Shown here one piece after another: positions 1 through 64,000 of a DNA stretch of 64,000 nt (position 1 is the first letter of the stretch; every line of letters begins with the position of its first letter). Location: assembly GCF_024168485.1 (NCBI RefSeq), contig NZ_JALJVY010000010.1:1-64000 (forward strand), given 5' to 3'. Below the pieces are notes generated by a model. That model was not told where the DNA came from. It ran no database searches and worked only from the letters and a program-made list of their open reading frames with translations. Both the position numbers and the translations under genes were made by a program. The DNA comes from Sphingobium sp. OAS761. GTDB taxonomy: Bacteria > Pseudomonadota > Alphaproteobacteria > Sphingomonadales > Sphingomonadaceae.

Positions 1-175
1 AGCGGATCGCTGCATCGGAATCGGCACTACCCGCCCGCTCGCGCCTTCTCCTGCGTCCATCAGGACATAATCCGACGGTTCTTCGAGGTGTCCAGTTGGT
101 AAAGGCGATCGGTGCATAGTCCCGCCAATTGCCTTCAAAGGCGAAACCGTCCCGCCCGACCTGTTCTTCGTCCAT
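1..175 (-). pseudogene. Broken DUF898 (YjgN-like) start, cut by the window edge
   Basis: From an ATG at 175 the first 27 codons read like the start of a DUF898 membrane protein (FAFEGNWRDYAPIAFTN). The resemblance stops at about position 95, where this family normally continues into a leucine-rich first membrane helix. The same frame stays open to the edge but turns arginine-rich and loses protein-like character. From about position 94 a different frame (the one with ATG at 117) looks protein-like instead, reading GHLEEPSDYVLMDAGEGASG, also open to the edge. This fits a gene start fused out of frame to other sequence by a deletion, a rearrangement or an assembly join. The second frame is not recognised. 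The DUF898 reading is fairly safe for the first 27 residues only. Confidence 0.5.
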
Positions 176-244
176 GACACCCCCGGAATATTTCCCGGAC
201 AACAGAAGACAGGGAAGCATCGCCCCGGTCAAGCCGACAACAAC

Positions 245-436
245 TTAGTCACGTATGAAAATCTCCTCGATCGTCAGGCCGAACAGGTCGGCGATACGAA
301 AGGCCAGCGGCAGAGAGGGGTCATATTTACCGGTCTCGATCGCATTGATGCTCTGTCGGGAGACGCCGAGTTGGACAGCAAGATCGCTCTGGTTCCAGTC
401 CCGCTCAGCGCGCAATATCTTGAGCCGGTTCTTCAT
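245..436 (-). CDS. Small XRE-family transcriptional regulator
   Basis: This 63-residue protein is a single Cro/C1-type helix-turn-helix domain with no other domain. The recognition region is WNQSDLAVQLGVSRQSINAIE (about residues 14-34), followed by GKYDPSLPLAFRIADLF, the usual fourth and fifth helices of compact YozG-like regulators. The start ATG at 436 overlaps the stop of the upstream membrane-protein gene (ATGA), so the two are translationally coupled. Such small regulators often repress their own operon, and the paired repeats at 1045-1095 in the operon promoter are the obvious candidate operator. The family assignment is firm; the target is inferred. Confidence 0.9.
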   Translation of the reverse strand: MKNRLKILRAERDWNQSDLAVQLGVSRQSINAIETGKYDPSLPLAFRIADLFGLTIEEIFIRD

Positions 437-1023
437 GCTCGCCCGCCTGGAAAAAGAGGCGCCAGGAGCAGGCCAAGATTCCAGAGGATGAAGGCAGCAT
501 AGGCCGGCGCATGAGGCGCTAAGCCCGATCCTTCGAGCAGGCCCCAGACGGTGGTTATCACCAGCATGAAGCCGGACGCGATCAGCGCGCGCCGGGCATG
601 GACCATGCGCAGATATTCATCCGTCTCCTCAACCAACAGGCGCCCCATCGCCCAGATGAAGCCGATCAATGGCGGCGCGGGTAGCAATGCCAGCAGCACC
701 GCCCAGATGCCCGTCGGATGCCATTCACGCTGGATCGTGATGGCAGCGACCACGGTGACGACATTGGCGACGAGCAGCGGTACGACCCGGCTGATATAGC
801 GGGCAATGGCCGATCCTGGAATGCTACGCGCGAGACGCAACGCTTCCCACATCAGCCAGCCAAGCGCCAGCAGGCCGGGGACCATCAGCGACAATTTGCC
901 ATTGCCGTGAATGGTGAGGATGTTGGCGGCCACCCCCGCTCCGATCATCAACAGGGTGAAGGCCGCAGCGGCGCAGATCATGCGCCAGGGAAGGCGGAAA
1001 GCGGGTTCGGGTTGCATGGACAT
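433..1023 (-). CDS. Integral membrane protein coupled to XRE regulator
   Basis: The 196-residue product has about five hydrophobic segments: roughly residues 14-36, 42-60, 80-97, 105-128 and 148-190. It has no recognisable catalytic motif. The ATG at 1023 follows AGGAGG at a suitable distance. The 3' end overlaps the XRE gene by four bases (ATGA), so the pair forms one operon. Membrane protein plus compact XRE regulator is a common arrangement in alphaproteobacteria and Firmicutes, but the membrane partner has no known activity that I can name. The promoter upstream (1045-1095) carries paired repeats over the likely -35 and -10 elements. Confidence 0.75.
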   Translation of the reverse strand: MSMQPEPAFRLPWRMICAAAAFTLLMIGAGVAANILTIHGNGKLSLMVPGLLALGWLMWEALRLARSIPGSAIARYISRVVPLLVANVVTVVAAITIQREWHPTGIWAVLLALLPAPPLIGFIWAMGRLLVEETDEYLRMVHARRALIASGFMLVITTVWGLLEGSGLAPHAPAYAAFILWNLGLLLAPLFPGGRA

Positions 1024-1044
1024 TCAAGCCTCCTGTTCTGCAAG

Positions 1045-1095
1045 GTCAAGTACCCTTTACAGAAACAGAAGGCAGAGAGTCAATGACACTTTACA
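1045..1095 (-). promoter_or_regulatory. Promoter with paired 17-bp repeats for the membrane/XRE operon
   Basis: On the plus strand GTCAAGTACCCTTTACA (1045-1061) and GTCAATGACACTTTACA (1079-1095) match at 14 of 17 positions and lie 34 bp apart, about three helical turns. Read on the minus strand, TTGACT (1078-1083) and TGTAAA (1056-1061) are spaced 16 bp apart and would serve as -35 and -10 boxes, so the repeats cover both elements. A related inverted half (AGTACTTGTC) follows at 1107-1116. This is the layout expected for autorepression by the XRE protein; the binding itself is inferred. Confidence 0.55.
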
Positions 1096-1113
1096 TTTTG
1101 TCTTTAGTACTTG

Positions 1114-1548
1114 TCAAAACTGACCATAGCGCTCGTTACCGACAAAGCCGAGATTGGTTATGCCCGCGCGCTTAATGTCGGCCAGCACTGCGTCTACAGC
1201 CACATAGCGGGCGGCTGCGTCCGGCTGGAACTGGAGTTCCGGTTCGACCGGCATTCTCAGCGAGGCGGCCAGATATTGCCGCAAGGTCAGCCTGTCGATC
1301 GCCGCGCCGTTCCAACGGATCACGCCATCCGCATCGATCCCAACCTTGTTCTTGATCGGGTTCATCTCGAAATTGTCGGGAATGGGTCGCGGTAAGTCCA
1401 CACCTACGCTGTGCGTCTGCACCGGGATGGTGATGATGAACATGATGAGCAGGACCAGCATGACGTCGATCAGCGGGGTCGTGTTCATCTCGCCCAGCGG
1501 CCGGTCGGCGTCCGTGCGGGCTTCGGGCTGCGAAATGGAAAGCGCCAT
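1114..1548 (-). CDS. exbD: ExbD/TolR-family biopolymer transport protein
   Basis: The 144-residue protein has the ExbD/TolR plan: a short cytoplasmic N-terminus, the signature EMNTTPLIDVMLVLLIMFII with the proton-carrying aspartate in the single membrane helix (about residues 20-40), and a periplasmic domain. ExbD works with ExbB to pass proton-motive force to TonB and so to outer-membrane receptors. Here no exbB or tonB lies beside it, so it must pair with components encoded elsewhere. AGGAGG lies 5 bases before the ATG. The AT-rich upstream region carries two copies of TGTTATTYTAT (1568-1596) that may mark metal-dependent control. Confidence 0.9.
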   Translation of the reverse strand: MALSISQPEARTDADRPLGEMNTTPLIDVMLVLLIMFIITIPVQTHSVGVDLPRPIPDNFEMNPIKNKVGIDADGVIRWNGAAIDRLTLRQYLAASLRMPVEPELQFQPDAAARYVAVDAVLADIKRAGITNLGFVGNERYGQF

Positions 1549-1567
1549 GACATCCTCCTCAATGATG

Positions 1568-1596
1568 TGTTATTTTATATCGTTATGTTATTCTAT
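1568..1596 (-). promoter_or_regulatory. Direct repeat TGTTATTYTAT upstream of exbD
   Basis: TGTTATTTTAT (1568-1578) and TGTTATTCTAT (1586-1596) are direct copies 18 bp apart in the AT-rich gap between exbD and thrS. Each resembles the left arm and centre of a Zur-type box (TGTTATNNTATAACA), but the right arms are poor. The position, 20-48 bases upstream of the exbD start, suits a repressor site. The link to zinc, or to any other metal, is inference. Confidence 0.35.
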
Positions 1597-1707
1597 TTCA
1601 CGCTTCGAACGCAAGAGGGCTTCTATTGACAGTGCGGACGGCCCATTTAAGGGGAACAGGCGGCGTTCCGTGCCGCGCCATCTGCCCTTTCACAAGAGAG
1701 TCCGTCC

Positions 1708-3705
1708 GTGTCCGCCATGCTCAAGATCACCCTGCCCGACGGTTCCGTGCGCGAAGTCGCGCCCGGCACGACCCCGGCGGACATTGCGGCGGCGATCGGG
1801 CCGGGGCTGGCGAAGGCAGCGATCGCCGCGCGCGTCGACGGCGAACTGCGCGACATCACCCGTCCGCTGGAGGCCGACGCGCAGCTTGCGCTGGTCACCG
1901 CGCGTGACGAGGCGGACGCCTTGGAACTGGCGCGCCACGATTTCGCGCATATCCTGGCCGAAGCGGTGCAGGCCCTCTTCCCCGGCACGCAGATCACCTT
2001 CGGCCCCGCGACCGACGACGGCTTTTATTATGACGTGATGGCCCCGGCGTCGCGCGATCCCTTCTCGATGGACGATCTGCCCGCGATCGAGGAGAAGATG
2101 CGCGACATCATCCGCGCGGACAAGCCCTTGCGCCGCGAGGTGTGGAGCCGCGAGGATCTGATCGCCAAGTGGCAGGCGGACGGTGAAAGCTTCAAGGCGG
2201 AATGGGCGGCCGAACTGCCCGAGGGTGAGGAACTGACCGTTTACTGGTCGGGCAGCGACTGGCTCGACATGTGCCGGGGGCCGCATCTGGCCTCCACCGG
2301 CAAGCTCGATCCGCAGGCGTTCAAGCTGATGCGCGTGGCCGGCGCCTACTGGCGCGGCGACCAGAAGAATGCGCAGCTCACGCGCATCTACGGCACCGGC
2401 TGGCTCAACAGGAAACAGCTCGACGCGCACCTGACGCGCCTCGAAGAAGCGGGCAAGCGCGACCATCGCAAGCTGGGCGCGGAGATGGACCTGTTCCACC
2501 TCCAGCAGGAAGCGCATGGCAGCGTCTTCTGGCATCCCAAGGGCTATGTCATCTGGCGCGCGCTGGAAGCCTATATGCGCCGCGCCATCGACGAGGCGGG
2601 CTATCGTGAGGTCAAGACGCCGCAGGTGATGGACGCGCGCCAGTGGGAGCAGTCCGGCCACTGGGGCAAATATCGCGAAAATATGTTCGTCATCCCTGAC
2701 GAAGTGCCCAATGTCGATGACGACGGCCCGCTGGTGTCGGACGATGCCGACTGGATGGCCTTGAAGCCCATGAACTGCCCGGCGCATGTCCTGATCTTCC
2801 GTCAGGGGATCAAGAGCTATCGCGACCTGCCGCTGCGCTTCTATGAAAACGGCTGCTGCCACCGCAATGAGCCGCACGGCGCACTGCACGGCCTGATGCG
2901 CGTGCGCCAGTTCACGCAGGACGACGCCCACATCTTCTGCCGCGAAGACCATATCGTCGAGGAAGTCCGCGCCTTCTGCGCGCTGGCCGACCGGATCTAC
3001 AAGGATTTCGGCTTCACCTACTCCATCAAGCTGGCGCTTCGCCCGGAAAAGCGCTTCGGCACCGAGGAGATGTGGGACAAGGCCGAGGAGGAATTGCGCA
3101 ATGCCGTCGCCGCCGCCGGTCTCAACACGCCGGAATATGGCTGGGAGGAATTGCCCGGCGAAGGCGCCTTCTACGCGCCCAAGCTGGAATGGCACCTGAC
3201 CGACGCGATCGGCCGCACCTGGCAGGTCGGCACGATCCAGTCCGACCGCGTGCTGCCCGAACGGCTCGACGCATCCTATGTAGGCGAAGACGGCGAACGC
3301 CACCGCCCCGTCATGCTCCACCGCGCGATCTTCGGCAGCTATGAACGCTTCATCGGCATCCTGATCGAACATTATGCGGGCAAATTCCCGCTCTGGCTCG
3401 CCCCGGTGCAGGCCGTTGTTGCCACCATCGTGTCCGACGCGGACGATTATGCGAAGGCGGCGGTCGAAAAACTGCGCGCGGCCGGCATCCGCGCGGAAAT
3501 CGACATCCGCAACGAGAAGATCAACTATAAGGTGCGCGAGCACAGCCTGGCCAAGGTGCCCAACCTGCTGGTCGTCGGCCGCCGCGAGGCGGACGAGGGC
3601 ACGGTCGCCCTGCGCGCACTGGGCAAGGACGGGCAGAGCGTCCTTTCGCTGGACGATGTGATCGACCGTCTTGCAAATGAGGCGCGGGCACCCGATATGC
3701 AGTGA
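1708..3705 (+). CDS. thrS: Threonine--tRNA ligase
   Basis: ThrS charges tRNA-Thr with threonine in the cytoplasm. The 665-residue protein has the full class II architecture: an N-terminal TGS domain (about residues 1-65), the second additional domain with its editing site, the catalytic core and a C-terminal anticodon-binding domain. Visible motifs include [10 protein letters not shown] near residue 354, with the zinc-binding cysteine, [17 protein letters not shown] (motif 2) and the zinc histidines further on. I take the GTG at 1708 with GAGAG upstream; an ATG three codons later is an alternative. A TTGACA at 1626-1631 could be its -35 box. A strong hairpin follows the stop and separates it from infC. 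Confidence 0.97.
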
Positions 3706-3721
3706 GGCAGAAATGCCGCAA

Positions 3722-3780
3722 GGGTGCGTGATTCCGTTACGACGGAAGCACGCACCCCTTTCGGCTTTTCGCAAAAGCCG
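3722..3780 (+). terminator. Terminator hairpins between thrS and infC
   Basis: GGGTGCGTG (3722-3730) pairs with CACGCACCC (3749-3757), and TTCCGT (3732-3737) pairs with ACGGAA (3742-3747) inside it, giving a nearly continuous long stem with a TACG loop. A second stem, CGGCTTTT/AAAAGCCG (3762-3780), follows. It most likely ends thrS transcription. As it lies just before infC it could also act in the infC leader. Confidence 0.7.
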
Positions 3781-3835
3781 TTAAGAGCCATCCGTTCTTG
3801 CAACGACCACAGGAGATATTGCTATACGTCCCCCG

Positions 3836-4369
3836 ATGATGCGCCGCCCGCTCGCGCCGCCGCCGAAGTCCGGCCCCCGCTACAACGAGTTCATCAACGT
3901 GCCCAAGGTGCGCGTGATCGATGACGAAGGCGAAAATCTCGGTGTGATGTTTACGCAGGAGGCGATTGAACAGGCCTATGAGGTCGGCCTCGATCTGGTC
4001 GAGGTATCGCCGAACGCCGATCCGCCGGTCTGCAAGTTCCTGGACATCGGCAAATACAAGTACGAAGCCCAGAAAAAGGCGAACATCGCCCGCAAGACCC
4101 AGAAGACGCAGGAGATCAAGGAGATCAAGATGCGTCCGAACATCGACGATCATGACTATGATACGAAGATGAAGAAGGTCCATGATTTCATTGGCGAAGG
4201 CGACAAGGTGAAGATCACCTTGCGTTTCCGCGGTCGCGAACTCAGCCACCAGCAGCTGGGCATGAACCTGCTCCAGCGCGTGGCTGAAAATGTCCAGGAA
4301 ATCGCCAAGGTCGAAGCCTATCCGCGCATGGAAGGCCGCCAGATGCTGATGGTATTGTCGCCGAAATAA
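3836..4369 (+). CDS. infC: Translation initiation factor IF-3
   Basis: IF-3 binds the 30S subunit, prevents premature 50S joining and checks the start codon. The 177-residue frame covers both domains: the N-terminal domain begins at [15 protein letters not shown], then comes the lysine-rich linker helix ([18 protein letters not shown]), and the C-terminal domain ends at [11 protein letters not shown]. The ATG at 3836 has its only good ribosome-binding site (AGGAG, 3811-3815) 20 bases upstream, which is too far. In-frame ATA (3824) and ATT (3818) codons lie nearer to it. Since IF-3 genes often start with non-standard codons and regulate themselves that way, the true start may be up to six codons earlier. 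A clean terminator follows. Confidence 0.96.
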
Positions 4370-4400
4370 CGGGCACGCTGCCACGCCATCGACAAGGAAT

Positions 4401-4430
4401 GAAAGCGGGCCCTCTCGGGCTCGCTTTTTT
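4401..4430 (+). terminator. Rho-independent terminator after infC
   Basis: AAGCGGGCCC pairs with the GGGCTCGCTT arm around a short loop and is followed directly by six T residues (4425-4430). It is a canonical intrinsic terminator 30 bases after the infC stop. Confidence 0.9.
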
Positions 4431-4508
4431 CATGTACGCGCGCCGCCCGGACTTGGCGATCAATCTGGATCAACCTGTCTTTGCTTCCGGAACCCGCCGA
4501 TCGGCGGC

Positions 4509-4802
4509 GTGATCGCAGGGCAGGACTATCATTATGAACGGCGCTATTCGAACATGGGCACGCTGACGCTCGACCCCAGGGGCAGCTACCGTACCGCCAA
4601 CGGAACGGGCAGCTTTCGGGGCGAAGCGGGCGACGTGATCCGGCTGACATCCGGCCCCTTCGCCGGTGCGATCGGCCATTTGCAGCCCGACCGTTCCGGC
4701 CAGCCCGCGGTCTATTTCGAACGGGATGAAAATCGCGACGCGCGCGATGTCCACATTGTCGCTCCGCAGCGGACCAGTTGCACGGTGGCGCGCGGGAATT
4801 GA
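4509..4802 (+). CDS. Hypothetical protein, possibly missing its N-terminus
   Basis: The 97-residue frame from GTG 4509 contains a short beta-rich repeat-like region (NMGTLTLDPRGSYRTANGTG, GDVIRLTSGPFAGAIG) and one cysteine near the end. I recall similar small proteins in sphingomonads that carry an N-terminal secretion signal. Here the frame remains open upstream to about position 4431 without an ATG, any plausible signal peptide or a ribosome-binding site, and it abuts the infC terminator. Either the gene starts at an unusual codon or the 5' end has been lost. No function can be assigned. Confidence 0.45.
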   Translation: MIAGQDYHYERRYSNMGTLTLDPRGSYRTANGTGSFRGEAGDVIRLTSGPFAGAIGHLQPDRSGQPAVYFERDENRDARDVHIVAPQRTSCTVARGN

Positions 4803-4818
4803 TCAGGCGCGCCGCGAC

Positions 4819-5490
4819 TCAGGCCGACGGCTTTTCCTGATACAGGTCCGGAAACATCTGCCTGAACGCGTCCAGCTTGGGCGCGTCCCAGCGCATGATA
4901 TAGGGGTGGCGCGGGTTCTTGCGCATGAAGTCCTGATGGTCGCTCGCCGCGTCCTGAAATCCGGTGAACCGCTCCACCTTCGTCACGACCGGGTCACGCC
5001 ACAGGCCGCTCTTGCTCAACTGGGCCAGATAGGCGCGCGCCGTCTTGTCCTGCCCCGCATTGAGCGGAAACAGCGCGCTGCGATACTGGGTGCCATGGTC
5101 CGGCCCCTGGTAATTCAGCGTGGTGGGATCGGCGATCACCGAAAAGAAGACGCGCAGCAGCGTGCCGTAGCTGACCACCTTGGGATCGTAGGTGACGCGG
5201 ACCGATTCGGCGAAGCCGGTATCGCCTTCGCTCACGCGCGCATAATCTATCCGCCGCGAGTTGGGGCCGCCGGCAAAGCCGGACACGGCCAGATGCACGC
5301 CCTTCACATGCGACAGCACGCCTTCGACGCCCCAGTAGCAACCGCCGGCGAACACGGCCGTTTCCAGCTTGCGGGTCGCGGCGGCCTCGACATCGGGCGC
5401 GGGTGCGCGCACCACCCGTTCGGCGCGCACGGGCGCGGCGACGACAAGCGCCGCCAGGATCGCCAGGGCTATGCCGTCAAAGCGCCGCAT
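4819..5490 (-). CDS. msrA: Peptide-methionine (S)-S-oxide reductase, exported
   Basis: MsrA reduces methionine S-sulfoxide in oxidised proteins. The catalytic motif FAGGCYWGVEGVL carries the nucleophilic cysteine at about residue 51. The glutamate of the active site and the conserved YQGPDHGTQYRSALF block (about residues 130-145) are also present. The first 23 residues are a clear signal peptide (hydrophobic AILAALVVAAPVRA), so this copy acts in the periplasm; most MsrA are cytoplasmic. The start overlaps the stop of a 50-codon membrane-protein gene (5477-5629), so the two are probably co-translated. No resolving-cysteine pair is obvious at the C-terminus. Confidence 0.95.
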   Translation of the reverse strand: MRRFDGIALAILAALVVAAPVRAERVVRAPAPDVEAAATRKLETAVFAGGCYWGVEGVLSHVKGVHLAVSGFAGGPNSRRIDYARVSEGDTGFAESVRVTYDPKVVSYGTLLRVFFSVIADPTTLNYQGPDHGTQYRSALFPLNAGQDKTARAYLAQLSKSGLWRDPVVTKVERFTGFQDAASDHQDFMRKNPRHPYIMRWDAPKLDAFRQMFPDLYQEKPSA

Positions 5491-5629
5491 CGGCCGGCTG
5501 CGTTGCGGCGACGGCGGTCGAACCGAACATCGGCGGTTCTTCGGGCTGCAACATCACCATGCCCACGGCGCCGATCGCGAAACCGCCCAGAAAGCGGAGG
5601 AACAGGTCGGATTTCAGAAAAGCCTTCAT
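5477..5629 (-). CDS. Small membrane protein coupled to msrA
   Basis: This 50-residue frame starts at ATG 5629. It has a basic/hydrophobic N-terminus (FLKSDLFLRFLGGFAIGAV), one membrane-spanning segment at about residues 7-28 and a short alanine/proline-rich tail. Its stop lies inside the msrA start region: the ATG of msrA at 5490 precedes the TGA at 5479-5477, an overlap of 14 bases that implies coupled translation. I do not recognise the family. It may be a membrane anchor or simply a leader that sets msrA expression. Confidence 0.6.
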   Translation of the reverse strand: MKAFLKSDLFLRFLGGFAIGAVGMVMLQPEEPPMFGSTAVAATQPADAAL

Positions 5630-5864
5630 GGCCAATGCCTTTCACTTCGTCTTTGGCCCTTTGGCCCCTGGCTACGCTCCGCTTGCTTGCCCCTGTCTGA
5701 ACCGCCCTCGCGGCGAGAGCCGCTTTCGACCAACGCAGGGATAATAACGACGAAAGCGATTTTGCCTTTAATCAGTTTCTATTCGCAACGGGGATATACG
5801 TCTCATCGCGCCGATCGCAAGACGGCACGGGTCGAAAAGAACCGTTTCCATTTTTGATGCTGAC

Positions 5865-5890
5865 GGACCGCGCGCCGGGATGCGCGGTCC
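5865..5890 (-). terminator. Hairpin downstream of the aspartate aminotransferase gene
   Basis: GGACCGCGC (5865-5873) and GCGCGGTCC (5882-5890) form a perfect 9-bp stem just after the aminotransferase stop. There is no T-run on the minus strand, so it is at best a weak or factor-assisted terminator. The rest of 5630-5899 shows nothing gene-like. Confidence 0.45.
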
Positions 5891-5899
5891 GCCACAGCG

Positions 5900-7102
5900 T
5901 CATTTCAGCGCGGCGCAGGCTTCCTGAATGCGCGTGCACGCCTTTTTCAGGACCTCGTCGGAGGTTGCGTAGCTGATGCGGAATGCGGGCGACAGGCCGA
6001 AGGCCGCGCCATGGACGGCGGCGACCTTGGCCTCGTCCAGGAAATATCCGATCAGCGCCTCGTCGCTGTCGATCACCGCGCCCTTGGGCGTCGTCTTGCC
6101 GATGACGCCGCTGGCATCGGGATAGACGTAAAAGGCGCCTTCGGGCGTCGGGCAATCCAGGCCGGGCGCGTCGTTCAGCATGGCGACCACCATGTCGCGG
6201 CGCTTCTTGAACACGGCGTTGCGCTCTTCCAGAAAATCCTGCGGGCCGGTCAGCGCGGCGACGGCGGCCGCCTGGCTGATCGAGCACGGATTGCTGGTCG
6301 ACTGCGATTGCAGCTTGCCCATCGCCTTGATGATCCATTCGGGGCCGCCCGCGAAACCGATGCGCCAGCCGGTCATGGAAAAGGCCTTGGAACAGCCATT
6401 GACCGTCAGGGTGCGCTCGTACAGCTCCGGGCACACCTGCGCGATGGTGGCGAAGGGGGTGGCCGCATACCAGACATGCTCGTACATGTCGTCGGTCATC
6501 ACCAGCACGTGCGGATGGCGCAGCAACACTTCGGCCAGCGCCTTCAGCTCGTCGGCCGCATAGGCGGCACCCGACGGGTTGGACGGGCTGTTGAGCATGA
6601 CCCACTTGGTGCGCGGCGTGATCGCCGCCTCCAGCTGTGCTGCGGTGATCTTGTAGCCCTGGCTGGCGGGCGCCTCGATGAACACCGGGGTCCCGCCCGC
6701 GAAATTCACGATGTCGGGATAGCTGACCCAGTAAGGCGCCGGGATGATCACCTCGTCGCCTGCATCGACGGTCGCGACCAGCGCATTGAACAGGGTGTGT
6801 TTGCCGCCCGAATTGACGCTGATCTGGCTGCGCTTGTAGATCAGGCCATTGTCGCGCTTGAACTTGAACGCGACGGCTTCCTTGACGTCGGCGGTGCCGT
6901 CGACGTCGGTATAGCGGGTCAGGTTCTTGCGAATGGCGTCGATTCCCGCGTCCTTCACGAAGTCCGGCGTATCGAAATCGGGTTCGCCCGCCGACAGGCC
7001 AATGACGTCGACGCCTTCGGCTTTGAGCGCATTCACCCGCGCGCTCATGGCGAGCGTGGCGGAAGGCTGGATGCGTCCAAGGGCGGCGGAAGTCTGGCTC
7101 AT
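5900..7102 (-). CDS. aspC: Aspartate aminotransferase, class I, PLP-dependent
   Basis: This 400-residue fold-type I aminotransferase moves the amino group between aspartate and 2-oxoglutarate. It has the class I landmarks: SAGEPDFDTP near the N-terminus (substrate contact), NSPSNPSG (about residue 177), the tyrosine-containing DDMYEH and the PLP lysine in NGCSKAFSMTGWRIGF (about residue 239), and the arginine of FRISYATS near the C-terminus. I prefer the ATG at 7102 because the protein then begins MSQTSAALGRIQPSATLAMS, as in relatives; the frame opens 12 codons earlier. The same family includes aromatic and prephenate aminotransferases, so substrate range is uncertain. Confidence 0.92.
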   Translation of the reverse strand: MSQTSAALGRIQPSATLAMSARVNALKAEGVDVIGLSAGEPDFDTPDFVKDAGIDAIRKNLTRYTDVDGTADVKEAVAFKFKRDNGLIYKRSQISVNSGGKHTLFNALVATVDAGDEVIIPAPYWVSYPDIVNFAGGTPVFIEAPASQGYKITAAQLEAAITPRTKWVMLNSPSNPSGAAYAADELKALAEVLLRHPHVLVMTDDMYEHVWYAATPFATIAQVCPELYERTLTVNGCSKAFSMTGWRIGFAGGPEWIIKAMGKLQSQSTSNPCSISQAAAVAALTGPQDFLEERNAVFKKRRDMVVAMLNDAPGLDCPTPEGAFYVYPDASGVIGKTTPKGAVIDSDEALIGYFLDEAKVAAVHGAAFGLSPAFRISYATSDEVLKKACTRIQEACAALK

Positions 7103-7206
7103 GGCAATAATCTTTCTGAAATGTCCCCAAGTCCGCAACGGCAGCGGACGCCGCGTCCCTTAGTGCGCAACGGCTCCGGGGGCAACCGCCACATCGTCCC
7201 GACTGG

Positions 7207-7839
7207 CTATCGTGCCAGCGTCGCCGCCACCATGCCGCGCGCGGCATTGCCGATGAAAAAGCCGCGCTCCAGGTCGTGCGGCCGCAGGTCGCCCTCGACC
7301 GCCTCGCCCATGTCCAGCAGGCTCTGGCGCAATATGCCCGGCAGCAGGCCGCGCTTGAGCGGCGGCGTCACCAGCTTGTCGCCGCGCTCCACGAACAGGG
7401 ACGAAAAACTGCCTTCGGTCAGAAAGCCGTCGGCATCCACCAGCAACACCTCATAGGTGCCGCCGCGCCGCAGGGCATCGCGATACAGGCTGCGATCGGT
7501 GGTCTTGTGGTGCAGGCGTCCATCGTTCGCGGGCGTATGGCGCGGCACCAGGGCCACGGGGACGATCGCCTGCGGCCAGGTCCGGTGCGCCCGCACCTCG
7601 ATCGCGACGAAACCCCGGCGCGACACCAGCAGGCGCACGCGGCTGCGCTCGCGCAGGCGAAAGGTCGCGGCCTGAAGCTCGTTGCGCACGTCATGCCGGT
7701 CGAAGGCGAAGCCCAGCGCCTCCGCGCTGGCCTTCATCCGCGCCAGATGCAGATCGAGCAGCCTGACCCCCTCCAGCGGGTCGAAAGCCATGGTCTCGAG
7801 CAGATCGAACCGTCCATCACCCCATGCCATCCCTGTCAT
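7207..7839 (-). CDS. pabC: Aminodeoxychorismate lyase-like class IV aminotransferase
   Basis: PabC converts 4-amino-4-deoxychorismate to p-aminobenzoate and pyruvate for folate synthesis. The 210-residue protein is of fold-type IV: LETMAFDP at the start, the PLP lysine in LHHKTTDRSLYR (about residue 110), and EVLLVDADGFLTEGSFSSLFV (about residues 129-149) with the phosphate-binding glycine/serine region. It is somewhat shorter than the average for the family (about 260 to 280). It lies 24 bases after pabB in the same direction, so the two final steps of p-aminobenzoate synthesis are encoded together. A branched-chain or D-amino-acid aminotransferase is the alternative, disfavoured by this context. 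Confidence 0.88.
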   Translation of the reverse strand: MTGMAWGDGRFDLLETMAFDPLEGVRLLDLHLARMKASAEALGFAFDRHDVRNELQAATFRLRERSRVRLLVSRRGFVAIEVRAHRTWPQAIVPVALVPRHTPANDGRLHHKTTDRSLYRDALRRGGTYEVLLVDADGFLTEGSFSSLFVERGDKLVTPPLKRGLLPGILRQSLLDMGEAVEGDLRPHDLERGFFIGNAARGMVAATLAR

Positions 7840-7863
7840 TCCAAGCCCTTGCGCCCGCCCAAG

Positions 7864-9033
7864 TCAAGCCGGAGAGAGAAATCGCCCCTTGGCCAGACAT
7901 TCCGCCCATTCCGCCCCGACATCGGAATCCGCGACGATGCCCGAACCCAGTCCTATCCGGCCCGCTTCCGCACCGTCTTCGATGCAAACGGACCGGATGG
8001 CAACATTGAACGCCGCATCGCCTTCCGGGTCGATCCAGCCCATCGTCCCGGTATAGACCCCGCGCGGGTACGGCTCGACCATGTCGATGATCTCCATCGC
8101 CCGCAGCTTGGGCGCGCCGGTGATCGATCCGCAGGGAAACAGCACCCGCAAGACATCCACGGTCGACAGGCCCGGCAGCATCCGGGCGCGCACGGTGGAT
8201 ACCATCTGGTGGACGGTAGGGTAGCTTTCCACCTTGAACAGGTCGGGCACCGTGACGCTGCCCGCGCGCGACACCCGCGACAGGTCGTTGCGCAGCAGGT
8301 CGACGATCATCAGGTTTTCGGCGCGCTGCTTGACATCCCGGGCCAGCTGGCGCGCCTGCGCCTCGTCCTCGCGCGCATCGACGGCCCGCGTCGCGGTTCC
8401 CTTCATCGGACGGGCCGTCAACTGCCCGCGCACATGGGTGAAGAAAAGTTCGGGCGAAAAGGACAGGATCGTGCGTTCGCCCGTCCGGACAACACCGCCA
8501 TAGCCCGCCGCCGCGCGGGGCCGGATCGCGGCATAATGGGCCAACGGATCGCCCGGCAGGTCGATCTCGCAGGGGAAGGTCAGATTGACCTGATAGATGT
8601 CGCCCGCCCCGATCAGATCCTGCACGCGCGCGAAAGCGGCCCGATAGGCCGCTTCGGTGATCATCGGGCGCAGCGGGCCCGGCCGGTGGCCGGCACCGTC
8701 GGGCAGCAACCCCGGCAGCTCGCCCGGCGCCAGGAAGCGCACGCCCTCGAACAGGCCGAACCACAGCAGCGGCCCGGCAGGGCGCGACCGTTTCGCCATC
8801 ATCCTGCCCAGACGCGGTTCCAGCGCGTAGCCGGCCTCATAGGCCATGAAACCGGCGACGTGCAGCCCCGCTTCCCGCGCATCCGCGATCCGGTCCAGCG
8901 CGGACTGCACATCGGCCGGATCATGGGCCGTTACCGTTCCTACAGGGTCGCGATACAGGCGCGCGGGCGCCCCGCCCCGGACGCGCGCATCGTCGAACAG
9001 GACATAGGCTTCGTCGGGGCCGGGCAGCTGCAT
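7864..9033 (-). CDS. pabB: Aminodeoxychorismate synthase component I
   Basis: PabB aminates chorismate, using ammonia from a glutamine amidotransferase. The 389 residues are one chorismate-binding domain with GDIYQVNLTF (about residue 145), RPMKGTATR (about residue 211; the lysine is typical of PabB rather than anthranilate synthase), ENLMIVDLLRNDLSRV, GSITGAPKLRAMEII (about residue 307) and GRIGLGSGIVADSD. The short N-terminal region is typical of alphaproteobacterial forms. No pabA domain is fused, so the amidotransferase subunit must be elsewhere. pabC follows directly. Confidence 0.93.
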   Translation of the reverse strand: MQLPGPDEAYVLFDDARVRGGAPARLYRDPVGTVTAHDPADVQSALDRIADAREAGLHVAGFMAYEAGYALEPRLGRMMAKRSRPAGPLLWFGLFEGVRFLAPGELPGLLPDGAGHRPGPLRPMITEAAYRAAFARVQDLIGAGDIYQVNLTFPCEIDLPGDPLAHYAAIRPRAAAGYGGVVRTGERTILSFSPELFFTHVRGQLTARPMKGTATRAVDAREDEAQARQLARDVKQRAENLMIVDLLRNDLSRVSRAGSVTVPDLFKVESYPTVHQMVSTVRARMLPGLSTVDVLRVLFPCGSITGAPKLRAMEIIDMVEPYPRGVYTGTMGWIDPEGDAAFNVAIRSVCIEDGAEAGRIGLGSGIVADSDVGAEWAECLAKGRFLSPA

Positions 9034-9126
9034 CGGGCTGTCTTAACAGGCTTTCGGCGCGGCGAAAGGGCGATGAACGGCCCGCAACGGTTGCGCGCCG
9101 CCGCGCAAGGCCCTAGCGGACGACAC

Positions 9127-9510
9127 ATGACCGACCCCCTGTCCGACACCGTACCCGACCGTCCCGCGATGGACGCCATCAAGCATGGCCTGCGCGGCCG
9201 CTGTCCCGCCTGCGGCCAGGGGCGGCTGTTTGCCCGCTTCCTGAAGCCGGTATCGTCCTGCCGCCAGTGCGGCACGCGCATCGACCTGCATCAGGCGGAC
9301 GATTTCCCGGCCTATATCGTGATCCTGCTGCTCGGCCATATTCTGGTCCCCCTGATGATAGAGGTGAACGCGGCGCTGGCCATTCCGCTGGGCTGGCAGG
9401 CGGTGCTCTGGCCTTTGCTGGCGGTGATCCTCGCCACCGCGATGATCCAGCCGGTCAAGGGCGCGGTGATCGCCTTTCAGTGGAGCCGCAGGCTGGCGGG
9501 CTTCCGCTGA
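9127..9510 (+). CDS. DUF983 family membrane protein
   Basis: This 127-residue protein has the DUF983 pattern: an N-terminal zinc-ribbon-like segment with CPACGQG and CRQCGTRID (about residues 27-54), followed by two membrane helices (about residues 64-84 and 90-108). The four cysteines suggest a small metal-bound knob on the cytoplasmic face. The ATG at 9127 follows the divergent pabB promoter region. The function of the family is not established. It converges with the thioesterase gene, four bases apart. Confidence 0.88.
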   Translation: MTDPLSDTVPDRPAMDAIKHGLRGRCPACGQGRLFARFLKPVSSCRQCGTRIDLHQADDFPAYIVILLLGHILVPLMIEVNAALAIPLGWQAVLWPLLAVILATAMIQPVKGAVIAFQWSRRLAGFR

Positions 9511-9514
9511 CCCG

Positions 9515-9952
9515 TCAGGCGGGCTGCTTGAGGAAATTCAGTTCCATCGCCTCGCGCAGCGAATCGTCGATGCTGCGACGCCCCTCCACGCCGTGGGTCA
9601 CGACCGTCGTGTCGCAGGTCGCGACGCATTCGCCCTTCTGGAACGCGGCCGAACTGATGGTCCAGCTGGTGCGTCCGATATGGCCGATGGCGCAGCGTAT
9701 CTCGAACGGATAGGGGAAATGGGATTCCTGGATGAAGTTCAGCGACACCGCCGCCACCAGCCAGCGCACGCCCTGTTCCTGCGGATGCCGCCCCAGATGA
9801 TGGTGAAAGCGGATGCGCGCCGTCTCGAACATGGCGGAAATCGCCACATTGTTGATATGCCCCATCGTGTCCACGTCCTGGAAGCGCGTATCGATGCTTG
9901 TGACGAAGCTGTAGGCATCGGGACCGAGCCGCCAGGATTCGGGTTTCGCCAT
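9515..9952 (-). CDS. Hotdog-fold acyl-CoA thioesterase-like protein
   Basis: The 145-residue protein fits the 4-hydroxybenzoyl-CoA/acyl-CoA thioesterase family. RFQDVDTMGHINNVAIS (about residues 23-39) is the conserved D-x-x-G-H-x-N-N signature with the catalytic aspartate, and the rest has alternating strands expected of a hotdog fold. The start at 9952 (MAKPESWRLG) is preferred over an upstream ATG 12 codons earlier because the upstream part lacks family character. The substrate is unknown: a housekeeping acyl-CoA thioesterase is most likely. Confidence 0.85.
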   Translation of the reverse strand: MAKPESWRLGPDAYSFVTSIDTRFQDVDTMGHINNVAISAMFETARIRFHHHLGRHPQEQGVRWLVAAVSLNFIQESHFPYPFEIRCAIGHIGRTSWTISSAAFQKGECVATCDTTVVTHGVEGRRSIDDSLREAMELNFLKQPA

Positions 9953-10097
9953 GTCCTGCTTCCCCTGCAAAGATAACGCCCTCCCCATAGCCCGGATGGC
10001 CGGCGATGCAATCGCCTGCGCGAAATTGGCGATGGCGTGACCTTTTTGACACAGGCGAATGCAGGCGTTGCGCCATCCGCATCGATCATGACAATGC

Positions 10098-10141
10098 TGT
10101 CACACACTGGACGCGAAATCGTCAGCAATGTCTCATTGCAC
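10098..10141 (+). promoter_or_regulatory. Possible Pho box before the TonB receptor operon
   Basis: Units TGTCACACACT (10098-10108), GGACGCGAAAT (10109-10119), CGTCAGCAATG (10120-10130) and TCTCATTGCAC (10131-10141) place TGTCA-like elements at 11- and 22-bp steps, the spacing of PhoB half-sites. The match is weaker than at pstS (45247-45279). A TGACA-ATGC-TGTCA inverted repeat (10089-10102) overlaps its left end. Control by PhoB is inferred. Confidence 0.4.
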
Positions 10142-10214
10142 CGCAACATGACACGCTTAAGCGCCCCTCGCCGAACCGGATCATCCGGACCGGTTCAAAG
10201 GGGAAATCACCGTC

Positions 10215-12524
10215 ATGCGTTCTCTCAACGCCCTGTTGCTCGCATCCACCATGCTGGCCGCGACACCTGCCCTCGCGCAGCAGACCGCACCCGCCGCCGA
10301 TGACGCGGCCAGTGCCGACATCGTCGTGTTCGGCCGCGGCGAAACCCGCCAGGTGCAGGAAATCACCGGCCGCGACATCGTCACGCTCACGCCCGGCACC
10401 AATGCGCTCAAAGCCATCGAGAAGCTGCCCAGCGTCAATTTCCAGTCGGCCGACCCGTTCGGCAATTATGAATGGTCGCAGCGCGTCACCATCCGCAGCT
10501 TCAACCAGAACCAGCTCGGCTTCACCTTCGACGGCATTCCGCTGGGCGACATGAGCTATGGCAATCATAACGGCCTGCACATCACCCGCGCGGTCAGCAG
10601 CGAGAATATCGGCAGCGTGCGCGTCAGCCAGGGCGCGGGATCGCTCGGCACCCAGTCGACCGGCAACCTCGGCGGCACGGTCGAAACCTTCTCCGCCGAC
10701 CCGGCCGACTATCTGAGCGGCGGCGCGTTCGGGGCGCAGGGCAACCTGACCTATGGCAGTAACGAGACGTGGCGCGCTTTCGGCCGGCTGGCGCTCGGCA
10801 CCCGCGACGGCATTCGCGGCTATGTCTCCTACGGCTATGGCGCGACCGACAAGTATAAGGGCACCGGCACGCAGGACCAGCATATGGGCAATGCGAAGGT
10901 CGTGATCCCGGTCGGAGAGGCCACGGTCGACGGCTGGCTCAGCTATTCCGACCGGCGCGAGCAGGATTATCAGGACATGTCGATGGGCATGATCCGTCGC
11001 CTGGGCTGGGACTGGGACAACACCTATCCCGACTATGCCCGCGCGATCGACTATGCCAGCCGCCTCAACGACGTGGACAAGATCAGCAACACGGGCGGCT
11101 CGCCCTTTCCCGACGGCCGCTTCGACTACAGCGGCGCGCCGGTTGCTGGCGGGCAGGTCTATCCCGGCAATGTCACCAGCGCCGACGACGCCTATTATGA
11201 CGCAGCAGGCCTGCGCAAGGACTGGCTGGGCGCGGTCGGCGTAACGACGCCGATCGGCGACGCGGTGACCTTCAAGATCAAGGGCTATTATCACCACAAC
11301 AGCGGTATGGGCCTATGGGGCACGCCCTATGTCCCCAGCCCCAACGGCGTTCCCATGTCGGTGCGGACCACCGAATATGAGATGGATCGCTATGGCGCGT
11401 TCGGCAGCCTGGACTTCACCCTCGGCATCCAGACGCTGAGCGTTGGCGGCTGGTACGAGAATAACAGGTTCAACCAGGCCCGCCGCTTCTATGCCTTCGC
11501 CAGCCGCACCAAGCCGGGCCTTTCCTTCCGCGACTATCCCAAGAACCCCTTCTTCACCCAGTGGGAGTTCGATTTCACCACCGACACGTTCCAATATCAT
11601 GTTCAGGACAAGATTGACCTGGGCATGGTGACGCTCAACGTCGGCTGGAAGGGCTTCAAGGTCACGAACAAGGCCGAGGCGGTGGTGCAGGCGAGCTTTC
11701 CGCAGGGCAAGATCGACGCGACCGACTGGTTCCAGCCGACCGCCGGCTTCGCCGTGGAACTGAGCCCGCAAGCCGAAATCTACGGCGGTTTCAGCCAGTC
11801 GACCCGCGCCTTCGCCTCGGCGACCACGACCGGCCCCTTCTCCACCAACCAGGCGGGCTTCGACGCCATTCGCGGCAGCCTGAAGCCCGAAACGTCCGAC
11901 ACGTTCGAGGCGGGCTTGCGCTACCACAGCCCGGTTTTCAACGGCACGCTGGGCGCCTATCTGGTCAACTTCAAGAACCGGCTGCTGGCCGTTCAGGTCG
12001 GATCGGCGATCCAGGGCAACCCGTCCGCGCTCCAGAATGTCGGCGACGTGCGCGCTGTCGGTATCGAGGCGGCGGGCGACGTGAAGCTGGGCAGCGGCTG
12101 GGGCGTCTATGGCTCCTACACCTATACCGACGCCACCTATCGCAACGATGTGCGCGACGGCAACGGCGTGCTGGTCGCGGCGATCGACGGCAAGACGGTG
12201 GTGGACGCGCCCAAGCATATGGCGCGGGGCGAGCTATATCTGGACGATGGCAAGCGCATCGCCCGGATCGGCGTCAACTATATGTCGCGCCGCTACTACA
12301 GCTACACCAACGACGTGTCGGTCCCCGGCCGGGTGCTGGTGGATGCGACCATCGGCTATCGCTTCACCGACCGGGTCGAAGTGCAGTTGAACGCCACCAA
12401 CCTGCTCGACAAACGCTATGTCAGCACCGTCGGATCGGGCGGCTTCGGCAATAGCGGCGACGGGCAGACCCTGCTGGTCGGCGCGCCGCAGCAATTCTTC
12501 GCCACCTTGAAGACGGGGTTCTGA
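10215..12524 (+). CDS. TonB-dependent outer-membrane receptor
   Basis: The 769-residue protein has a signal peptide (residues 1-21, ending ATPALAQQ), a plug domain (about residues 45-165, including NALKAIEKLPSVNFQS and the VRVSQGAGSLGTQSTGNLGGT segment) and a 22-strand-type beta barrel ending in the outer-membrane signal LKTGF with a terminal phenylalanine. Such receptors import substrates with energy from TonB-ExbB-ExbD. The stop is four bases from the start of a secreted nucleotide-pyrophosphatase-like enzyme, so the transported substrate is probably a phosphate ester or its product rather than a siderophore. A Pho-box-like array precedes it. The substrate assignment is inference from context. 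Confidence 0.93.
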   Translation: MRSLNALLLASTMLAATPALAQQTAPAADDAASADIVVFGRGETRQVQEITGRDIVTLTPGTNALKAIEKLPSVNFQSADPFGNYEWSQRVTIRSFNQNQLGFTFDGIPLGDMSYGNHNGLHITRAVSSENIGSVRVSQGAGSLGTQSTGNLGGTVETFSADPADYLSGGAFGAQGNLTYGSNETWRAFGRLALGTRDGIRGYVSYGYGATDKYKGTGTQDQHMGNAKVVIPVGEATVDGWLSYSDRREQDYQDMSMGMIRRLGWDWDNTYPDYARAIDYASRLNDVDKISNTGGSPFPDGRFDYSGAPVAGGQVYPGNVTSADDAYYDAAGLRKDWLGAVGVTTPIGDAVTFKIKGYYHHNSGMGLWGTPYVPSPNGVPMSVRTTEYEMDRYGAFGSLDFTLGIQTLSVGGWYENNRFNQARRFYAFASRTKPGLSFRDYPKNPFFTQWEFDFTTDTFQYHVQDKIDLGMVTLNVGWKGFKVTNKAEAVVQASFPQGKIDATDWFQPTAGFAVELSPQAEIYGGFSQSTRAFASATTTGPFSTNQAGFDAIRGSLKPETSDTFEAGLRYHSPVFNGTLGAYLVNFKNRLLAVQVGSAIQGNPSALQNVGDVRAVGIEAAGDVKLGSGWGVYGSYTYTDATYRNDVRDGNGVLVAAIDGKTVVDAPKHMARGELYLDDGKRIARIGVNYMSRRYYSYTNDVSVPGRVLVDATIGYRFTDRVEVQLNATNLLDKRYVSTVGSGGFGNSGDGQTLLVGAPQQFFATLKTGF

Positions 12525-12527
12525 TCC

Positions 12528-13862
12528 ATGGGCAAGGCCGCGCTGCTCGCCGCCGTTCTCGCGCTCGCGCCCGTACCGGCGCTGGCGGAGCCGCTTCTCC
12601 TGATCTCCATCGACGGGTTGCGGCCCGGCGACGTGACGGATGCGGACACGCGCGGCCTTGCCATCCCCAACCTGCGCCGCTTCCTGACGCAAGGCGCCCA
12701 TGCCAGCGGCGTCACCGGCGTGCTGCCGACGCTGACTTACCCCAGCCACACGACGCTGATGACCGGCGTCGCCCCGGCGGCCCACGGTATCTGGTCGAAT
12801 ACGACGTTCGACCCCACGGGCATCAACCAGGGCGGCTGGTATTGGTATGCGCAGGACGTCAGGGTCCCGACCCTGTGGGAAGCGGCCAGCAAGGCGGGAC
12901 TTTCCACCGGCAATGTCCACTGGCCCGTCAGCGTCGCCGCGAAGGGCGTGACCTGGAACCTGCCGCAAATCTGGCGCACCGGCCATGCGGACGACGCCAG
13001 GCTGCTCGACGCGCTGGCGACGCCGGGCCTCAAGGCGGAACTGGAGGGGGTGGTCGGTGCGCCCTATGCGATGGGCATCGACGAAAGTCTCGCTGCCGAC
13101 GAAAATCGCGGCCGCTTCGCCGGCGCGATGATCGCCGCGCACAAGCCGCAATTCCTGACCGTCTATCTCGCCGCGCTGGATCATGAGGAACATGCGACCG
13201 GCCCCGGATCGCCGCAGGCGAAGGCCACGCTCGAACGGATCGATGCGATCGTGGGCGATCTGGTGGCGGCGGAATTGAAGGCGCACCCGGACGCCGTGAT
13301 CGCCCTGGTCAGCGATCACGGCTTCCAGGCGACCCACACCGCCGTCAACCTCTACCGCCCCTTTCTGGACGAAGGGCTGATCACGCTGGGCAAGGACGGC
13401 AAGGTCGATTCGTGGCTGGCCATGCCGTGGCTGTCGGGCGGCTCGGCCGCGATCATGCTCGCGCGCCCGGACGACGCGGCGTTGCGCGACCGGGTGAAGG
13501 CGCTGCTCGACAGGCTGGCCGCCAATCCCGCGCACGGCATCGCCCGGGTCATGTCTCCGCGCGACATCGCCGCCATGGGCGGCAACCCGCGTGCCGCTTT
13601 CTTTATCGATCTCGCGCCCGGCTTCGTCACTGACATCTTCCGCGGGGCCGACGCGCCCATGCTCTCGCACAGCCCGGTCAGGGGCATGCACGGCTACGCC
13701 CCCGGCCCCGCCGCCCTGCAATCCACGCTGATGCTGATCGGCAAGGGCGTGGCGAAGGGCAAGGATCTGGGGCAGGTCGACATGCGCGCCATCGCGCCGA
13801 CGCTGGCGAAGCTCATGGGCGCGACGCTGACGGGCGAGCAGGCGCCGATCGACCTGCGGTAG
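12528..13862 (+). CDS. Secreted nucleotide pyrophosphatase/phosphodiesterase (AlkP superfamily)
   Basis: After a 20-residue signal peptide (ALAPVPALA) the protein reads LLLISIDGLRPGDV, the metal-binding aspartate of the NPP family. PTLTYPSHTTLMTG (about residues 66-79) contains the threonine nucleophile. AALDHEEHATGPGS and LVSDHGFQATH supply the remaining aspartates and histidines of the two-zinc site. At 444 residues it has the catalytic domain only. It would act in the periplasm or at the surface, releasing phosphate or nucleoside monophosphates from nucleotide diesters. It is co-transcribed with the TonB receptor upstream, consistent with a scavenging pair. Confidence 0.9.
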   Translation: MGKAALLAAVLALAPVPALAEPLLLISIDGLRPGDVTDADTRGLAIPNLRRFLTQGAHASGVTGVLPTLTYPSHTTLMTGVAPAAHGIWSNTTFDPTGINQGGWYWYAQDVRVPTLWEAASKAGLSTGNVHWPVSVAAKGVTWNLPQIWRTGHADDARLLDALATPGLKAELEGVVGAPYAMGIDESLAADENRGRFAGAMIAAHKPQFLTVYLAALDHEEHATGPGSPQAKATLERIDAIVGDLVAAELKAHPDAVIALVSDHGFQATHTAVNLYRPFLDEGLITLGKDGKVDSWLAMPWLSGGSAAIMLARPDDAALRDRVKALLDRLAANPAHGIARVMSPRDIAAMGGNPRAAFFIDLAPGFVTDIFRGADAPMLSHSPVRGMHGYAPGPAALQSTLMLIGKGVAKGKDLGQVDMRAIAPTLAKLMGATLTGEQAPIDLR

Positions 13863-13967
13863 CAGGGCCGGTGGTAGCAGGGCCGCAATCCGGCGTTTCG
13901 GTCCGGGCGGTGGACTTGTGCCTGCATGCGACCTAGCGTCGCGCCCGACATCAGCCGGGGACCGTCC

Positions 13968-15230
13968 ATGCCGCAGCGATACAGCCTGTCCGCCATCATA
14001 CTGCACTGGGCGATCGCTGCCCTGCTCGCCTTTCAGATCGCGGTCGGATGGGCGCTGGAACATCTGGGCGCGCGCGGCTTTTCGCTGTTCCAGCTCCACA
14101 AGTCGGTCGGTATCTCCATCCTGGCACTGACGCTGCTGCGCATCGCCATCCGCTACTGGAAACCGCGCCCGCCCAAATCGGAAAAGGGCTGGCAGGCTAT
14201 GCTTGCCTCGACGGTGCATTTCGGCCTCTATCTCTTCATGATCGGCGCGCCGCTGACCGGCTGGGCGCTGGTGTCGACGGCGAAGGTCAAGGTGCCAACC
14301 CTGATCTTCGGCGTCCTGCCCCTGCCCCACCTGCCGCTGCCCGCCGGCGCCCACGATCTGGCGCAGGGCAGCCACGGCCTGCTGGCCTGGATCGGCATCG
14401 CCCTGTTCCTGCTGCATGTCGCGGGCGCGCTGCGCCATCATCTGCTGATCGGCGACGGCCTGATCTGGCGCATGGTGCCTGCGCGTTCGCCGATCCTGCT
14501 CGCGCTCCTGCCCGCGCTCGTCCTCGCCGCGTTCGTGCTCGGCCGGGCCATCCTGCCTGCACCGGCATCGACACCGGCATCGGCCGAGGTCGCGTCGCCG
14601 GCTCCCGCGAACCAGAGCGATGCGGCGGCCGATCCCGCCAACGGGACCGAAGCGGCGGCGGTCAATGCCGCGGAACCCACGGCCGCCGCCAATGCCGTCG
14701 CGCCGCCGCAGCAGGATGAGGCGGCGGCGCCCGCCGGCCCGCCCCCGGCATGGACCGTGCAGCCCGGCGGCCGCATCGGCTTTTCGATCGGCAGTGACGG
14801 GGAAAGGATCGGCGGCACCTTCGCCAAATGGACGGCGCGGATCGCCATGGACCCCGACCATCCCGAAAGTGCCGCCATCCAGGTGGTGATCGACATGGCC
14901 TCGGCCAGCGTGGGCGACGCCTACAAGGACGGGATGCTGCCGGGCGAGGAATTTTTCGCGACCGCCGCCCACCCCACCGCCACCTTCACCGCCACGGGCG
15001 CGGAAAGCACCGGCCCGGGCCGCTACCGGGCGCGCGGCACGCTGGCGCTGAAGGGGGTGACGAAAGCGCAGACCATCCGCTTCACCCTGTCCGGCTCAGG
15101 CTCGACCCGCAAGGTCAGCGGCAGCGCGACCGTCACGCGCGGCGCCTTCGGCGTCGGCAACGGCGACAGCAGCGGCGGCCTCGCCCCCGATGTCGCCGTG
15201 GATTTCGCCTTCACCGCGCGCCGGCAATAG
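13968..15230 (+). CDS. Cytochrome b561 - YceI fusion protein
   Basis: Two domains are joined in 420 residues. Residues 1-200 are a cytochrome b561 of bacterial type, with four helices and haem-ligand histidines (ILHWAIA, LHKSVG, VHFGLYLF, LLHVAGALRHH). After a fifth hydrophobic segment comes a long alanine/proline-rich linker (about residues 205-265), and then a YceI domain (WTVQPGGRIGFSI to the C-terminus), a lipocalin-like barrel that binds polyisoprenoids such as quinones. This suggests periplasmic quinone capture or delivery next to a membrane electron carrier. I chose ATG 13968 (MPQRYSLSAIILHW); an earlier ATG adds 14 unlikely residues. Confidence 0.9.
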   Translation: MPQRYSLSAIILHWAIAALLAFQIAVGWALEHLGARGFSLFQLHKSVGISILALTLLRIAIRYWKPRPPKSEKGWQAMLASTVHFGLYLFMIGAPLTGWALVSTAKVKVPTLIFGVLPLPHLPLPAGAHDLAQGSHGLLAWIGIALFLLHVAGALRHHLLIGDGLIWRMVPARSPILLALLPALVLAAFVLGRAILPAPASTPASAEVASPAPANQSDAAADPANGTEAAAVNAAEPTAAANAVAPPQQDEAAAPAGPPPAWTVQPGGRIGFSIGSDGERIGGTFAKWTARIAMDPDHPESAAIQVVIDMASASVGDAYKDGMLPGEEFFATAAHPTATFTATGAESTGPGRYRARGTLALKGVTKAQTIRFTLSGSGSTRKVSGSATVTRGAFGVGNGDSSGGLAPDVAVDFAFTARRQ

Positions 15231-15292
15231 GGCGGACGGCCGGGGCGCGGGACATGGCCCGCGCCGTCGCCGCCTTCCTGTCGGCCGCCGGT

Positions 15293-15955
15293 TCAGAATT
15301 TCATGCCGACGCCCACGCCGAACACGAACGGGTCCAGGCTGACCTTCACGCTCTGCGTGCCCGCCGCCGTCGTCGTCAGCCGCGCCCTGGTGTCCATGTC
15401 GATATATTTGACGTCGAAATTCAGGAACATCCTGTCGGTCAGGTCGATGTCCAGCCCCACCTGCCCGGCCCAGCCGAAACTGTCGGACAGATGCACCTTG
15501 GTCTTGCCGACCGCCGCCACCAGCGCGTCGGACGCATTGTTGTTGAAGAACAAGGTGTAATTGATGCCCGCGCCGACATAGGGCCGGACCTTCGCGCCGG
15601 GCGCCAGATGATATTGCACGGTCAGCGTCGGCGGCAGGGCGTTGGTGCGCACCAGTTCGCCCAGCGATCCGGTCGTCCCCGTCCGGCCGCTCACCGTATG
15701 CCGGCTGGTCGCGGCGATCAGTTCGAACCCGACATGGTCGGTCGCCATGTAGGTGACGTCGATTTCGGGCGTGATCGTGTTGTTGACCGACACCTTCTCG
15801 CCGGGAAAGCCGGGCAGGACGCTGCCGCTCTTTTCGTTGGGCGCCACCATGATGCCGCGCAGGCGGACGAGCACGTCGCCCTGGGCGGCCTGGGCGGGGG
15901 CGGCGGCCGCGCCGGTGACGGCGGCGGCGGCGATCAGGATGGTGCTGGTTTTCAT
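15293..15955 (-). CDS. ompW: OmpW family outer-membrane protein
   Basis: The 220-residue protein begins with a signal peptide (STILIAAAAVTGAAAAPAQA) and continues as an eight-stranded barrel of OmpW type: VLVRLRGIMVAPNEKSG at the start, PEIDVTYMATDHVGFELIAA, PTLTVQYHL, VRPYVGAGINYTLFF and a C-terminal VGVGMKF ending in phenylalanine. OmpW barrels let small hydrophobic molecules through the outer membrane. The ATG at 15955 is chosen because upstream codons lack signal-peptide character. The gene diverges from hemN across two FNR-like boxes; ompW is a known FNR target in enterobacteria. Confidence 0.92.
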   Translation of the reverse strand: MKTSTILIAAAAVTGAAAAPAQAAQGDVLVRLRGIMVAPNEKSGSVLPGFPGEKVSVNNTITPEIDVTYMATDHVGFELIAATSRHTVSGRTGTTGSLGELVRTNALPPTLTVQYHLAPGAKVRPYVGAGINYTLFFNNNASDALVAAVGKTKVHLSDSFGWAGQVGLDIDLTDRMFLNFDVKYIDMDTRARLTTTAAGTQSVKVSLDPFVFGVGVGMKF

Positions 15956-16013
15956 GATCGGGGGTCTCCTTGGTCTGACCCCTTCCCTCTGCGCTGCCCC
16001 GGCGCGGCCCGCA

Positions 16014-16049
16014 TTGACGCGGCGCAAGCAATATTTTGACCTCGCGCAA
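16014..16049. promoter_or_regulatory. Two FNR/FixK-like boxes between ompW and hemN
   Basis: TTGACGCGGCGCAA (16014-16027) and TTGACCTCGCGCAA (16036-16049) are 11/14 identical, with centres 22 bp apart. The left arm TTGAC is perfect for the FNR/FixK pattern TTGAY-N4-RTCAA, and the right arm GCGCAA is imperfect. They lie between two genes that are oxygen-regulated in other bacteria. The regulator is inferred. Confidence 0.45.
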
Positions 16050-16083
16050 TGCGGCGGGCCGTCCGGAATGCAATCCCGGCGCC

Positions 16084-17391
16084 ATGTGGACCTATCATCC
16101 TGACCTGCTCGCCCGGCCGGTGCCCCGCTACACCAGCTATCCCACCGCCGCTCAGTTCACCGGCGATGTCGGCCCCGCCGACATGGCGGCCCGGCTCGAC
16201 GGCATCGCCGCGCGGGACGCGCTCTCGCTCTATGTCCACATCCCCTATTGCCACGACATATGCTGGTATTGCGGCTGCAACACGGGCGCTGCCAACCGGA
16301 CGCACCGCCTGTCCGCCTATGTCGAGGCGCTGGAGCGGGAGATCGCGATGATCGCCGCGCGCCTGGCCGGACGCGGGCGGGTGGCGCGCATCGCCTTTGG
16401 CGGCGGCAGTCCCAACAGCCTGCCGCTGGTCGACTTCATCCGCCTGATGCAGCAGATCATCCTCTGCTTCGACGCGCACCATGCCGACGTTTCCGTCGAA
16501 CTCGACCCGCGTCGGCTGGACGCGCAATGGATCGACGCGATGGGCGCGATGGGGATCGGTCGCGTCAATCTGGGCGTCCAGACCTTCAGCCCCCATGTCC
16601 AGACCCGCATCGGCCGCATCCAGCCGATCGACATGGTGGAACGCGCCGTCGATCGGCTGGGCGCGGCCGGCGTCGCCACCGGCTTCGACCTGATGTACGG
16701 CCTGCCCGGCCAGTCGATGGACGACCTGATCGCGACACTGAACGCGACGGTCCGGCTTGCTCCGGCACGCATCGCGCTGTTCGGCTACGCGCATATGCCG
16801 CGCCTGCTGCCGCGCCAGCGCCGCATCGACGCGGGCGACCTGCCCGATGTCGCCGCCCGGTTCGCCATGGCGGCGGCCGGCCACGGTCTGCTCACGGGGG
16901 CGGGCTATCGCGCCATCGGCTTCGACCATTTCGCCCTGCCCACGGACGGGCTGGCGCTGGCGGCGGCGGACGGACATCTGCGCCGCAATTTCCAGGGCTT
17001 CACCGACGATCCCGCGTCTGTCCTGATCGGCCTGGGCGCCAGCGCGATAAGCCAGTTTCCCGATCTGCTCGTCCAGAACGAGAAACAGGCCGGTCCCTAT
17101 CGCGCCATGGTCGAGGCCGGGCATCTGCCCGCCGCACGCGGCATCGCGCGCACGGCGGAGGACCGGCGGCGCGGCGCCATCGTGGAATCGCTGCTGTGCC
17201 GGGGCATGGTCGACCTGGCCGATGGCGATCCGCTGCCGGACCTGTCGCGCTTCGTTGATCGCGGCCTGGCGCGGGTAACCGGCCGCCGGATCGTCCTGAC
17301 CGCCGCCGCCCTGCCCTATGCGCGCAGCATCGCCGCCGCGTTCGACGCCTATCTGGCACCGGAGGAAAACAGGTTCAGCCATGCGGTCTAG
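16084..17391 (+). CDS. hemN: Oxygen-independent coproporphyrinogen III oxidase
   Basis: HemN decarboxylates coproporphyrinogen III to protoporphyrinogen IX without oxygen. The 435-residue protein carries RYTSYPTAAQF at the N-terminus, a HemN hallmark, and the radical-SAM cluster motif YCHDICWYCGC (about residues 56-66), in which C-x3-C-x2-C binds the 4Fe-4S cluster. GGGSPNSLP, VELDPR, NLGVQTF and GFDLMYGLPGQ follow as in the family. The usual length is about 450. I start at ATG 16084; the frame opens earlier without support. It faces ompW across FNR-like boxes, fitting expression at low oxygen. The last codons overlap the next small gene. Confidence 0.93.
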   Translation: MWTYHPDLLARPVPRYTSYPTAAQFTGDVGPADMAARLDGIAARDALSLYVHIPYCHDICWYCGCNTGAANRTHRLSAYVEALEREIAMIAARLAGRGRVARIAFGGGSPNSLPLVDFIRLMQQIILCFDAHHADVSVELDPRRLDAQWIDAMGAMGIGRVNLGVQTFSPHVQTRIGRIQPIDMVERAVDRLGAAGVATGFDLMYGLPGQSMDDLIATLNATVRLAPARIALFGYAHMPRLLPRQRRIDAGDLPDVAARFAMAAAGHGLLTGAGYRAIGFDHFALPTDGLALAAADGHLRRNFQGFTDDPASVLIGLGASAISQFPDLLVQNEKQAGPYRAMVEAGHLPAARGIARTAEDRRRGAIVESLLCRGMVDLADGDPLPDLSRFVDRGLARVTGRRIVLTAAALPYARSIAAAFDAYLAPEENRFSHAV

Positions 17392-17596
17392 CGCCGCCCT
17401 GCTGGGCACGTTCGCCTGCGTCCTGCTGAACCTGCCCCCCGCACCCGGCGCGGCATCGGCCTATTATTGCGGCGGCGCGTCGCTGCCCGCCGACTGGGTG
17501 CCGCCCTGGCTGCCGCGCCCCGGTCCCGGCCGCCACGACCTCGCCTGCCACCTGATGGCAGGATGCCGGCGGGAAGCAGGGGACGACGGCGACTGA
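17381..17596 (+). CDS. Small secreted protein of unknown function
   Basis: The 71-residue frame opens with a signal-peptide-like segment (AALLGTFACVLLNLPPAPGAAS) and then a short mature part with three cysteines (YYCGG, LACHL, AGCRR). Its ATG lies inside the last codons of hemN, an 11-base overlap in another frame, so it may be co-translated. It is not recognised. Composition matches the surroundings. Confidence 0.5.
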   Translation: MRSSAALLGTFACVLLNLPPAPGAASAYYCGGASLPADWVPPWLPRPGPGRHDLACHLMAGCRREAGDDGD

Positions 17597-17683
17597 ACCG
17601 GCCGGGCGCGCCCCGCCGGGGGATAGACGGATCGGGCGCGCCGCGTCATTGTCCCGCGATCCAGCCCAACGAACGAATCGTCC

Positions 17684-18067
17684 ATGCGCGCGCCTGTCCT
17701 CGCCCTGACCGCAACATTCCTTGTCGCATCCGTCCTTGCCGCAGCCCCGGCCGGCGCCGCCCCGCCCGCGGTCACGAGCGGCGCCTTCATGTTCGAAACC
17801 GGCACCAGCCTGCGTGCGAAATGCCGCAACAAGGCGCCCGAATATGCGCTTGCCTGCACCGCCTATATCGTCGGCGTGGTCGACGGCATCCGCAAGGACG
17901 TGTTCATCGGCCGCACGCACCCGGTCTGCTGGCCCGACCGCATGAGCGCGGACGAGGCGCGCCGGACGGTGCTCGCCTATCTGGAACGCTGGCCCGATCA
18001 ACGGACCGCGCCCGCTTCCGTGCTGGTCAGCGTGGCGCTCAACGAACGCTGGCCCTGCCAGAAATAG
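17684..18067 (+). CDS. Rap1a/Tai-family secreted protein
   Basis: The 127-residue protein has a signal peptide (LVASVLAAAPAGA) and then a compact domain with conserved cysteines and YALACTAYIVGVVDGI, WPDRMSADEARRTVLAYLE and SVALNERWPC, the pattern of the Rap1a/Tai family. The founding members are periplasmic immunity proteins against type VI secreted amidases. Here no amidase effector or type VI gene is adjacent, and stand-alone copies are common in sphingomonads, so an immunity role is not supported by context. Confidence 0.75.
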   Translation: MRAPVLALTATFLVASVLAAAPAGAAPPAVTSGAFMFETGTSLRAKCRNKAPEYALACTAYIVGVVDGIRKDVFIGRTHPVCWPDRMSADEARRTVLAYLERWPDQRTAPASVLVSVALNERWPCQK

Positions 18068-18195
18068 ACACGTCCGATCAGCCTGATCGCGACAATTGCT
18101 TACGCGATTCCACCCCGCGACCGCTATAAACTTGCCTTGAAAGCGCCAGACGCGTAGGTGCGGCGCCTATTTTATCTGTTCGAAGGAGACTCGAC

Positions 18196-19566
18196 GTGGC
18201 GGCGAAGTGGACGCCGGAAAGCTGGCGGAGCCAAAAGGGCATCCAGATGCCTTATTATCGGGACGCGGAGGCGCTGGCCTCGGTCGAGGCCCAGCTTGGC
18301 CAGTTTCCGCCGCTCGTCTTTGCGGGCGAGGCACGCAACCTGAAGGCCGACCTGGCGAAGGTCGTCGCCGGCGAAGCCTTCCTGCTCCAGGGCGGCGACT
18401 GCGCGGAAAGCTTTGCCGAATTCCACCCGAACAACATTCGCGACACCTTTCGCGTGCTGCTCCAGATGGCGGTGGTCCTCACCTTCGCATCGAAGCTGCC
18501 GGTGGTGAAGGTCGGCCGCATGGCGGGGCAGTTCGCCAAGCCGCGTTCGGCCGATACCGAAACGGTGGGCGGCGTCGAACTGCCCAGCTATCGCGGCGAC
18601 AATGTGAACGACATCGCGTTCACCGCCGACGCGCGCGAACCCGATCCGTCGCGCATGATCCGCGCCTACAACCAGTCGGCGGCCACGCTCAACCTGCTGC
18701 GCGCCTTCTCGACCGGCGGTTACGCCAGCCTGGACCGCGTGCATGGCTGGATGCTGGATTTCATGGGCCGCTCGCCCTGGGCCACGAAGTTCGAGGCGAT
18801 GGCCGACCAGATCGGCCAGGCGCTCGACTTCATGCGCGCCTGCGGCCTGGACGCCGAAAGCGTGCCGCAGCTTGGCGGGACCAGCTTCTACACCAGCCAC
18901 GAAGCGCTGCTCCTGCCCTTCGAACAGGCGCTGACCCGTCAGGACAGCCTGACCGGCGACTGGTACGACACGTCCGCGCACATGCTGTGGATCGGCGACC
19001 GCACCCGCTTCGAAGGGTCGGCCCATGTCGAATATCTGCGCGGCATCGGCAACCCCATCGGCATGAAATGCGGTCCCAGCCTTGAACCGGACGCGCTCAT
19101 CCGCCTGCTCGACGTGCTGAACCCGGCGCGCGAGGCGGGCCGCATCACGCTGATCACCCGCTATGGCCATGACAAGATCGAATCCGGCCTGCCCAAGCTG
19201 GTGCGCGCGGTGATGCGTGAAGGCCATCCGGTCATCTGGTCGTGCGACCCGATGCATGGCAACGTCGTCAAGGCGGCCAATGGCTACAAGACCCGCCCCT
19301 TCGACCGCATCCTGGCCGAAGTGCGTGGCTTCTTCGCGGTCCACCGTGCCGAAGGCAGCTTCGGCGGCGGCATCCATTGCGAAATGACCGGCCAGAATGT
19401 GACGGAATGCACCGGCGGTGCCATTGCCATCACCGACGAAGGGCTGGCCGACCGCTATCACACCCATTGCGACCCGCGCCTCAACGCGGCGCAGAGCCTC
19501 GAACTCGCCTTCCTGCTCGCGGAAATGCTGAACGAGGAACTGAAGGAACGCCGCGCCGCGGCCTGA
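18196..19566 (+). CDS. aroG: Class II 3-deoxy-7-phosphoheptulonate (DAHP) synthase
   Basis: This enzyme joins phosphoenolpyruvate and erythrose 4-phosphate, the first step of the shikimate pathway. The 456-residue protein is a plant-type (class II) form: [12 protein letters not shown] (about residues 62-73), [35 protein letters not shown]-like segments, [10 protein letters not shown] (metal and PEP contacts), and the WSCDPMHGN and [15 protein letters not shown] motifs that supply metal ligands. The start is a GTG with GGAG seven bases upstream. No trp-type leader peptide is evident. A strong stem follows the stop. Confidence 0.96.
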
Positions 19567-19575
19567 TATTTTGCG

Positions 19576-19606
19576 CAGGGGCGCCGTGCCGATCATGGCG
19601 CCCCTG
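19576..19606 (+). terminator. Hairpin after aroG
   Basis: CAGGGGCGCC (19576-19585) and GGCGCCCCTG (19597-19606) form a perfect 10-bp stem ten bases after the aroG stop. No T-run follows, so termination strength is uncertain. Confidence 0.6.
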
Positions 19607-19959
19607 ACAAATGGCAACAGCGTCCTTCCAATGTAGGATAATCTCTGGTCCATCCTGCCGGATGGAACCGGCCTTCCCCACCCGTCGCATCCACCTTCTC
19701 AGGGGCTACCCCGCCCCCGTCCGGCGCGCGCTCATGACCCGGGCGCCGCGCCCCGATGATCCTGCCGTGATCCGGGCGTGACCTGGTCGTGACCCTGCCC
19801 TTGCCGCGCCATGACCCGACGATGACCCGCGGCCGGATCGGGCGATGGGCGGCCGCGACTTTTGCGGCATCGGCCGGCGGCGCACGGTGCGCACAGGGCG
19901 ACGACAGCGTGAACTTCGACCCGATGACCCTGGCGCAACCCGCCCGGCACGTCGTCGGC
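19607..19959. other. Gene-free stretch rich in TGACC/TGATC motifs
   Basis: No frame here has family resemblance, a signal peptide or a ribosome-binding site. Between about 19730 and 19830 the motif (A/G)TGACC or (A/G)TGATC recurs at irregular spacing at least seven times. The rest looks like ordinary high-GC intergenic DNA between the convergent aroG and terC genes. Confidence 0.5.
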
Positions 19960-20745
19960 CTATTGCGTCCCGCGTCTTTTCTGTGCCCGGCGCGCGAAGA
20001 TGTTGAGGCATTCGACCACCGTCGAAAAGGCCATGGCCGCGTAGATATAGCCCTTGGGCACATGCACGCCGAAGCCGTCCGCGATCAGCACCGCGCCGAT
20101 CATCAGCAGAAAGTCCAGCGCCAGCATCACCACGGTCGGATTGCGCGCGATGAAGTTGGCGAGCGGGTCGGCCGCAACCAGCATCACCGTCACCGCCACG
20201 ATGACGGCGATGTACATGACCGCCAGATTGTCGGTCATGCCGACCGCCGTCAGGATGGAATCCAGCGAAAAGATCATGTCGAGCAGGATGATCTGAACGA
20301 TCGCGGCGCCGAACGTCATGGTCGCCACGCTCTTGCGGTCCAGCACGTCGTCGCCGCCATAGGGGTCGACATTATGATGGATTTCCTTCGTCGCCTTCCA
20401 GATCAGGAACAGGCCGCCGCCGATCAGGATCATGTCGCGCCAGGAAAATTCGGTTTCGAAGGTCGGCGCGCCATGGGCGCCGGGCGGCCCGCTGATCCCC
20501 AGGTCGAACACCGGCCGGGTCAGCCCCACGATCCACGCGATCATCGACAGCAGGACGAGGCGCATCACCAGCGCCAGCGCGATGCCGATCCGGCGTGCAC
20601 GGGGCCGCTGCGCCTCGGGCAGCTTGTTCGTCAGTATCGAAATGAAGACCAGATTGTCGATGCCCAGCACCACTTCCATGACCACCAGCGCGATCAGCGC
20701 GGCAAGCGCGGCCGGGTCGGTGAAGGCGGTGATCAGGCTGTCCAT
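19960..20745 (-). CDS. TerC family integral membrane protein
   Basis: The 261-residue protein has about seven membrane helices and the TerC hallmark acidic pairs inside helices: [15 protein letters not shown] (about residues 22-36) and [15 protein letters not shown] (about residues 152-166). Characterised TerC/Alx relatives take part in manganese export and metal loading of exported proteins. The start at 20745 (MDSLITAF) with AGGAAAG upstream is preferred over an ATG 14 codons earlier. It converges with aroG and diverges from the gene at 20875. Confidence 0.9.
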
Positions 20746-20874
20746 GGCTTTCCTCTTGTTGATCTTGTCGACATCGTAACGAAACAACCGCGAAACTTTA
20801 GGCCGTCCCTATTGCCACTTGATGCCCGCGCCGACAATTTCTATTGCTGCGCACGATATTCGGGGGATTTTTCA

Positions 20875-21789
20875 ATGCGTTTCGGTTTTTATTTGGGGGC
20901 GATCGCGCTCGCCGCGCCGGCCCATGCCGAAACCTTCGACATGGTCGGTCATTTCCCGGCGCCCTATCGCGACGTCAGCCTGGCGCGCAGTTTCGGCATC
21001 GACCGCATATCCGGGCGCGACGGTGCGGCGCTGGCGGTGGCGATCGAGGACCGGCTCGCCCATGACGGTCCGGACGGACGGCCCTATTACGACCTGATCG
21101 CGCTCAGCCGGCGGGGGCCGGACGCCGATGCCATCCTGTCGGGAACGGCCGACGCCACCATTCGCGAAAGCGACGTCAAGCGGAAGGTCGACCAATGCGT
21201 GGAGCAGGACGGGGATCGCTGCAACCGCAAGGAAAAGGTAGAGGCGACCTGCCTTCAGGAAACGGTCAGCTTCTCGTCCACCCTGCGCGTCGCGCGGGGC
21301 GAGGACGGCCGCATCCTCTACAGCCAGTCCCGGCCGCAGACCGAAACGCTGACGACATGCCCGGGCGACAAGGGCAAGCGGACGCCACGCGAAAGCATCC
21401 GCCGCATGGTGAAGACGGCCGCCGACCGGTTCGTCGCGGACATCGTGCCGCGCCATGAAAGATACAAGGTCCGGCTGCGCGAGGGGCGCGAAGGCATGGA
21501 CAAGCCGACCGGCGAGGCGTTCAAGGCCAGCGTCAAGCTGTCGCAGCGCGACCCCGATGCCGCTTGCGCCCAATGGGGCGATATGGACGGCGCGCAGCCC
21601 GGCCAGCCTTCGCTGCTGTTCAACCTTGGCCTCTGCGCCGAACGCACGGGTGCCTATGGCAAGGCCGAACGCTTCTATGCGCAGGCCGGACAGGCGCTGG
21701 GCCGGGGCGACTTCAACGACGACATGAAGCGCGTTCGCGACCTGACGGTCGGGCGCGACGACGCCGCCGCACGCATGGCCGGAGATTGA
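20875..21789 (+). CDS. Secreted protein of unknown function with TPR-like C-terminus
   Basis: The 304-residue protein has a short signal peptide ([14 protein letters not shown]). The middle contains four to six cysteines ([23 protein letters not shown], too acidic and basic to be a membrane part) that may form disulfides. The C-terminal portion (about residues 215-285: [20 protein letters not shown]) looks like one or two tetratricopeptide helices. Related sequences occur in sphingomonads, but I know of no assigned role. It diverges from terC and precedes fbp by 95 bases in the same direction. Confidence 0.65.
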
Positions 21790-21884
21790 TCGCCAGCGGC
21801 TGGACTTGGCCGCCGACCTTGCCTAGCGAAGACCTCGACCCACCGGAACATCCCGTTTCGACCCGCCCCTGGAGAACAGACCCC

Positions 21885-22901
21885 ATGGCCCGCACCACCC
21901 TTACCCGCTTCCTGATCGAACAGCAGCGCCAGGCCGGCATCCTGCCCGCCGAGCTGCGCCTGCTCATCGAAACCGTTGCGCGTGCGTGCAAGGTGGTTAG
22001 CTTCTCGATCAGCAAGGGCGCCCTTGGCGAGGTGCTGGGCAGCCTGGACAGCGAGAATGTGCAGGGCGAGGTCCAGAAGAAGCTGGACGTGATCGCCAAC
22101 GAACTGCTGCTCGACGCCAATGAATGGGGCGGTCATCTGGCGGCCATGGCATCGGAGGAGATGGAAACCCTCTATCCGATCCCCAACCGCTATCCCAAGG
22201 GCGAATATCTGATGCTGTTCGATCCGATCGACGGGTCCAGCAACATCGACGTCGACCTGTCGGTCGGCACCATCTTCTCGGTGCTGAAGGCGCCGGAAGC
22301 CTGCGCCGGGCGCGATGTGACGGAGGAGGATTTCCTTCAGTCGGGCCGCCATCAGGTCGCGGCGGGCTACGCCATCTACGGGCCGCAGACGCTGCTGGTC
22401 CTGTCGGTCGGCACGGGCGTCTACGAATTCACGCTTGACCGGGAAGTCGGCAGCTGGGTCTTGACCGATGCCGACATGAAGATGCCGCAGGGCAAGTGCG
22501 AATTCGCGATCAACATGTCGAACCGCCGCCAATGGTCGCCCGGCATCCTGCGTTATGTAGAGGAACGGGTGCAGGGCGGCGAAGGTCCGTGCGGCAAGGA
22601 CTACAACATGCGCTGGACCGCATCGATGGTCGCCGACATCCATCGCATCCTCAAGCGCGGCGGCGTTTTCATGTATCCCTATGACGACCGCACGCCCGGC
22701 AAGGCCAAGCTGCGCCTGATGTACGAGGCGAACCCGATGAGTTTCCTGATCGAACAGGCCGGCGGCGCGGCGAGCGACGGCTTCGGGCCGATCATGGACA
22801 TCGCGCCCACCGGCCTGCACCAGCGCGTCGGCGTCGTCATCGGCGACCGCGCCGAGGTAGAGGCGGTGGTCGCCTATGGCCGGGAAGCGGTGGCGGCCTG
22901 A
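21885..22901 (+). CDS. fbp: Fructose-1,6-bisphosphatase, class I
   Basis: FBPase hydrolyses fructose 1,6-bisphosphate to fructose 6-phosphate in gluconeogenesis. The 338-residue protein is the usual length and carries the metal-binding motifs MASEEME and [14 protein letters not shown] (about residues 112-125), [27 protein letters not shown] and [20 protein letters not shown] (substrate site). The ATG at 21885 follows GGAG at ten bases. Earlier in-frame ATGs lack support. It ends 18 bases from the convergent acyltransferase-like gene, without an obvious terminator between them. Confidence 0.96.
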
Positions 22902-22919
22902 CCGCCCCCGCACCGTCGG

Positions 22920-24077
22920 TTACAGCGGCTTTTCGTAGATCTGGTAGACCTTGTTGACCTTGCTCTCGATCGCGTCGGCGATCGCGTTCATGCCCTGATT
23001 GTCGTCCAGCACCCAGCCGATCTCGCCGCGCGTCGCGCCATAATGGGCGATGGCGTTGCGGCGGATATATTCGATCATCATGAAGGCGAGCTGGCTCGCC
23101 ATGCGCGACGATTGCAGCCGCTGCACCACCCCCATCAGCGGCACCCGCATGGTGCGGCCATTTGGCTTCTTCAACCATTTCAACAGCTTGATCCAGCCGA
23201 ACGGGAATAGGGTGCCGTTGAGCGGCGCGATCGCCTCGTTCAGGTCGGGCAGCGTCATCATGAAGGCGACCGGCTCCCCGTCCAGTTCCGCGATCATGAT
23301 CAGATCCTCGAAAACGATGGGCTTCAGCTTCTTGCCGGTATGCGCCACCTCCTCGTCGGTGATCGGCACAAAACCCCAGTTATTGCCCCAGGCATCGTTC
23401 AGGATGGACAGCAGGATCGCCGCCTCCGCATCGAATTTGCGCTTGTCGACCTTGCGGATGCGGATGCGGTCATTCTTCTCGCCGGATTGCACGATACGCT
23501 GGATCAGCGGCGGGAAACCGTTGGTGATGTCCAGATCGTAGGTTTTGAGCTGCTTGACCGGAACATAGCCGGCGCCTTCAATCATCGCCTGATAGGCGGG
23601 GCTGTCATGACCCATCATGACCGTGGGCGGATGGTCGTGCCCCGCGATCAACAGACCCGGCTCCTCCCAGATGGACAGGGAAATGGGTCCCAGCACGCGG
23701 GTCATGCCCTTGGCGCGCAGCCAGTCCTCGGCCATGGCGATCAGTGCCTTTGCGGTTGGCTCGTCCTCCGCCTCGAACATGCCGAAATTGCCCGTGCCCG
23801 GCCCCATTCCCTGTTCGACCGGCTGCTCCAGCGCCAGATGATCGATATGGGCGGAAATGCGTCCCACCACCGTGCCGCCGCGCCGGGCGAGGAAATATTG
23901 CGCTTCGGCATGGCCGAAAAAGGGGTTCTTGCCGGGTGTCAGCAGTTCCTTCACCTCCGACTTGAGCGGCGGCACCCAATTGGGGTCGTTGGCGTAGAGA
24001 CGCCAGGGCAGGTCGATGAAGGCCTTCATATCGGCCTTGCCGGAAACGGGGGTGATCACCAGATCATTTTGTGCCAC
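22920..24077 (-). CDS. GNAT-like N-acyltransferase family protein
   Basis: The 385-residue protein belongs to a widespread alphaproteobacterial family that has been misnamed dATP pyrophosphohydrolase. The first half (WRLYANDPNWVPPL, GRISAHID, GPISLSIWEEPGLLI) and the second half (FVPITDEEV, IAELDGEPVAFMMTLPDLNEA, EIGWVLDDNQGMN) look like two degenerate GNAT folds. I choose the GTG at 24077 because AAGGCGG lies five bases upstream and the product begins VAQNDLVITPVSG as in relatives; a TTG 20 codons earlier opens the frame. The reaction is unknown. Confidence 0.75.
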   Translation of the reverse strand: MAQNDLVITPVSGKADMKAFIDLPWRLYANDPNWVPPLKSEVKELLTPGKNPFFGHAEAQYFLARRGGTVVGRISAHIDHLALEQPVEQGMGPGTGNFGMFEAEDEPTAKALIAMAEDWLRAKGMTRVLGPISLSIWEEPGLLIAGHDHPPTVMMGHDSPAYQAMIEGAGYVPVKQLKTYDLDITNGFPPLIQRIVQSGEKNDRIRIRKVDKRKFDAEAAILLSILNDAWGNNWGFVPITDEEVAHTGKKLKPIVFEDLIMIAELDGEPVAFMMTLPDLNEAIAPLNGTLFPFGWIKLLKWLKKPNGRTMRVPLMGVVQRLQSSRMASQLAFMMIEYIRRNAIAHYGATRGEIGWVLDDNQGMNAIADAIESKVNKVYQIYEKPL

Positions 24078-24188
24078 GGGCGCCGCCTTGGAAATGTACG
24101 ATGCGGTGCAGTTCGGCCCTTGTTTGCGCAATGTCAATCACGCGCGCGGACGCGGGGATTATCATGGTGAATATGTCATGGTGCTGCC

Positions 24189-25292
24189 ATGAATTCAGCG
24201 CATTTGGAGACTAGGACCGCCAGCATGACAGTGCACGATCCCATTCTGGCCGCCGCGCAACGGGCGCGCGCCGCCATTCCCGACGATGCCGCCATGCTGC
24301 GCGCGGCGGCGGATCTGGCGCGCGAATATGCGGTCGCCAATCCACGCATCTTCTGGCCGGACATGCTGGCGTCGGCGCTGATCGGCTGGTCGGCGCTGGC
24401 CGCCGCGATGCTGGTCGGCAACATCGTCGTGGCGGTTGCGTGCGGTATCGTCGCGATGCTCGCGCTCTATCGGGCCGCCAGCTTCATCCATGAGCTGACC
24501 CATATCCGCAAGGGTGCCCTGCCCGGCTTCCGATTCTGCTGGAACCTGGTCGTCGGCGTGCCGCTGATGATCCCGTCCTTCCTGTATGAGGGCGTCCATA
24601 CCCAGCATCATGCGCGGACCCGCTACGGCACGGCGGACGATCCGGAATATCTGCCGCTGGCGCTGATGAAGCCATGGTCGCTGCCGCTGTTCATCATCAT
24701 CGCCTCGCTGGCGCCGGCAGGCCTGATCCTGCGGTTCGGCGTGCTGACTCCGCTCAGCCTGCTGGTCCCGCCGCTGCGTGCCAAGGTCGTGGCGGAATTT
24801 TCCGCCCTGTCCATCAATCCCGCCTATCGCCGCCGCGCGCCGGAGGGCGATTTCGCCCGGATGTGGGCGTGGCAGGAAGCGGGTGCCTGCCTGGTGGCGC
24901 TGGCCCTGATCGGCAGCGTGTTCGCCCTGGGCTGGAAACCGCTGCTCGTCTACATGGCCGTCCATTCGGCGATGACCGTCATCAACCAGTTGCGCACGCT
25001 GGTCGCGCATCTGTGGGAGAATGAGGGCGAGACGATGACGGTGACGGCGCAGTATCTGGATTCGGTCAACGTCCCGCCGCCTGGCATTCTGCCCTATCTC
25101 TGGGCACCGGTGGGCTTGCGTTATCATGCCCTGCACCATTTGCTGCCCAGCGTGCCCTATCATGCACTGGGCAAGGCCCATCAACGGCTGATGGCCCGGC
25201 TGGATGCGGATGCAGTCTATTATCGAGGCAATTATGCCGGGATGCTCCCGCTGGTCGGCAAGATCGCGCGGAGCACGATGGCGGCACGCTGA
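24189..25292 (+). CDS. Membrane fatty-acid desaturase family protein
   Basis: The protein (367 residues from ATG 24189, or 355 from ATG 24225) has the three histidine boxes of integral membrane di-iron desaturases: HELTH (about residue 98), HTQHH (about residue 137) and HALHH near residue 314. Four hydrophobic segments separate them. Such enzymes insert double bonds or hydroxyl groups in acyl chains of membrane lipids or carotenoids. No neighbour names the substrate. A triple-hairpin region ends the gene. Confidence 0.88.
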   Translation: MNSAHLETRTASMTVHDPILAAAQRARAAIPDDAAMLRAAADLAREYAVANPRIFWPDMLASALIGWSALAAAMLVGNIVVAVACGIVAMLALYRAASFIHELTHIRKGALPGFRFCWNLVVGVPLMIPSFLYEGVHTQHHARTRYGTADDPEYLPLALMKPWSLPLFIIIASLAPAGLILRFGVLTPLSLLVPPLRAKVVAEFSALSINPAYRRRAPEGDFARMWAWQEAGACLVALALIGSVFALGWKPLLVYMAVHSAMTVINQLRTLVAHLWENEGETMTVTAQYLDSVNVPPPGILPYLWAPVGLRYHALHHLLPSVPYHALGKAHQRLMARLDADAVYYRGNYAGMLPLVGKIARSTMAAR

Positions 25293-25320
25293 CTTTCTGG
25301 GCCGGCCGGCATTTATTTTT

Positions 25321-25401
25321 GGGTTTCGGCTTGAAACCCGATAGGCGCGGGCCATATGCCGGATGTCCCGGCCACTTCCCCCTCCCCCTCATGGCCGGGA
25401 C
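25321..25401 (+). repeat. Two hairpins upstream of the desaturase terminator
   Basis: GGGTTTC/GAAACCC (25321-25327 with 25333-25339) and GTCCCGGCCA/TGGCCGGGAC (25365-25374 with 25392-25401) are perfect stems in the gap between the convergent desaturase and lptG genes. Neither has a T-run of its own; they may protect the 3' ends of both transcripts. Confidence 0.55.
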
Positions 25402-25415
25402 GCCCCCTTGCTGGA

Positions 25416-25448
25416 CCCTGGCGGCATCCTTTGCCGCCGGGGTTTTTT
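25416..25448 (+). terminator. Intrinsic terminator after the desaturase gene
   Basis: GGCGGC (25420-25425) pairs with GCCGCC (25433-25438). Further pairs are made by CCC (25416-25418) with GGG (25440-25442), and TTTTTT (25443-25448) follows. This is a strong plus-strand terminator. Confidence 0.88.
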
Positions 25449-25464
25449 GCCAAAGGGCGCGCGG

Positions 25465-26562
25465 CTATTCCTCCGTCCTGAACAGAACGGTTTCCCCGAC
25501 CAGCAAAAACAGCAAGAAGGGCGCCCACGCCGCGAGAAAGGGGGGATAGGCGCCCAGATTGCCCATCGCGAGCGAGAAATTGTCCGCCACGAAATAGGCG
25601 AAGCCCAGCGCCATTCCCGTAACCGCGCGAATGAACAGCCGCCCCGACCGTGCCAGCCCGAAGCCCGCGACCGACCCCAATATCGGCATCAGCAGCGCCG
25701 ACAGCGGCCCGGCCAGCTTGTGCCAGAGACTGCCTTCCAGCTCGGCCGTCGGTCGGCCGGCATCACGCAGATTGGAAATTGCATCCCGCAATTCGGCAAA
25801 GGTCATCGCATCGGCATCGACCTTGGCCAGGGTAAACTGATCGGGCCGGATGTCATGGCCGAACCGGACGGTGCCCACATCCCGCGCCGTTCCGCGCGCC
25901 ACGTCGAACTGGCGCGCGCCTTCCAGCAGCCAGCTGTGCGTGGCCGCGTCATAATGCCCCTTGGGCGCCTGAACGATGGTTGTCAGGCTGTTGTTGACGC
26001 GATTGTAGATCTCGACCTTTCGCAACTGAACGACGTCGCCCCGGCCCGCGACGATAGCCGCATTGACCAGATTGTTGCCGTCGCGGACCCACGGGTTGGT
26101 CTTGACCCCGCTGTCCGTCGGGATCGGACCGTAATCCACCGCCTGCCAAGCGCTCAGCATCGCCGTCGCGCGCGTGACGATCCGTTCGTTGAAGGTAAAG
26201 CTCAGCATCGAAACGCCCAGCGCAGCAAGGATCAATGGCGCCAGAATCTGGTGGGCGGACAATCCCGCCGCCTTCATGGAGATGATCTCGCTATTCTGGT
26301 TGAGCGTCGCCAGCATGATGAGCGTGCCCAGCAATACCGAGAAGGGCAGGAATGTGGCAACGATCTGCGGCGCCCGCAGCGAGGCATAATGCCATAATTG
26401 CGCATCGCCATTGCCCGGATAGGCAAGGACGTCGCCCGATTCGCCGAGCAGATCCAGCGTCAGCAGGATGACCACGAGCATTGCCAGCACGGCAAAGGTC
26501 CGCGTCAGGAACAGACGCATCATGTACCAGCTGATCTGGCGGGACGGAAAAAAGTCGAACAT
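25465..26562 (-). CDS. lptG: LPS export ABC transporter permease LptG
   Basis: LptG and LptF form the membrane part of LptB2FG, which extracts lipopolysaccharide from the inner membrane. The 365-residue protein has the YjgP/YjgQ layout: three N-terminal helices (LAMLVVILLTLDLLGE, FLPFSVLLGTLIMLATL, ILAPLILAALGVSMLSF), a periplasmic beta-jellyroll (about residues 125-265) and three C-terminal helices (LAGPLSALLMPILGSVAGFG, FIRAVTGMALGFAYFV and the last). It starts 3 bases after lptF and is clearly its operon partner. F versus G is assigned by gene order. Confidence 0.9.
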   Translation of the reverse strand: MFDFFPSRQISWYMMRLFLTRTFAVLAMLVVILLTLDLLGESGDVLAYPGNGDAQLWHYASLRAPQIVATFLPFSVLLGTLIMLATLNQNSEIISMKAAGLSAHQILAPLILAALGVSMLSFTFNERIVTRATAMLSAWQAVDYGPIPTDSGVKTNPWVRDGNNLVNAAIVAGRGDVVQLRKVEIYNRVNNSLTTIVQAPKGHYDAATHSWLLEGARQFDVARGTARDVGTVRFGHDIRPDQFTLAKVDADAMTFAELRDAISNLRDAGRPTAELEGSLWHKLAGPLSALLMPILGSVAGFGLARSGRLFIRAVTGMALGFAYFVADNFSLAMGNLGAYPPFLAAWAPFLLFLLVGETVLFRTEE

Positions 26563-26565
26563 CGA

Positions 26566-27774
26566 TCAGGCCGCTCCTTCCGCCGCCGCCCGACGCCGCC
26601 CGAACCGCAGCAGGCGCAGAAGCTGCTTGCCCAGTTTACCGAACGCATATTCCAGCGCGGCGATGGGTTGTCCGCCCGGGCGGTGGGCGATGACATGATA
26701 CATCCACAGGATCAGGCCGGACGCGAGCAGGAACGGCCCCCACAGGGCGATGATCGGGTCCACCTTGCCCAGGGCGGCGACACTTTCGCCATATTGGTTG
26801 ATCTTGTGATAGGTGACGATGAACACGATCGACAGGAAAACGCCCAGGGCCGAGGTCGATCGCTTTGGCGGTACCGCAAAGGCCAGCGCCGCCATCGGCA
26901 ACAGGAACATCATCACCACTTCGGCCATGCGAAAATGAAAGTTGGCGCGCACTTCATGCCGCAACTTTTCAGGCGTCGACGGGTCATGGCCCATGACCAA
27001 CAGTTCCGGGATCGTCTTTTCCCGGTCCACATCCCGGCCGCGAAACTTTTCGATCTGCGGCAGGTCGATGGGAAGGTCATGGCTGGAAAAGGACAGGATG
27101 CGCGGACTTTTATATTTGGGCGAATCATTGACGAGCACGCCGTCGCGCAGGCGGAAGATGATCGTGTCCGGATCGTCCGTGGCCAGGAATGTCCCCTGCG
27201 CGGCGGTGACGGCGACCGATTGTCCGTCCTTGCCCTGCGCGCGCACGAAAATGCCCTGGAGATTGCGCCCTTCGTCCTTGCTGCGTTCGATCCGCAGGGT
27301 CATGCGCTTGCCCAGCGGCGTGAATTCACCGACCTTGATCGACGCGCCCAGCGCACCCGACCGCAGTTCGAAACGCAGCGCCTCATAGGCATGGCGCGAC
27401 AGGGGCTGGACGAAGCCGACAATGCCGAAATTGATCAGCGCCAGCGCGATGGCGTAGAGATAGGGTACCCGCAAAAGCCGCCCGTAGGACAGGCCGACCG
27501 CCCGCATGACGTCGAGTTCCGAGGACATGGCGAGCTTGCGGAAGGCGAGCAATATGCCCAGCATGAGCCCGATCGGTATCGCCAGCGACATATATTCGGG
27601 CAGCATGTTGGCCAGCATTTGCCAAACGACGCTGACCGGTCCGCCTTCCGCCGCGACGAAATCGAACAGGTTCAGCATCTTGTCGAGCATGAAGAGCATC
27701 GCGGCGATCACCAGCGTGCCGATGAGCGGCAGGGCGATCAGGCGGGCAAGATAGCGGTCCGTAGCGGTCAGCAT
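26566..27774 (-). CDS. lptF: LPS export ABC transporter permease LptF
   Basis: The 402-residue protein is the second YjgP/YjgQ-type permease and is transcribed first. It has N-terminal helices with LGILLAFRKLAMSSELDVMRAVGLS (cytoplasmic coupling region, about residues 70-94), a periplasmic domain (about residues 130-270) and C-terminal helices starting at FRMAEVVMMFLLPMAALAF. It acts with LptG and the ATPase LptB, encoded elsewhere. The basic tail (RLLRFGRRRAAAE) is cytoplasmic. Its promoter shares the 130-base gap with the divergent DUF2141 gene. Confidence 0.92.
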   Translation of the reverse strand: MLTATDRYLARLIALPLIGTLVIAAMLFMLDKMLNLFDFVAAEGGPVSVVWQMLANMLPEYMSLAIPIGLMLGILLAFRKLAMSSELDVMRAVGLSYGRLLRVPYLYAIALALINFGIVGFVQPLSRHAYEALRFELRSGALGASIKVGEFTPLGKRMTLRIERSKDEGRNLQGIFVRAQGKDGQSVAVTAAQGTFLATDDPDTIIFRLRDGVLVNDSPKYKSPRILSFSSHDLPIDLPQIEKFRGRDVDREKTIPELLVMGHDPSTPEKLRHEVRANFHFRMAEVVMMFLLPMAALAFAVPPKRSTSALGVFLSIVFIVTYHKINQYGESVAALGKVDPIIALWGPFLLASGLILWMYHVIAHRPGGQPIAALEYAFGKLGKQLLRLLRFGRRRAAAEGAA

Positions 27775-27904
27775 TTCAACTTATCGTCGTTCCATCACCA
27801 TGTTTTGGCCGCAAACCAGACCCATATGCGAGTCAACAGGTTGCGGGGCGAACAGGGGCTCGCCGCCCGGTCCATGCCGGTCGGCTATAGCTTCCAGGAG
27901 TCTG

Positions 27905-28399
27905 ATGGTCATGTTTAAAGTTGCAATGGGTCTGATGGTGGGAACGACGCTGTTCGCGGTCGCGCCGGCTATGGCCCATGGCCAGGAAATCGCCAATGAT
28001 TTGTCGCGCTGTTCGGCCGATGCAAAGGGACCGGCGGTGCTGGTCGACGTGCGCGGTTTTACCGCCGCGGCCGGCAAGGTGCGTGTCCAGTCCTATCCCG
28101 GCACCAAGAACGCCTGGCTGTCGAAAGGCGAATGGCTGAACCGCATCGACGTGCCCGCGCGGCCGACCAACGGGGCCATGCGCTTCTGCATGCCCATGCC
28201 CCGGCCCGGCACATATGGCATTGCCGTGCGCCACGATAAAAATGGCAACGGCAAGACCGATATATCGAGCGATGGCGGCGGATTTTCCAACAATCCGTCG
28301 ATCAGCATCTTCAACCTGGGCAAGCCGAGCGTGAACAAGGCAGCGTTTCAGGTCGGCCCCGGCGTGACGAAAATCACGATCAATCTGAAATATATGTGA
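27905..28399 (+). CDS. DUF2141 domain secreted protein
   Basis: The 164-residue protein has a signal peptide (LMVGTTLFAVAPAMA) and one DUF2141 domain: VLVDVRGFTAAAGKVRVQSYPG, then MRFCMPMPRPGTYGIAVRHDKNGNGKTD, with the Asp/Asn-rich turn typical of the family, and GGGFSNNPS. AGGAG at 27896-27900 sits four bases from ATG 27905 and ten from ATG 27911, so either start is possible. The function of the family is unknown. The lipid-kinase gene follows nine bases later, so the two are probably co-transcribed. Confidence 0.85.
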   Translation: MVMFKVAMGLMVGTTLFAVAPAMAHGQEIANDLSRCSADAKGPAVLVDVRGFTAAAGKVRVQSYPGTKNAWLSKGEWLNRIDVPARPTNGAMRFCMPMPRPGTYGIAVRHDKNGNGKTDISSDGGGFSNNPSISIFNLGKPSVNKAAFQVGPGVTKITINLKYM

Positions 28400-28408
28400 T
28401 CGGAAAAA

Positions 28409-29377
28409 ATGGTCTGCGTCGCGCTTCTGTCCAATCCCAAATCGACGGGCAACCGGCAGTCGCTTCCGCGCGTGCGCAGCTATTGCGCGAGCAATCCCGA
28501 CATCTTCCATTATGAGGTGGAGCATGTCGACCAGATCGGCCGGGCGTTCCAGACGATCGCTCGCGTCGATCCCTCCGTCATCGTCATCAACGGCGGCGAC
28601 GGCACGGTGCAGGCGTCGCTGACCGAACTCTATCAGGGCGAACATTTCACCGGCCGGGTACCGCCGATCGCGGTACTGCCCAACGGCAAGACGAACCTCA
28701 TCGCGCTGGACCTGGGCATCCACGGCGACCCGATCAAGGCGCTGGAACGGATCGTCCAGATCGCCAAGGCCGGGGTCGACGATCATGTGGTCGCGCGCGA
28801 ACTGATCGCCCTGTCGGACGGACAGGCGGGTTCGCGACCGGTGCTGGGCATGTTCCTGGGCGGCGCCGGCCTTGCGGACACGATGCTCTATTGCCGCAAC
28901 CAGATCTACCCGCTGGGCCTGTCCAACGGAATCAGCCACTTCATCACCGCCATCGCCGTGATCTTATCGCTGCTGTTCGGCGTGCGGGCGCGGTTCCTGC
29001 CGCCGGCGAGCAAGCCGGTACGCATCTCGCTGATTCGCGACGGCGAACTGGCCGGGCGGTTTTCGGTGCTGATCGTCACCACGCTCGAAAAACTGCTGTT
29101 CGGCACGCGCACCGGCGACAGCCGGCGCGGGCAGATGAAATTGATGGCGGTCGACCAGAATGTACCCGCACTGCTGCGCCTGGTCTGGGCCAGCCTGTTC
29201 AAGCGCGTGGGCAAGGCCAAGATGCAGGGCATTCACCTGGAACAGGGCGACATGATCCGCATAGAGGGCGACCATAGCAGCGTCATTCTGGACGGCGAAC
29301 TGTTCGAGGCATCGGAAGGCCGGCCGATCGTGCTGCGGTCGACCGAGCCGGTGCCGTTCCTGCGTTTGGCGGCCTGA
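28409..29377 (+). CDS. Diacylglycerol/lipid kinase catalytic-domain protein
   Basis: The 322-residue protein carries the DAGK/YegS-type catalytic domain: a start strand VALLSNPKSTGN, the nucleotide-binding loop VINGGDGTVQASL (about residues 60-72) and VLPNGKTNLIALDLGI, where most relatives have GTxNdfA. The C-terminal half (FLGGAGLADTMLY onward) is the beta-sandwich domain, with GELFEASEGRPIV near the end supplying the usual D-G-E motif. It should phosphorylate a membrane lipid (diacylglycerol, sphingosine-like or undecaprenol) with ATP. In sphingomonads a sphingoid base substrate is conceivable but not shown. Confidence 0.88.
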   Translation: MVCVALLSNPKSTGNRQSLPRVRSYCASNPDIFHYEVEHVDQIGRAFQTIARVDPSVIVINGGDGTVQASLTELYQGEHFTGRVPPIAVLPNGKTNLIALDLGIHGDPIKALERIVQIAKAGVDDHVVARELIALSDGQAGSRPVLGMFLGGAGLADTMLYCRNQIYPLGLSNGISHFITAIAVILSLLFGVRARFLPPASKPVRISLIRDGELAGRFSVLIVTTLEKLLFGTRTGDSRRGQMKLMAVDQNVPALLRLVWASLFKRVGKAKMQGIHLEQGDMIRIEGDHSSVILDGELFEASEGRPIVLRSTEPVPFLRLAA

Positions 29378-29381
29378 CGAT

Positions 29382-29903
29382 TCAGGCTGAGAAGGCCGGG
29401 GCCGCCAGCGCTCGGGCATGATCGCGAATGCCGGAGGGCCACTGCCCCGAAAGGGCCGCGAACAACGCGCCATCCTTCGCATAAAGGGCACGGATAGCCT
29501 CTTCGTAACCGGGCCGATCACCCGCCATCACCGTGACGAAATGATAGGCGGCATCCATCGCCCCGCGTGGCGATGGCGTATCGGCGCTGGTCTTGCGCGC
29601 GGCATCGACAAGCCGGCGCAGCACGGCCGACGCGCCCCCGGGCTGGGCAGCGAGCCAGTCCCAGTGGCGGGGCAGCAACGTGACCTCCCGCGCCTGCACG
29701 CCCAGTTTCGGGCGTCCCCGGCCGCGTGGCGGCGCATCGGCCGATACGCGCAGGTCTATGTCCAGTTGCTTCCCGGTGCCGTCGTCGAACAGCAGAATGT
29801 TCTGCGCATCGTCCCCCATTGCCCGAACGGCGTCGCGAATCTCGCCTTCGTCACCCGTCGCGATCCACAAATCGCCCGCAAAGGCCGTCAATGTCCGTTC
29901 CAT
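29382..29903 (-). CDS. DUF2239 family protein
   Basis: The 173-residue soluble protein follows the DUF2239 pattern: ILLFDDGTGKQLDIDLR, then RGRPKLGVQAREVTLLPRHWDWL (about residues 60-82) and PGGASAVLRRLVDAAR, which suggests a DNA- or RNA-binding-like helical part, and YHFVTVMAGDRPGYEEAIRALYA. The start at 29903 has AAGGAG seven bases upstream; an ATG 8 codons earlier is less likely. Expression appears to be controlled by the inverted repeat at 29930-29966, which spans its promoter. The role of the family is unknown. Confidence 0.85.
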   Translation of the reverse strand: MERTLTAFAGDLWIATGDEGEIRDAVRAMGDDAQNILLFDDGTGKQLDIDLRVSADAPPRGRGRPKLGVQAREVTLLPRHWDWLAAQPGGASAVLRRLVDAARKTSADTPSPRGAMDAAYHFVTVMAGDRPGYEEAIRALYAKDGALFAALSGQWPSGIRDHARALAAPAFSA

Positions 29904-29925
29904 GCCGATACTCCTTGGAGGCGGC

Positions 29926-29966
29926 ATTATTACCCGGATTTTATTAAGTCAATAACATCCGGGTAA
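29926..29966 (-). promoter_or_regulatory. Operator TTACCCGGAT-N17-ATCCGGGTAA over the DUF2239 promoter
   Basis: TTACCCGGAT (29930-29939) and ATCCGGGTAA (29957-29966) are perfect inverted 10-mers. On the minus strand a TTGACT (-35, 29947-29952) and an AATAAT (-10, 29926-29931), 15 bp apart, lie within and beside it, so one arm covers the -10 side and the other lies upstream of the -35. The spacer is AT-rich in a GC-rich genome. It is a strong repressor-site candidate; the regulator is unknown. Confidence 0.65.
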
Positions 29967-29967
29967 A

Positions 29968-30744
29968 TTATTGCGGTCGCAATTCCACCCAGGTCGGCGC
30001 GTGATCGCTGGCCTTTTCCCGGCCCCGGAATTCCTTGTCGACCTGGGCGTCGATCAGCCGGTCGGCGGCGGCGGGGCTGAGCAGAAGATGATCGATGCGG
30101 AATCCCGCGTCGCGCGGCCAGGCGTTCATCTGATAATCCCAATAGGTCCAGACGCCCCCGGCGGGATGACGGCTCAGGACCGCGTCGGTCCAGCCGTCGG
30201 CCAGCATGCGTCGATAGGCAGCCCGGCTTTCCGGCTGCATCAGCGCATCGTCCGCCATCGCCTTGACCGAATAGACATCCGCGTCGCGCGGAATGACATT
30301 ATAGTCACCCGCCAGGATCGCCGGCACCTCTTCGGCCCAGATTTCCGCCGCACGCGCCCGCAACCGCTTCATCCAGCGCAACTTGTAATCGAATTTCGGT
30401 CCGGGCTGGGGATTGCCGTTGGGCAGATAGATCGACGCGACGCGAACGCCCTTCACATCGGCTTCCAGATAGCGGCTATGTTCGTCCTCCGGTTCGCCGT
30501 CCAGCCCGCGGCATATTTCCACCGGATTTTCGCCCCGCGCCAATATGGCGACACCGTTAAATCCCTTTTGCCCGTGCCAGATCGCGCCGTAGCCCGCCTG
30601 TTCAATGTCCTTTACGGGAAAGGTCTCGTCGCTGGTCTTGATCTCCTGAAGGCAGGCGACGTCGGGACGCGTTTCGTCCAGCCATTCCAGCAGGCGCGGC
30701 AGGCGCGCCTTTATGCCGTTGATGTTGAAGGTGGCGATGCGCAT
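29968..30744 (-). CDS. xth: Exodeoxyribonuclease III
   Basis: This enzyme incises DNA at abasic sites and removes 3' blocks. The 258-residue protein has the EEP-nuclease motifs FNINGIKARL (about residue 5), CLQEIKTSDETFP with the metal-binding glutamate (about residue 34), IYLPNGNPQPGPKFDYKLRW, LAGDYNVIPRD (active-site Asp and Asn), and the C-terminal FRIDHLLLS and KASDHAP with the catalytic Asp-His pair. The ATG at 30744 is the family-consistent start. erpA lies 79 bases upstream in the same direction. Confidence 0.95.
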   Translation of the reverse strand: MRIATFNINGIKARLPRLLEWLDETRPDVACLQEIKTSDETFPVKDIEQAGYGAIWHGQKGFNGVAILARGENPVEICRGLDGEPEDEHSRYLEADVKGVRVASIYLPNGNPQPGPKFDYKLRWMKRLRARAAEIWAEEVPAILAGDYNVIPRDADVYSVKAMADDALMQPESRAAYRRMLADGWTDAVLSRHPAGGVWTYWDYQMNAWPRDAGFRIDHLLLSPAAADRLIDAQVDKEFRGREKASDHAPTWVELRPQ

Positions 30745-30823
30745 CGAAACTCCCTCGGCCTGTCCATCTCCTTTGGCGAATGGCAAGCCGTTCGACAAGG
30801 GCGGCCCCGGCGGTCGGGCAGGA

Positions 30824-31150
30824 TCAGACGGAGAAGCTGGTCCCGCAGCCGCAGCCGGCGGTTGCGTTGGGATTGGTCACCTTGAACGCAGCGCCGCCCA
30901 GATCGGACACGAAATCGACCGCAGCGCCGCGCACCAGGTCGATGCTGACATCGTCGACCACCAAAGTCACTCCATCCCGCTCAACGGCGAGGTCGTTCGC
31001 TTCCACATTGTCAGCGAGGCCAAAGCGATACTGGAAGCCCGAACAGCCGCCCCCTTCGACCGCGAGCCGAAGGATCGCGGGCTTGCCCTGCTTGATGGCG
31101 ATTGCCGCGACGCGCGCGGCGGCGGAAGGAGTAAGGTCGATGTCGGCCAT
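30824..31150 (-). CDS. erpA: Iron-sulfur cluster insertion protein ErpA
   Basis: A-type carrier that hands Fe-S clusters to target enzymes. The 108-residue protein has the three conserved cysteines: RLAVEGGGCSGFQYRFGL (first Cys at about residue 37) and TAGCGCGTSFSV at the C-terminus (C-G-C). The first 17 codons of the longer frame are dropped since the family starts at MADIDLTPSAAARV. The three-cysteine pattern is shared by IscA and SufA, so ErpA is the best but not the only name. A perfect palindrome lies just upstream. Confidence 0.88.
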   Translation of the reverse strand: MADIDLTPSAAARVAAIAIKQGKPAILRLAVEGGGCSGFQYRFGLADNVEANDLAVERDGVTLVVDDVSIDLVRGAAVDFVSDLGGAAFKVTNPNATAGCGCGTSFSV

Positions 31151-31174
31151 GCTGCCTAGATAGGCATAAGCAAA

Positions 31175-31200
31175 TGGCCCGGCAAGCGCTTGCCGGGCCA
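31175..31200 (-). terminator. 26-bp perfect palindrome between the M23 gene and erpA
   Basis: TGGCCCGGCAAGC directly meets its reverse complement GCTTGCCGGGCCA, with no loop bases to spare. On the minus strand the stem is followed by TTTGCTT, so it could terminate the M23 peptidase transcript before erpA. With so short a loop it could instead be a protein-binding site. Confidence 0.6.
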
Positions 31201-31226
31201 TAATCGAACTAGATAGGGGTTAGCGT

Positions 31227-31940
31227 TCAGTCCGCCGCCTTTTCCTGCGCCTTGGTCGGGCCGCCCATGGCAACCGGCGGCTTCGTGTTCATCGCCACCA
31301 GATAATCGGGACCGGCGACGAACGGGATGGGATTGATGGCCGCGCCGTCGACGCGGACTTCATAATGGAGATGACTGCCGGTCGAGCGGCCGGTCGAGCC
31401 CATAAGGCCGATCAGCTGGCCCCGCTTCACATAGGTGTTGGCGGCGACAAGCAGCTTCGACATGTGGCCGTAGCGCGTTTCCATGCCGCTGCCGTGGGTG
31501 ATCTGGACGAGATTGCCGTAGCCCGAAGCCCAGCCGGCGCGGCTGACCACACCATCGGCCGTGGCGTAGATCGGCGTGCCGATCGGGCCGGGAATGTCGA
31601 TGCCCTTGTGCATCCGCGCCCCGCCGTTGAACGGATCGGACCGGATGCCGAAGTTGGACGTCAGCGAAAGCTTGGCGACCGGCCGGCCCGAGGGGATGTA
31701 GGCCGACGCCTTGGGCTGGCCGTCCAGCCGCTGCATGCTGGCGAAGAGATTGGAAAAGCCCTGATCGACCTGGGCGGATTGTGCGGCCGGCACATCGCCA
31801 TAGGGATCATCGTCGTCGGTGGAAGCCAGGGCCGGCGCCGCGGCGCCGAGAGCCACAGCCATTCCGAGCGCGCCAAAAAATTTCATCGCGGACTGGAACC
31901 CGAACGATCCGCGCGCATTGACCATATTAAGAATTGACAT
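31227..31940 (-). CDS. M23 family metallopeptidase (LytM/peptidoglycan hydrolase)
   Basis: The 237-residue protein has an N-terminal hydrophobic export segment (about residues 20-39) and a LytM domain (about residues 95-205): NFGIRSDPFNGGARMHKGIDIPG with the HxxxD zinc motif, YGHMSKLLV, RGQLIGLMGSTGRSTGSHLHYEV with the HxH zinc motif. All four zinc-site residues are present, so it should be an active endopeptidase acting on cell-wall cross-links, unlike catalytically dead NlpD-type activators. The acidic stretch STDDDDPYGD follows the export segment. It is monocistronic by position. Confidence 0.92.
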   Translation of the reverse strand: MSILNMVNARGSFGFQSAMKFFGALGMAVALGAAAPALASTDDDDPYGDVPAAQSAQVDQGFSNLFASMQRLDGQPKASAYIPSGRPVAKLSLTSNFGIRSDPFNGGARMHKGIDIPGPIGTPIYATADGVVSRAGWASGYGNLVQITHGSGMETRYGHMSKLLVAANTYVKRGQLIGLMGSTGRSTGSHLHYEVRVDGAAINPIPFVAGPDYLVAMNTKPPVAMGGPTKAQEKAAD

Positions 31941-32048
31941 GCAGACCCCGACTTATCCGCCGGAGACCATTATCCCTCGGCGATATTCTTGATTTATGTT
32001 TGGCGACCGTGATCGCCCCCGCTGAGAACGCAGACTGCAAATCGGGGC

Positions 32049-32858
32049 TCAGCTTGCAAGCGCGACGTAGAATTCTTCCGTTAAACCGGCCTGTCGACGC
32101 GCCGAGTCGTTGAACGGCGGCTTAACCGCACCCCTGAAGTGCTGCCTGACCAGCATTTGGTAATGTTGCGGCGCGTCAACGCCCAATCGGTTCGTCTCTG
32201 CGCAAAACCACCTCGTCCCCGCCGATACATGGCGAATCTCATCGGTCATGATCCGTCGCAGCATCATCGCCGACACATGGTCTCCCACCCCCTCGAACCG
32301 GGCGACCGTCGCCGGGGTGATATCCAGCGCCCGGGCTTCCAGCACCATCGGCACGACCGCGAGCCGCGCCGCCGCATCGCCCGCCGTCGCTTCCGCGGCC
32401 TGCCAGAGACCATCATGCGCCGGACATGCGCCGTAATGGCTGCCAAGCTGTCGCAGACGCCGGTCCAGCAGCGCGAAATGCATGGCCTCCTCCGAACCGA
32501 CACGCAGCCAGTCATCCACGAAGGCGGCGGGAAAGCCGTCGCCGAACCGCCCCACAAGATCAAACGCCAGGTCGATCGCGACAAATTCTATATGCGCCAG
32601 CGCATGCAACATGGCGATCCGCGCCCGGTCCGATCCGATCCGCCCGCGCCTGGGCATGCGGCCGGGCGGCAGCAGTTCGGGCAATGGCGGTCGCGCCGGC
32701 CTGTCCGGCATGGCAGCATCGAACCTGTGCGCCAGCCGCCCGAGGCGCCAGTCCCGCGCCACCGCGCGCGCTGCCATCAACTTGGCGCGCGGATCGGCGG
32801 TCAGCAGAACATGGGCGCAGGCAGCACCCACGTCCGTCACTTCAACCGGCAGGGTCAA
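32049..32858 (-). CDS. DUF455 ferritin-like protein
   Basis: The 269-residue protein has the DUF455 pattern, a four-helix ferritin-like fold: HALAHIEFVAIDLAFDLV (Glu and His at a likely di-metal site), DDWLRVGSEEAMHFALLDRRL, VPMVLEARALDITP and IMTDEIRHVSAGTRWF, each with Glu or His-x-x-Glu in helices. The start is a TTG at 32858 whose last bases overlap the bcp stop (TTGA), a coupled junction; a longer frame upstream runs inside bcp and is rejected. The reaction is unknown. The family is frequent in sphingomonads. Confidence 0.85.
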   Translation of the reverse strand: MTLPVEVTDVGAACAHVLLTADPRAKLMAARAVARDWRLGRLAHRFDAAMPDRPARPPLPELLPPGRMPRRGRIGSDRARIAMLHALAHIEFVAIDLAFDLVGRFGDGFPAAFVDDWLRVGSEEAMHFALLDRRLRQLGSHYGACPAHDGLWQAAEATAGDAAARLAVVPMVLEARALDITPATVARFEGVGDHVSAMMLRRIMTDEIRHVSAGTRWFCAETNRLGVDAPQHYQMLVRQHFRGAVKPPFNDSARRQAGLTEEFYVALAS

Positions 32859-33319
32859 AGCGCCTTCACCGCCTCCAGCACCTCGGCGGCATGGCCCTTC
32901 ACCTTGACCTGAGGCCAGGCGCGCAGGATCGTGCCGTCGCCGCCGACCAGGAATGTCGCCCGCGCGATCCCCATATAGGCGCGTCCATACATTGATTTTT
33001 CGATCCAGGTGCCGGACGCCTCGCACATCGCTCCGTCCTCGTCCGAGGCCAGAGTGACGGCGAGGCCATATTTGTCGGCGAATTTCGCGAGCTTCGCGGG
33101 CTTGTCCCGGGAAATGCCGACCACCGCGACACCCGCTGCCGCAAAGTCGCCGGCCAGCGCGGTAAAATCCTTCGCCTCGTTGGTGCAGCCGGGCGTATCC
33201 GCCTTCGGATAGAAATAGACCACCACGGGATTGCCGCGATAGCGCTCCAGCGTGAAAACGACGCCGTCGGCATCCTTCATCGCCACGGCAGGGATGGTAT
33301 CGCCCACGTCCAGCATCAT
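32855..33319 (-). CDS. bcp: Thioredoxin-dependent peroxiredoxin, Bcp/PrxQ type
   Basis: The 154-residue protein reduces hydroperoxides. ADTPGCTNEAKDF contains the peroxidatic cysteine at about residue 45. In the usual PrxQ pattern a second cysteine lies five residues further (C-x4-C); here that position is alanine, so this is a one-cysteine member or uses the cysteine at CEASG (about residue 99) for resolution. The glnE stop overlaps the start by four bases (ATGA), and DUF455 follows with a TTGA overlap, making a tight glnE-bcp-DUF455 operon. Confidence 0.93.
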   Translation of the reverse strand: MMLDVGDTIPAVAMKDADGVVFTLERYRGNPVVVYFYPKADTPGCTNEAKDFTALAGDFAAAGVAVVGISRDKPAKLAKFADKYGLAVTLASDEDGAMCEASGTWIEKSMYGRAYMGIARATFLVGGDGTILRAWPQVKVKGHAAEVLEAVKAL

Positions 33320-36003
33320 TCGTCCTCCTGATAGGGCGCGGCTAGCGCGGCCCAGGCCTGGCCGACGCTTTGCCGCGCCCGCGCATAGCTTTCAAGCAAC
33401 CTGTCCCAATTGTCAGCGCCGCAGGCCCGCGCGACGAGCGGGCGGGTCGCCGCCGGCGGTTCGGTGGACCGGGGCGATACCAGGCGCGAGACGATGAGGA
33501 AGCGCGTGATCAGGTCATGCGCGGAAAGCAGGGCGCCGGGCAGATGCCCGGCCGCGACCAGTTCCGCCAACGCAACCGAAAGGTCCGGGGCAAAGGCCAT
33601 GCCATGGCGGAATTGCGACACATGGATCAGAAATTCCAGGTCGACCAGCCCGCCGGCCACCAGCTTGGCATCCAGGTCCCCGGCCGGCGGCTTGTGGCGG
33701 GCGATGTCGCGCCGCATGCGTACCGCTTGTCGCGCCAGATCGTCCACATCGCGCGACCGGTTCAGCGTCTCCGCCAGAATGCCGTCCAGCGCGGCGCGCG
33801 CCGTCGCCGATCCGTAGATCGGCCGGGCGCGGGTGAGTGCCAGATGTTCCCAGGTCCATGCCTCTTCCCGCTGGTATCTGGCGAAACTGTCCAGGCTGAC
33901 GGCCAGAAGCCCTTGCGCACCGGACGGTCGCAGCCGGGTGTCGACTTCATAGAGCGGGCCTGCCGCCGTGGCGACGGACAGGGCGTTGGTCACGCGCTGG
34001 GCCAGCCGATTGAAATATTGCGTCGCCCCCAACGGCTTTGGCCCATCGGAATCGGCGAGGAAGTCGCCGGTGAACAGATAGACGAGGTCGAGATCGGACG
34101 CATGGGTGAGCACGCCGCCGCCCAGCCGACCGAGCGCCAGGATCACCAGTTCGCCACCGGCCACCCGGCCATGAGCCGCCTCGAAGGCGGCAATGGTCGC
34201 GCCGGTCAGCGTCTCTATCGCGGCTTCGGCGACGCGCGCATAGCCACGCCCTGCCTCGATAGGGTCGCCGCCGCGAATGATCTGCACGCCCAGCGCGAAA
34301 CGCCGGTCGCCGACCCGCTGCCGCACGCGGTCCAGCAGCGCCTCATAATCCTCGCCCGGTTCCAGCACGGCGAACTGGCGGGCCAGCGTCGCCACGCCGG
34401 GCGGCGGATCGAAGGCGGTGGCGTCGATCAGCCCGTCGAGCAGCTCGGCCCGCCGCCCCAGCGCATCCGCGAGAATGGGGGCGTGGCTCAGGATTTCGGC
34501 GAGCAATGCAACCAGCGCCGGGCGCGCGGCGAGCAGCTTGAAGAAGTTGATCGCGGTCGGCAACCGGGCGATCATGTCGTCCAGCCGGTTAAGCGCCCGG
34601 TCCGGATCCGGCGCGCCCGCAAGCGCCGGCATCAGGCCGGGCAACAGATCCTCCAGCGCCTCGCGCGAAGCCGCGCTGCGCAACGCCCGGATAGTGCCTG
34701 CGCGCCAGCGTGCGATGCGTGCAAGCGGGGTGTCGACATCGACAAAGCCCATGTCGAGCAGTTGCTGGCGCAGCCTGTCCGCGTCGTGCGAGAGGCTGCT
34801 GTCGGGCTTTTCGGGGGTCAGGCGGTCATAGTTGCGACCGACCCATTCGACCTGCGGGCGGAGCAGGTCGAGCAGAGCCGCCCCGTCGGTCAGACCATGC
34901 AGCGCCGCCACATTGTCCAGCGCCGGCTGCGTCCGGGGCAACTCGTGCGTCTGGCGGTCTTCCACCATCTGAAGCCGGTGCTCGACGGTGCGCAGCAGGA
35001 CGTAGGCGGCATCGAGACGGGCTGCCGTATCCGCGTCGAGAACGTCGGCGGCGACAAGCGCGGCAAGCGCCTCACGCGTGTTGCCCGAACGCAGCGAGGG
35101 ATCGCGTCCGCCGTGAATAAGCTGATGGACCTGTGCGAAAAATTCCACTTCGCGGATGCCGCCGCGCCCGCGCTTGAGGTCATAGCCCGGGCCGAAGGCC
35201 TGACCCTGCGCATAATGATCGCGAATGCGGCGCGATATGTCGACGATGGCATCGATGGCGCCGAAATCGAGATTGCGGCGCCAGATGAAGGGGCGGATCT
35301 GGCGAAGGAAATACTCCCCCAGCGCCATATCCCCGGCGGCCGGGCGCGCCCGGATGAAAGCCGCCTGCTCCCACCCGAGGGCCGTCGATTCATAATAGCC
35401 GATGGCCGCTTCCACCGGCAGCGCGATCGGTGTCGCCTCGGGCGACGGGCGCAGGCGCAGGTCCACCCGGAAAACATAGCCGTCGCCGTCGCGCACGCTG
35501 AGCAATTCGCTGACCCGGCGACCGATGCGCACGGCTGCGTCGGCGACATCCTCCCGCGCACCATGGGGAAGGGTGGCGGGATCGTAGAGCAGGATGGGGT
35601 CTATGTCAGAGGAGTAGTTGAGTTCGCGGCTGCCATGCTTGCCCAGCGCGAGCACGACGAAACCCTGTGGCGCATGGTCGGGGTAACGTTCCGCGAAGGC
35701 GGCGGTCAGGGCGGCGGTCAGGGCCGCGTCAGCGAAGTCCGACAGGGTGCGCGTCACGCGGTCCAAATCCCACGCGCCGGAAAGGTCCGCCGCCGCCGTG
35801 ACCAGCGCGATCGCTGCGCGCCGCTGGCGCAGCGCCCTCGCGACGCCGTTTTCCATCACCCCGGTCGACCATGCCTGCGACAGGGCCTCATCCGCATCGC
35901 CGTCGGCCAGCCGGGCCGCCAGGTCCGGAAAGCGATCCAGCGTGCGCGTCAGAAATGGCGAATTGGCACGGATGCGCGCCAGCGCTGCGGGCCAGTCGGT
36001 CAC
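33316..36003 (-). CDS. glnE: Glutamine synthetase adenylyltransferase/deadenylylase
   Basis: GlnE adds and removes AMP on glutamine synthetase in response to PII. The 895-residue protein holds two nucleotidyltransferase domains. The N-terminal one (deadenylylase) has ALGKHGSRELNYSSDIDPILLYD, and the C-terminal one (adenylylase) has LALGRLGGGVLTHASDLDLVYLF. Each has a Gly-Ser/Asp-x-Asp active site, and helical bundles follow each. The start GTG at 36003 has AAGGAG eight bases upstream, while the longer frame lacks support. The E. coli protein is about 946 residues, so it is near full length. Confidence 0.94.
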   Translation of the reverse strand: MTDWPAALARIRANSPFLTRTLDRFPDLAARLADGDADEALSQAWSTGVMENGVARALRQRRAAIALVTAAADLSGAWDLDRVTRTLSDFADAALTAALTAAFAERYPDHAPQGFVVLALGKHGSRELNYSSDIDPILLYDPATLPHGAREDVADAAVRIGRRVSELLSVRDGDGYVFRVDLRLRPSPEATPIALPVEAAIGYYESTALGWEQAAFIRARPAAGDMALGEYFLRQIRPFIWRRNLDFGAIDAIVDISRRIRDHYAQGQAFGPGYDLKRGRGGIREVEFFAQVHQLIHGGRDPSLRSGNTREALAALVAADVLDADTAARLDAAYVLLRTVEHRLQMVEDRQTHELPRTQPALDNVAALHGLTDGAALLDLLRPQVEWVGRNYDRLTPEKPDSSLSHDADRLRQQLLDMGFVDVDTPLARIARWRAGTIRALRSAASREALEDLLPGLMPALAGAPDPDRALNRLDDMIARLPTAINFFKLLAARPALVALLAEILSHAPILADALGRRAELLDGLIDATAFDPPPGVATLARQFAVLEPGEDYEALLDRVRQRVGDRRFALGVQIIRGGDPIEAGRGYARVAEAAIETLTGATIAAFEAAHGRVAGGELVILALGRLGGGVLTHASDLDLVYLFTGDFLADSDGPKPLGATQYFNRLAQRVTNALSVATAAGPLYEVDTRLRPSGAQGLLAVSLDSFARYQREEAWTWEHLALTRARPIYGSATARAALDGILAETLNRSRDVDDLARQAVRMRRDIARHKPPAGDLDAKLVAGGLVDLEFLIHVSQFRHGMAFAPDLSVALAELVAAGHLPGALLSAHDLITRFLIVSRLVSPRSTEPPAATRPLVARACGADNWDRLLESYARARQSVGQAWAALAAPYQEDE

Positions 36004-36070
36004 GGTAATCTCTCCTTCTGGCGGCGGTATCGCGTTACAATGAGACGAATGCCAGAAACTTTTGAAGCGC

Positions 36071-36280
36071 ATGACCGTTCTTCAGGATATGGAAATGCAG
36101 CGCAAATGGACCGGCCGATCGGCACGCAGCATGGACAGTCGCCGACCCTCGATTGTTCATGTCGGCTTGCCCATGCCCTATGAAGGCGTCGGCAATGCGC
36201 TGCGGTCGACCTTTGCACCGGCAAAGGACGCGCTTCCGGAAGACATGCTGGATTTGTTGAGCAAGCTCGACCGGTCCTGA
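36071..36280 (+). CDS. Small NepR-like anti-sigma factor candidate
   Basis: The 69-residue protein ends with a segment (GVGNALRSTFAPAKDALPED, then MLDLLSKLD) that matches the two-helix NepR pattern (x-G-x-x-L-R-x-x-[YF] ... [VL]-P-x-x-[LM]-x-D-L-L-x-x-L-D). NepR proteins hold the general stress sigma factor EcfG until the response regulator PhyR binds them. No ecfG or phyR gene is next to it, so it would be an orphan copy. Its divergent neighbour is glnE. The start could be ATG 36071 or 36089. Homology to NepR is my reading and is moderate; the function is inferred. Confidence 0.55.
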   Translation: MTVLQDMEMQRKWTGRSARSMDSRRPSIVHVGLPMPYEGVGNALRSTFAPAKDALPEDMLDLLSKLDRS

Positions 36281-36358
36281 CCGAAATGAAGGCAATTATT
36301 TACCCTTTGTCGATAAGAGCAGGCCGGATCAGATAAATCGCAACGGGTCGCCGCATTC

Positions 36359-36703
36359 ATGCCTTATCGCAAGTTCGCCATCGGGACATTGATCGCGACC
36401 CCCCTTATCGTGATGGCTGTTCAGCAGTTCCTGCCGTCACCGCATGCAAAGGATGTCGGCAGCGAGAGCGTGTCGCCTCAGGACGCGCCGCCGCCGCCGA
36501 TCGTCCTTCCCCAGGCACCGCCCATCGGCACACCGGCGCCAGCCAACGAGGTAGGCGACCTGGGCCAGCCACTTGCGGGCGCGGGTCAGCCGACGCTGAC
36601 GCCGGGCAACGGCCTGCCCGACACATCAACCCCGCCTATGGTGGCAATGGGCACACCGGCCGTTCAGGCCACGGCGCCGGCGGGATCACCCAACGCCGAA
36701 TAG
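36359..36703 (+). CDS. Proline-rich membrane-anchored hypothetical protein
   Basis: The 114-residue protein has an N-terminal hydrophobic segment (AIGTLIATPLIVMAVQQFL, about residues 7-25) without an evident cleavage site, followed by a long proline/alanine-rich, low-complexity tail to the end. No motif is recognised. It may be a periplasm-facing anchor. It converges with the zinc metallopeptidase gene, four bases apart. Confidence 0.5.
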   Translation: MPYRKFAIGTLIATPLIVMAVQQFLPSPHAKDVGSESVSPQDAPPPPIVLPQAPPIGTPAPANEVGDLGQPLAGAGQPTLTPGNGLPDTSTPPMVAMGTPAVQATAPAGSPNAE

Positions 36704-36706
36704 GCG

Positions 36707-37573
36707 CTAGATCGCGCCGTTGAACGTATCGCACTGATCCGGATCGCCGGTGGACAGCCCCTTGCGCAACCACTGCATGCGCTGGGCACTGCTGCCGTGG
36801 GTGAAGCTTTCAGGCACGGGTCGACGCCCCGCGGCCTTTTGCAGAGTATCATCGCCGATCGCTTCGGCCGCCCGCATGCCTTCTTCCAGATCGCCCGGCT
36901 CCATCAGGTTGGTGTCGCGCGCGGCCCATACGCCGGCATAGCAATCGGCCTGCAATTCCATCTTGACCTGAAGGGCGTTGCCCTCGGCTTCCGATGCGCG
37001 TTGCTGGGCCTTGCGGATGCGATCCGCTTCGCCGGTAACGGTCTGAATATGATGTCCGACCTCGTGCGCGATGATATAGCCGATCGGGAAGTCGCCCGGG
37101 GCGTTGAAGCGCGTCTCCATCTCGCGGAAGAAATCGGTGTCCAGATAGATGCGCTGGTCGGCGGGACAATAGAAAGGCCCCATCGCCGATTGCGCGGCGC
37201 CGCAGCCCGATTGACCGTTCTGGCTGTAGAATACCAGGGTCGGTGGCGGATATTGTTGCCCTTCCGCCTTGAATATGTCGGCCCAGCGACGTTCCGTCGA
37301 TCCCAGCACCTTGAGCGAGGTGCGCTGGACATCGGTCAGTTCGCCGGTCGAGGGCCGTTCCGTCTGCGCCGGTTGCCCGCCGCCTCCGCCGACCAGGCTG
37401 AGCGGATTGACGCCCATGACAACCAGAATGATGAGAACGACAGCGATGCCCCCGCAGCCGAACCGGCTTCCGATCAGCGGCAGCAACATGCCCAGGCCAC
37501 CGCCGCCAAGGCCGCCGCCACGCCCGCTCTGCACTTCGAAATGACTGCTTTCCTGTTCGTCGTCGAGCCGCAT
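36707..37573 (-). CDS. Neutral zinc metallopeptidase, YpfJ family
   Basis: The 288-residue protein has a glycine-rich N-terminus and one membrane helix (about residues 42-60, GGIAVVLIILVVMGV). The catalytic part has IAHEVGHHIQTVTG (HExxH zinc motif at about residue 169) and QADCYAGVWAA, with the third ligand region. AMGPFYCPADQRIYLDTDFF and the C-terminal FTHGSSAQRMQWLRKG also match the YpfJ/putative neutral zinc metallopeptidase family. The active site should face the periplasm. The substrate is unknown. Confidence 0.92.
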   Translation of the reverse strand: MRLDDEQESSHFEVQSGRGGGLGGGGLGMLLPLIGSRFGCGGIAVVLIILVVMGVNPLSLVGGGGGQPAQTERPSTGELTDVQRTSLKVLGSTERRWADIFKAEGQQYPPPTLVFYSQNGQSGCGAAQSAMGPFYCPADQRIYLDTDFFREMETRFNAPGDFPIGYIIAHEVGHHIQTVTGEADRIRKAQQRASEAEGNALQVKMELQADCYAGVWAARDTNLMEPGDLEEGMRAAEAIGDDTLQKAAGRRPVPESFTHGSSAQRMQWLRKGLSTGDPDQCDTFNGAI

Positions 37574-37718
37574 GTCCGCCCTCCCTGCCTTCCGGTCTGC
37601 CTACGCCATCGCACGGCAGGATAAAAGCTTCCGGCAGGCGGAGAGTTGCGACGGACGGGAAATTAACCGTCAAGTTTGCGTTGGATCGGCGGCGGCATAA
37701 CCTATATTGCACTGCGAC

Positions 37719-38912
37719 ATGGCTGAGAGCGAACCCCAACATTTCGAGGCACGGCCACCGCGCCGCGCCCGCACACCCCTTCCCCTTCCCCGCGAAGTCG
37801 CGCTGCTGTTGCAGGGCGGCGGGGCTCTTGGGTCCTTTCAGGCGGGGGTCTATGAACGGCTGGACGAGCTGGGCGTGGACGTCAGCTGGGTCGCCGGCAT
37901 ATCGATCGGCGCGGTCAATGCCGCGATCATCGCCGGCAATCCCCCGCACAAGCGGATGAGCCGGCTACGCAAATTCTGGTACACCGTCTCGGGCGGCATG
38001 CCGAACATGATCCTGCCGGAAATCGACCATATCCGCGAATTCGTGCATCTGATGGCGGCAGGCACCGTCGCCACGTTCGGCGTGCCCGGCATGTTCCGCC
38101 CCCGTTTATGGCCCACGCCGCTGATGCCGGAGGGCACTGCGGGCGCGATCAGTTTCTACGACAGCGCACCGCTCCGCGATACACTCAACGCCTGCGTCGA
38201 CTGGGATCTGCTGAACGACGGACCGGTCCGGCTTTCAGTCGGCGCGGTGGATGTGGAAAGCGGTAATTTCGCCTATTGGGACACGCGCGGACCGGGCGGG
38301 AACACGCGGATCGATGCCCGACACATCATGGCGTCGGGCGCCCTGCCCCCGGGCCTGCCCCCGATCGAGATCGACGGGCGCTGGTATTGGGATGGCGGTA
38401 TCGTGTCCAATACACCGCTCGCCCATGTGCTGGACCATCAGAAGGAGGACATGCTCGTCTTTCAGGTCGACCTTTTCCCGGCCGAAGGTCCGATGCCCCG
38501 GCAGATAACCGATGTCTATTCGCGCCAGAAGGATATTCAATATTCCAGCCGCACCCGCCAGGTCACCGACCAGTATCTGCGTCTGCGCCGCGAACATGCC
38601 GCGATCAAGGCCCTGCTGGACAAGCTGCCGGAAGACATGCGCGACGACGCGGACGCGCGCAGGCTGCGCCAGATTCTCGATTGCGGGTCGGTCAATATCG
38701 TTCACCTGATCTATCGCTCGCGCAACTGGGAAAGCGGCGCGCGCGATTTCGAATTTTCCCGCTCGACCATGCTGGATCACTGGAGCCAGGGCCGTGACGC
38801 CGTGGAGGAAGTGATGCACAAGGGTGACCTGATCGCCCGCAACATCCTGGACGGCAAGAGCGCGACCTTCGACCTCGACGCCCCCGATCACCTCAAGGAG
38901 AAAATGGCATGA
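37719..38912 (+). CDS. Patatin-like phospholipase/hydrolase with DUF3734 C-terminus
   Basis: The 397-residue protein has a patatin domain: LLLQGGGALGSFQAGVYE (oxyanion loop, about residues 30-47), AGISIGAVNAAIIAG with the catalytic serine (G-x-S-x-G, about residue 63), and WYWDGGIVSNTP with the catalytic aspartate (D-G-G). The C-terminal 100 residues match DUF3734, which often accompanies patatin in polyhydroxyalkanoate-associated hydrolases. The stop overlaps the start of the 3-hydroxybutyrate dehydrogenase gene (ATGA), which supports a role in storage-polymer or lipid turnover. Confidence 0.9.
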   Translation: MAESEPQHFEARPPRRARTPLPLPREVALLLQGGGALGSFQAGVYERLDELGVDVSWVAGISIGAVNAAIIAGNPPHKRMSRLRKFWYTVSGGMPNMILPEIDHIREFVHLMAAGTVATFGVPGMFRPRLWPTPLMPEGTAGAISFYDSAPLRDTLNACVDWDLLNDGPVRLSVGAVDVESGNFAYWDTRGPGGNTRIDARHIMASGALPPGLPPIEIDGRWYWDGGIVSNTPLAHVLDHQKEDMLVFQVDLFPAEGPMPRQITDVYSRQKDIQYSSRTRQVTDQYLRLRREHAAIKALLDKLPEDMRDDADARRLRQILDCGSVNIVHLIYRSRNWESGARDFEFSRSTMLDHWSQGRDAVEEVMHKGDLIARNILDGKSATFDLDAPDHLKEKMA

Positions 38913-39700
38913 GCACGTCCTTCGCCGGCAAGACCGCCCTGATCACCGGGTCAACATCGGGCATCGGGCTGGCCTATGCCAAGCTGCTGGCCGCGGAAGG
39001 TGCCAACATCGTCATCAACGGGTTTGGCGATGCGGACGAGATCGAAAAGGAACGGCTGGAGCTGGAGAAGGCGAGCGGCGCGAAGGCGATCTATTCGGGC
39101 CACGACCTGACGAAGGTCGAGGAGATCGAGGCGATGATGACGGAGGCGGCGGACGCTTTCGGCGGCGTCGACATCCTGATCAACAATGCCGGGATGCAGC
39201 ATGTCGCCCCGGTCGAGGAATTCCCTGTCGAAAAATGGAACCTCATCATCGCGCTCAACCTGAACAGCGCGTTCCACACTACCCGGCTGGCCGTGCCCTA
39301 TATGAAGGAAAGGAAGTGGGGTCGCATCATCCAGACCGCGAGCGCCCATTCGCTGACGGCATCCCCCTTCAAGAGCGCCTATGTGACGGCGAAGCACGGC
39401 CTGGCCGGCTTCACCAAAACCATCGCGCTGGAACTGGCGACGTTCGGCATCACCGCCAACTGCATTTCGCCCGGCTATGTGTGGACGCCTCTGGTCGAAA
39501 AGCAGATCCCCGACACGATGAAGGCGCGCAACATGACGCGCGAACAGGTGATGAATGACGTCCTGCTGGCGGGGCAGCCCACCAAGCAATTCGTGACCGT
39601 GGACCAGGTCGCGGCGATGGCGCTGTATCTGTGCAGCGACGCCGCCGCCAATATCACCGGCGCGAACATGAGCATCGACGGCGGCTGGACCGCCCAGTAA
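38909..39700 (+). CDS. bdhA: 3-hydroxybutyrate dehydrogenase
   Basis: The 263-residue short-chain dehydrogenase oxidises 3-hydroxybutyrate to acetoacetate with NAD+. It has the glycine-rich motif TGSTSGIG (about residues 13-20), NNAG, the catalytic serine in TASAHSLTAS and Tyr/Lys in SAYVTAKHG (about residues 155-163), and the CISPGYVWTPLVEKQIPD block typical of 3-hydroxybutyrate dehydrogenase rather than other reductases. It overlaps the patatin gene by four bases, so both are probably used together, perhaps in polyhydroxybutyrate mobilisation. Confidence 0.93.
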   Translation: MSTSFAGKTALITGSTSGIGLAYAKLLAAEGANIVINGFGDADEIEKERLELEKASGAKAIYSGHDLTKVEEIEAMMTEAADAFGGVDILINNAGMQHVAPVEEFPVEKWNLIIALNLNSAFHTTRLAVPYMKERKWGRIIQTASAHSLTASPFKSAYVTAKHGLAGFTKTIALELATFGITANCISPGYVWTPLVEKQIPDTMKARNMTREQVMNDVLLAGQPTKQFVTVDQVAAMALYLCSDAAANITGANMSIDGGWTAQ

Positions 39701-39816
39701 GAAGCCCGGCAAACGGCGGGTCCGGAAATGCCCCGGGCCTGTCGATGCGCCGCAATACCCCCTTTCGCACGCATTAAATCTGCCTATGCTTGGCGGCGAC
39801 AAGGGAGAAAATGCCT

Positions 39817-41169
39817 ATGCGCCATGCACTTGCGGCCCTGTGTGCCGCTGCCAGCCTTACGTCCGCCGCCGCACAGACGCCGCCGGCTGAACAACCATCG
39901 GACGTTACGTCGCGGAGCGCGATCGGGACGGCAATCGACCGCGACATGGACGGGCTGATGGCCCTGTATCGCGACCTGCATGCCAATCCGGAATTGTCGC
40001 TGCGGGAAGTGAACACCGCCGCAAAGCTGGCCCGGCGTCTGAAGGCCATGAAGTTCGACGTCACGGAAAAAGTGGGCGGCACCGGTGTCGTCGCCGTGAT
40101 GAAGAATGGCAACGGACCGGTGCTGCTGATCCGGGCGGACATGGACGGCCTGCCGGTGGTGGAGCAGACCGGCCTCCCCTTCGCGTCGAAGATCCGGACC
40201 ACGACGCCCGAAGGCGTGGAAACCGGCGTGATGCACGCATGCGGGCACGACACCCACATGACGGCCTTCATCGAGACCGCCCGTCTGCTGGCCGACCGCA
40301 AGGACGAGTGGAAGGGGACGCTGGTGATGATCCTGCAGCCGGCCGAGGAAGTCGGCAAGGGCGCGCGCGACATGCTGGAGGACGGGCTGTACACCCGTTT
40401 TCCGCGACCCACCCATGCCATCGCCTTCCATGACGCCGCCAATCTATCGGCCGGGACGATCGGCTACACCCCCGGCTACGCCCTTGCCAACGTCGACAGC
40501 GTGGACATCGTGGTCAAGGGCGTGGGGGGGCATGGCGCCTATCCGCAGACCGCCCGGGACCCGATCGTCCTGGGATCGCGCATCGTCACCAGCCTCCAGA
40601 CGCTCGTCAGCCGGGAACAGGACCCACAGGACCCAGCCGTGGTCACGGTGGGCAGCTTCCAGGCGGGGACGAAGCATAATATCATTCCGGACGAGGCGAA
40701 GCTGCTGCTGACGGTGCGCAGCTATTCGGACGAGACTCGCGCGAAGCTGATCAAGGGGATCGAACGGATTGCCCGGGGCGAGGCGATCGCGGCAGGCATG
40801 CCCGACGACCGGATGCCGGCGGTCAGCGTGAAGGACGAATTTACCCCCTCGACTTACAATCCGCCCGAATTCGCACAGCAGATGGGCGGATTGCTCAAGG
40901 CGCATTTTCCCGCCGGCCGCGTGATCCAGACGCCGCCGGTCATGGGCGGCGAGGATTTCGGGCGTTTCTATCGTGCCGACAAGAATATCCAGAGCTTCAT
41001 CTTCTGGGTTGGCGGCGTGCCGGCCGACAAAATGGCGCAGGCCGATGCGGGCAAGATCAGCCTGCCATCCCTTCACAGCCCCTTCTGGGCGCCGCAGGCG
41101 GACATGGTGATCGCCACCGCCAGCGAGGCCATGACGGTGCTGGCGCTGGACATATTGAAGAAGGACTGA
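39817..41169 (+). CDS. Exported M20 family amidohydrolase
   Basis: The 450-residue protein has a signal peptide (ALAALCAAASLTSAAA) and the M20D amidohydrolase layout. LLIRADMDGLPVVEQTG, GVMHACGHDTHMTAFI (metal ligands), LQPAEEVGKGARDML (catalytic and metal glutamates), a dimerisation domain (IVVKGVGGHGAYPQTARDP) and PPVMGGEDFGRF follow in order. Relatives split N-acyl amino acids (hippurate, indole-acetyl-amino acids) or peptides. GGAG is three bases before ATG 39811 and nine before ATG 39817; the latter is preferred. It likely acts in the periplasm. Confidence 0.92.
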   Translation: MRHALAALCAAASLTSAAAQTPPAEQPSDVTSRSAIGTAIDRDMDGLMALYRDLHANPELSLREVNTAAKLARRLKAMKFDVTEKVGGTGVVAVMKNGNGPVLLIRADMDGLPVVEQTGLPFASKIRTTTPEGVETGVMHACGHDTHMTAFIETARLLADRKDEWKGTLVMILQPAEEVGKGARDMLEDGLYTRFPRPTHAIAFHDAANLSAGTIGYTPGYALANVDSVDIVVKGVGGHGAYPQTARDPIVLGSRIVTSLQTLVSREQDPQDPAVVTVGSFQAGTKHNIIPDEAKLLLTVRSYSDETRAKLIKGIERIARGEAIAAGMPDDRMPAVSVKDEFTPSTYNPPEFAQQMGGLLKAHFPAGRVIQTPPVMGGEDFGRFYRADKNIQSFIFWVGGVPADKMAQADAGKISLPSLHSPFWAPQADMVIATASEAMTVLALDILKKD

Positions 41170-41174
41170 AAGGG

Positions 41175-41209
41175 CGGGCCGGTCAGGCGGGCCGGTCAGG
41201 CGGGCCGGT
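41175..41209. repeat. 13-bp tandem repeat, 2.7 copies
   Basis: CGGGCCGGTCAGG occurs at 41175-41187 and 41188-41200, with a partial copy (CGGGCCGGT) at 41201-41209. The stop codon of the nucleotidyltransferase gene (41196-41198) lies inside it, so a change in copy number could alter the very end of that protein. Confidence 0.75.
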
Positions 41210-42185
41210 GGCCCTTGCGCCATTTGGTCCAGAGGTGCCGGGCCAGCATCAGGGGCGGCATCCGCAGCCAGTGGGACCGCAGGTAGAAGGCGAAGACCAG
41301 CGCCTTACGCGTTTCGCGGCCCCAGCCATCGCGCGCCAGAAACCGGGCGACGATGATCCGGTCCCATGGGGTCAGGCGACTGCCCGCGCCATAAAGACCG
41401 GCCGCCAGCCGGCGTGCCTGACGCACATGGGCCAGCAGGCCGTGGCGGACCGCGCGTGCCTCCAGCCGCGCGGGATCGACATCGGCCAGCAGGCAGTGAA
41501 TGTCCCAAAGGTTGCGAAGCCCCCCCTGAAGGTCGCCGTCCGCCAGCAAATGGGCGACGGCGTGGACGACACGATCCTCCGGCGACAACACGGACAGCCC
41601 GCCACCGATGTCCACCGCGTCGGCGATCAGCGCCGCCGCGTCGGGCGTCGGGCGGGCGGTGAGTGGCAAGATGGTGTGATGCACGTCGATCATCCGGTCG
41701 CGTTCGGCATGGATCATCGGCGGCAATTCATGCATCCATCGCCGGTAATAGGCGTCGTCATAGGGATCGGGCTTGGCCCATTCCCATCCGGCCGCCATCA
41801 GCCGGGCCTCCACATCGTCCAGGGCATCGCGCGGGACGAGAATATCGAGATCGCCGATGAAACGCCCCTGCCCGGCCGCCAGCCGGGCCGCGACATAGGC
41901 CGCTCCCTTGAGCAGGACCGGGCGCACGCCGCTGCCATGCAGCGCGGCGGCCGCGCGATCCGCTTCCCAGAGCGCCTGCTGCGCCTCGCGCGCCGCGTCG
42001 GCCCGTGCATCCGCCAGGACGGGTCCGGCAGCGCCGGGGACGGGCTGCCCCTCCAGCCGGAAGGCAAGCGCGCCGGTCAGCCGTTCCGCCTTCGCGGCGG
42101 CGAGAAGCCCGTTCCATCCAACGGCGTTGAGCCGCGCCGCGCCGGCAGGATGACGCAGCACCTCGACCAGCAGAGCGGCACTCAT
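41196..42185 (-). CDS. Nucleotidyltransferase family protein (lasso-cluster type)
   Basis: The 329-residue protein fits the uncharacterised nucleotidyltransferase family PF14907. PVLLKGAAYVAARL and GRFIGDLDILVPRDALDDVE (about residues 105-124) supply the D-x-D metal-binding motif of a polymerase-beta-like fold, and RMIDVHHTIL, EDRVVHAVAHLLADGDL and GLRNLWDIHCLL give further family blocks. Its ATG at 42185 overlaps the HprK-like gene stop (ATGA). Such proteins accompany kinases and PqqD-like proteins in some lasso-peptide clusters, where they modify a peptide. The substrate here is unknown. Confidence 0.85.
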   Translation of the reverse strand: MSAALLVEVLRHPAGAARLNAVGWNGLLAAAKAERLTGALAFRLEGQPVPGAAGPVLADARADAAREAQQALWEADRAAAALHGSGVRPVLLKGAAYVAARLAAGQGRFIGDLDILVPRDALDDVEARLMAAGWEWAKPDPYDDAYYRRWMHELPPMIHAERDRMIDVHHTILPLTARPTPDAAALIADAVDIGGGLSVLSPEDRVVHAVAHLLADGDLQGGLRNLWDIHCLLADVDPARLEARAVRHGLLAHVRQARRLAAGLYGAGSRLTPWDRIIVARFLARDGWGRETRKALVFAFYLRSHWLRMPPLMLARHLWTKWRKGHRPA

Positions 42186-43045
42186 GCGCGCTCGTCCCAC
42201 AGTCGCTCCACCATCGCGATGGCTTCATCGCCCGAGGAGAAGTCGACCGCGCGCGCGGGAACGTCGGCAACGAAGCGGGTCAGTGCGCGGAAGCCCGCTT
42301 CCCCCGCCGCCACATAGTTGGTGGACGCCTGCGTCAGGCGCATGAACACCTCGCCCTGCCCCACTGCTCGCTCTTCCGCCCGGTGGCCGAAGCGTGGAAA
42401 CAGCAGCAGGCGCGGCGTCGCGCCCTCATCCATGCGGGAGACGGCGCCGTCGCGCGGGATCATGTGGCGAATGTCGCCCTTCGCGGTGGCGCGCAGCAAC
42501 GGCCCCATACGCGCTTCACCCACTGCGTCGGCCACCACATCTATCGCGCCATTCTTCAGGCTGACGAGACGGGGAAAGGGCAGGATCGCGCCGCATTCGA
42601 GGTCGAGCAGGGCAAATTCGTCGCCCATCAGCCGCCAGCCGCGTTCTCCCAGCAAGGCGGCAAGGGTCGATTTGCCCGAACCGGATTCCCCGGTCATCAC
42701 GAGCGCGCGCCCGTCCTTTTCCACGCTGGAGGCATGGAGTAACAAATGACGGCGCCAGCCCAGCGCCATCTGGAGATTCATGCCCATTTCCGCCGCCAGC
42801 AAACCATGGGCCAGACTCATCGGCGCGGCGTCGGCCAGGCCATGGTCGCCGGTGATGAAGATCGAGGGCCGAACCCAGCGACGCAGCATATTGGTGGGCT
42901 GTAGCCGGACCGTGAAATCGGCGATCGCGCCCTCGACCCGCGGATAGGCGGCATAGAGATGCGCGATCTGTGCCAGCGGCGCGCGCCAGGCCGACCCGAT
43001 ACGGAAAGTCGCCGGGCCGATGCGCAGGGTCAGCGCGTGCCTCAT
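42182..43045 (-). CDS. HprK-related kinase A
   Basis: The 287-residue protein resembles the C-terminal catalytic part of HPr kinase/phosphorylase. HASSVEKDGRALVMTGESGS (about residues 104-123) leads into the P-loop GESGSGKST (119-127), then WRLMGDEFALLDLE with acidic residues equivalent to the catalytic Asp region. It lacks the HPr kinase N-terminal domain, and no ptsH-like substrate lies beside it, so HPr is unlikely to be the target. It overlaps the PqqD-like gene before it and the nucleotidyltransferase gene after it by ATGA, forming one operon. I recall this as the HprK_rel_A family of an uncharacterised system. Confidence 0.85.
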   Translation of the reverse strand: MRHALTLRIGPATFRIGSAWRAPLAQIAHLYAAYPRVEGAIADFTVRLQPTNMLRRWVRPSIFITGDHGLADAAPMSLAHGLLAAEMGMNLQMALGWRRHLLLHASSVEKDGRALVMTGESGSGKSTLAALLGERGWRLMGDEFALLDLECGAILPFPRLVSLKNGAIDVVADAVGEARMGPLLRATAKGDIRHMIPRDGAVSRMDEGATPRLLLFPRFGHRAEERAVGQGEVFMRLTQASTNYVAAGEAGFRALTRFVADVPARAVDFSSGDEAIAMVERLWDERA

Positions 43046-43350
43046 GCCGGACGGACGAGCCCAAGCGACGCCAGCGCATCGAGATGCGCCGCGATTTCGG
43101 CCTCTGCCGCGTCGCGCGGACCCAGATCATAGTCGCGCGCCAGGCAGTCGTGCAGGTCGCCTGCCGTCATGGCAACGCCATCTGCCATACAGGCCAGCAA
43201 TTCGGGCACCGGGCTGATCACCATGTGCGTCTGGCCGGAGGCGTGGTGATACAATAGCGTCAGATCCTCCAGCGTGCACGGCGTCACCCGGTCCGCTGGA
43301 TCGCGGCGGTAGGTCTTTTGCGCGTCCACTGTCCCGAACCCCTGCTGCAC
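43042..43350 (-). CDS. PqqD-like (RRE-type) protein of the HprK-related system
   Basis: The 102-residue protein has a PqqD-like core: an N-terminal beta part (VTPCTLEDLTLLYHHASGQT), HMVISPVPELLACMADG (about residues 42-58), AGDLHDCLARDYDLGP and AEIAAHLDALASLGLVRPA with the usual C-terminal helix. In ribosomal-peptide pathways PqqD domains hold the leader peptide for a modifying enzyme. The start is a GTG at 43350 or a second GTG 7 codons later. It lies directly before the kinase gene with an ATGA overlap. Confidence 0.8.
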   Translation of the reverse strand: MQQGFGTVDAQKTYRRDPADRVTPCTLEDLTLLYHHASGQTHMVISPVPELLACMADGVAMTAGDLHDCLARDYDLGPRDAAEAEIAAHLDALASLGLVRPA

Positions 43351-43423
43351 TCACCCCGCTCTATCGCAAAAGGCGTAGCCAAGTGCCTAACGCATCAGGA
43401 CAAGGCTGGCGACCCGGCGCGAA

Positions 43424-43858
43424 TCAGCGCGGCATCTGCAAGGAAGCGTAACAGGTGAAGCCGCTGGTACCGCGCTGCAGGCGGCGGATATAATTCAGAT
43501 AGGCCTGGTTCTGATCGTAGCTGGTGCCCGGCAGCGGGCGGCCGCGCAACGCCTGCTTCACCTGTTCGCCGGTGAAGGAACGTCCGGTTCCGGGAAAGGC
43601 CCCCGGGGTGCCCGCCGGCACCAGCTGTCCGCTGGGCGCGATATAATTGCCGGCATGCCCCTGGTCGGGCACCGGAATGGTGCAATTGAGTACGGAAGCA
43701 GCGGTATTGGCCAGAGCGGGACGAATCGACACGATGGCCGATGCGGCTGCGGCGCCACCCATCAGCAACTGCCTGCGGGAAGGCATTGCGATATCGTCCT
43801 CGCACGACTGGCCAGCAGAGGGCAGCGGGCCTTCCTGTCCGTCAATCGGTTCGTTCAT
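43424..43858 (-). CDS. Tat-exported small protein upstream of the HprK/PqqD cassette
   Basis: The 144-residue protein has a twin-arginine signal (MPSRRQLLMGGAAAASAIV, residues 25-43) after a 24-residue acidic extension, which could be lost if the ATG at 43786 is used. The mature part (from about residue 52) has two cysteines (SVLNCTIP and GFTCYASL) and is rich in Gly, Pro and Thr: YIAPSGQLVPAGTPGAFPG. It is not recognised. It is transcribed in the same direction, 73 bases before the PqqD-like gene. It is the obvious candidate substrate or partner of that cassette, which is only inference. Confidence 0.7.
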   Translation of the reverse strand: MNEPIDGQEGPLPSAGQSCEDDIAMPSRRQLLMGGAAAASAIVSIRPALANTAASVLNCTIPVPDQGHAGNYIAPSGQLVPAGTPGAFPGTGRSFTGEQVKQALRGRPLPGTSYDQNQAYLNYIRRLQRGTSGFTCYASLQMPR

Positions 43859-43958
43859 ATCCGTCCTATCCGCATTGGGCTCTTGCCAAAACGTAATGAT
43901 TGCACGCTATTAGAGCCAGACATCGCAGCAATTGCGCGACAAATCCAGCGCGGTAACC

Positions 43959-45218
43959 ATGAATCGACTAAGTGCGTCCCAGATTACAGCGTCGCTGGCC
44001 ATGCTGTTGCTGGGCACCGGCGGCGCATTGATGCTGGGCGCCGATCCGCTGATGATCGCCCTGCCCGTCCTCGCCGGACTGGTCGTTCTCGTCATCACGG
44101 CCGGTGACGGCGGGAGGCATGCGGCCGAACCCGACCTGCCGGTCGATCATCCCGACCTGATCGATCATCCCGATTTTGCCAGCTTGCTGGAAGGGGTGGC
44201 CGACCCTGTACTGCTGGTGGAAAAGGGCCGGATCGCACGCGCCAACCGCGCTGCGCAGCGGCTTTTGGGCGCGCATATCGAAGGCGAGGACGCACGCATC
44301 GCCATTCGCCATCCCGCTGCCGCCGAGCGGCTGGCCAGCCAGGCACCGCTGGCCGAGGCCGTGACGGTCGAACTGGTGGGACTGGGCGCCCGCGACCAGC
44401 GCTGGCAGATGCGGGTGGCGCCCGTGGGCACGGTGGCGTCGATGCGGCGGCTGGTCCATCTGGTCGATCACAGCGCCACCAATGCCGCCGAACGCATGCG
44501 CGTCGATTTCGTCGCCAACGCCAGTCACGAACTGCGCACGCCGCTGGCCGGCATATTGGGTTTCATTGAAACGCTGGGCGATCCCGAACTGGGCAAGGAC
44601 GGCGAGACGCGTAACCGGTTCCTCAAGATCATGGACGGGGAGGCGCGGCGGATGCAGCGCCTGATCGACGACCTCATATCCCTGTCCCGGATCGAGGCGG
44701 ACAAATATCGCGCACCCGACAGCGCTGTCGACGTATCGGAACTGGTCGCCGAAGTTGTCAGCATATTCCGCGCCAGCCATGGCGAGCGCGGACGCGACGT
44801 CGAAATGGAGATATTGCCGGGGCTGGCGCCGGTGCGGGGCGACCGAGCCCAACTGTCCCAGCTGCTCCACAACCTGATCGGCAATTCGATCAAATATGGT
44901 CGCCCGGGCACCGCCATCCGCGTGATGCTGAACGAAGGACCGAGCGGCATGACGAGGCTGGTCGTCGCCGACGAAGGCGAAGGCATCGGCCCGGACCACC
45001 TGCCCCGGCTGACCGAACGATTCTACCGCGTCGATTCGGGGCGAAGCCGCGCCATGGGCGGCACCGGCCTGGGCCTGGCCATCGTCAAGCATATCGTGGA
45101 GCGGCATCGCGGCCGCATGGACATTGCAAGCACGCTGGGCAAAGGGACCACCATCACCGTCCTGATGCCGCCTGCCGCCGACGACGGTGTCGCAGCAGGC
45201 GCTTCAGCCGCCATATGA
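43959..45218 (+). CDS. phoR: Phosphate regulon sensor histidine kinase
   Basis: The 419-residue membrane kinase senses phosphate status through the Pst/PhoU complex and phosphorylates PhoB. It has two N-terminal helices (about residues 8-45), a short PAS-like region (LLEGVADPVLLVEKGRIARANRAAQR), the dimerisation helix with FVANASHELRTPLAGILGF (phospho-accepting His) and the HATPase domain: HNLIGNSIKYG (N box), VADEGEGIG, FYRVDSGRSRAMGGTGLGLAI (F and G2 boxes). The start ATG at 43959 is chosen over an upstream codon. It heads the pst locus, with Pho boxes between it and pstS. Confidence 0.93.
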   Translation: MNRLSASQITASLAMLLLGTGGALMLGADPLMIALPVLAGLVVLVITAGDGGRHAAEPDLPVDHPDLIDHPDFASLLEGVADPVLLVEKGRIARANRAAQRLLGAHIEGEDARIAIRHPAAAERLASQAPLAEAVTVELVGLGARDQRWQMRVAPVGTVASMRRLVHLVDHSATNAAERMRVDFVANASHELRTPLAGILGFIETLGDPELGKDGETRNRFLKIMDGEARRMQRLIDDLISLSRIEADKYRAPDSAVDVSELVAEVVSIFRASHGERGRDVEMEILPGLAPVRGDRAQLSQLLHNLIGNSIKYGRPGTAIRVMLNEGPSGMTRLVVADEGEGIGPDHLPRLTERFYRVDSGRSRAMGGTGLGLAIVKHIVERHRGRMDIASTLGKGTTITVLMPPAADDGVAAGASAAI

Positions 45219-45246
45219 CCAGGCCTCCGGACTTTTTCCTGGCCTA

Positions 45247-45279
45247 TGTCATCAAAGTGAAACGCGACTGTCACAAATG
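45247..45279 (+). promoter_or_regulatory. Pho box upstream of pstS
   Basis: Three 11-bp units, TGTCATCAAAG (45247-45257), TGAAACGCGAC (45258-45268) and TGTCACAAATG (45269-45279), put TGTCA-type half-sites at 11-bp phase as in PhoB-bound promoters. They lie 80-115 bases before the pstS start. Autoregulation of the operon by PhoB is expected from the known pst system. Confidence 0.7.
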
Positions 45280-45360
45280 CGCGACGAACCGCGACTAGGC
45301 CGCACATCCATGAGGGCGGCGACTGCATGCGATCGCGGCTTTAGCTGATTGGAGGTTTCC

Positions 45361-46416
45361 GTGAAAAAGATCGCCCTGCTCGCCATGACAGCCGCGAGTG
45401 TCTTCAGCCTTGCCGCGTGCGGCGACCAGTCCGGCGGCGGCGCCGGCGGCACGCGCGACCAGATCCGCGCGGTGGGATCCTCGACCGTCTATCCCTTCGC
45501 GACCGCGATCGCCGAAATGTTCGTGCAGGGCAATCCCGGCATGAAGTCGCCGATCATCGAATCGACCGGCACCGGTGGCGGCATGAAGCTGTTCTGTGCA
45601 GGCGTCGGCGCTCAGCACCCCGATATCGAGGATGCATCGCGCCGCATGAAGAAGTCGGAATTCGACCAGTGTCAGGCGAATGGCGTCAAGGACATCATCG
45701 AAATCCAGGTGGGTGTCGACGGTCTGGCGTTCGCTGAATCGAAGAAGGGCCCCGGCCTGAAGCTCACCCCCAAGATCGTCTATGAGGCGCTGGCCGCCAA
45801 TCCCTATGGCAAGGGCCCCAACAAGGCCCAGACCTGGAAAGATGTGGATCCCAGCCTGCCGGCGATCCCGATTTCGGTCTTCGGTCCGCCCTCGACCAGC
45901 GGTACCCGCGATTCGCTTGCCGAACTCATCCTGGAAAATGGTTGCCAGACCGACGAGTCGATGAAGGCGCTCAAGGAAAAGAACGAGGACGAATACAAGG
46001 CGACCTGCACCCGCATCCGCGAGGACGGCAAATATGTCGATTCGGGCGAGAATGACAATCTGATCGTCCAGAAGCTGGGCGCCAACCCCAACGCGGTCGG
46101 CGTCTTCGGCTTCAGCTTCCTCGAGGAAAACAAGGACACGTTGCAGGATGTCCCCATCAACGGCATCCAGGCGACCTATGAAACCGTGTCGACCGGTCAG
46201 TATCCCGGCGCCCGCCCCCTCTACATCTACGTCAAGAAGGCGCACATGACGGCGGTGCCGGGTCTTCAGGCCTATCTCGACACCTTCGCCGCCAACTGGG
46301 GACCGGACGGCGCGCTGACCAAGCGCGGCATGGTCGCGTCGCCCGACGAGGTGCGCAAGGCCAGCGGCGAAACGATCAAGTCGCTGACCGTGCTCGACGG
46401 CTCGGTCCTCAAATAA
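45361..46416 (+). CDS. pstS: Phosphate-binding lipoprotein PstS
   Basis: PstS captures phosphate in the periplasm for the PstCAB transporter. The 351-residue precursor has a lipoprotein signal ending in the lipobox SLAAC (about residue 20), then GSSTVYPFATAIAEMF (phosphate contacts), STGTGGGMKLFCAG and PSTSGTRDSLAELIL, the usual binding loops. Start: GTG at 45361 with GGAGG five bases before it. It is the first gene after the Pho box and is followed by pstC. Confidence 0.95.
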   Translation: MKKIALLAMTAASVFSLAACGDQSGGGAGGTRDQIRAVGSSTVYPFATAIAEMFVQGNPGMKSPIIESTGTGGGMKLFCAGVGAQHPDIEDASRRMKKSEFDQCQANGVKDIIEIQVGVDGLAFAESKKGPGLKLTPKIVYEALAANPYGKGPNKAQTWKDVDPSLPAIPISVFGPPSTSGTRDSLAELILENGCQTDESMKALKEKNEDEYKATCTRIREDGKYVDSGENDNLIVQKLGANPNAVGVFGFSFLEENKDTLQDVPINGIQATYETVSTGQYPGARPLYIYVKKAHMTAVPGLQAYLDTFAANWGPDGALTKRGMVASPDEVRKASGETIKSLTVLDGSVLK

Positions 46417-46426
46417 GCGAGAGACA

Positions 46427-47821
46427 ATGACCGGACCTGCCATCTTCCTGCTGCTCGCGGGCCTGGGCGCGATCGCCTGGGTCAGTGCCCGGGCGCGCGC
46501 CATGCGGCTTCAGACCGTCGCGCGCGCCACCGGGCGGCGCGATGCCGTCCACTCGCTGCCTGCCTATCACGGCTGGTATGTGGCGTTGTGGACGTTGATA
46601 CCGGCCGGTATCTTCCTGGCCGTGTGGGCCAATATATCGCCCGGCCTCGTCACGCAGGCGGTATTGGCGGATCCGGCCGCGCAGGCCCTGCCCGCCGACG
46701 GCTTCGTCCGTTCCGCCATATTGGGAGAGGCGCGGTCGATCGCCGCCGGGTTGCAGTCGGGCGCCTTCAATCCGGCGTCGCAGGCGCTGGTCGAACCCTA
46801 TCGCGCGGCCATGACGGAATATGGCGTCATCGGCGCGGTGCTGGCGCTGGTCCTCGCATTTGCCGGCGGTGCCTATGCCTTCACCCGCGTGCGTCCCGAC
46901 TTTCGGGCGCGCACTCGGGTCGAACGGCTGGTCATGGCGACGCTGCTGGTCGCATCGCTGCTGGCGATCGTCACGACAGTGGGCATCGTCGCGTCGCTGC
47001 TGTGGGAAAGTTTCCGCTTCTTTTCGATGGTGAACCCCATCGACTTCCTCTTCGGGCTGAAATGGAGCCCGCAATCGGCCGCCATGGGTTATGGCAACGA
47101 CGATGCCTTCGGCGCCGTCCCGCTGTTCTGGGGCACCATCTTCATCGGTGCGATCATCGCCATGATCGTGGCCATTCCGCTCGGCCTGATGAGCGCGGTC
47201 TATCTGACCCAATATGCCAGCCCGGCCGTGCGCCGCTGGATGAAGCCGATCCTTGAGGTGCTGGCTGGCGTGCCCACCGTCGTCTACGGCTATTTCGCGG
47301 CGCTGACGGTGGCACCGGCGCTGCGCGATCTGGCCGTAGCCGTCGGCATCCACGGCGCCTCTTCGGAAAGCGCGCTGGCCGCAGGGCTCGTCATGGGGGT
47401 GATGATCATCCCGTTCGTGTCCTCCATGGCCGACGACAGCATCGCAGCCGTGCCGCAGTCGATGCGCGACGGCAGCCTGGCGATGGGCGCGACCACCAGC
47501 GAGACGATCACCCGCGTGCTCATCCCCGCCGCCCTGCCCGGCGTCGTGGGCGGCGTGCTGCTGGCCGTCAGCCGAGCCATCGGCGAAACGATGATCGTGG
47601 TGATGGCGGCAGGCCTTGCCGCGAACCTGACGCTCAATCCCTTTGCCAGCGTGACCACGGTGACGACCCAGATCGTCCAGTTGCTGACCGGCGACCAGGA
47701 ATTTGACAGCGCCAAGACGCTGGCTGCCTTCGCGCTGGGGCTGGTGCTGTTCATCGTCACCCTGCTGCTCAACATCGTGGCCCTGCGGGTCGTGAAGAAA
47801 TATCGCGAGGCTTACGAATAA
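46427..47821 (+). CDS. pstC: Phosphate ABC transporter permease PstC
   Basis: The 464-residue protein is the long alphaproteobacterial form of PstC, with extra N-terminal helices and a periplasmic region (about residues 1-175) before the six-helix core. [20 protein letters not shown] and the EAA loop ([20 protein letters not shown]) identify a binding-protein-dependent permease. It pairs with PstA and PstB. The start is ten bases after pstS, and the stop overlaps the pstA start (TAATG). Confidence 0.94.
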
Positions 47822-49068
47822 TGAGTGCCGCAGAACGTCTGCCGACCGACTGGAAATCGCACGCGATGCGCCGCCGCATCGCCCGGCGCTATGCCGCCGA
47901 ACGCCGCTTCCGCCTGCTCGGCCTGAGCGCGGTGGTGCTTTCCGCAGCCTTTCTCGCCTTCCTTCTGGTGACGATGATGGGCAATGGCCTGCGCGGTTTC
48001 ACCCGCACGGAAATCGCACTGCGGATCGATTTCCCCGCGTCGCCGATGTTGCTCGATCCGAACGCTATCACCGATGCGGCGCTGGCCAACGCCAACCTGC
48101 CGATGGTGACGAACGAAGCCGCCAGGAAGGCGCTGGGCGCCGATGGCGACGCGCTGCTGTCGCCCACCGCCTGGGTTACCGTTCGCGATGCGATCAAGGC
48201 CGACCCCACCATTTTGAACCGCGCCGAGACGGTGCAGGTTCCCGCTTCGACCGGAATCGATCTGGCCGCAAAGAGCGAGGGATCGCCCGAGGCCGAGGCC
48301 GCCGTCGAGCGACTGGACCGCGCCGGTATCCTCACGACCGGTTTCAACTGGAATTTCCTGTGGTCCAGCGACGGAACCGATCCGACCCAGGTCGGCATAT
48401 GGGGGGCGTTCAAGGGTTCCCTCCTGACGATGCTGGTGACTCTGCTGCTCAGCTTCCCGGTCGGTGTGGCCACGGCGCTCTATCTGGAAGAATATGCTCC
48501 CAAGACATGGTGGACCGATATCATAGAGGTATCGATCAACAATCTGGCGGCCGTTCCGTCCATCATCTTCGGCCTTCTCGGCCTGTCGATCTTCCTCAAC
48601 TTCCTGCACCTGCCGCGGTCGGCCGCGCTGGTCGGCGGCCTGACGCTGGCGCTGATGACCATGCCGGTGATCGTCATCGCGGGCCGCAACGCCATCAAGT
48701 CGGTACCGCCCAGCATTCGCGATGCTGCGCTCGGCATCGGCGCCAGCCCGGTGCAGGTGGTGTTCCAGCACGTGCTGCCGCTCGCCCTGCCGGGCATATT
48801 GACCGGTACCATCATCGGCATGGCGCGCGCGCTCGGCGAAACGGCGCCGCTGCTGATGATCGGGATGCGCGCCTTCATCGCGACGCCGCCGGAAGGGATC
48901 ACCGACCCGGCTACTGTGCTGCCGGTGCAGATTTTCCTATGGTCCGACGAAGTCTCGAAAGGCTTCGTCGAAAAGACATCGGCGGCGATCATCGTTCTGC
49001 TGGTCTTCCTGCTGACCATGAACGGCCTCGCCATCTACCTGCGCAACAAATTCGAGAGACGGTGGTAA
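47821..49068 (+). CDS. pstA: Phosphate ABC transporter permease PstA
   Basis: The 415-residue protein has the long N-terminal periplasmic insert (DUF3333-like, about residues 60-170) seen in alphaproteobacterial PstA, between the first helix and the permease core. The core has [15 protein letters not shown] and the EAA loop ([20 protein letters not shown]), with [15 protein letters not shown] afterwards. It starts on the last base of pstC and ends six bases before pstB. Confidence 0.94.
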
Positions 49069-49073
49069 CCGAC

Positions 49074-49862
49074 ATGACCGAAGAACAGCAAAGCCTTGCC
49101 CCCGCCAACCCGAAGATGACCGCGCGCGACGTCAAGGTCTTCTACGGGCCGAAGGAAGCGATCAAGGGCGTGTCCATCGACGTCGCCATGGACAATGTCA
49201 CCGCCTTCATCGGCCCTTCGGGCTGCGGCAAGTCGACCTTCTTGCGAACGCTCAACCGCATGAACGACACGGTCGCATCGGCACGGGTCGAAGGGACGAT
49301 CACGCTGGACGGCGAGGACATCTATGCCCCGTCCATGGACGTGGTGCAGTTGCGGGCCCGTGTCGGCATGGTGTTCCAGAAACCCAATCCCTTCCCCAAG
49401 TCGATCTACGAGAATATCGCCTATGGGCCACGGATCCACGGCCTGGCCGCGTCCAAAGCCGACATGGATGTCATTGTCGAAAAATCGCTGCGGCGCGCGG
49501 GCCTGTGGGAAGAGGTCAAGGACCGGCTCCAGGACAGCGGAACGGCACTGTCGGGCGGACAGCAGCAGCGCCTGTGCATCGGCCGCGCCATCGCCGTCGA
49601 GCCCGAGGTGATATTGATGGATGAGCCCTGTTCGGCGCTCGACCCCATAGCCACGGCGAAGATCGAGGAACTGATCCACGAACTGCGCGGGCGTTATGCG
49701 ATCGTGATCGTCACGCACAATATGCAGCAGGCCGCGCGCGTATCGCAGCGCACCGCCTTTTTCCATCTGGGCGACCTGGTCGAATATGGCGTGACGTCCG
49801 ACATCTTCACCAATCCGCGCCAGGAGCGGACCAAGGACTATATCACGGGTCGCTACGGCTGA
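49074..49862 (+). CDS. pstB: Phosphate ABC transporter ATP-binding protein PstB
   Basis: The 262-residue ATPase drives PstCA. Visible motifs are Walker [10 protein letters not shown] (about residue 45), the Q-loop in [19 protein letters not shown], the signature LSGGQQQR, Walker [14 protein letters not shown] and the switch histidine in [10 protein letters not shown]. The usual PstB length is 250-260. Start: ATG 49074, six bases after the pstA stop. It is co-transcribed with phoU and phoB. Confidence 0.96.
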
Positions 49863-49885
49863 TCCGGCGCGGAGAGAGACGAGAC

Positions 49886-50581
49886 ATGGCAGAACATACG
49901 ATCAAGGCGTTCGACGACGAAATGGACCGGCTGCGCGGCCTGATCGCCGAAATGGGCGGACGGGCCGAAGCGGCGATCGAGAGCGCGATGCTGGCCCTGC
50001 AACGCCACGACCGGAACCTGGCGGCGCAGGTCGTCGCCGACGACCGGAAGATCGACGCGATCGAGGCCGAGGTCGAGAAACTGGCTATCGAGATCATCGC
50101 CTTGCGCGCGCCGATGGCCAACGACCTGCGCGACGTGATCGCTGCGCTCAAGATCGTGAGCGTGGTCGAACGAATCGGCGATTATGCGAAAAACATCGCC
50201 AAGCGCGTGCCGTCGATCGCCACCAACAGCCGGACGATGGAGCCCATATCCCTTCTGCCGTCCATGGGGCAGGTGGCGTCGGAAATGGTGCACGATGCAC
50301 TCAATGCCTTTTCGGCCCGCGATGCGGAACTGGCGCTGGCAGTGATTGATCGCGACACTGTGGTCGACGATTTCTACAACAGCGTGTTCCGGACACTCGT
50401 CACCTTCATGGTCGAAAATCCCAAGACAATCAGCGAATGCGCGCACCTTTTGTTCATTGCGAAGAATATCGAGCGTATCGGGGACCATGCGACCAATGTC
50501 GCGGAGATGGTATATTACGCCGCGACCGGCCAGACCCTGCCCGACCGCGACCCCAGCACCACCCCCGCGACGGAGGATTGA
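49886..50581 (+). CDS. phoU: Phosphate signalling protein PhoU
   Basis: The 231-residue all-helical protein mediates between Pst and PhoR and prevents phosphate over-uptake. It has two PhoU repeats, each with the metal-cluster motif E/D-x-x-x-D: VVADDRKIDAIEAEVEK and VIDRDTVVDDFYNSVF (about residues 50-66 and 153-168). IALRAPMANDLRDVIAALKI and LFIAKNIERIGDHATNVAEM are family signatures. It lies between pstB and phoB. Confidence 0.95.
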   Translation: MAEHTIKAFDDEMDRLRGLIAEMGGRAEAAIESAMLALQRHDRNLAAQVVADDRKIDAIEAEVEKLAIEIIALRAPMANDLRDVIAALKIVSVVERIGDYAKNIAKRVPSIATNSRTMEPISLLPSMGQVASEMVHDALNAFSARDAELALAVIDRDTVVDDFYNSVFRTLVTFMVENPKTISECAHLLFIAKNIERIGDHATNVAEMVYYAATGQTLPDRDPSTTPATED

Positions 50582-50583
50582 AC

Positions 50584-51285
50584 ATGGCACGGGCCAAGAT
50601 GCTGCTGGTGGAGGATGACGCCGCGCTCGCGGAACTGCTGATCTGGCATTTCAAGCGCGAGGATTTCGAGGTCGCGCACACGGTCGATGGTGAGGAAGCG
50701 CTGCTGATGGCGCAGGAAAATGTGCCCGACATCGTGCTGCTCGACTGGATGGTCGAAAGCCTGTCCGGTATCGAGGTATGCCGGCGCCTTCGCCGGATGA
50801 CCGGCACCGCCAACGTGCCGATCATCATGCTGACCGCGCGCGGCGAGGAGGAGGACCGCGTGCGCGGCCTGGAAACCGGTGCCGACGATTATGTGACCAA
50901 GCCTTTTTCTCCCCGAGAACTGGTGGCGCGCGTCGGCGCGGTGCTGCGGCGCGTGCGGCCGGCGCTGGCCGGCGAGACGCTGACCTTCGCCGATGTCGAG
51001 ATGGACACGGTCGGCCACAAGGTACGGCGCGGGGGACAGGTCATTCCGCTTGGCCCCACGGAGTTCCGTCTGCTCAAGCATTTTCTGGAGCATCCCGGCT
51101 GGGTTTTTTCGCGCGAGCGGCTGCTCGACAGCGTGTGGGGCCAGGACAGCGACATCGAACTGCGCACGGTGGATGTGCACATCCGTCGCCTGCGCAAGGC
51201 GATCAACGCCGACGGGCAATATCAGGACATCATCCGCACGGTCCGCTCCGCCGGCTATGCCCTCGACACTGACGGCGTGGCCTGA
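50584..51285 (+). CDS. phoB: Phosphate regulon response regulator PhoB
   Basis: The 233-residue OmpR-type regulator has a receiver domain with the acidic pair EDD (residues 10-12), the phospho-acceptor aspartate in IVLLDWMVE (about residue 54) and the lysine in VTKPFSPRE, followed by a winged-helix DNA-binding domain (about residues 130-228; LGPTEFRLLKHFLEHPG, RTVDVHIRRLRKAI). Once phosphorylated by PhoR it binds Pho boxes such as those before pstS. The start is two bases after the phoU stop. Confidence 0.95.
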   Translation: MARAKMLLVEDDAALAELLIWHFKREDFEVAHTVDGEEALLMAQENVPDIVLLDWMVESLSGIEVCRRLRRMTGTANVPIIMLTARGEEEDRVRGLETGADDYVTKPFSPRELVARVGAVLRRVRPALAGETLTFADVEMDTVGHKVRRGGQVIPLGPTEFRLLKHFLEHPGWVFSRERLLDSVWGQDSDIELRTVDVHIRRLRKAINADGQYQDIIRTVRSAGYALDTDGVA

Positions 51286-51297
51286 CCGAGCGGGGGG

Positions 51298-51666
51298 TCA
51301 GTGCAGGCGGGGAGCCGGCAGGCGCTTGACCGGCGCGCTCCCCAGCAGCCAGCGATAGACCGGCCCGATCACCGGCGCACGCTTGAGCGCCGCGCGGCGC
51401 ACCGCGGCTTCCAGACCCGGCAGATGGAGGCCATAGGCGCGTCCCTCCGGCGAACGGCTGATCTGCTTGAGCACGCTGGTCTTGGTTTTCCCTTCACCCA
51501 TCCGGCGAAGGTAGAAAGCAAGCCCTTCCTCCTCGGGCAATCGGCCGAGCAGGGTGACATAAGCCCAGCGCACGAATAATTCCCCATCCGTGCGCATCAA
51601 TTGCTGTGCCGACTGCGCCGGACGCGTTGCAACGAAAATATCAATCTCGGAATGCCGACTCGCCAT
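51298..51666 (-). CDS. DUF4214-like small protein
   Basis: The 122-residue protein carries one DUF4214-type helical repeat (FVRWAYVTLLGRLPEEEGLAFYLRRMGEGKTK and the following KQISRSPEGRAYG). Such modules accompany glycosyltransferases or surface proteins, but this one is alone. No signal peptide is seen. The start MASRHSEIDIF at 51666 is taken. It converges with phoB and is downstream of def on the minus strand. Confidence 0.6.
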   Translation of the reverse strand: MASRHSEIDIFVATRPAQSAQQLMRTDGELFVRWAYVTLLGRLPEEEGLAFYLRRMGEGKTKTSVLKQISRSPEGRAYGLHLPGLEAAVRRAALKRAPVIGPVYRWLLGSAPVKRLPAPRLH

Positions 51667-51713
51667 GGCCACGCCCTCCCGAGTCGAAGAGCGTAGACCG
51701 TTACACGATCGAC

Positions 51714-52244
51714 TCAAGCCGCCTTGCGCGCCTTGCTCAGCTTTTTGAGCAGCATGTCGCGTTTCAGGCGCGACAGATGGTCGATGAACAAGATCCCCTC
51801 CAGATGGTCCATCTCATGCTGGAGGCAGGTGGCGAGCAAGCCGTCGAGCTGCTGCTCGTGAATGCGCCCTTCCCGGTCCATCCAGCTTGCACGGATGGAG
51901 GCGGGACGCTCCACCTCGGCGAACTGGTCCGGCACCGAAAGGCAGCCTTCATTATAGACCGACAGGTCTTCGGAACCCTTGAGAACCTCCGGATTGATGA
52001 AGACCATCGGTTTCTTGACCGGCGGCGCCCCCTCCTCGTCCGATTCCGGTTCCTGCAGGTCGATGACCAACACCCGCTTGGGCACGCCGACCTGGATGGC
52101 GGCCAGGCCGATCCCGGGCGCCGCGTACATGGTTTCGAACATGTCGTCGATCAGCTGTTGCAGGTCGCCGTCGATCGCGTCGACCGGCGTCGAAATGGTG
52201 CGCAGCCGAGGATCGGGCGCTTCAAGGATCGGTAATATCGCCAT
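51714..52244 (-). CDS. def: Peptide deformylase
   Basis: Def removes the formyl group from new proteins. The 176-residue protein has all three motifs: GIGLAAIQ (about residues 44-51), EGCLSVPDQ (Cys zinc ligand, about residue 98) and LQHEMDHLEGILF (HExxH, about residue 142). It is the usual length for a type 1 form. Only the stretch from ATG 52244 is real; the long open frame upstream is a shadow. fmt, its usual partner, is divergent and 0.7 kb away. Confidence 0.96.
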   Translation of the reverse strand: MAILPILEAPDPRLRTISTPVDAIDGDLQQLIDDMFETMYAAPGIGLAAIQVGVPKRVLVIDLQEPESDEEGAPPVKKPMVFINPEVLKGSEDLSVYNEGCLSVPDQFAEVERPASIRASWMDREGRIHEQQLDGLLATCLQHEMDHLEGILFIDHLSRLKRDMLLKKLSKARKAA

Positions 52245-52330
52245 GGCCCGAACATAGGCGGAACGCAGCGCGATATCAAGCGATCCGCATATCCCCGGCG
52301 ATGCCCGGCGGACCGGTTTCCCGCGCTGTG

Positions 52331-52927
52331 TCAGCCCACGGGCCGGCGTGCACGCAGGGCCTGCGCCAGCGTGCCTTCGTCGAGATAATCCAGCTCTCCG
52401 CCAACCGGCACGCCATGCGCCAACTGGGTCAGGCGCACCGGGAATCGCTCCAGCCGTTCGGCAAGGTAATGGGCGGTGGTCTGCCCCTCCAGCGTGGCGT
52501 TCATGGCCAGCACGACCTCGTCGATGCCGCCTGCCTCGACCCGCGCGACGAGCCCGTCGATGGCAAGATCCTCCGGTCGCACGCCTTCCAGCGCCGACAG
52601 GCGGCCGCCCAGCACATGAAAGCGACCCGGAAACAGGCGCGACCGATCCAGTGCCCAGAGGTCGGACACATCCTCGACAACGCACAGGGCACGACCATCG
52701 CGCCGGGAATCGGCACAGATGCCGCAGGGATCGACCGTGTCCACATTGCCGCAAACCCCGCAGGTGACCAGTCGGTCGTTCACCTTTTCCAGCGCACGCA
52801 GCAACGGTTCCATCGCGGCTTCGCGCCGCTTCAGCAAGTGCAGCACCGCGCGCCGCGCGGACCGGGGGCCAAGGCCCGGCAACCGGGACAGCGCCTGCGT
52901 AAGCGCCTCTATTTCGGGTGAAGCCAT
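52331..52927 (-). CDS. recR: Recombination mediator protein RecR
   Basis: RecR works with RecO to load RecA on gapped DNA. The 198-residue protein has a helix-hairpin-helix start ([18 protein letters not shown]), a four-cysteine zinc finger ([18 protein letters not shown], about residues 56-73) and a Toprim domain beginning at [16 protein letters not shown]. Its length is typical. No dnaX or ybaB gene is beside it, unlike in many genomes. The start faces fmt across 53 bases. Confidence 0.96.
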
Positions 52928-52980
52928 GGACCGAGATAAAGTGTTGCAACTGGGAGAGACAAGGGCTTTGAGGGCATATC

Positions 52981-53889
52981 ATGCGTATTATCTACATGGG
53001 GACCCCCGAATTCGCCGTGCCGGCGCTCGACAGTCTGGCCAGGGCGGGCCACGACATCGTCGCGGCCTACAGCCAGCCGCCCCGTCCTGCCGGGCGCGGC
53101 AAGGCGCTGCGCCCTTCGCCGGTGCAGGCGCGCGCCGAGGAACTGGGCATCGAGGTACGCACGCCCGTGTCGCTCAAGGACGCCGGGGTGCAGACCGCGT
53201 TCGCCGCGCTGGACGCCGATGTCGCGGTCGTCGCGGCCTACGGATTGATCCTGCCAGGCGCGATCCTTGCCATGCCGCGCCATGGCTGCATGAACATTCA
53301 TGCGTCCCTGCTGCCGCGCTGGCGCGGCGCGGCGCCCATCCAGCGCGCGATCCTGTCGGGTGACAATGTGACCGGCGTGACCATCATGGATATGGAGGCA
53401 GGGCTCGACACCGGGCCGATGCGCGCCAAGCATGTCACGCCGGTCGAGGACAAGACCGGCGGGATGCTGACCGCCGAACTGGCGAAGGCGGGCGCCCAAC
53501 TCATGCTGGAGGTACTGGAGGACCTGTCGCTTCACCCGCCCATGACGCAACCCGACGAGGGCGTTACCTATGCCGCCAAGATCGACAAGGCCGAAGCCCG
53601 GATCGATTTCACCCGCGACGCGCATCAGGTCGAGCGCCAGGTGCGTGCCTTCAATCCCTTTCCCGGTGCCTTTTTCCAATATCGCGGCGAGCGTTTCCGG
53701 ATCCTGGCCGCCCATGTCGAACATCATGCAGGCACGCCGGGCACGTTGCTGGACGACAGCCTGCTGATAGGATGCGGCCATGACGCGATCCGTCCCACGG
53801 TCATCCAGCGGGCGGGCAAGGGCGCGATGAACGCGGGCGAATTATTGCGGGGCTATGACATGCCCGCGGGGAGCCGGGTGGATGACTGA
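52981..53889 (+). CDS. fmt: Methionyl-tRNA formyltransferase
   Basis: Fmt formylates initiator Met-tRNA with 10-formyl-tetrahydrofolate. The 302-residue protein has [16 protein letters not shown] at the start, the folate-site and catalytic region [20 protein letters not shown] with Asn, His and the later Asp (about residues 104-142: [12 protein letters not shown]), and a C-terminal OB-like domain. It is close to full length (usual 305-315). truA follows 18 bases later. Confidence 0.96.
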
Positions 53890-53907
53890 CGGCTGCCGGA
53901 TGCCCGC

Positions 53908-54684
53908 ATGAGCCGGGTCGCCTTCACCGTCGAATTTGACGGCCGACCCTTCATGGGTTGGCAGCGGCAGGCGCATGGGCCGAGCGTGCAACAGACGATC
54001 GAGGACGCGATCTTCGCCGTGACCGGGGAACGGGTCGCCGTGCATGCGGCCGGACGCACCGATGCCGGGGTCCACGGCCTTGCGATGCGGGCTCATGCCG
54101 ACATCGACAAGGATTTAGCCCCGTTCCGGCTGATGGAGGCTCTCAACGCGCGGATGCGCCCGCATCCGGTTGCGATCCTTGCCTGCGACGCTGTGCCCAA
54201 GGACTGGCATGCCCGCTTTTCCTGCACCGGCAGGTCCTATGTCTACCGTATCGCCAACCGACGCGCGCCGCTTACCTTCGAACAGGGTCTGACATGGCGC
54301 GTGATCCAGCCGCTCGACGCGGATGCGATGCATCGAGCCGCGCAACTACTGGTAGGGCGGCACGATTTCACGACCTTCCGGTCGGCCCATTGCCAGGCGG
54401 ACAGTCCGGTCAAGTCACTCGACAGGCTGGATGTCGCCCGCGAGGGCGATCGGGTGATCATCCACGCCGCCGCCCGGTCCTTCCTGCACCATCAGGTCCG
54501 GTCCATGGTCGGGTGCCTGGCAATGGTCGGCATGAACCGCTGGAGCGCGCATGATCTTGGCGATGCGCTGGAAGCGCGCGATCGCAGCGCGCTGGCGCTG
54601 AACGCGCCGCCCGACGGCCTGTATTTCGTGCGCGCCGACTATCCCGAGCATTGCCTTCAGATGAAGGCCGCAACCCAGAGCTGA
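53908..54684 (+). CDS. truA: tRNA pseudouridine synthase A
   Basis: TruA makes pseudouridine at positions 38-40 of tRNAs. The 258-residue protein has [13 protein letters not shown] at the start, the catalytic aspartate in [17 protein letters not shown] (about residue 54), [22 protein letters not shown] and [13 protein letters not shown]. The last 28 bases overlap the 3' end of the convergent GGDEF gene. Confidence 0.95.
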
Positions 54685-55619
54685 TTCTTGCCGGCCCGTT
54701 TCGCCGCGCGCATGGCATCGTCGGCGCAGGCAATCAGGCGATCGAGGTCGGCGGGATCGGGTGCTTCCATGGACACGAGGCCGAAGCTGCCGCTCACACC
54801 CATGCCGTATGCGGCGAGCGTCTCGCACACCCTTTCGCCGATGATCTGCGCGTCCTGTTCCGCGCGCTCCGCCAACAGCAGCAGAAACTCATCGCCGCCG
54901 ATCCGCGCCGCGATGTCTCCGGCATGGACTTCGGCCTCCAGCAGCCGGGCCACGTCGATCAGGCACATATCCCCGGCCGCGTGACCCAAAGTGTCGTTCA
55001 GCACCTTGAAGCCGTCCAGGTCCAGGAAAAGGAGGCTGGCACTCCGCCCGGCGCGTGTCGCCGCGGTCAGCATATCCTTGGCGCGCGCGGCAAAGCCGCG
55101 CCGGTTGAGCAATCCGGTCAGCGGGTCGTGGATCGCCTCGAAACTGGCCTGGCGCAATTCCGAGAGATCCTCGATCACGGCGAGGTAAAAATCGGGGGCA
55201 CCATCCTCGTCGCGCACCATGGCGACCGTCAGGTTGATCCAGATCATCGTGCCATCGGCGCGGATATAGCGCTTTTCCATCGAATAGCGCGCGATTTCAC
55301 CTGCGTTCAGGCGCACGAGCAGCGCCTCGTCGGCCGTCAGATCGTCAGGATGGGTAATCTGCTGAAAGCCCGTGCGTATCAGCGTGTCCGCATCATGTCC
55401 GCTGATCTCACAGAAGCGCGGATTGACGAGGAGGAACTCACCATTGAGCCCCACATGGGCGATACCGACCGGCGCATGGTCGAAGGTTGCGGCGAAGCGC
55501 CGTTGCAACCGTGCAAGGTCGGCTGCCATTTCCGGATCGGGCATGGACGCCGGTCGAAAGACGCTGCGTACCGACGACGGAGAAAACTGCCAATGTGACT
55601 GCCTGCTCATGTCCCCCAT
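54657..55619 (-). CDS. PAS-GGDEF diguanylate cyclase
   Basis: The protein of about 320 residues has a PAS domain ([36 protein letters not shown]) and a GGDEF domain ([46 protein letters not shown]). The active-site GGDEF is intact, so it should make cyclic di-GMP. The product-inhibition site, normally R-x-x-D five residues before, reads HAGD. No membrane segment is evident. Either ATG 55619 or 55610 may be the start. The 3' end overlaps truA. Confidence 0.9.
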
Positions 55620-55674
55620 TGTGGAGAAAAAGGTAAACAGGCCTTTACATTGATCCGCCTTCAATCATAATTTT

Positions 55675-56394
55675 TCAAAGGCTTGCGCGAAATGGCGTGA
55701 AATTGGTGCCATGATCGTAAATGTCGAGCCCCTCGCGCCGCTTGACGAAACCGACCACCGCATAGGTGACCGGTGTCAGCACAGCCTCCCAGCCGACCTT
55801 GAGCGCCCAGTTGGTGACCATCACGGTCAGCACTTGCCCGTTGCTCCACACCCCGTAAAAAGCGAGCGGATAGAAGATCAGGCTGTCCGCGCCCTGTCCG
55901 ACGATGGTGGAGCCGATCGTGCGCATCCACAGATGCCGGCCCTCCGTCAGCAATTTCATCTTCGACAGGACGAAGCTGTTGGCGAATTCCCCGGCCCAGA
56001 ATGCGGTTACGGAAGCGAAGACGATACGCCAGGTGGCGCCGAACACGGCCTCATAGGCGCTCTGGTCGGGCCAGCCGATCGCCGGCGGCAGCGCGACCAC
56101 GACCCAGCTCATCAGGGCCATGAACAGCATAGCCGCGAAACCGGCCCAGACGCAGCGACGCGCGCGGGCATAGCCATAGACCTCGGTCAGCACGTCGCCC
56201 AGTACATAGCCCAGCGGGAAGAAGAGGATGCCGGCCCCGAAGGTGAAGCCACCAAGCGTCGAAAGCTTCGCCGCACCGATAAGGTTGGACAGCAGCAATA
56301 TGGCGACGAAGGCCGCCATGAAGAAGTCGTAATAGCGCAGCGGACGCGCCCCCAGCGCAACCGCATCGACCCGATCAATAGCCCCTTCGCTCAT
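55675..56394 (-). CDS. yhhQ: Queuosine precursor transporter, YhhQ family
   Basis: The 239-residue membrane protein imports queuosine precursors such as preQ0 or preQ1 for tRNA modification. It has about six helices. Conserved blocks are LGYVLGDVLTEVYGYARARR (about residues 62-81), WAGEFANSFVLSKMK, GQGADSLIFYPLAF and KVGWEAVLTPVTYAVV. Family members are 200-240 residues. It is immediately upstream of the GGDEF gene and may be in one transcript with it. Confidence 0.92.
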   Translation of the reverse strand: MSEGAIDRVDAVALGARPLRYYDFFMAAFVAILLLSNLIGAAKLSTLGGFTFGAGILFFPLGYVLGDVLTEVYGYARARRCVWAGFAAMLFMALMSWVVVALPPAIGWPDQSAYEAVFGATWRIVFASVTAFWAGEFANSFVLSKMKLLTEGRHLWMRTIGSTIVGQGADSLIFYPLAFYGVWSNGQVLTVMVTNWALKVGWEAVLTPVTYAVVGFVKRREGLDIYDHGTNFTPFRASL

Positions 56395-56463
56395 GCCATC
56401 CTGCTTATCGGTTGGCCGAACGATTGCAAGCGGCCCGATGCCCCGCTATCGCCGCACCCGCAC

Positions 56464-56540
56464 GGCCCCGTAGCTCAGCCGGATAGAGCATTCGCCTTCT
56501 AAGCGAATGGTCGCAGGTTCGAATCCTGCCGGGGTCGCCA
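56464..56540 (+). tRNA. tRNA-Arg (anticodon TCT)
   Basis: A full cloverleaf is present: acceptor stem GGCCCCG (56464-56470) pairs with CGGGGTC (56530-56536). The D arm has GCTC/GAGC, the anticodon arm is TTCGC-CTTCTAA-GCGAA with TCT in the middle of the loop, and the T arm is GCAGG-TTCGAAT-CCTGC. A discriminator G and an encoded CCA (56538-56540) end it. It reads AGA codons, rare in this GC-rich genome. No integrase or att-like repeat lies beside it. Confidence 0.96.
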
Positions 56541-56543
56541 TTC

Positions 56544-56642
56544 TCAGCCGCCATAGACCACGACAACGGCCAGGCCGATGACGGTCAGGAGCAGCGAAAA
56601 CCACAGGAATCCGAAATCCGGCTTGTCTGGATCGCGGCTCAA
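56544..56642 (-). CDS. 32-residue membrane peptide with TTG start
   Basis: After an N-terminal SRDPDKPDFG the peptide is one membrane helix (FLWFSLLLTVIGLAVVVVYGG). The TTG at 56642 overlaps the stop of the upstream monooxygenase-like gene (TTGA), and the frame ends before the tRNA. The precise coupling and the clean hydrophobic segment suggest a real but unannotated small protein. The family is not recognised. Confidence 0.5.
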   Translation of the reverse strand: MSRDPDKPDFGFLWFSLLLTVIGLAVVVVYGG

Positions 56643-56977
56643 CGGGGAACATCCTTTCCGCCGCGGTCAAGCAGGTCGTCGGTCACCGTCATGGTGAAGA
56701 TCGGATCGGCATCGGGCGGCACTTCACTGACGGCATCGACAAAGGCGGCGCGCGTCTCCGGATCATCGTACACCATCTTGCGGTCGAATGCCGCGCGCCA
56801 CGTCGCCTCGTCCGGCCATTCGGCATATCCCACGAAGCGGCCGTCGCCGTCGCGATGCAGCCGCGATCCGTAGCTGCCATATCTTTCCCGTATCAGTTCG
56901 GTGCCGCGTCGCCATGCCGCGCGAAACTGCGCTTCCTTGCCGGGGTGGACGCGCCACCAGTAGACCGCAACGAACAT
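56639..56977 (-). CDS. Antibiotic-biosynthesis-monooxygenase-like dimeric barrel protein
   Basis: The 112-residue protein has the small ferredoxin-like alpha/beta barrel pattern: FVAVYWWRVHPGKEAQFRAA (first strand and helix), YGSYGSRLHRDGDGRFVGYAEW and the C-terminal strand IFTMTVTDDLL. These proteins dimerise and act as monooxygenases, haem-degrading enzymes or have no known substrate. The start at 56977 has GAGGAGAG upstream. The 32-residue membrane peptide overlaps its stop. Confidence 0.75.
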   Translation of the reverse strand: MFVAVYWWRVHPGKEAQFRAAWRRGTELIRERYGSYGSRLHRDGDGRFVGYAEWPDEATWRAAFDRKMVYDDPETRAAFVDAVSEVPPDADPIFTMTVTDDLLDRGGKDVPR

Positions 56978-57047
56978 CGGCTCTCTCCTCTTCATACGGG
57001 AGAATAGGCCGGGTCGGGCGCGAGTTCCAGCGCCCGGCTAGCGCGGT

Positions 57048-57701
57048 TCAGAGGATGGTCTGGCCGGTCTTCGCCCAGTCGGCGGCGAATCCTTCCAGCC
57101 CCTTGTCCGTCAGCACATGCCGGGACAGCATCTTGATGACCGCGGGGGGCGCCGTCATCACGTCCGCACCGATCTTGGCGCATTCCAGCACATGGATCGG
57201 GTGGCGCAGCGAGGCCGCCAGGATTTCCGTCTCGAAGGCGTAATTGTCGTAGATCAGGCGAATGTCCTCGATCAGCTTGATCCCGTCGAAGCTGTTATCG
57301 TCATGGCGGCCGACGAAGGGCGAAATGAAGCTGGCCCCGGCCTTTGCGGCCAGCAGCGCCTGGTTGGCGGAAAAGCAGAGCGTCACGTTGACCAGCGTGC
57401 CATCGTCGGTCAGTGCCTTGCAGGTCTTGAGGCCGTCGATGGTCAGCGGCACCTTGATGCAGACATTGTCGGCGATCTTCCGAAGGATGTCCGCTTCCTT
57501 CATCATCGTCTCATGGTCCATGGCGACGACTTCGGCGGAGACGGGACCATCCACGATGCCGCAGATTTCCTCGACCACTTCCATGAACTTGCGGCCCGAT
57601 TTGTGAATCAGGGACGGGTTGGTGGTGACGCCGTCCAGCAGGCCGGTCGCGGCCAGCTCACGGATTTCGGCGGTGTCGGCGGTGTCGACGAAGAATTTCA
57701 T
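57048..57701 (-). CDS. fsa: Transaldolase / fructose-6-phosphate aldolase family
   Basis: The 217-residue protein is the short (type 3B) transaldolase form. [40 protein letters not shown] with the Schiff-base lysine (about residue 85) and [35 protein letters not shown] are conserved in order. It either moves dihydroxyacetone units in the pentose phosphate pathway or splits fructose 6-phosphate. The first activity is more usual in bacteria that lack the long form. Often named tal in this group. Confidence 0.94.
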
Positions 57702-57821
57702 GGGATGCTCCGGATAGCGAGTCGGCTTCCTTTAGCCGCTGGCGCCCGGATTCGCCAATGCAGCGGCGATTGCCTCCTGCGCGAGAGCAGATTAAGGCGC
57801 CTGCACCTTTCCAAAGGATAA

Positions 57822-58475
57822 ATGATGCGTATCCTTGCGTTGCTGTGCTGCGTTTCGATGCTGGCCCTTCCGCCTGCCGCGCACGCGGCCACCGAGGATG
57901 TGCAGGCATGGCTGTCGGAATCGATCAGCATCAAGGCTAGCGACACAGATACCGTAACGATCGACGCCAGCCAGCGAGCGCGTTCGGATACAAGCAGCGG
58001 CGGCGAACAGTTTCTGCAGCGCGTGACGTGGGATCACGAAATCGTGCCGAAAGTGCAGATCGGCGGCGGCTTCGCCTATGTGAAGAGCGAGGCCGACCAG
58101 GAAATGCGCTTTCATCAGCAGCTAACCGTAACCCATGGCCCTTTGCAGAGCCGCACGCGGCTGGAACAGCGTTTCTTCGACTATGCCGACAACGCCGTCT
58201 GGCGCCTGCGCGAAAGGGTGCAACTGACGATCCCGCTGAACGGCGCGAGGACATGGTCGGCCGTGGGCGCGGGCGAGGCCTTCTTCAATTTAAACCGCGC
58301 CCGGCCAGGCGACAGGACGGGGCTCGCGACGTTCCGCCTGCAAGCGGGCCTGCGCCGACGGCTGAGCAAGACTCTCGACGCCCAACTGCTCTACATGCGT
58401 CAGCAGAATATCCGGGACGGGCGGCCCGACACCGTCAATCACCTGCCCTGGCTCTCCTTCAACTGGCGGCTCTGA
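57822..58475 (+). CDS. DUF2490 outer-membrane-like protein
   Basis: The 217-residue protein has a signal peptide (ALLCCVSMLALPPAAHA) and then a series of amphipathic strands (VQIGGGFAYVKSEADQEMRF, TRLEQRFFDYADNAVWRLRERVQ, TGLATFRLQAGLRRR) ending at WLSFNWRL, consistent with a small beta barrel. The DUF2490 family has no assigned role. It diverges from fsa and precedes priA by 45 bases. Confidence 0.85.
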   Translation: MMRILALLCCVSMLALPPAAHAATEDVQAWLSESISIKASDTDTVTIDASQRARSDTSSGGEQFLQRVTWDHEIVPKVQIGGGFAYVKSEADQEMRFHQQLTVTHGPLQSRTRLEQRFFDYADNAVWRLRERVQLTIPLNGARTWSAVGAGEAFFNLNRARPGDRTGLATFRLQAGLRRRLSKTLDAQLLYMRQQNIRDGRPDTVNHLPWLSFNWRL

Positions 58476-58520
58476 TCCGCGCCATTTGCCAGCGCCGCGC
58501 GAAGGGCTAAGGACGGACGC

Positions 58521-60689
58521 ATGGCCCGCGCCCGTGTCCTCCTGCTCAACGCCGCCCTCGGCCCGCTCGACTATCGCGTGCCGCACGAGATGCGGGTAGA
58601 GCCCGGAAGCATCGTCGTCGCGCCGCTTGGTCCGCGCCAGATCATCGGCGTGGTGTGGGAAGAGGACAGTTTTCCCGACGTCGACACGGTCGGCGACAAC
58701 AGGCTGCGCAACCTTGTCGAGGTGGTCGACGCGCCGCCCCTGGCCGGGTCGCTGCGCCGCCTGATCGAATGGACGGCGGACTATTATCTCGCGCCGCCCG
58801 CCGCCGTGCTGCGAATGGCGCTTTCTTCCATGGCGGCGCTGGAAGGCGCACGCACCGTCATCGAATATCACGCGACCGGCGCGCTGCCCGACCGGATGAC
58901 CGAGCAGCGCGCGCAGGCGCTGGAGCGGATCGGCGAACGCCAGGGACTGATCCGCGAACTGGCCATGATCGGCGGCGTGAGCGACGCGGTGATTCGCGGC
59001 CTGATCAAGCAGGATATTTTCGAGCCGGTGGAGGTCAGCGTCGACACGCCCTTCCCCATGCCTGATCCGGACTACGCACCGCCCCGCCTGTCCGACGCGC
59101 AGTCCAACGCCGCGACCACCATGGCCGATGCCGTGCGCGCGGGCATGTTCGCGCCGTTCCTGCTCGACGGCGTCACCGGATCGGGCAAGACGGAGGTTTA
59201 TTTCGAGGCGATCGCCGCCGCCATCAGGTCCGATCGGCAGGTACTGGTCCTTCTTCCCGAAATCGCCCTGACGGAGCCGTTTCTCGAACGGTTCGAGATG
59301 CGCTTCGGCACGGTTCCGGTAAGCTGGCACAGCGGCCTGCGCCAGTCCGAGCGGCGGCGCGCCTGGCGCGCCATCGCGTCGGGGCAGGCGCGGGTCGTGG
59401 TCGGCGCCCGGTCCGCCCTGTTCCTCCCCTACCCCGACCTGGGACTGATCGTTGTCGACGAAGCGCATGAAACGAGTTTCAAGCAGGAAGACGGCGTCCA
59501 TTACCATGCCCGCGACGTGGCGGTGATGCGGGGCCTGATCGAGCAATTTCCGGTCATATTGGCATCGGCGACACCGGCGATCGAAACGCGGCACCAGGTG
59601 GAACTGGGGCGCTATGCCGAAATCCGCCTGCCCGCGCGCTATGGCGGAGCGGAAATGCCGGACATTCACGGCATCAACCTGCTGACCGACCCGCCCGAGC
59701 GGGGCCGCTGGATTGCGCCGCCGCTAGTCGCGGCGATCGAGGAGACGATGGCAAGGGGCGAACAGAGCCTGCTGTTCCTCAACCGCCGGGGCTATGCCCC
59801 GCTCACGCTGTGCCGTCATTGCGGCTATCGCTTCCAGTGCCCCAACTGCACCGCCTGGATGGTGGAACACCGCCTGACCCATCGCCTGGCCTGCCATCAT
59901 TGCGGACATGTGGTTCCCGCGCCGCGCCGCTGTCCGGACTGCAAGGAGGAGGATTCGCTGGTCGCCTGCGGCCCGGGCGTGGAACGCATCGCCGATGAGG
60001 TGAAAACGCTCTGGCCACAGGCGCGCACCGCGATCGTGACGTCCGACACATTGTGGTCGCCGGCCCGGGTGGCCGATTTCGTCAAGTCGGTGGAGGCCGG
60101 CGCGATAGACATCATCATCGGCACCCAACTCGTGACCAAGGGCTATCATTTCCCCAATCTGACGCTGGTCGGCGTGATCGACGCGGATCTGGGGCTGGAG
60201 GGTGGCGACCTGCGCGCGGCCGAACGCACATTCCAGCAGATCATGCAGGTTGCGGGGCGCGCGGGGCGCGGCGAGAAACACGGACGCGTCTTTATCCAGA
60301 CCCGCATGCCCGAGGCGCAGGTCATCAAGGCGCTGCTGGATGGCGACACCGAGAGATTCTATGCCGTCGAAACCGAAAATCGCCGCCGCGCCAACGCCCC
60401 GCCGTTCGGCCGCTTCGCCGCCATCATCATATCCAGCGAGGATGCCGACGAAGCCGCGCAGACCGCCCGGCTGATCGGCAAGTCCGCACCGTTGATCGAC
60501 GGGATGCGCGTCTATGGCCCCGCCCCCGCCCCGCTGGCGGTGCTGCGCGGCCGCCACCGCCATCGCCTGCTGGTGCACGCCACGCGCCAGATCGACATCC
60601 AGTCCGCAATCCGGGATTGGCTGGGCGACATCCAATGGAAATCGGGAACCCGCGTCGCCGTGGACGTCGATCCCTACAGCTTCATGTGA
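58521..60689 (+). CDS. priA: Primosomal replication restart helicase PriA
   Basis: PriA reloads the replisome at stalled forks. The 722-residue protein has an N-terminal DNA-binding domain (PLDYRVPHEMRVEPGSIVVA), a helicase core with Walker A LDGVTGSGKTEVYFEAI (about residues 215-231), LIVVDEAHETSFKQEDG (DEAH box), and a zinc-binding insert with CRHCGYRFQCPNC, CHHCGH and CPDCKEED. The C-terminal lobe has GTQLVTKGYHFPNLTLVG and QVAGRAGRGE. The DUF1289 gene overlaps its stop. Confidence 0.96.
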   Translation: MARARVLLLNAALGPLDYRVPHEMRVEPGSIVVAPLGPRQIIGVVWEEDSFPDVDTVGDNRLRNLVEVVDAPPLAGSLRRLIEWTADYYLAPPAAVLRMALSSMAALEGARTVIEYHATGALPDRMTEQRAQALERIGERQGLIRELAMIGGVSDAVIRGLIKQDIFEPVEVSVDTPFPMPDPDYAPPRLSDAQSNAATTMADAVRAGMFAPFLLDGVTGSGKTEVYFEAIAAAIRSDRQVLVLLPEIALTEPFLERFEMRFGTVPVSWHSGLRQSERRRAWRAIASGQARVVVGARSALFLPYPDLGLIVVDEAHETSFKQEDGVHYHARDVAVMRGLIEQFPVILASATPAIETRHQVELGRYAEIRLPARYGGAEMPDIHGINLLTDPPERGRWIAPPLVAAIEETMARGEQSLLFLNRRGYAPLTLCRHCGYRFQCPNCTAWMVEHRLTHRLACHHCGHVVPAPRRCPDCKEEDSLVACGPGVERIADEVKTLWPQARTAIVTSDTLWSPARVADFVKSVEAGAIDIIIGTQLVTKGYHFPNLTLVGVIDADLGLEGGDLRAAERTFQQIMQVAGRAGRGEKHGRVFIQTRMPEAQVIKALLDGDTERFYAVETENRRRANAPPFGRFAAIIISSEDADEAAQTARLIGKSAPLIDGMRVYGPAPAPLAVLRGRHRHRLLVHATRQIDIQSAIRDWLGDIQWKSGTRVAVDVDPYSFM

Positions 60690-60856
60690 TGGAAACGCCG
60701 TGCCGCAACCTCTGCGCGCTCGACGCGGCGCGCGGGCACTGCACCGGCTGCGGCCGGACCATAGAGGAAATCGTGCATTGGCGCGGCATGACCGACGCGC
60801 AGCGCGCCACCGTCATGGCGCGGGTGCGGGATTTCCAGCCGCTTCGCCGGCCTTGA
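60689..60856 (+). CDS. DUF1289 small cysteine protein
   Basis: The 55-residue protein has the DUF1289 pattern: ETPCRNLCALDAARGHCTGCGRTIEEI with four cysteines that may bind iron or zinc, then WRGMTDAQRATVMARV. The ATG shares a base with the priA stop (TGATG), so it is translationally coupled to priA. Its 3' 44 bases overlap the convergent peptidase-MA-like gene. Function unknown. Confidence 0.85.
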   Translation: METPCRNLCALDAARGHCTGCGRTIEEIVHWRGMTDAQRATVMARVRDFQPLRRP

Positions 60857-62351
60857 CCGCATCCCTTGCCACATCCTTGCCGGCCGCCTGCGCGTCGAAG
60901 GCGGCCTTCATCTTGATTGCCGCTTCGCGCATGCCCGAGGCATGCGGCGAATAGGCAATGGGATCGAGCAGCCGCGATGCCGCCCGGTAATCGCCGCGCG
61001 CGGCCACCGCCTGGGCGAAGTTCATGCGATAGGTCGGATTCTGCGGCAGCAGGGTGAACGCCTTGTAGAGCCCGTCATAACCAAGGTCGGGCATCTTGCC
61101 GCCGCGCATCGCATTATAACGGTAGAACAGGGCGAGCGGCACCGGGTCCTCGGTATCCGCGCGGTTCGCCTTCACGATGGCGCTCAATGCCGCCTTCCAG
61201 TCGACATCCTTGTCGCTGTCATAGGCGCGCTCCAACAGCACTTCCGCGCGTGTCGCATAAGCGCGCGACATGGCCGGGTCGATCGCGATCGCCCGGTCGG
61301 CGTCGGCCAGCGCCGCATCCTTACGCTCGGCCTCCCATTCCGCATCGGCCAGCAGGGCAAAGGCATAGGCACTTGCCGGATATGTCACCGTCACAGCACG
61401 AAAACCATCGATCAGGGCAGGCAGCTCCTCTGCCGTGGGACGATAGCGCAGCCGCAGTTCGTCCTCGATCAGCTCTCCGCGTGCAGGATCGACCGCCGTT
61501 ATCGCGATGGCCCCCAATGTCATGTCCCTGGGCGTCAGACGAGATGCAGTCAGGCGCTGGCGCATATAGGCCTTCACGTCCTTTTCCAGCCCGTCGAGGC
61601 CACCAGCGAAATATGTGTCCGGCTGCACGTCCGCCACGCCTTTGGCCAAATCGTTGAGATATTTAATAAATTCCTGTCTTCGTTCCGCCTTCCCATATTG
61701 GAAATAATGGGTCAGCAACCAGGCCGTGCCATAATAACGGTCGCCATCGATCCGGTTCAGGCCTTCCGTGTCGCTTTCGAACAATTTCTTGAGCGGATAG
61801 GGCGAAGCCAGCACCAGGCCGGGCACCCGCGCCATCGGCACATTGCCGAAGTCGATCGATCCGTCCTTGGCGAACTTCACGACCGAGAAAAACTCCGCGA
61901 AACCCTCGATATACCAGGCCGGATAGGCGGCAGGGAAATGGTGCAGCATGAAGTGATGGGTATATTCGTGAAACAGCACTTCCTCGGCGCCGAAGTCGAA
62001 CTTGCCCGACTTGCTCTCGCGCGACAGGACGGCATAGGCGACGCGATCCGACGTCGTGTAGAAACCGGCCAGATTAGGATTGCGCGCCAGCTTCTTCACC
62101 CTGGCGTCGTTCGACAGCAAAAAGACCTCGACGGGGCTGTCCGCTTCGGGATCTTTCAGCCCGGTGACCTTGCGCAGCAGGAAGTCGAATTTTTCCAGCC
62201 GCTCGGCAAAGTCCCTGAGCTTCTCGTCATTGCCTTCGCTGTAGACGGTGAAATGGCGGCTCTGCGCCTTCCACCAGGCCGCCTGTGCCGGCACGGCGGC
62301 GAAAAGCGCCAGTCCGGCCGCCGCGACTATCCGAAACCCCATTAGCCGCAT
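60813..62351 (-). CDS. Peptidase-MA-like protein with TPR-type repeats
   Basis: The 512-residue exported protein begins with a signal peptide (IVAAAGLALFAAVPAQA). The next 300 residues resemble DUF1570/peptidase MA: FGAEEVLFHEYTHHFMLHHF has a complete HExxH zinc motif, and YIEGFAEFF the downstream glutamate. The C-terminal half (from about residue 340) is tetratricopeptide-like: YAFALLADAEWEAERKDAAL and further repeats. Start: ATG 62351 with GGGGTGAC upstream. It may degrade cell-envelope proteins. Converges with DUF1289, 44 bases overlapping. Confidence 0.85.
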   Translation of the reverse strand: MRLMGFRIVAAAGLALFAAVPAQAAWWKAQSRHFTVYSEGNDEKLRDFAERLEKFDFLLRKVTGLKDPEADSPVEVFLLSNDARVKKLARNPNLAGFYTTSDRVAYAVLSRESKSGKFDFGAEEVLFHEYTHHFMLHHFPAAYPAWYIEGFAEFFSVVKFAKDGSIDFGNVPMARVPGLVLASPYPLKKLFESDTEGLNRIDGDRYYGTAWLLTHYFQYGKAERRQEFIKYLNDLAKGVADVQPDTYFAGGLDGLEKDVKAYMRQRLTASRLTPRDMTLGAIAITAVDPARGELIEDELRLRYRPTAEELPALIDGFRAVTVTYPASAYAFALLADAEWEAERKDAALADADRAIAIDPAMSRAYATRAEVLLERAYDSDKDVDWKAALSAIVKANRADTEDPVPLALFYRYNAMRGGKMPDLGYDGLYKAFTLLPQNPTYRMNFAQAVAARGDYRAASRLLDPIAYSPHASGMREAAIKMKAAFDAQAAGKDVARDAVKAGEAAGNPAPAP

Positions 62352-62421
62352 CGTCACCCCACTTGACCCCGCGCCTGTTGTGACTGAGCGCGATGACGAT
62401 GAAAAGACTCTTATTTTCCGT

Positions 62422-63483
62422 CTATTGCTCCTCTCGCGCCAGCAAGGTTCGCTTGCGCTCCACGCCCCAGGCATAGCCACCCATGCCGCCGTCTCCACGC
62501 ACGACACGGTGGCAGGGGATCACTATGGCCAGATGGTTGCTCCCGCAGGCCGTGCCGGCGGCGCGCACCGCGCCGGGTCGTCCGGTTGCCGCCGCTATGT
62601 CGCCATAGCTGCGCGTTTCGCCAGGCGGGATCGCGCGCAGCGCCGCCCAGATCGCCTGCTGGAAGGCGGTGCCGCCCACATCGACCGGCAAGTCAGCGCC
62701 CGCCGCCGGATTTTCCACCAGCGCGGCGACGGCACCCGCCAGCGCATCCAGCGCCGCATCCGCCGGTTGCAGGTCCGCATGGGGGAAACGGGAGCGCAGG
62801 TCCGCCCCGCCCTCGTCGAAGCTGATCCGGCACAATCCCTTGTCAGTCGCCGCGACCAGTATCGGCCCCAGGCTGGTGGAGATGATGCACCAGCGGATGC
62901 GAACGCCGCGCCCCCCGTCCTTCCATGCGCTGGGCGTCATGCCCAGATGCCGTGCCGCATCGGCATAGGCGCGGCTGGGCGCGTTATAGCCCGCCTCGTA
63001 GATCGCGGCGGTGACGCTGCCACCCTCGCTCAGCGCGTCCTTCAGCCTTTCGGTGCGGATCGCGCGGGCGAATGCGGCGGGAGTCAGGCCGGTTTCGCGC
63101 TTGAACAGGCGGTGGAAATGATGGGGCGCATAGCCGACATGAGCGGCCAGCGCTTCCAGCCGCGGAGCATCCTCCGCCGCCTCGATCAGGGCGACCGCCG
63201 CCTGCACCGCCTGCCGGTCGCGTCCCTGTTCGTCGGGGCGACAGCGCAGGCAGGCGCGATAGCCCGCGGCCCGCGCCGCCGTGCCGTCCGGCAGGAAGCG
63301 CATATTGTCCCGCCTTGGGTGGCGCGCGGGGCAACTGGGCTTGCAATAGATGCCCGTGGTCGACACGCAGCCCACGAACCGCCCATCCATCGTCCGGTCG
63401 CGGCGTAGGAATGCCTGCCAGCAAGTGTCCGGGTCCGGCATCGGCGGCGTGGAGGAGGGCGCAAGGCGGGTCATCTGGTTCAT
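62422..63483 (-). CDS. ada: Ada: bifunctional DNA repair methyltransferase and regulator
   Basis: Ada repairs methylated DNA and activates the adaptive response. The protein of about 353 residues has three parts: the N-terminal zinc domain (FVGCVSTTGIYCKPSCPARH and RACLRCRPDE; four Cys, one of which takes methyl groups from phosphotriesters), an AraC-type helix-turn-helix (about residues 90-170), and the C-terminal O6-methylguanine methyltransferase with IVIPCHRVVRGDG (active Cys in PCHR). The start at 63483 (MNQM) is uncertain by a few codons. Confidence 0.94.
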   Translation of the reverse strand: MNQMTRLAPSSTPPMPDPDTCWQAFLRRDRTMDGRFVGCVSTTGIYCKPSCPARHPRRDNMRFLPDGTAARAAGYRACLRCRPDEQGRDRQAVQAAVALIEAAEDAPRLEALAAHVGYAPHHFHRLFKRETGLTPAAFARAIRTERLKDALSEGGSVTAAIYEAGYNAPSRAYADAARHLGMTPSAWKDGGRGVRIRWCIISTSLGPILVAATDKGLCRISFDEGGADLRSRFPHADLQPADAALDALAGAVAALVENPAAGADLPVDVGGTAFQQAIWAALRAIPPGETRSYGDIAAATGRPGAVRAAGTACGSNHLAIVIPCHRVVRGDGGMGGYAWGVERKRTLLAREEQ

Positions 63484-63595
63484 GCAATATGGGCTAGACC
63501 GGATGCCAAGGCCATGCTTCCCGTGTCTTGCTGTCAAAAGGATTCACCTTTTCCTGATTGCGCTTGCTCCGCCTTTCAATATCTATGCGCGACCT

Positions 63596-64000
63596 ATGGT
63601 CGCCCTGCTTCGTCGCCTCGCCCTGCTGATCGCGCTGATCGCGCCAGCCATCGTCCATGCCGAACAGCAGGATATCGCCGCCGCCGCGCGCGGGGTGGTG
63701 CGCGTCGTGCTGGTCGCGACCGACGGGACCGATGCCTATTTCGTGGGCCATGGCAGCGGCTTCGCGGTCGCGCCCGACAAGATCCTGACCAACGCCCATG
63801 TCGTCGAACTGGCACGCGAGGAGAAGAATCTCGTCATCGGCATCATCCCGTCTGAAGGGACGAAGACCTATGGCGGGCGCATTATGGCCTATTCGCCTGG
63901 CAACGACCTTGCCCTCGTGAAGCTGGACGAGGGAAGCCTGCCGGTCAGCACATTCTACGCCGGCGCGATCGGCGACGGGCAGCATGTCACGGCCATCGGC
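63596..64000 (+). CDS. Trypsin-like serine protease, partial (cut by window end)
   Basis: From ATG 63596 the frame is open to the window end (135 codons). It has a signal peptide (LALLIALIAPAIVHA) and the start of a chymotrypsin-fold protease: GHGSGFAVAPDKILTNAHVV with the catalytic histidine (about residue 67) and NDLALVKLDEG with the catalytic aspartate (about residue 113). The serine lies outside the window. It probably acts in the envelope, as do the DegP/HtrA relatives and their uncharacterised cousins. Confidence 0.88.
   Translation, partial: MVALLRRLALLIALIAPAIVHAEQQDIAAAARGVVRVVLVATDGTDAYFVGHGSGFAVAPDKILTNAHVVELAREEKNLVIGIIPSEGTKTYGGRIMAYSPGNDLALVKLDEGSLPVSTFYAGAIGDGQHVTAIG

Follow-up and report, generated by a model that had tools for sequence, protein, structure and literature searches.

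A Tat-type client protein as constant genomic partner and candidate substrate of an HprK-related kinase system in Sphingobium

A small protein with a predicted Tat signal is a constant genomic partner of the kinase system encoded next to it in Sphingobium sp. OAS761, and its association with the kinase lies far beyond chance. We propose that the locus probably encodes a substrate-guided protein modification pathway with this adjacent protein, in the following termed the client, as its substrate. A preliminary description of the locus had suggested that a PqqD-like protein presents the Tat protein or another peptide to a kinase, and that a nucleotidyltransferase then adds a nucleotide to the phosphate. 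This interpretation is partly supported by our analysis, the Tat protein as client being its best-supported part.

Layout of the locus and identity of its genes

All four minus-strand genes are present as open reading frames in the window, i.e. the entire analyzed stretch of 64,000 nucleotides. The client gene (43424..43858, 144 aa), assigned from its reading frame, its co-occurrence with the kinase and homologue alignments, ends 73 bp ahead of the start of the gene for a PqqD-like peptide chaperone (43042..43350, 102 aa), confirming a small protein upstream in the same direction. The genes for HprK-related kinase A (42182..43045, 287 aa) and the PF14907 nucleotidyltransferase (41196..42185, 329 aa counted from the ATG overlapping the kinase stop) follow, and both ATGA junctions that had been described could be located by coordinate, with ATG 43045-43043 and TGA 43044-43042 at the PqqD/kinase overlap and ATG 42185-42183 and TGA 42184-42182 at the kinase/nucleotidyltransferase overlap. 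Given the gap of only 73 bp, co-transcription of the client gene with these three genes is plausible. Divergently on the plus strand lies a gene for a PhoR-like histidine kinase (43935..45218; TIGR02966 295.3 bits, below the cut-off of 334.2), which probably stands outside the modification system. Inspection of the locus sequence by eye revealed no PHO-box ahead of the client.

The proposed identities of the three downstream genes hold, since the PqqD-like protein (TIGR04353, 70.4 bits, cut-off 35), the kinase (TIGR04352, 234.9 bits, cut-off 200) and the nucleotidyltransferase (PF14907, 167.2 bits, cut-off 31.2) all exceed their cut-offs. The former two fall into the curated NCBIfam HPr-rel-A families, in agreement with the earlier remark that such families form an uncharacterized system; these family names give no substrate. 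A PF14907 nucleotidyltransferase beside the kinase, which we take to be the defining trait of the HPr-rel-A system, is present at this locus. Downstream of the kinase it was found in 79 of the 80 loci of the near set and in 64 of the 77 outside it, while the remaining 13 showed none next to the kinase. Its translation contains GDLDILV.

The P-loop of the kinase reads GESGSGKST and is intact, as previously noted. Across an alignment of 36 kinases, G122, G124, K125, S126, T127, H104 and D142 never vary, and the kinase profile matches the HprK structures 1jb1, 2qmh and 1ko7 (best E 6.7e-5). With H104, K125 and D142, the kinase keeps the His, Lys and Asp of HprK-type active sites; it is predicted to phosphorylate a protein serine. 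It is also related to the SynChlorMet kinase ScmC (TIGR04249, E 4.3e-5, far under the cut-off), and no radical SAM gene was seen among the genes scanned at the window locus. Elsewhere, the G211 locus combines an RR-signal protein, a radical SAM/SPASM protein, an HprK-like protein and PF14907.

An HprK-type kinase and a nucleotidyltransferase also tailor the lasso peptides paeninodin and pseudomycoidin (PadeK/ThcoK, PsmK/PsmN). According to two reviews, such enzymes are serine-specific, phosphorylate a C-terminal serine and add hexose, and in pseudomycoidin, the one precedent that has been studied, hexoses rather than a nucleotide are placed on the phosphoserine (PMC9266682, PMC8498205). The window locus has this enzyme pair in common with lasso clusters but differs from them in that no cyclase, B2-type protease or exporter occurs among the seven flanking genes scanned, in line with their earlier description as missing. 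The client also differs from a lasso peptide in carrying a Tat-type signal and a core that is predicted to be folded.

Among PDB structures, the model of the PqqD-like protein (pLDDT 88.9) comes closest to a leader-bound lasso B1 protein, and it matches 5v1v (E 9e-4), 6jx3 and PqqD itself (5sxy) at probability 1.00, with only one of these best lasso B1/PqqD matches at E≤0.001 and 17-22% identity; the Pfam PqqD model reaches only E 0.026. Another match is to the hydroxylase NO66, through its winged helix (probability 0.99). By its predicted winged-helix fold, shared with lasso B1 proteins and PqqD, the protein reads as a discrete RiPP recognition element, for which precursor binding is predicted.

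Co-occurrence of client and kinase

Of 149 genomes from the window's family, 45 encode a kinase above the cut-off, as do 61 of 398 sampled genomes of the phylum, with family and class labels of the surveyed genomes inferred from taxonomically named loci. A client is present in all 45 kinase-positive family genomes, 42 of them by sequence search and three by divergent clients at the expected position. All 42 client matches at E≤1e-4 among the 149 family genomes fall within the kinase-positive ones, and none of the 104 kinase-negative genomes yielded a client at this threshold; these genomes were searchable by sequence only, and since position was needed to reveal three clients, a few divergent ones could hide among them. 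In four genera, one member has both client and kinase while neither was found in another. Absence of the Tat protein from most genomes carrying the other genes, which the preliminary description had named as contrary evidence, was not observed.

A client was likewise found in 79 of 80 taxonomically named loci, the last one being cut by a contig end, and a small RR-signal protein in 60 of 60 assessable kinase-positive genomes of the phylum sample, where other RR-signal proteins replace the window-type client elsewhere in the phylum. For the second client family, a profile search at E<1e-9 gave hits in 36 genomes, every one of them with the kinase; as 27 of these had supplied rows of the profile, what carries weight is the lack of hits in any other genome. 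Single loci deviate, with a client frame lacking the RR signal (G049) and a kinase and client that are both broken (G007). A weak second client match in the window's own genome (G000:C1:17194) was rejected as spurious, as other genes and no client-like frame occupy that site.

The client is retained even where it is unlinked from the kinase. Where it has moved out of the operon, the PqqD-like gene has mostly moved with it: client and PqqD are paired outside the kinase transcription unit in five genomes (G040, G216, G170, G271, G281), and G328 carries a second client-PqqD pair. In G042 and G122 the client lies apart, yet PqqD remains with the kinase, and no PqqD was found by the client of G228. 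Outside the near set, the profile recognized no PqqD upstream of the kinase in 14 of 77 loci, and a third client type is carried by six of these. The predicted RiPP-recognition fold and the usual pairing with the client support the suggested role of the PqqD-like protein as presenter. Mirror-tree comparisons over 62 loci gave weak signals for the client with PqqD (partial r 0.15, 22/999 permutations), kinase (0.14, 37/999) and nucleotidyltransferase (0.11, 97/999), and we do not count them as support.

The client protein and its C-terminal motif

The N-terminus of the client shows an arginine pair (RR, residues 28-29), a run of hydrophobic residues and ALA just ahead of N51, and by this motif it reads as a Tat signal (residues 25-50, 43709..43786, minus strand). 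The predicted signal is present as a sequence pattern, whereas no Tat model exceeds its cut-off for the window client (best TIGR02811, E 0.055; TIGR01409 unreached). Residues R28, R29, L32, P47 and A50 are invariant in 42 aligned clients, as is Cys59 (43682..43684, minus strand). Two cysteines had been counted; this is correct for the predicted mature part, while the whole protein has three (C19, C59, C136). The signal of this family resembles that of the second client family by profile similarity, a comparison made without ordinary Tat signals as control, and the signal region may possibly be the part recognized by the PqqD-like protein. The signal-peptide pattern occurs in 138 of 146 clients and in none of 17 control frames, a weak control in that about four of these frames are visibly non-signal and client choice favored the pattern. 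In the client model, the tail (pLDDT 52-59) is less confidently placed than the core (75-92). Mature domains differ among clients; PDB searches by sequence (best E 0.047) and by fold (best E 2.3) gave nothing convincing for the client, and none of 11 scanned clients exceeded any NCBIfam or Pfam cut-off.

The flexible tail of the client holds a CxxS motif (C136-Y-A-S139, 43442..43453, minus strand), and its conservation across clients makes S139 a candidate modification site. The fair view of this motif in the first family comes from 79 clients aligned without motif selection, in which CxxS is at least 95% conserved; a codon count used 78 motif-picked rows from these 79, the remaining one being a frameshifted client (L044). 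Since the rows of the two client-family alignments were picked among motif carriers, the invariance of C and S therein is partly by construction. In the phylum sample, the tail motif [ST]C[WYFLI]xS[FLI] ends 48 of 60 clients (47 by script and G324 by eye) and is lacking in 12. A count of 129 of 146 favored the motif in client choice, so that the clean test is the selection of clients by position and signal alone, which excluded four of 157 loci with fewer than 900 bases before the kinase. Here the motif was found in 103 of 133 clients compared to 4 of 4714 mechanical background ORFs, with counts that are not all independent because loci and genomes overlap (e.g. L091, G075). Clients without it number 20 among the 93 near ones and 10 among the 40 others; in 23 of the 80 loci client and PqqD are separated by a glycosyltransferase gene, which places the client outside the examined interval, and wrong frames were therefore probably picked there. 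The serine sits inside CxxS and not at the very end, unlike the C-terminal serine of lasso peptides.

Proposed pathway and alternative explanations

In the cytoplasm, the PqqD-like protein would bind the client precursor, probably via its Tat signal region, and the kinase would phosphorylate the serine of CxxS within the flexible tail. To this phosphoserine, the nucleotidyltransferase may then attach a sugar, a sugar phosphate or a nucleotide, before the finished client is exported by Tat; both modifications of the client are inferred by analogy to the lasso-tailoring enzymes. The glycosyltransferase gene inserted in 23 of the 80 loci likewise speaks for this pathway. At the cell surface, the product would probably serve the envelope or exopolysaccharide. 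The Tat system transports proteins whose folding and modification have taken place in the cytoplasm, and Tat redox-enzyme chaperones of the TorD/DmsD type are small proteins binding a Tat precursor during maturation, to which the PqqD-like protein can be likened by analogy only. We tentatively entertain the fully specified version, in which the Tat signal also serves as the leader that the RiPP recognition element reads, and kinase and nucleotidyltransferase phosphoglycosylate the CxxS serine before the folded client reaches the cell surface by export, as a widespread proteobacterial pathway. It is doubtful, though conceivable, that the enzymes act on the client by other chemistry, i.e. by modifying the Cys, Thr or Tyr of the motif or by nucleotidylation without prior phosphorylation. 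In the window client family the neighboring T and C show the same degree of conservation as the serine, and the nucleotidyltransferase is not beside every kinase. Across client families, however, C and S are constant while the cysteine is preceded by either S or T and the aromatic residue differs (rows partly motif-chosen), and the lasso-tailoring precedent is serine-specific according to the reviews (PMC9266682, PMC8498205).

The differing mature domains and the 12 motif-free clients would also suit a Tat protein that is a partner and not the substrate, e.g. a periplasmic acceptor or scaffold, with the enzymes modifying another peptide or protein. We consider this unlikely, as the tail motif is common to several client families, client-PqqD pairs occur away from the kinase, and besides kinase, nucleotidyltransferase and PqqD no gene cluster is found in more than seven of the 20 loci outside the family. 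In 16 of these 20 loci, XrtA/PEP-CTERM exopolysaccharide-type genes are present (gene families assigned from two loci), and XrtA exceeds its cut-off in 41 of 45 kinase-positive but only 55 of 104 other family genomes (Fisher p 4e-6, kinship ignored). Kinase and nucleotidyltransferase might hence produce an activated sugar for exopolysaccharide, with the Tat protein and the PqqD-like protein as separate accessories; this appears improbable to us, since the client is kept even when unlinked and the RiPP recognition fold together with the resemblance to HprK protein kinases indicates a peptide substrate. Finally, the PhoR gene adjoins the client in 75 of 80 loci, as expected if the Tat gene were an unrelated neighbor kept through phoR-pst synteny. 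We rejected phosphate-operon synteny as the cause of the association, which is now extremely improbable, because clients are still present in loci that yielded no PhoR (L108, L111, L119) and occur in other phylum members with different neighbors and on other contigs; their confinement to kinase-positive family genomes in the sequence search also argues against it.

The HPr-rel-A system is known, and its Tat-type client apparently went unrecognized, as an open-licence literature search found no paper on such a client. With the client as substrate, a named and apparently uncharacterized proteobacterial system gains a proposed substrate and a single candidate residue. If true, leader-guided peptide modification would be joined to Tat export, which would amount to a novel form of envelope-protein decoration, perhaps tied to exopolysaccharide.

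Genes of the operon

Reading and translating the sequence confirmed a set of four genes on the minus strand (41196-43858), which encode a small Tat-type protein, the client, followed by a PqqD-like protein, a kinase and a nucleotidyltransferase. The preliminary description had reported the latter three with ATGA junctions; all of them are present and both overlaps are ATGA, while 73 bp separate the end of the Tat-type gene from the start of the PqqD-like gene. Profile searches assigned the PqqD-like protein to TIGR04353, the kinase to TIGR04352 and the nucleotidyltransferase to PF14907, and none of the curated families matched the 144-aa client over cut-off. The client carries an RR signal with cleavage predicted after ALA50, and cysteines at positions 19, 59 and 136. 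Divergent from its gene lie a PhoR-like kinase and pstS-pstC-pstA (43935-49068), an arrangement found in most of the 80 best loci.

Co-occurrence of client and kinase

Whether the Tat protein co-occurs with the kinase had been proposed as a neighbourhood check, and we find that it does. The kinase exceeds its cut-off in 45 of the 149 genomes examined from the window's family (the label Sphingomonadaceae was inferred from loci of known origin). A sequence search at E<=1e-4 detected the client in 42 genomes, every one within these 45, and the remaining three (G005, G085 and G099) harbor divergent clients at the expected position. Clients are hence present in 45/45 kinase-positive genomes and, at E<=1e-4, in 0/104 others (four of which gave E 0.003-0.01), with uneven detection in that a positional check was possible in kinase-positive genomes only and kinase-negative ones were covered by sequence search only. 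The association yields a Fisher p of 3e-39 for all 45 or 6e-34 for the 42 from the search, kinship of the genomes being ignored. In each of four genera (g22, g36, g51 and g69), kinase and client occur together in one genome and are both absent from another. Within the best 80 of 224 loci, the client was found in 79, the last locus being cut by a contig end, the nucleotidyltransferase likewise in 79 and the divergent histidine kinase PhoR in 75. The client frame of G049 lacks the RR, and the client signal of G085 falls off the contig. We also observed a split kinase match with loss of the client tail in G007 (L158) and a frameshifted client in locus L044, each reflecting decay or sequencing error.

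Across the phylum, the kinase exceeded the cut-off in 61 of 398 genomes, and the DNA around it was read in each. G332 was left out of the client count because its contig ends at the kinase; all 60 remaining genomes encode a small RR-signal protein. The profile of a second client family matched 36 of these 60 at E<1e-9, 27 of the 36 having contributed rows to it; twelve further clients come from the window's family, and those of G442 and 11 others were located by position. The strict C-terminal motif [ST]C[WYFLI]xS[FLI] is present in 48 of the 60 clients (47 by script, that of G324 by eye) and absent in 12. Ten phylum clients scanned against Pfam and NCBIfam gave no match over any cut-off. Outside the kinase-positive genomes, the second-family profile has a sole, weak match (E 4.2e-4) in G211. 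There, a related cluster (L216:2796-6853) comprises a small RR-signal protein, a radical SAM/SPASM enzyme, an HprK-like P-loop protein and a PF14907 nucleotidyltransferase, and lacks a TIGR04352 kinase over cut-off.

Broken operons and gene neighbourhood

The PqqD-like gene adjoins the client where the latter lies on a different contig from the kinase (G216, G170, G271) or divergent beside it (G281), and both are paired likewise in G040. Beside the client of G228 a PqqD gene was looked for and not found, and in G042 and G122, which belong to the same genus, PqqD is kept with the kinase and the client stays beside PhoR. Since the PqqD-like gene adjoins the displaced client in most broken operons, client and PqqD are the usual unit, as expected if PqqD binds the client. 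G328 (L215; genome contamination 8%) carries the full operon pair and a second client with a weak PqqD-like match (E 0.001); one kinase may possibly serve two clients there.

PqqD was recognised by profile in 80/80 near loci and 63/77 other loci. The 14 loci without it include five with the client elsewhere or divergent, G040, one contig end, one locus below the kinase cut-off and six with motif-less clients, four of which (L137-L140) hold a small ORF of 69-92 aa in the place of PqqD. In 13 of 77 loci, at least three of which are truncated, no nucleotidyltransferase was detected next to the kinase, so that the core of the system looks like client, recognition protein and kinase. A glycosyltransferase gene is inserted between client and PqqD in 23 of the 80 loci (20 Sphingobium, 3 MAGs; e.g. 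L042:6494-7651); it matches family 4 in the two scanned of these 23 and is broken in L044.

Two scanned loci outside the family have Stp1, Stp2, XrtA amidotransferase, PrsK, PrsR, PrsT and a tyrosine autokinase nearby, each over cut-off, and at least one gene clustering with those neighbours occurs at 16 of 20 loci outside the family. Within the family, XrtA is over cut-off in 41/45 kinase-positive genomes compared to 55/104 others.

The client tail and its proposed modification

As a control, upstream frames were picked by position and Tat-type signal alone, with no use of the motif. Such a frame occurs at 133/153 loci compared to 218/5828 equal-sized background intervals, and [ST]C[WYFLIM]xS[FLIVM] lies within 35 residues of the C-terminus in 103/133 picked clients compared to 4/4714 mechanical background ORFs. 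In an alignment of 79 first-family clients that were not selected by motif, the tail residues S, G, F, T, C, A, S and Q each reach 95% conservation or more, and in a separate set of rows picked by motif the tail codons vary while the amino acids are constant. Profiles of both client families align over the signal and first cysteine only (probability 95, E 1.9e-8), so that the likeness of their tails is seen by motif and not by alignment. The L176 client (G324) is nearly just a signal and a short tail ending in SCLDSFNGL, which hints that the tail is the essential part of the client. Among clients without the C-terminal motif, those of L124, L125, L131, L137 and L138 show, by eye, C[ST]xSG early in the mature region. 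By eye we also noted that the motif-less clients of L124, L125, L134, L137-L140 and L189 have in common a short [ST][PH]G segment with aromatic residues after it, several of them with CxxS near the mature-part start.

The predicted structure of the PqqD-like protein (pLDDT 88.9) has its best PDB matches in lasso B1 proteins in complex with leader peptides, and 5v1v (E 9e-4) alone reaches E<=0.001; it also resembles PqqD (5sxy, probability 1.00), and the winged helix of NO66 likewise matches. The kinase profile matches HprK structures. For the client, a small folded core is predicted (blocks 61-130, pLDDT 75-92) with the motif-bearing tail at low confidence (pLDDT 52-59), and the model matched no PDB fold (best E 2.3).

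Tat transports folded proteins that are already modified. Searches of the open-licence literature turned up no paper recognisable as describing this Tat-type client. In lasso precursors, according to two reviews, the C-terminal serine is phosphorylated by an HprK-type kinase, and PsmN, an annotated nucleotidyltransferase, attaches one hexose or two to that phosphate (PMC9266682, PMC8498205). The evidence argues strongly that the Tat protein is the client of this system; every step from binding onward is one that we infer, and the chemistry is proposed by analogy with lasso-peptide tailoring, whereby the CxxS serine would be phosphorylated and the phosphoserine then extended before Tat export.
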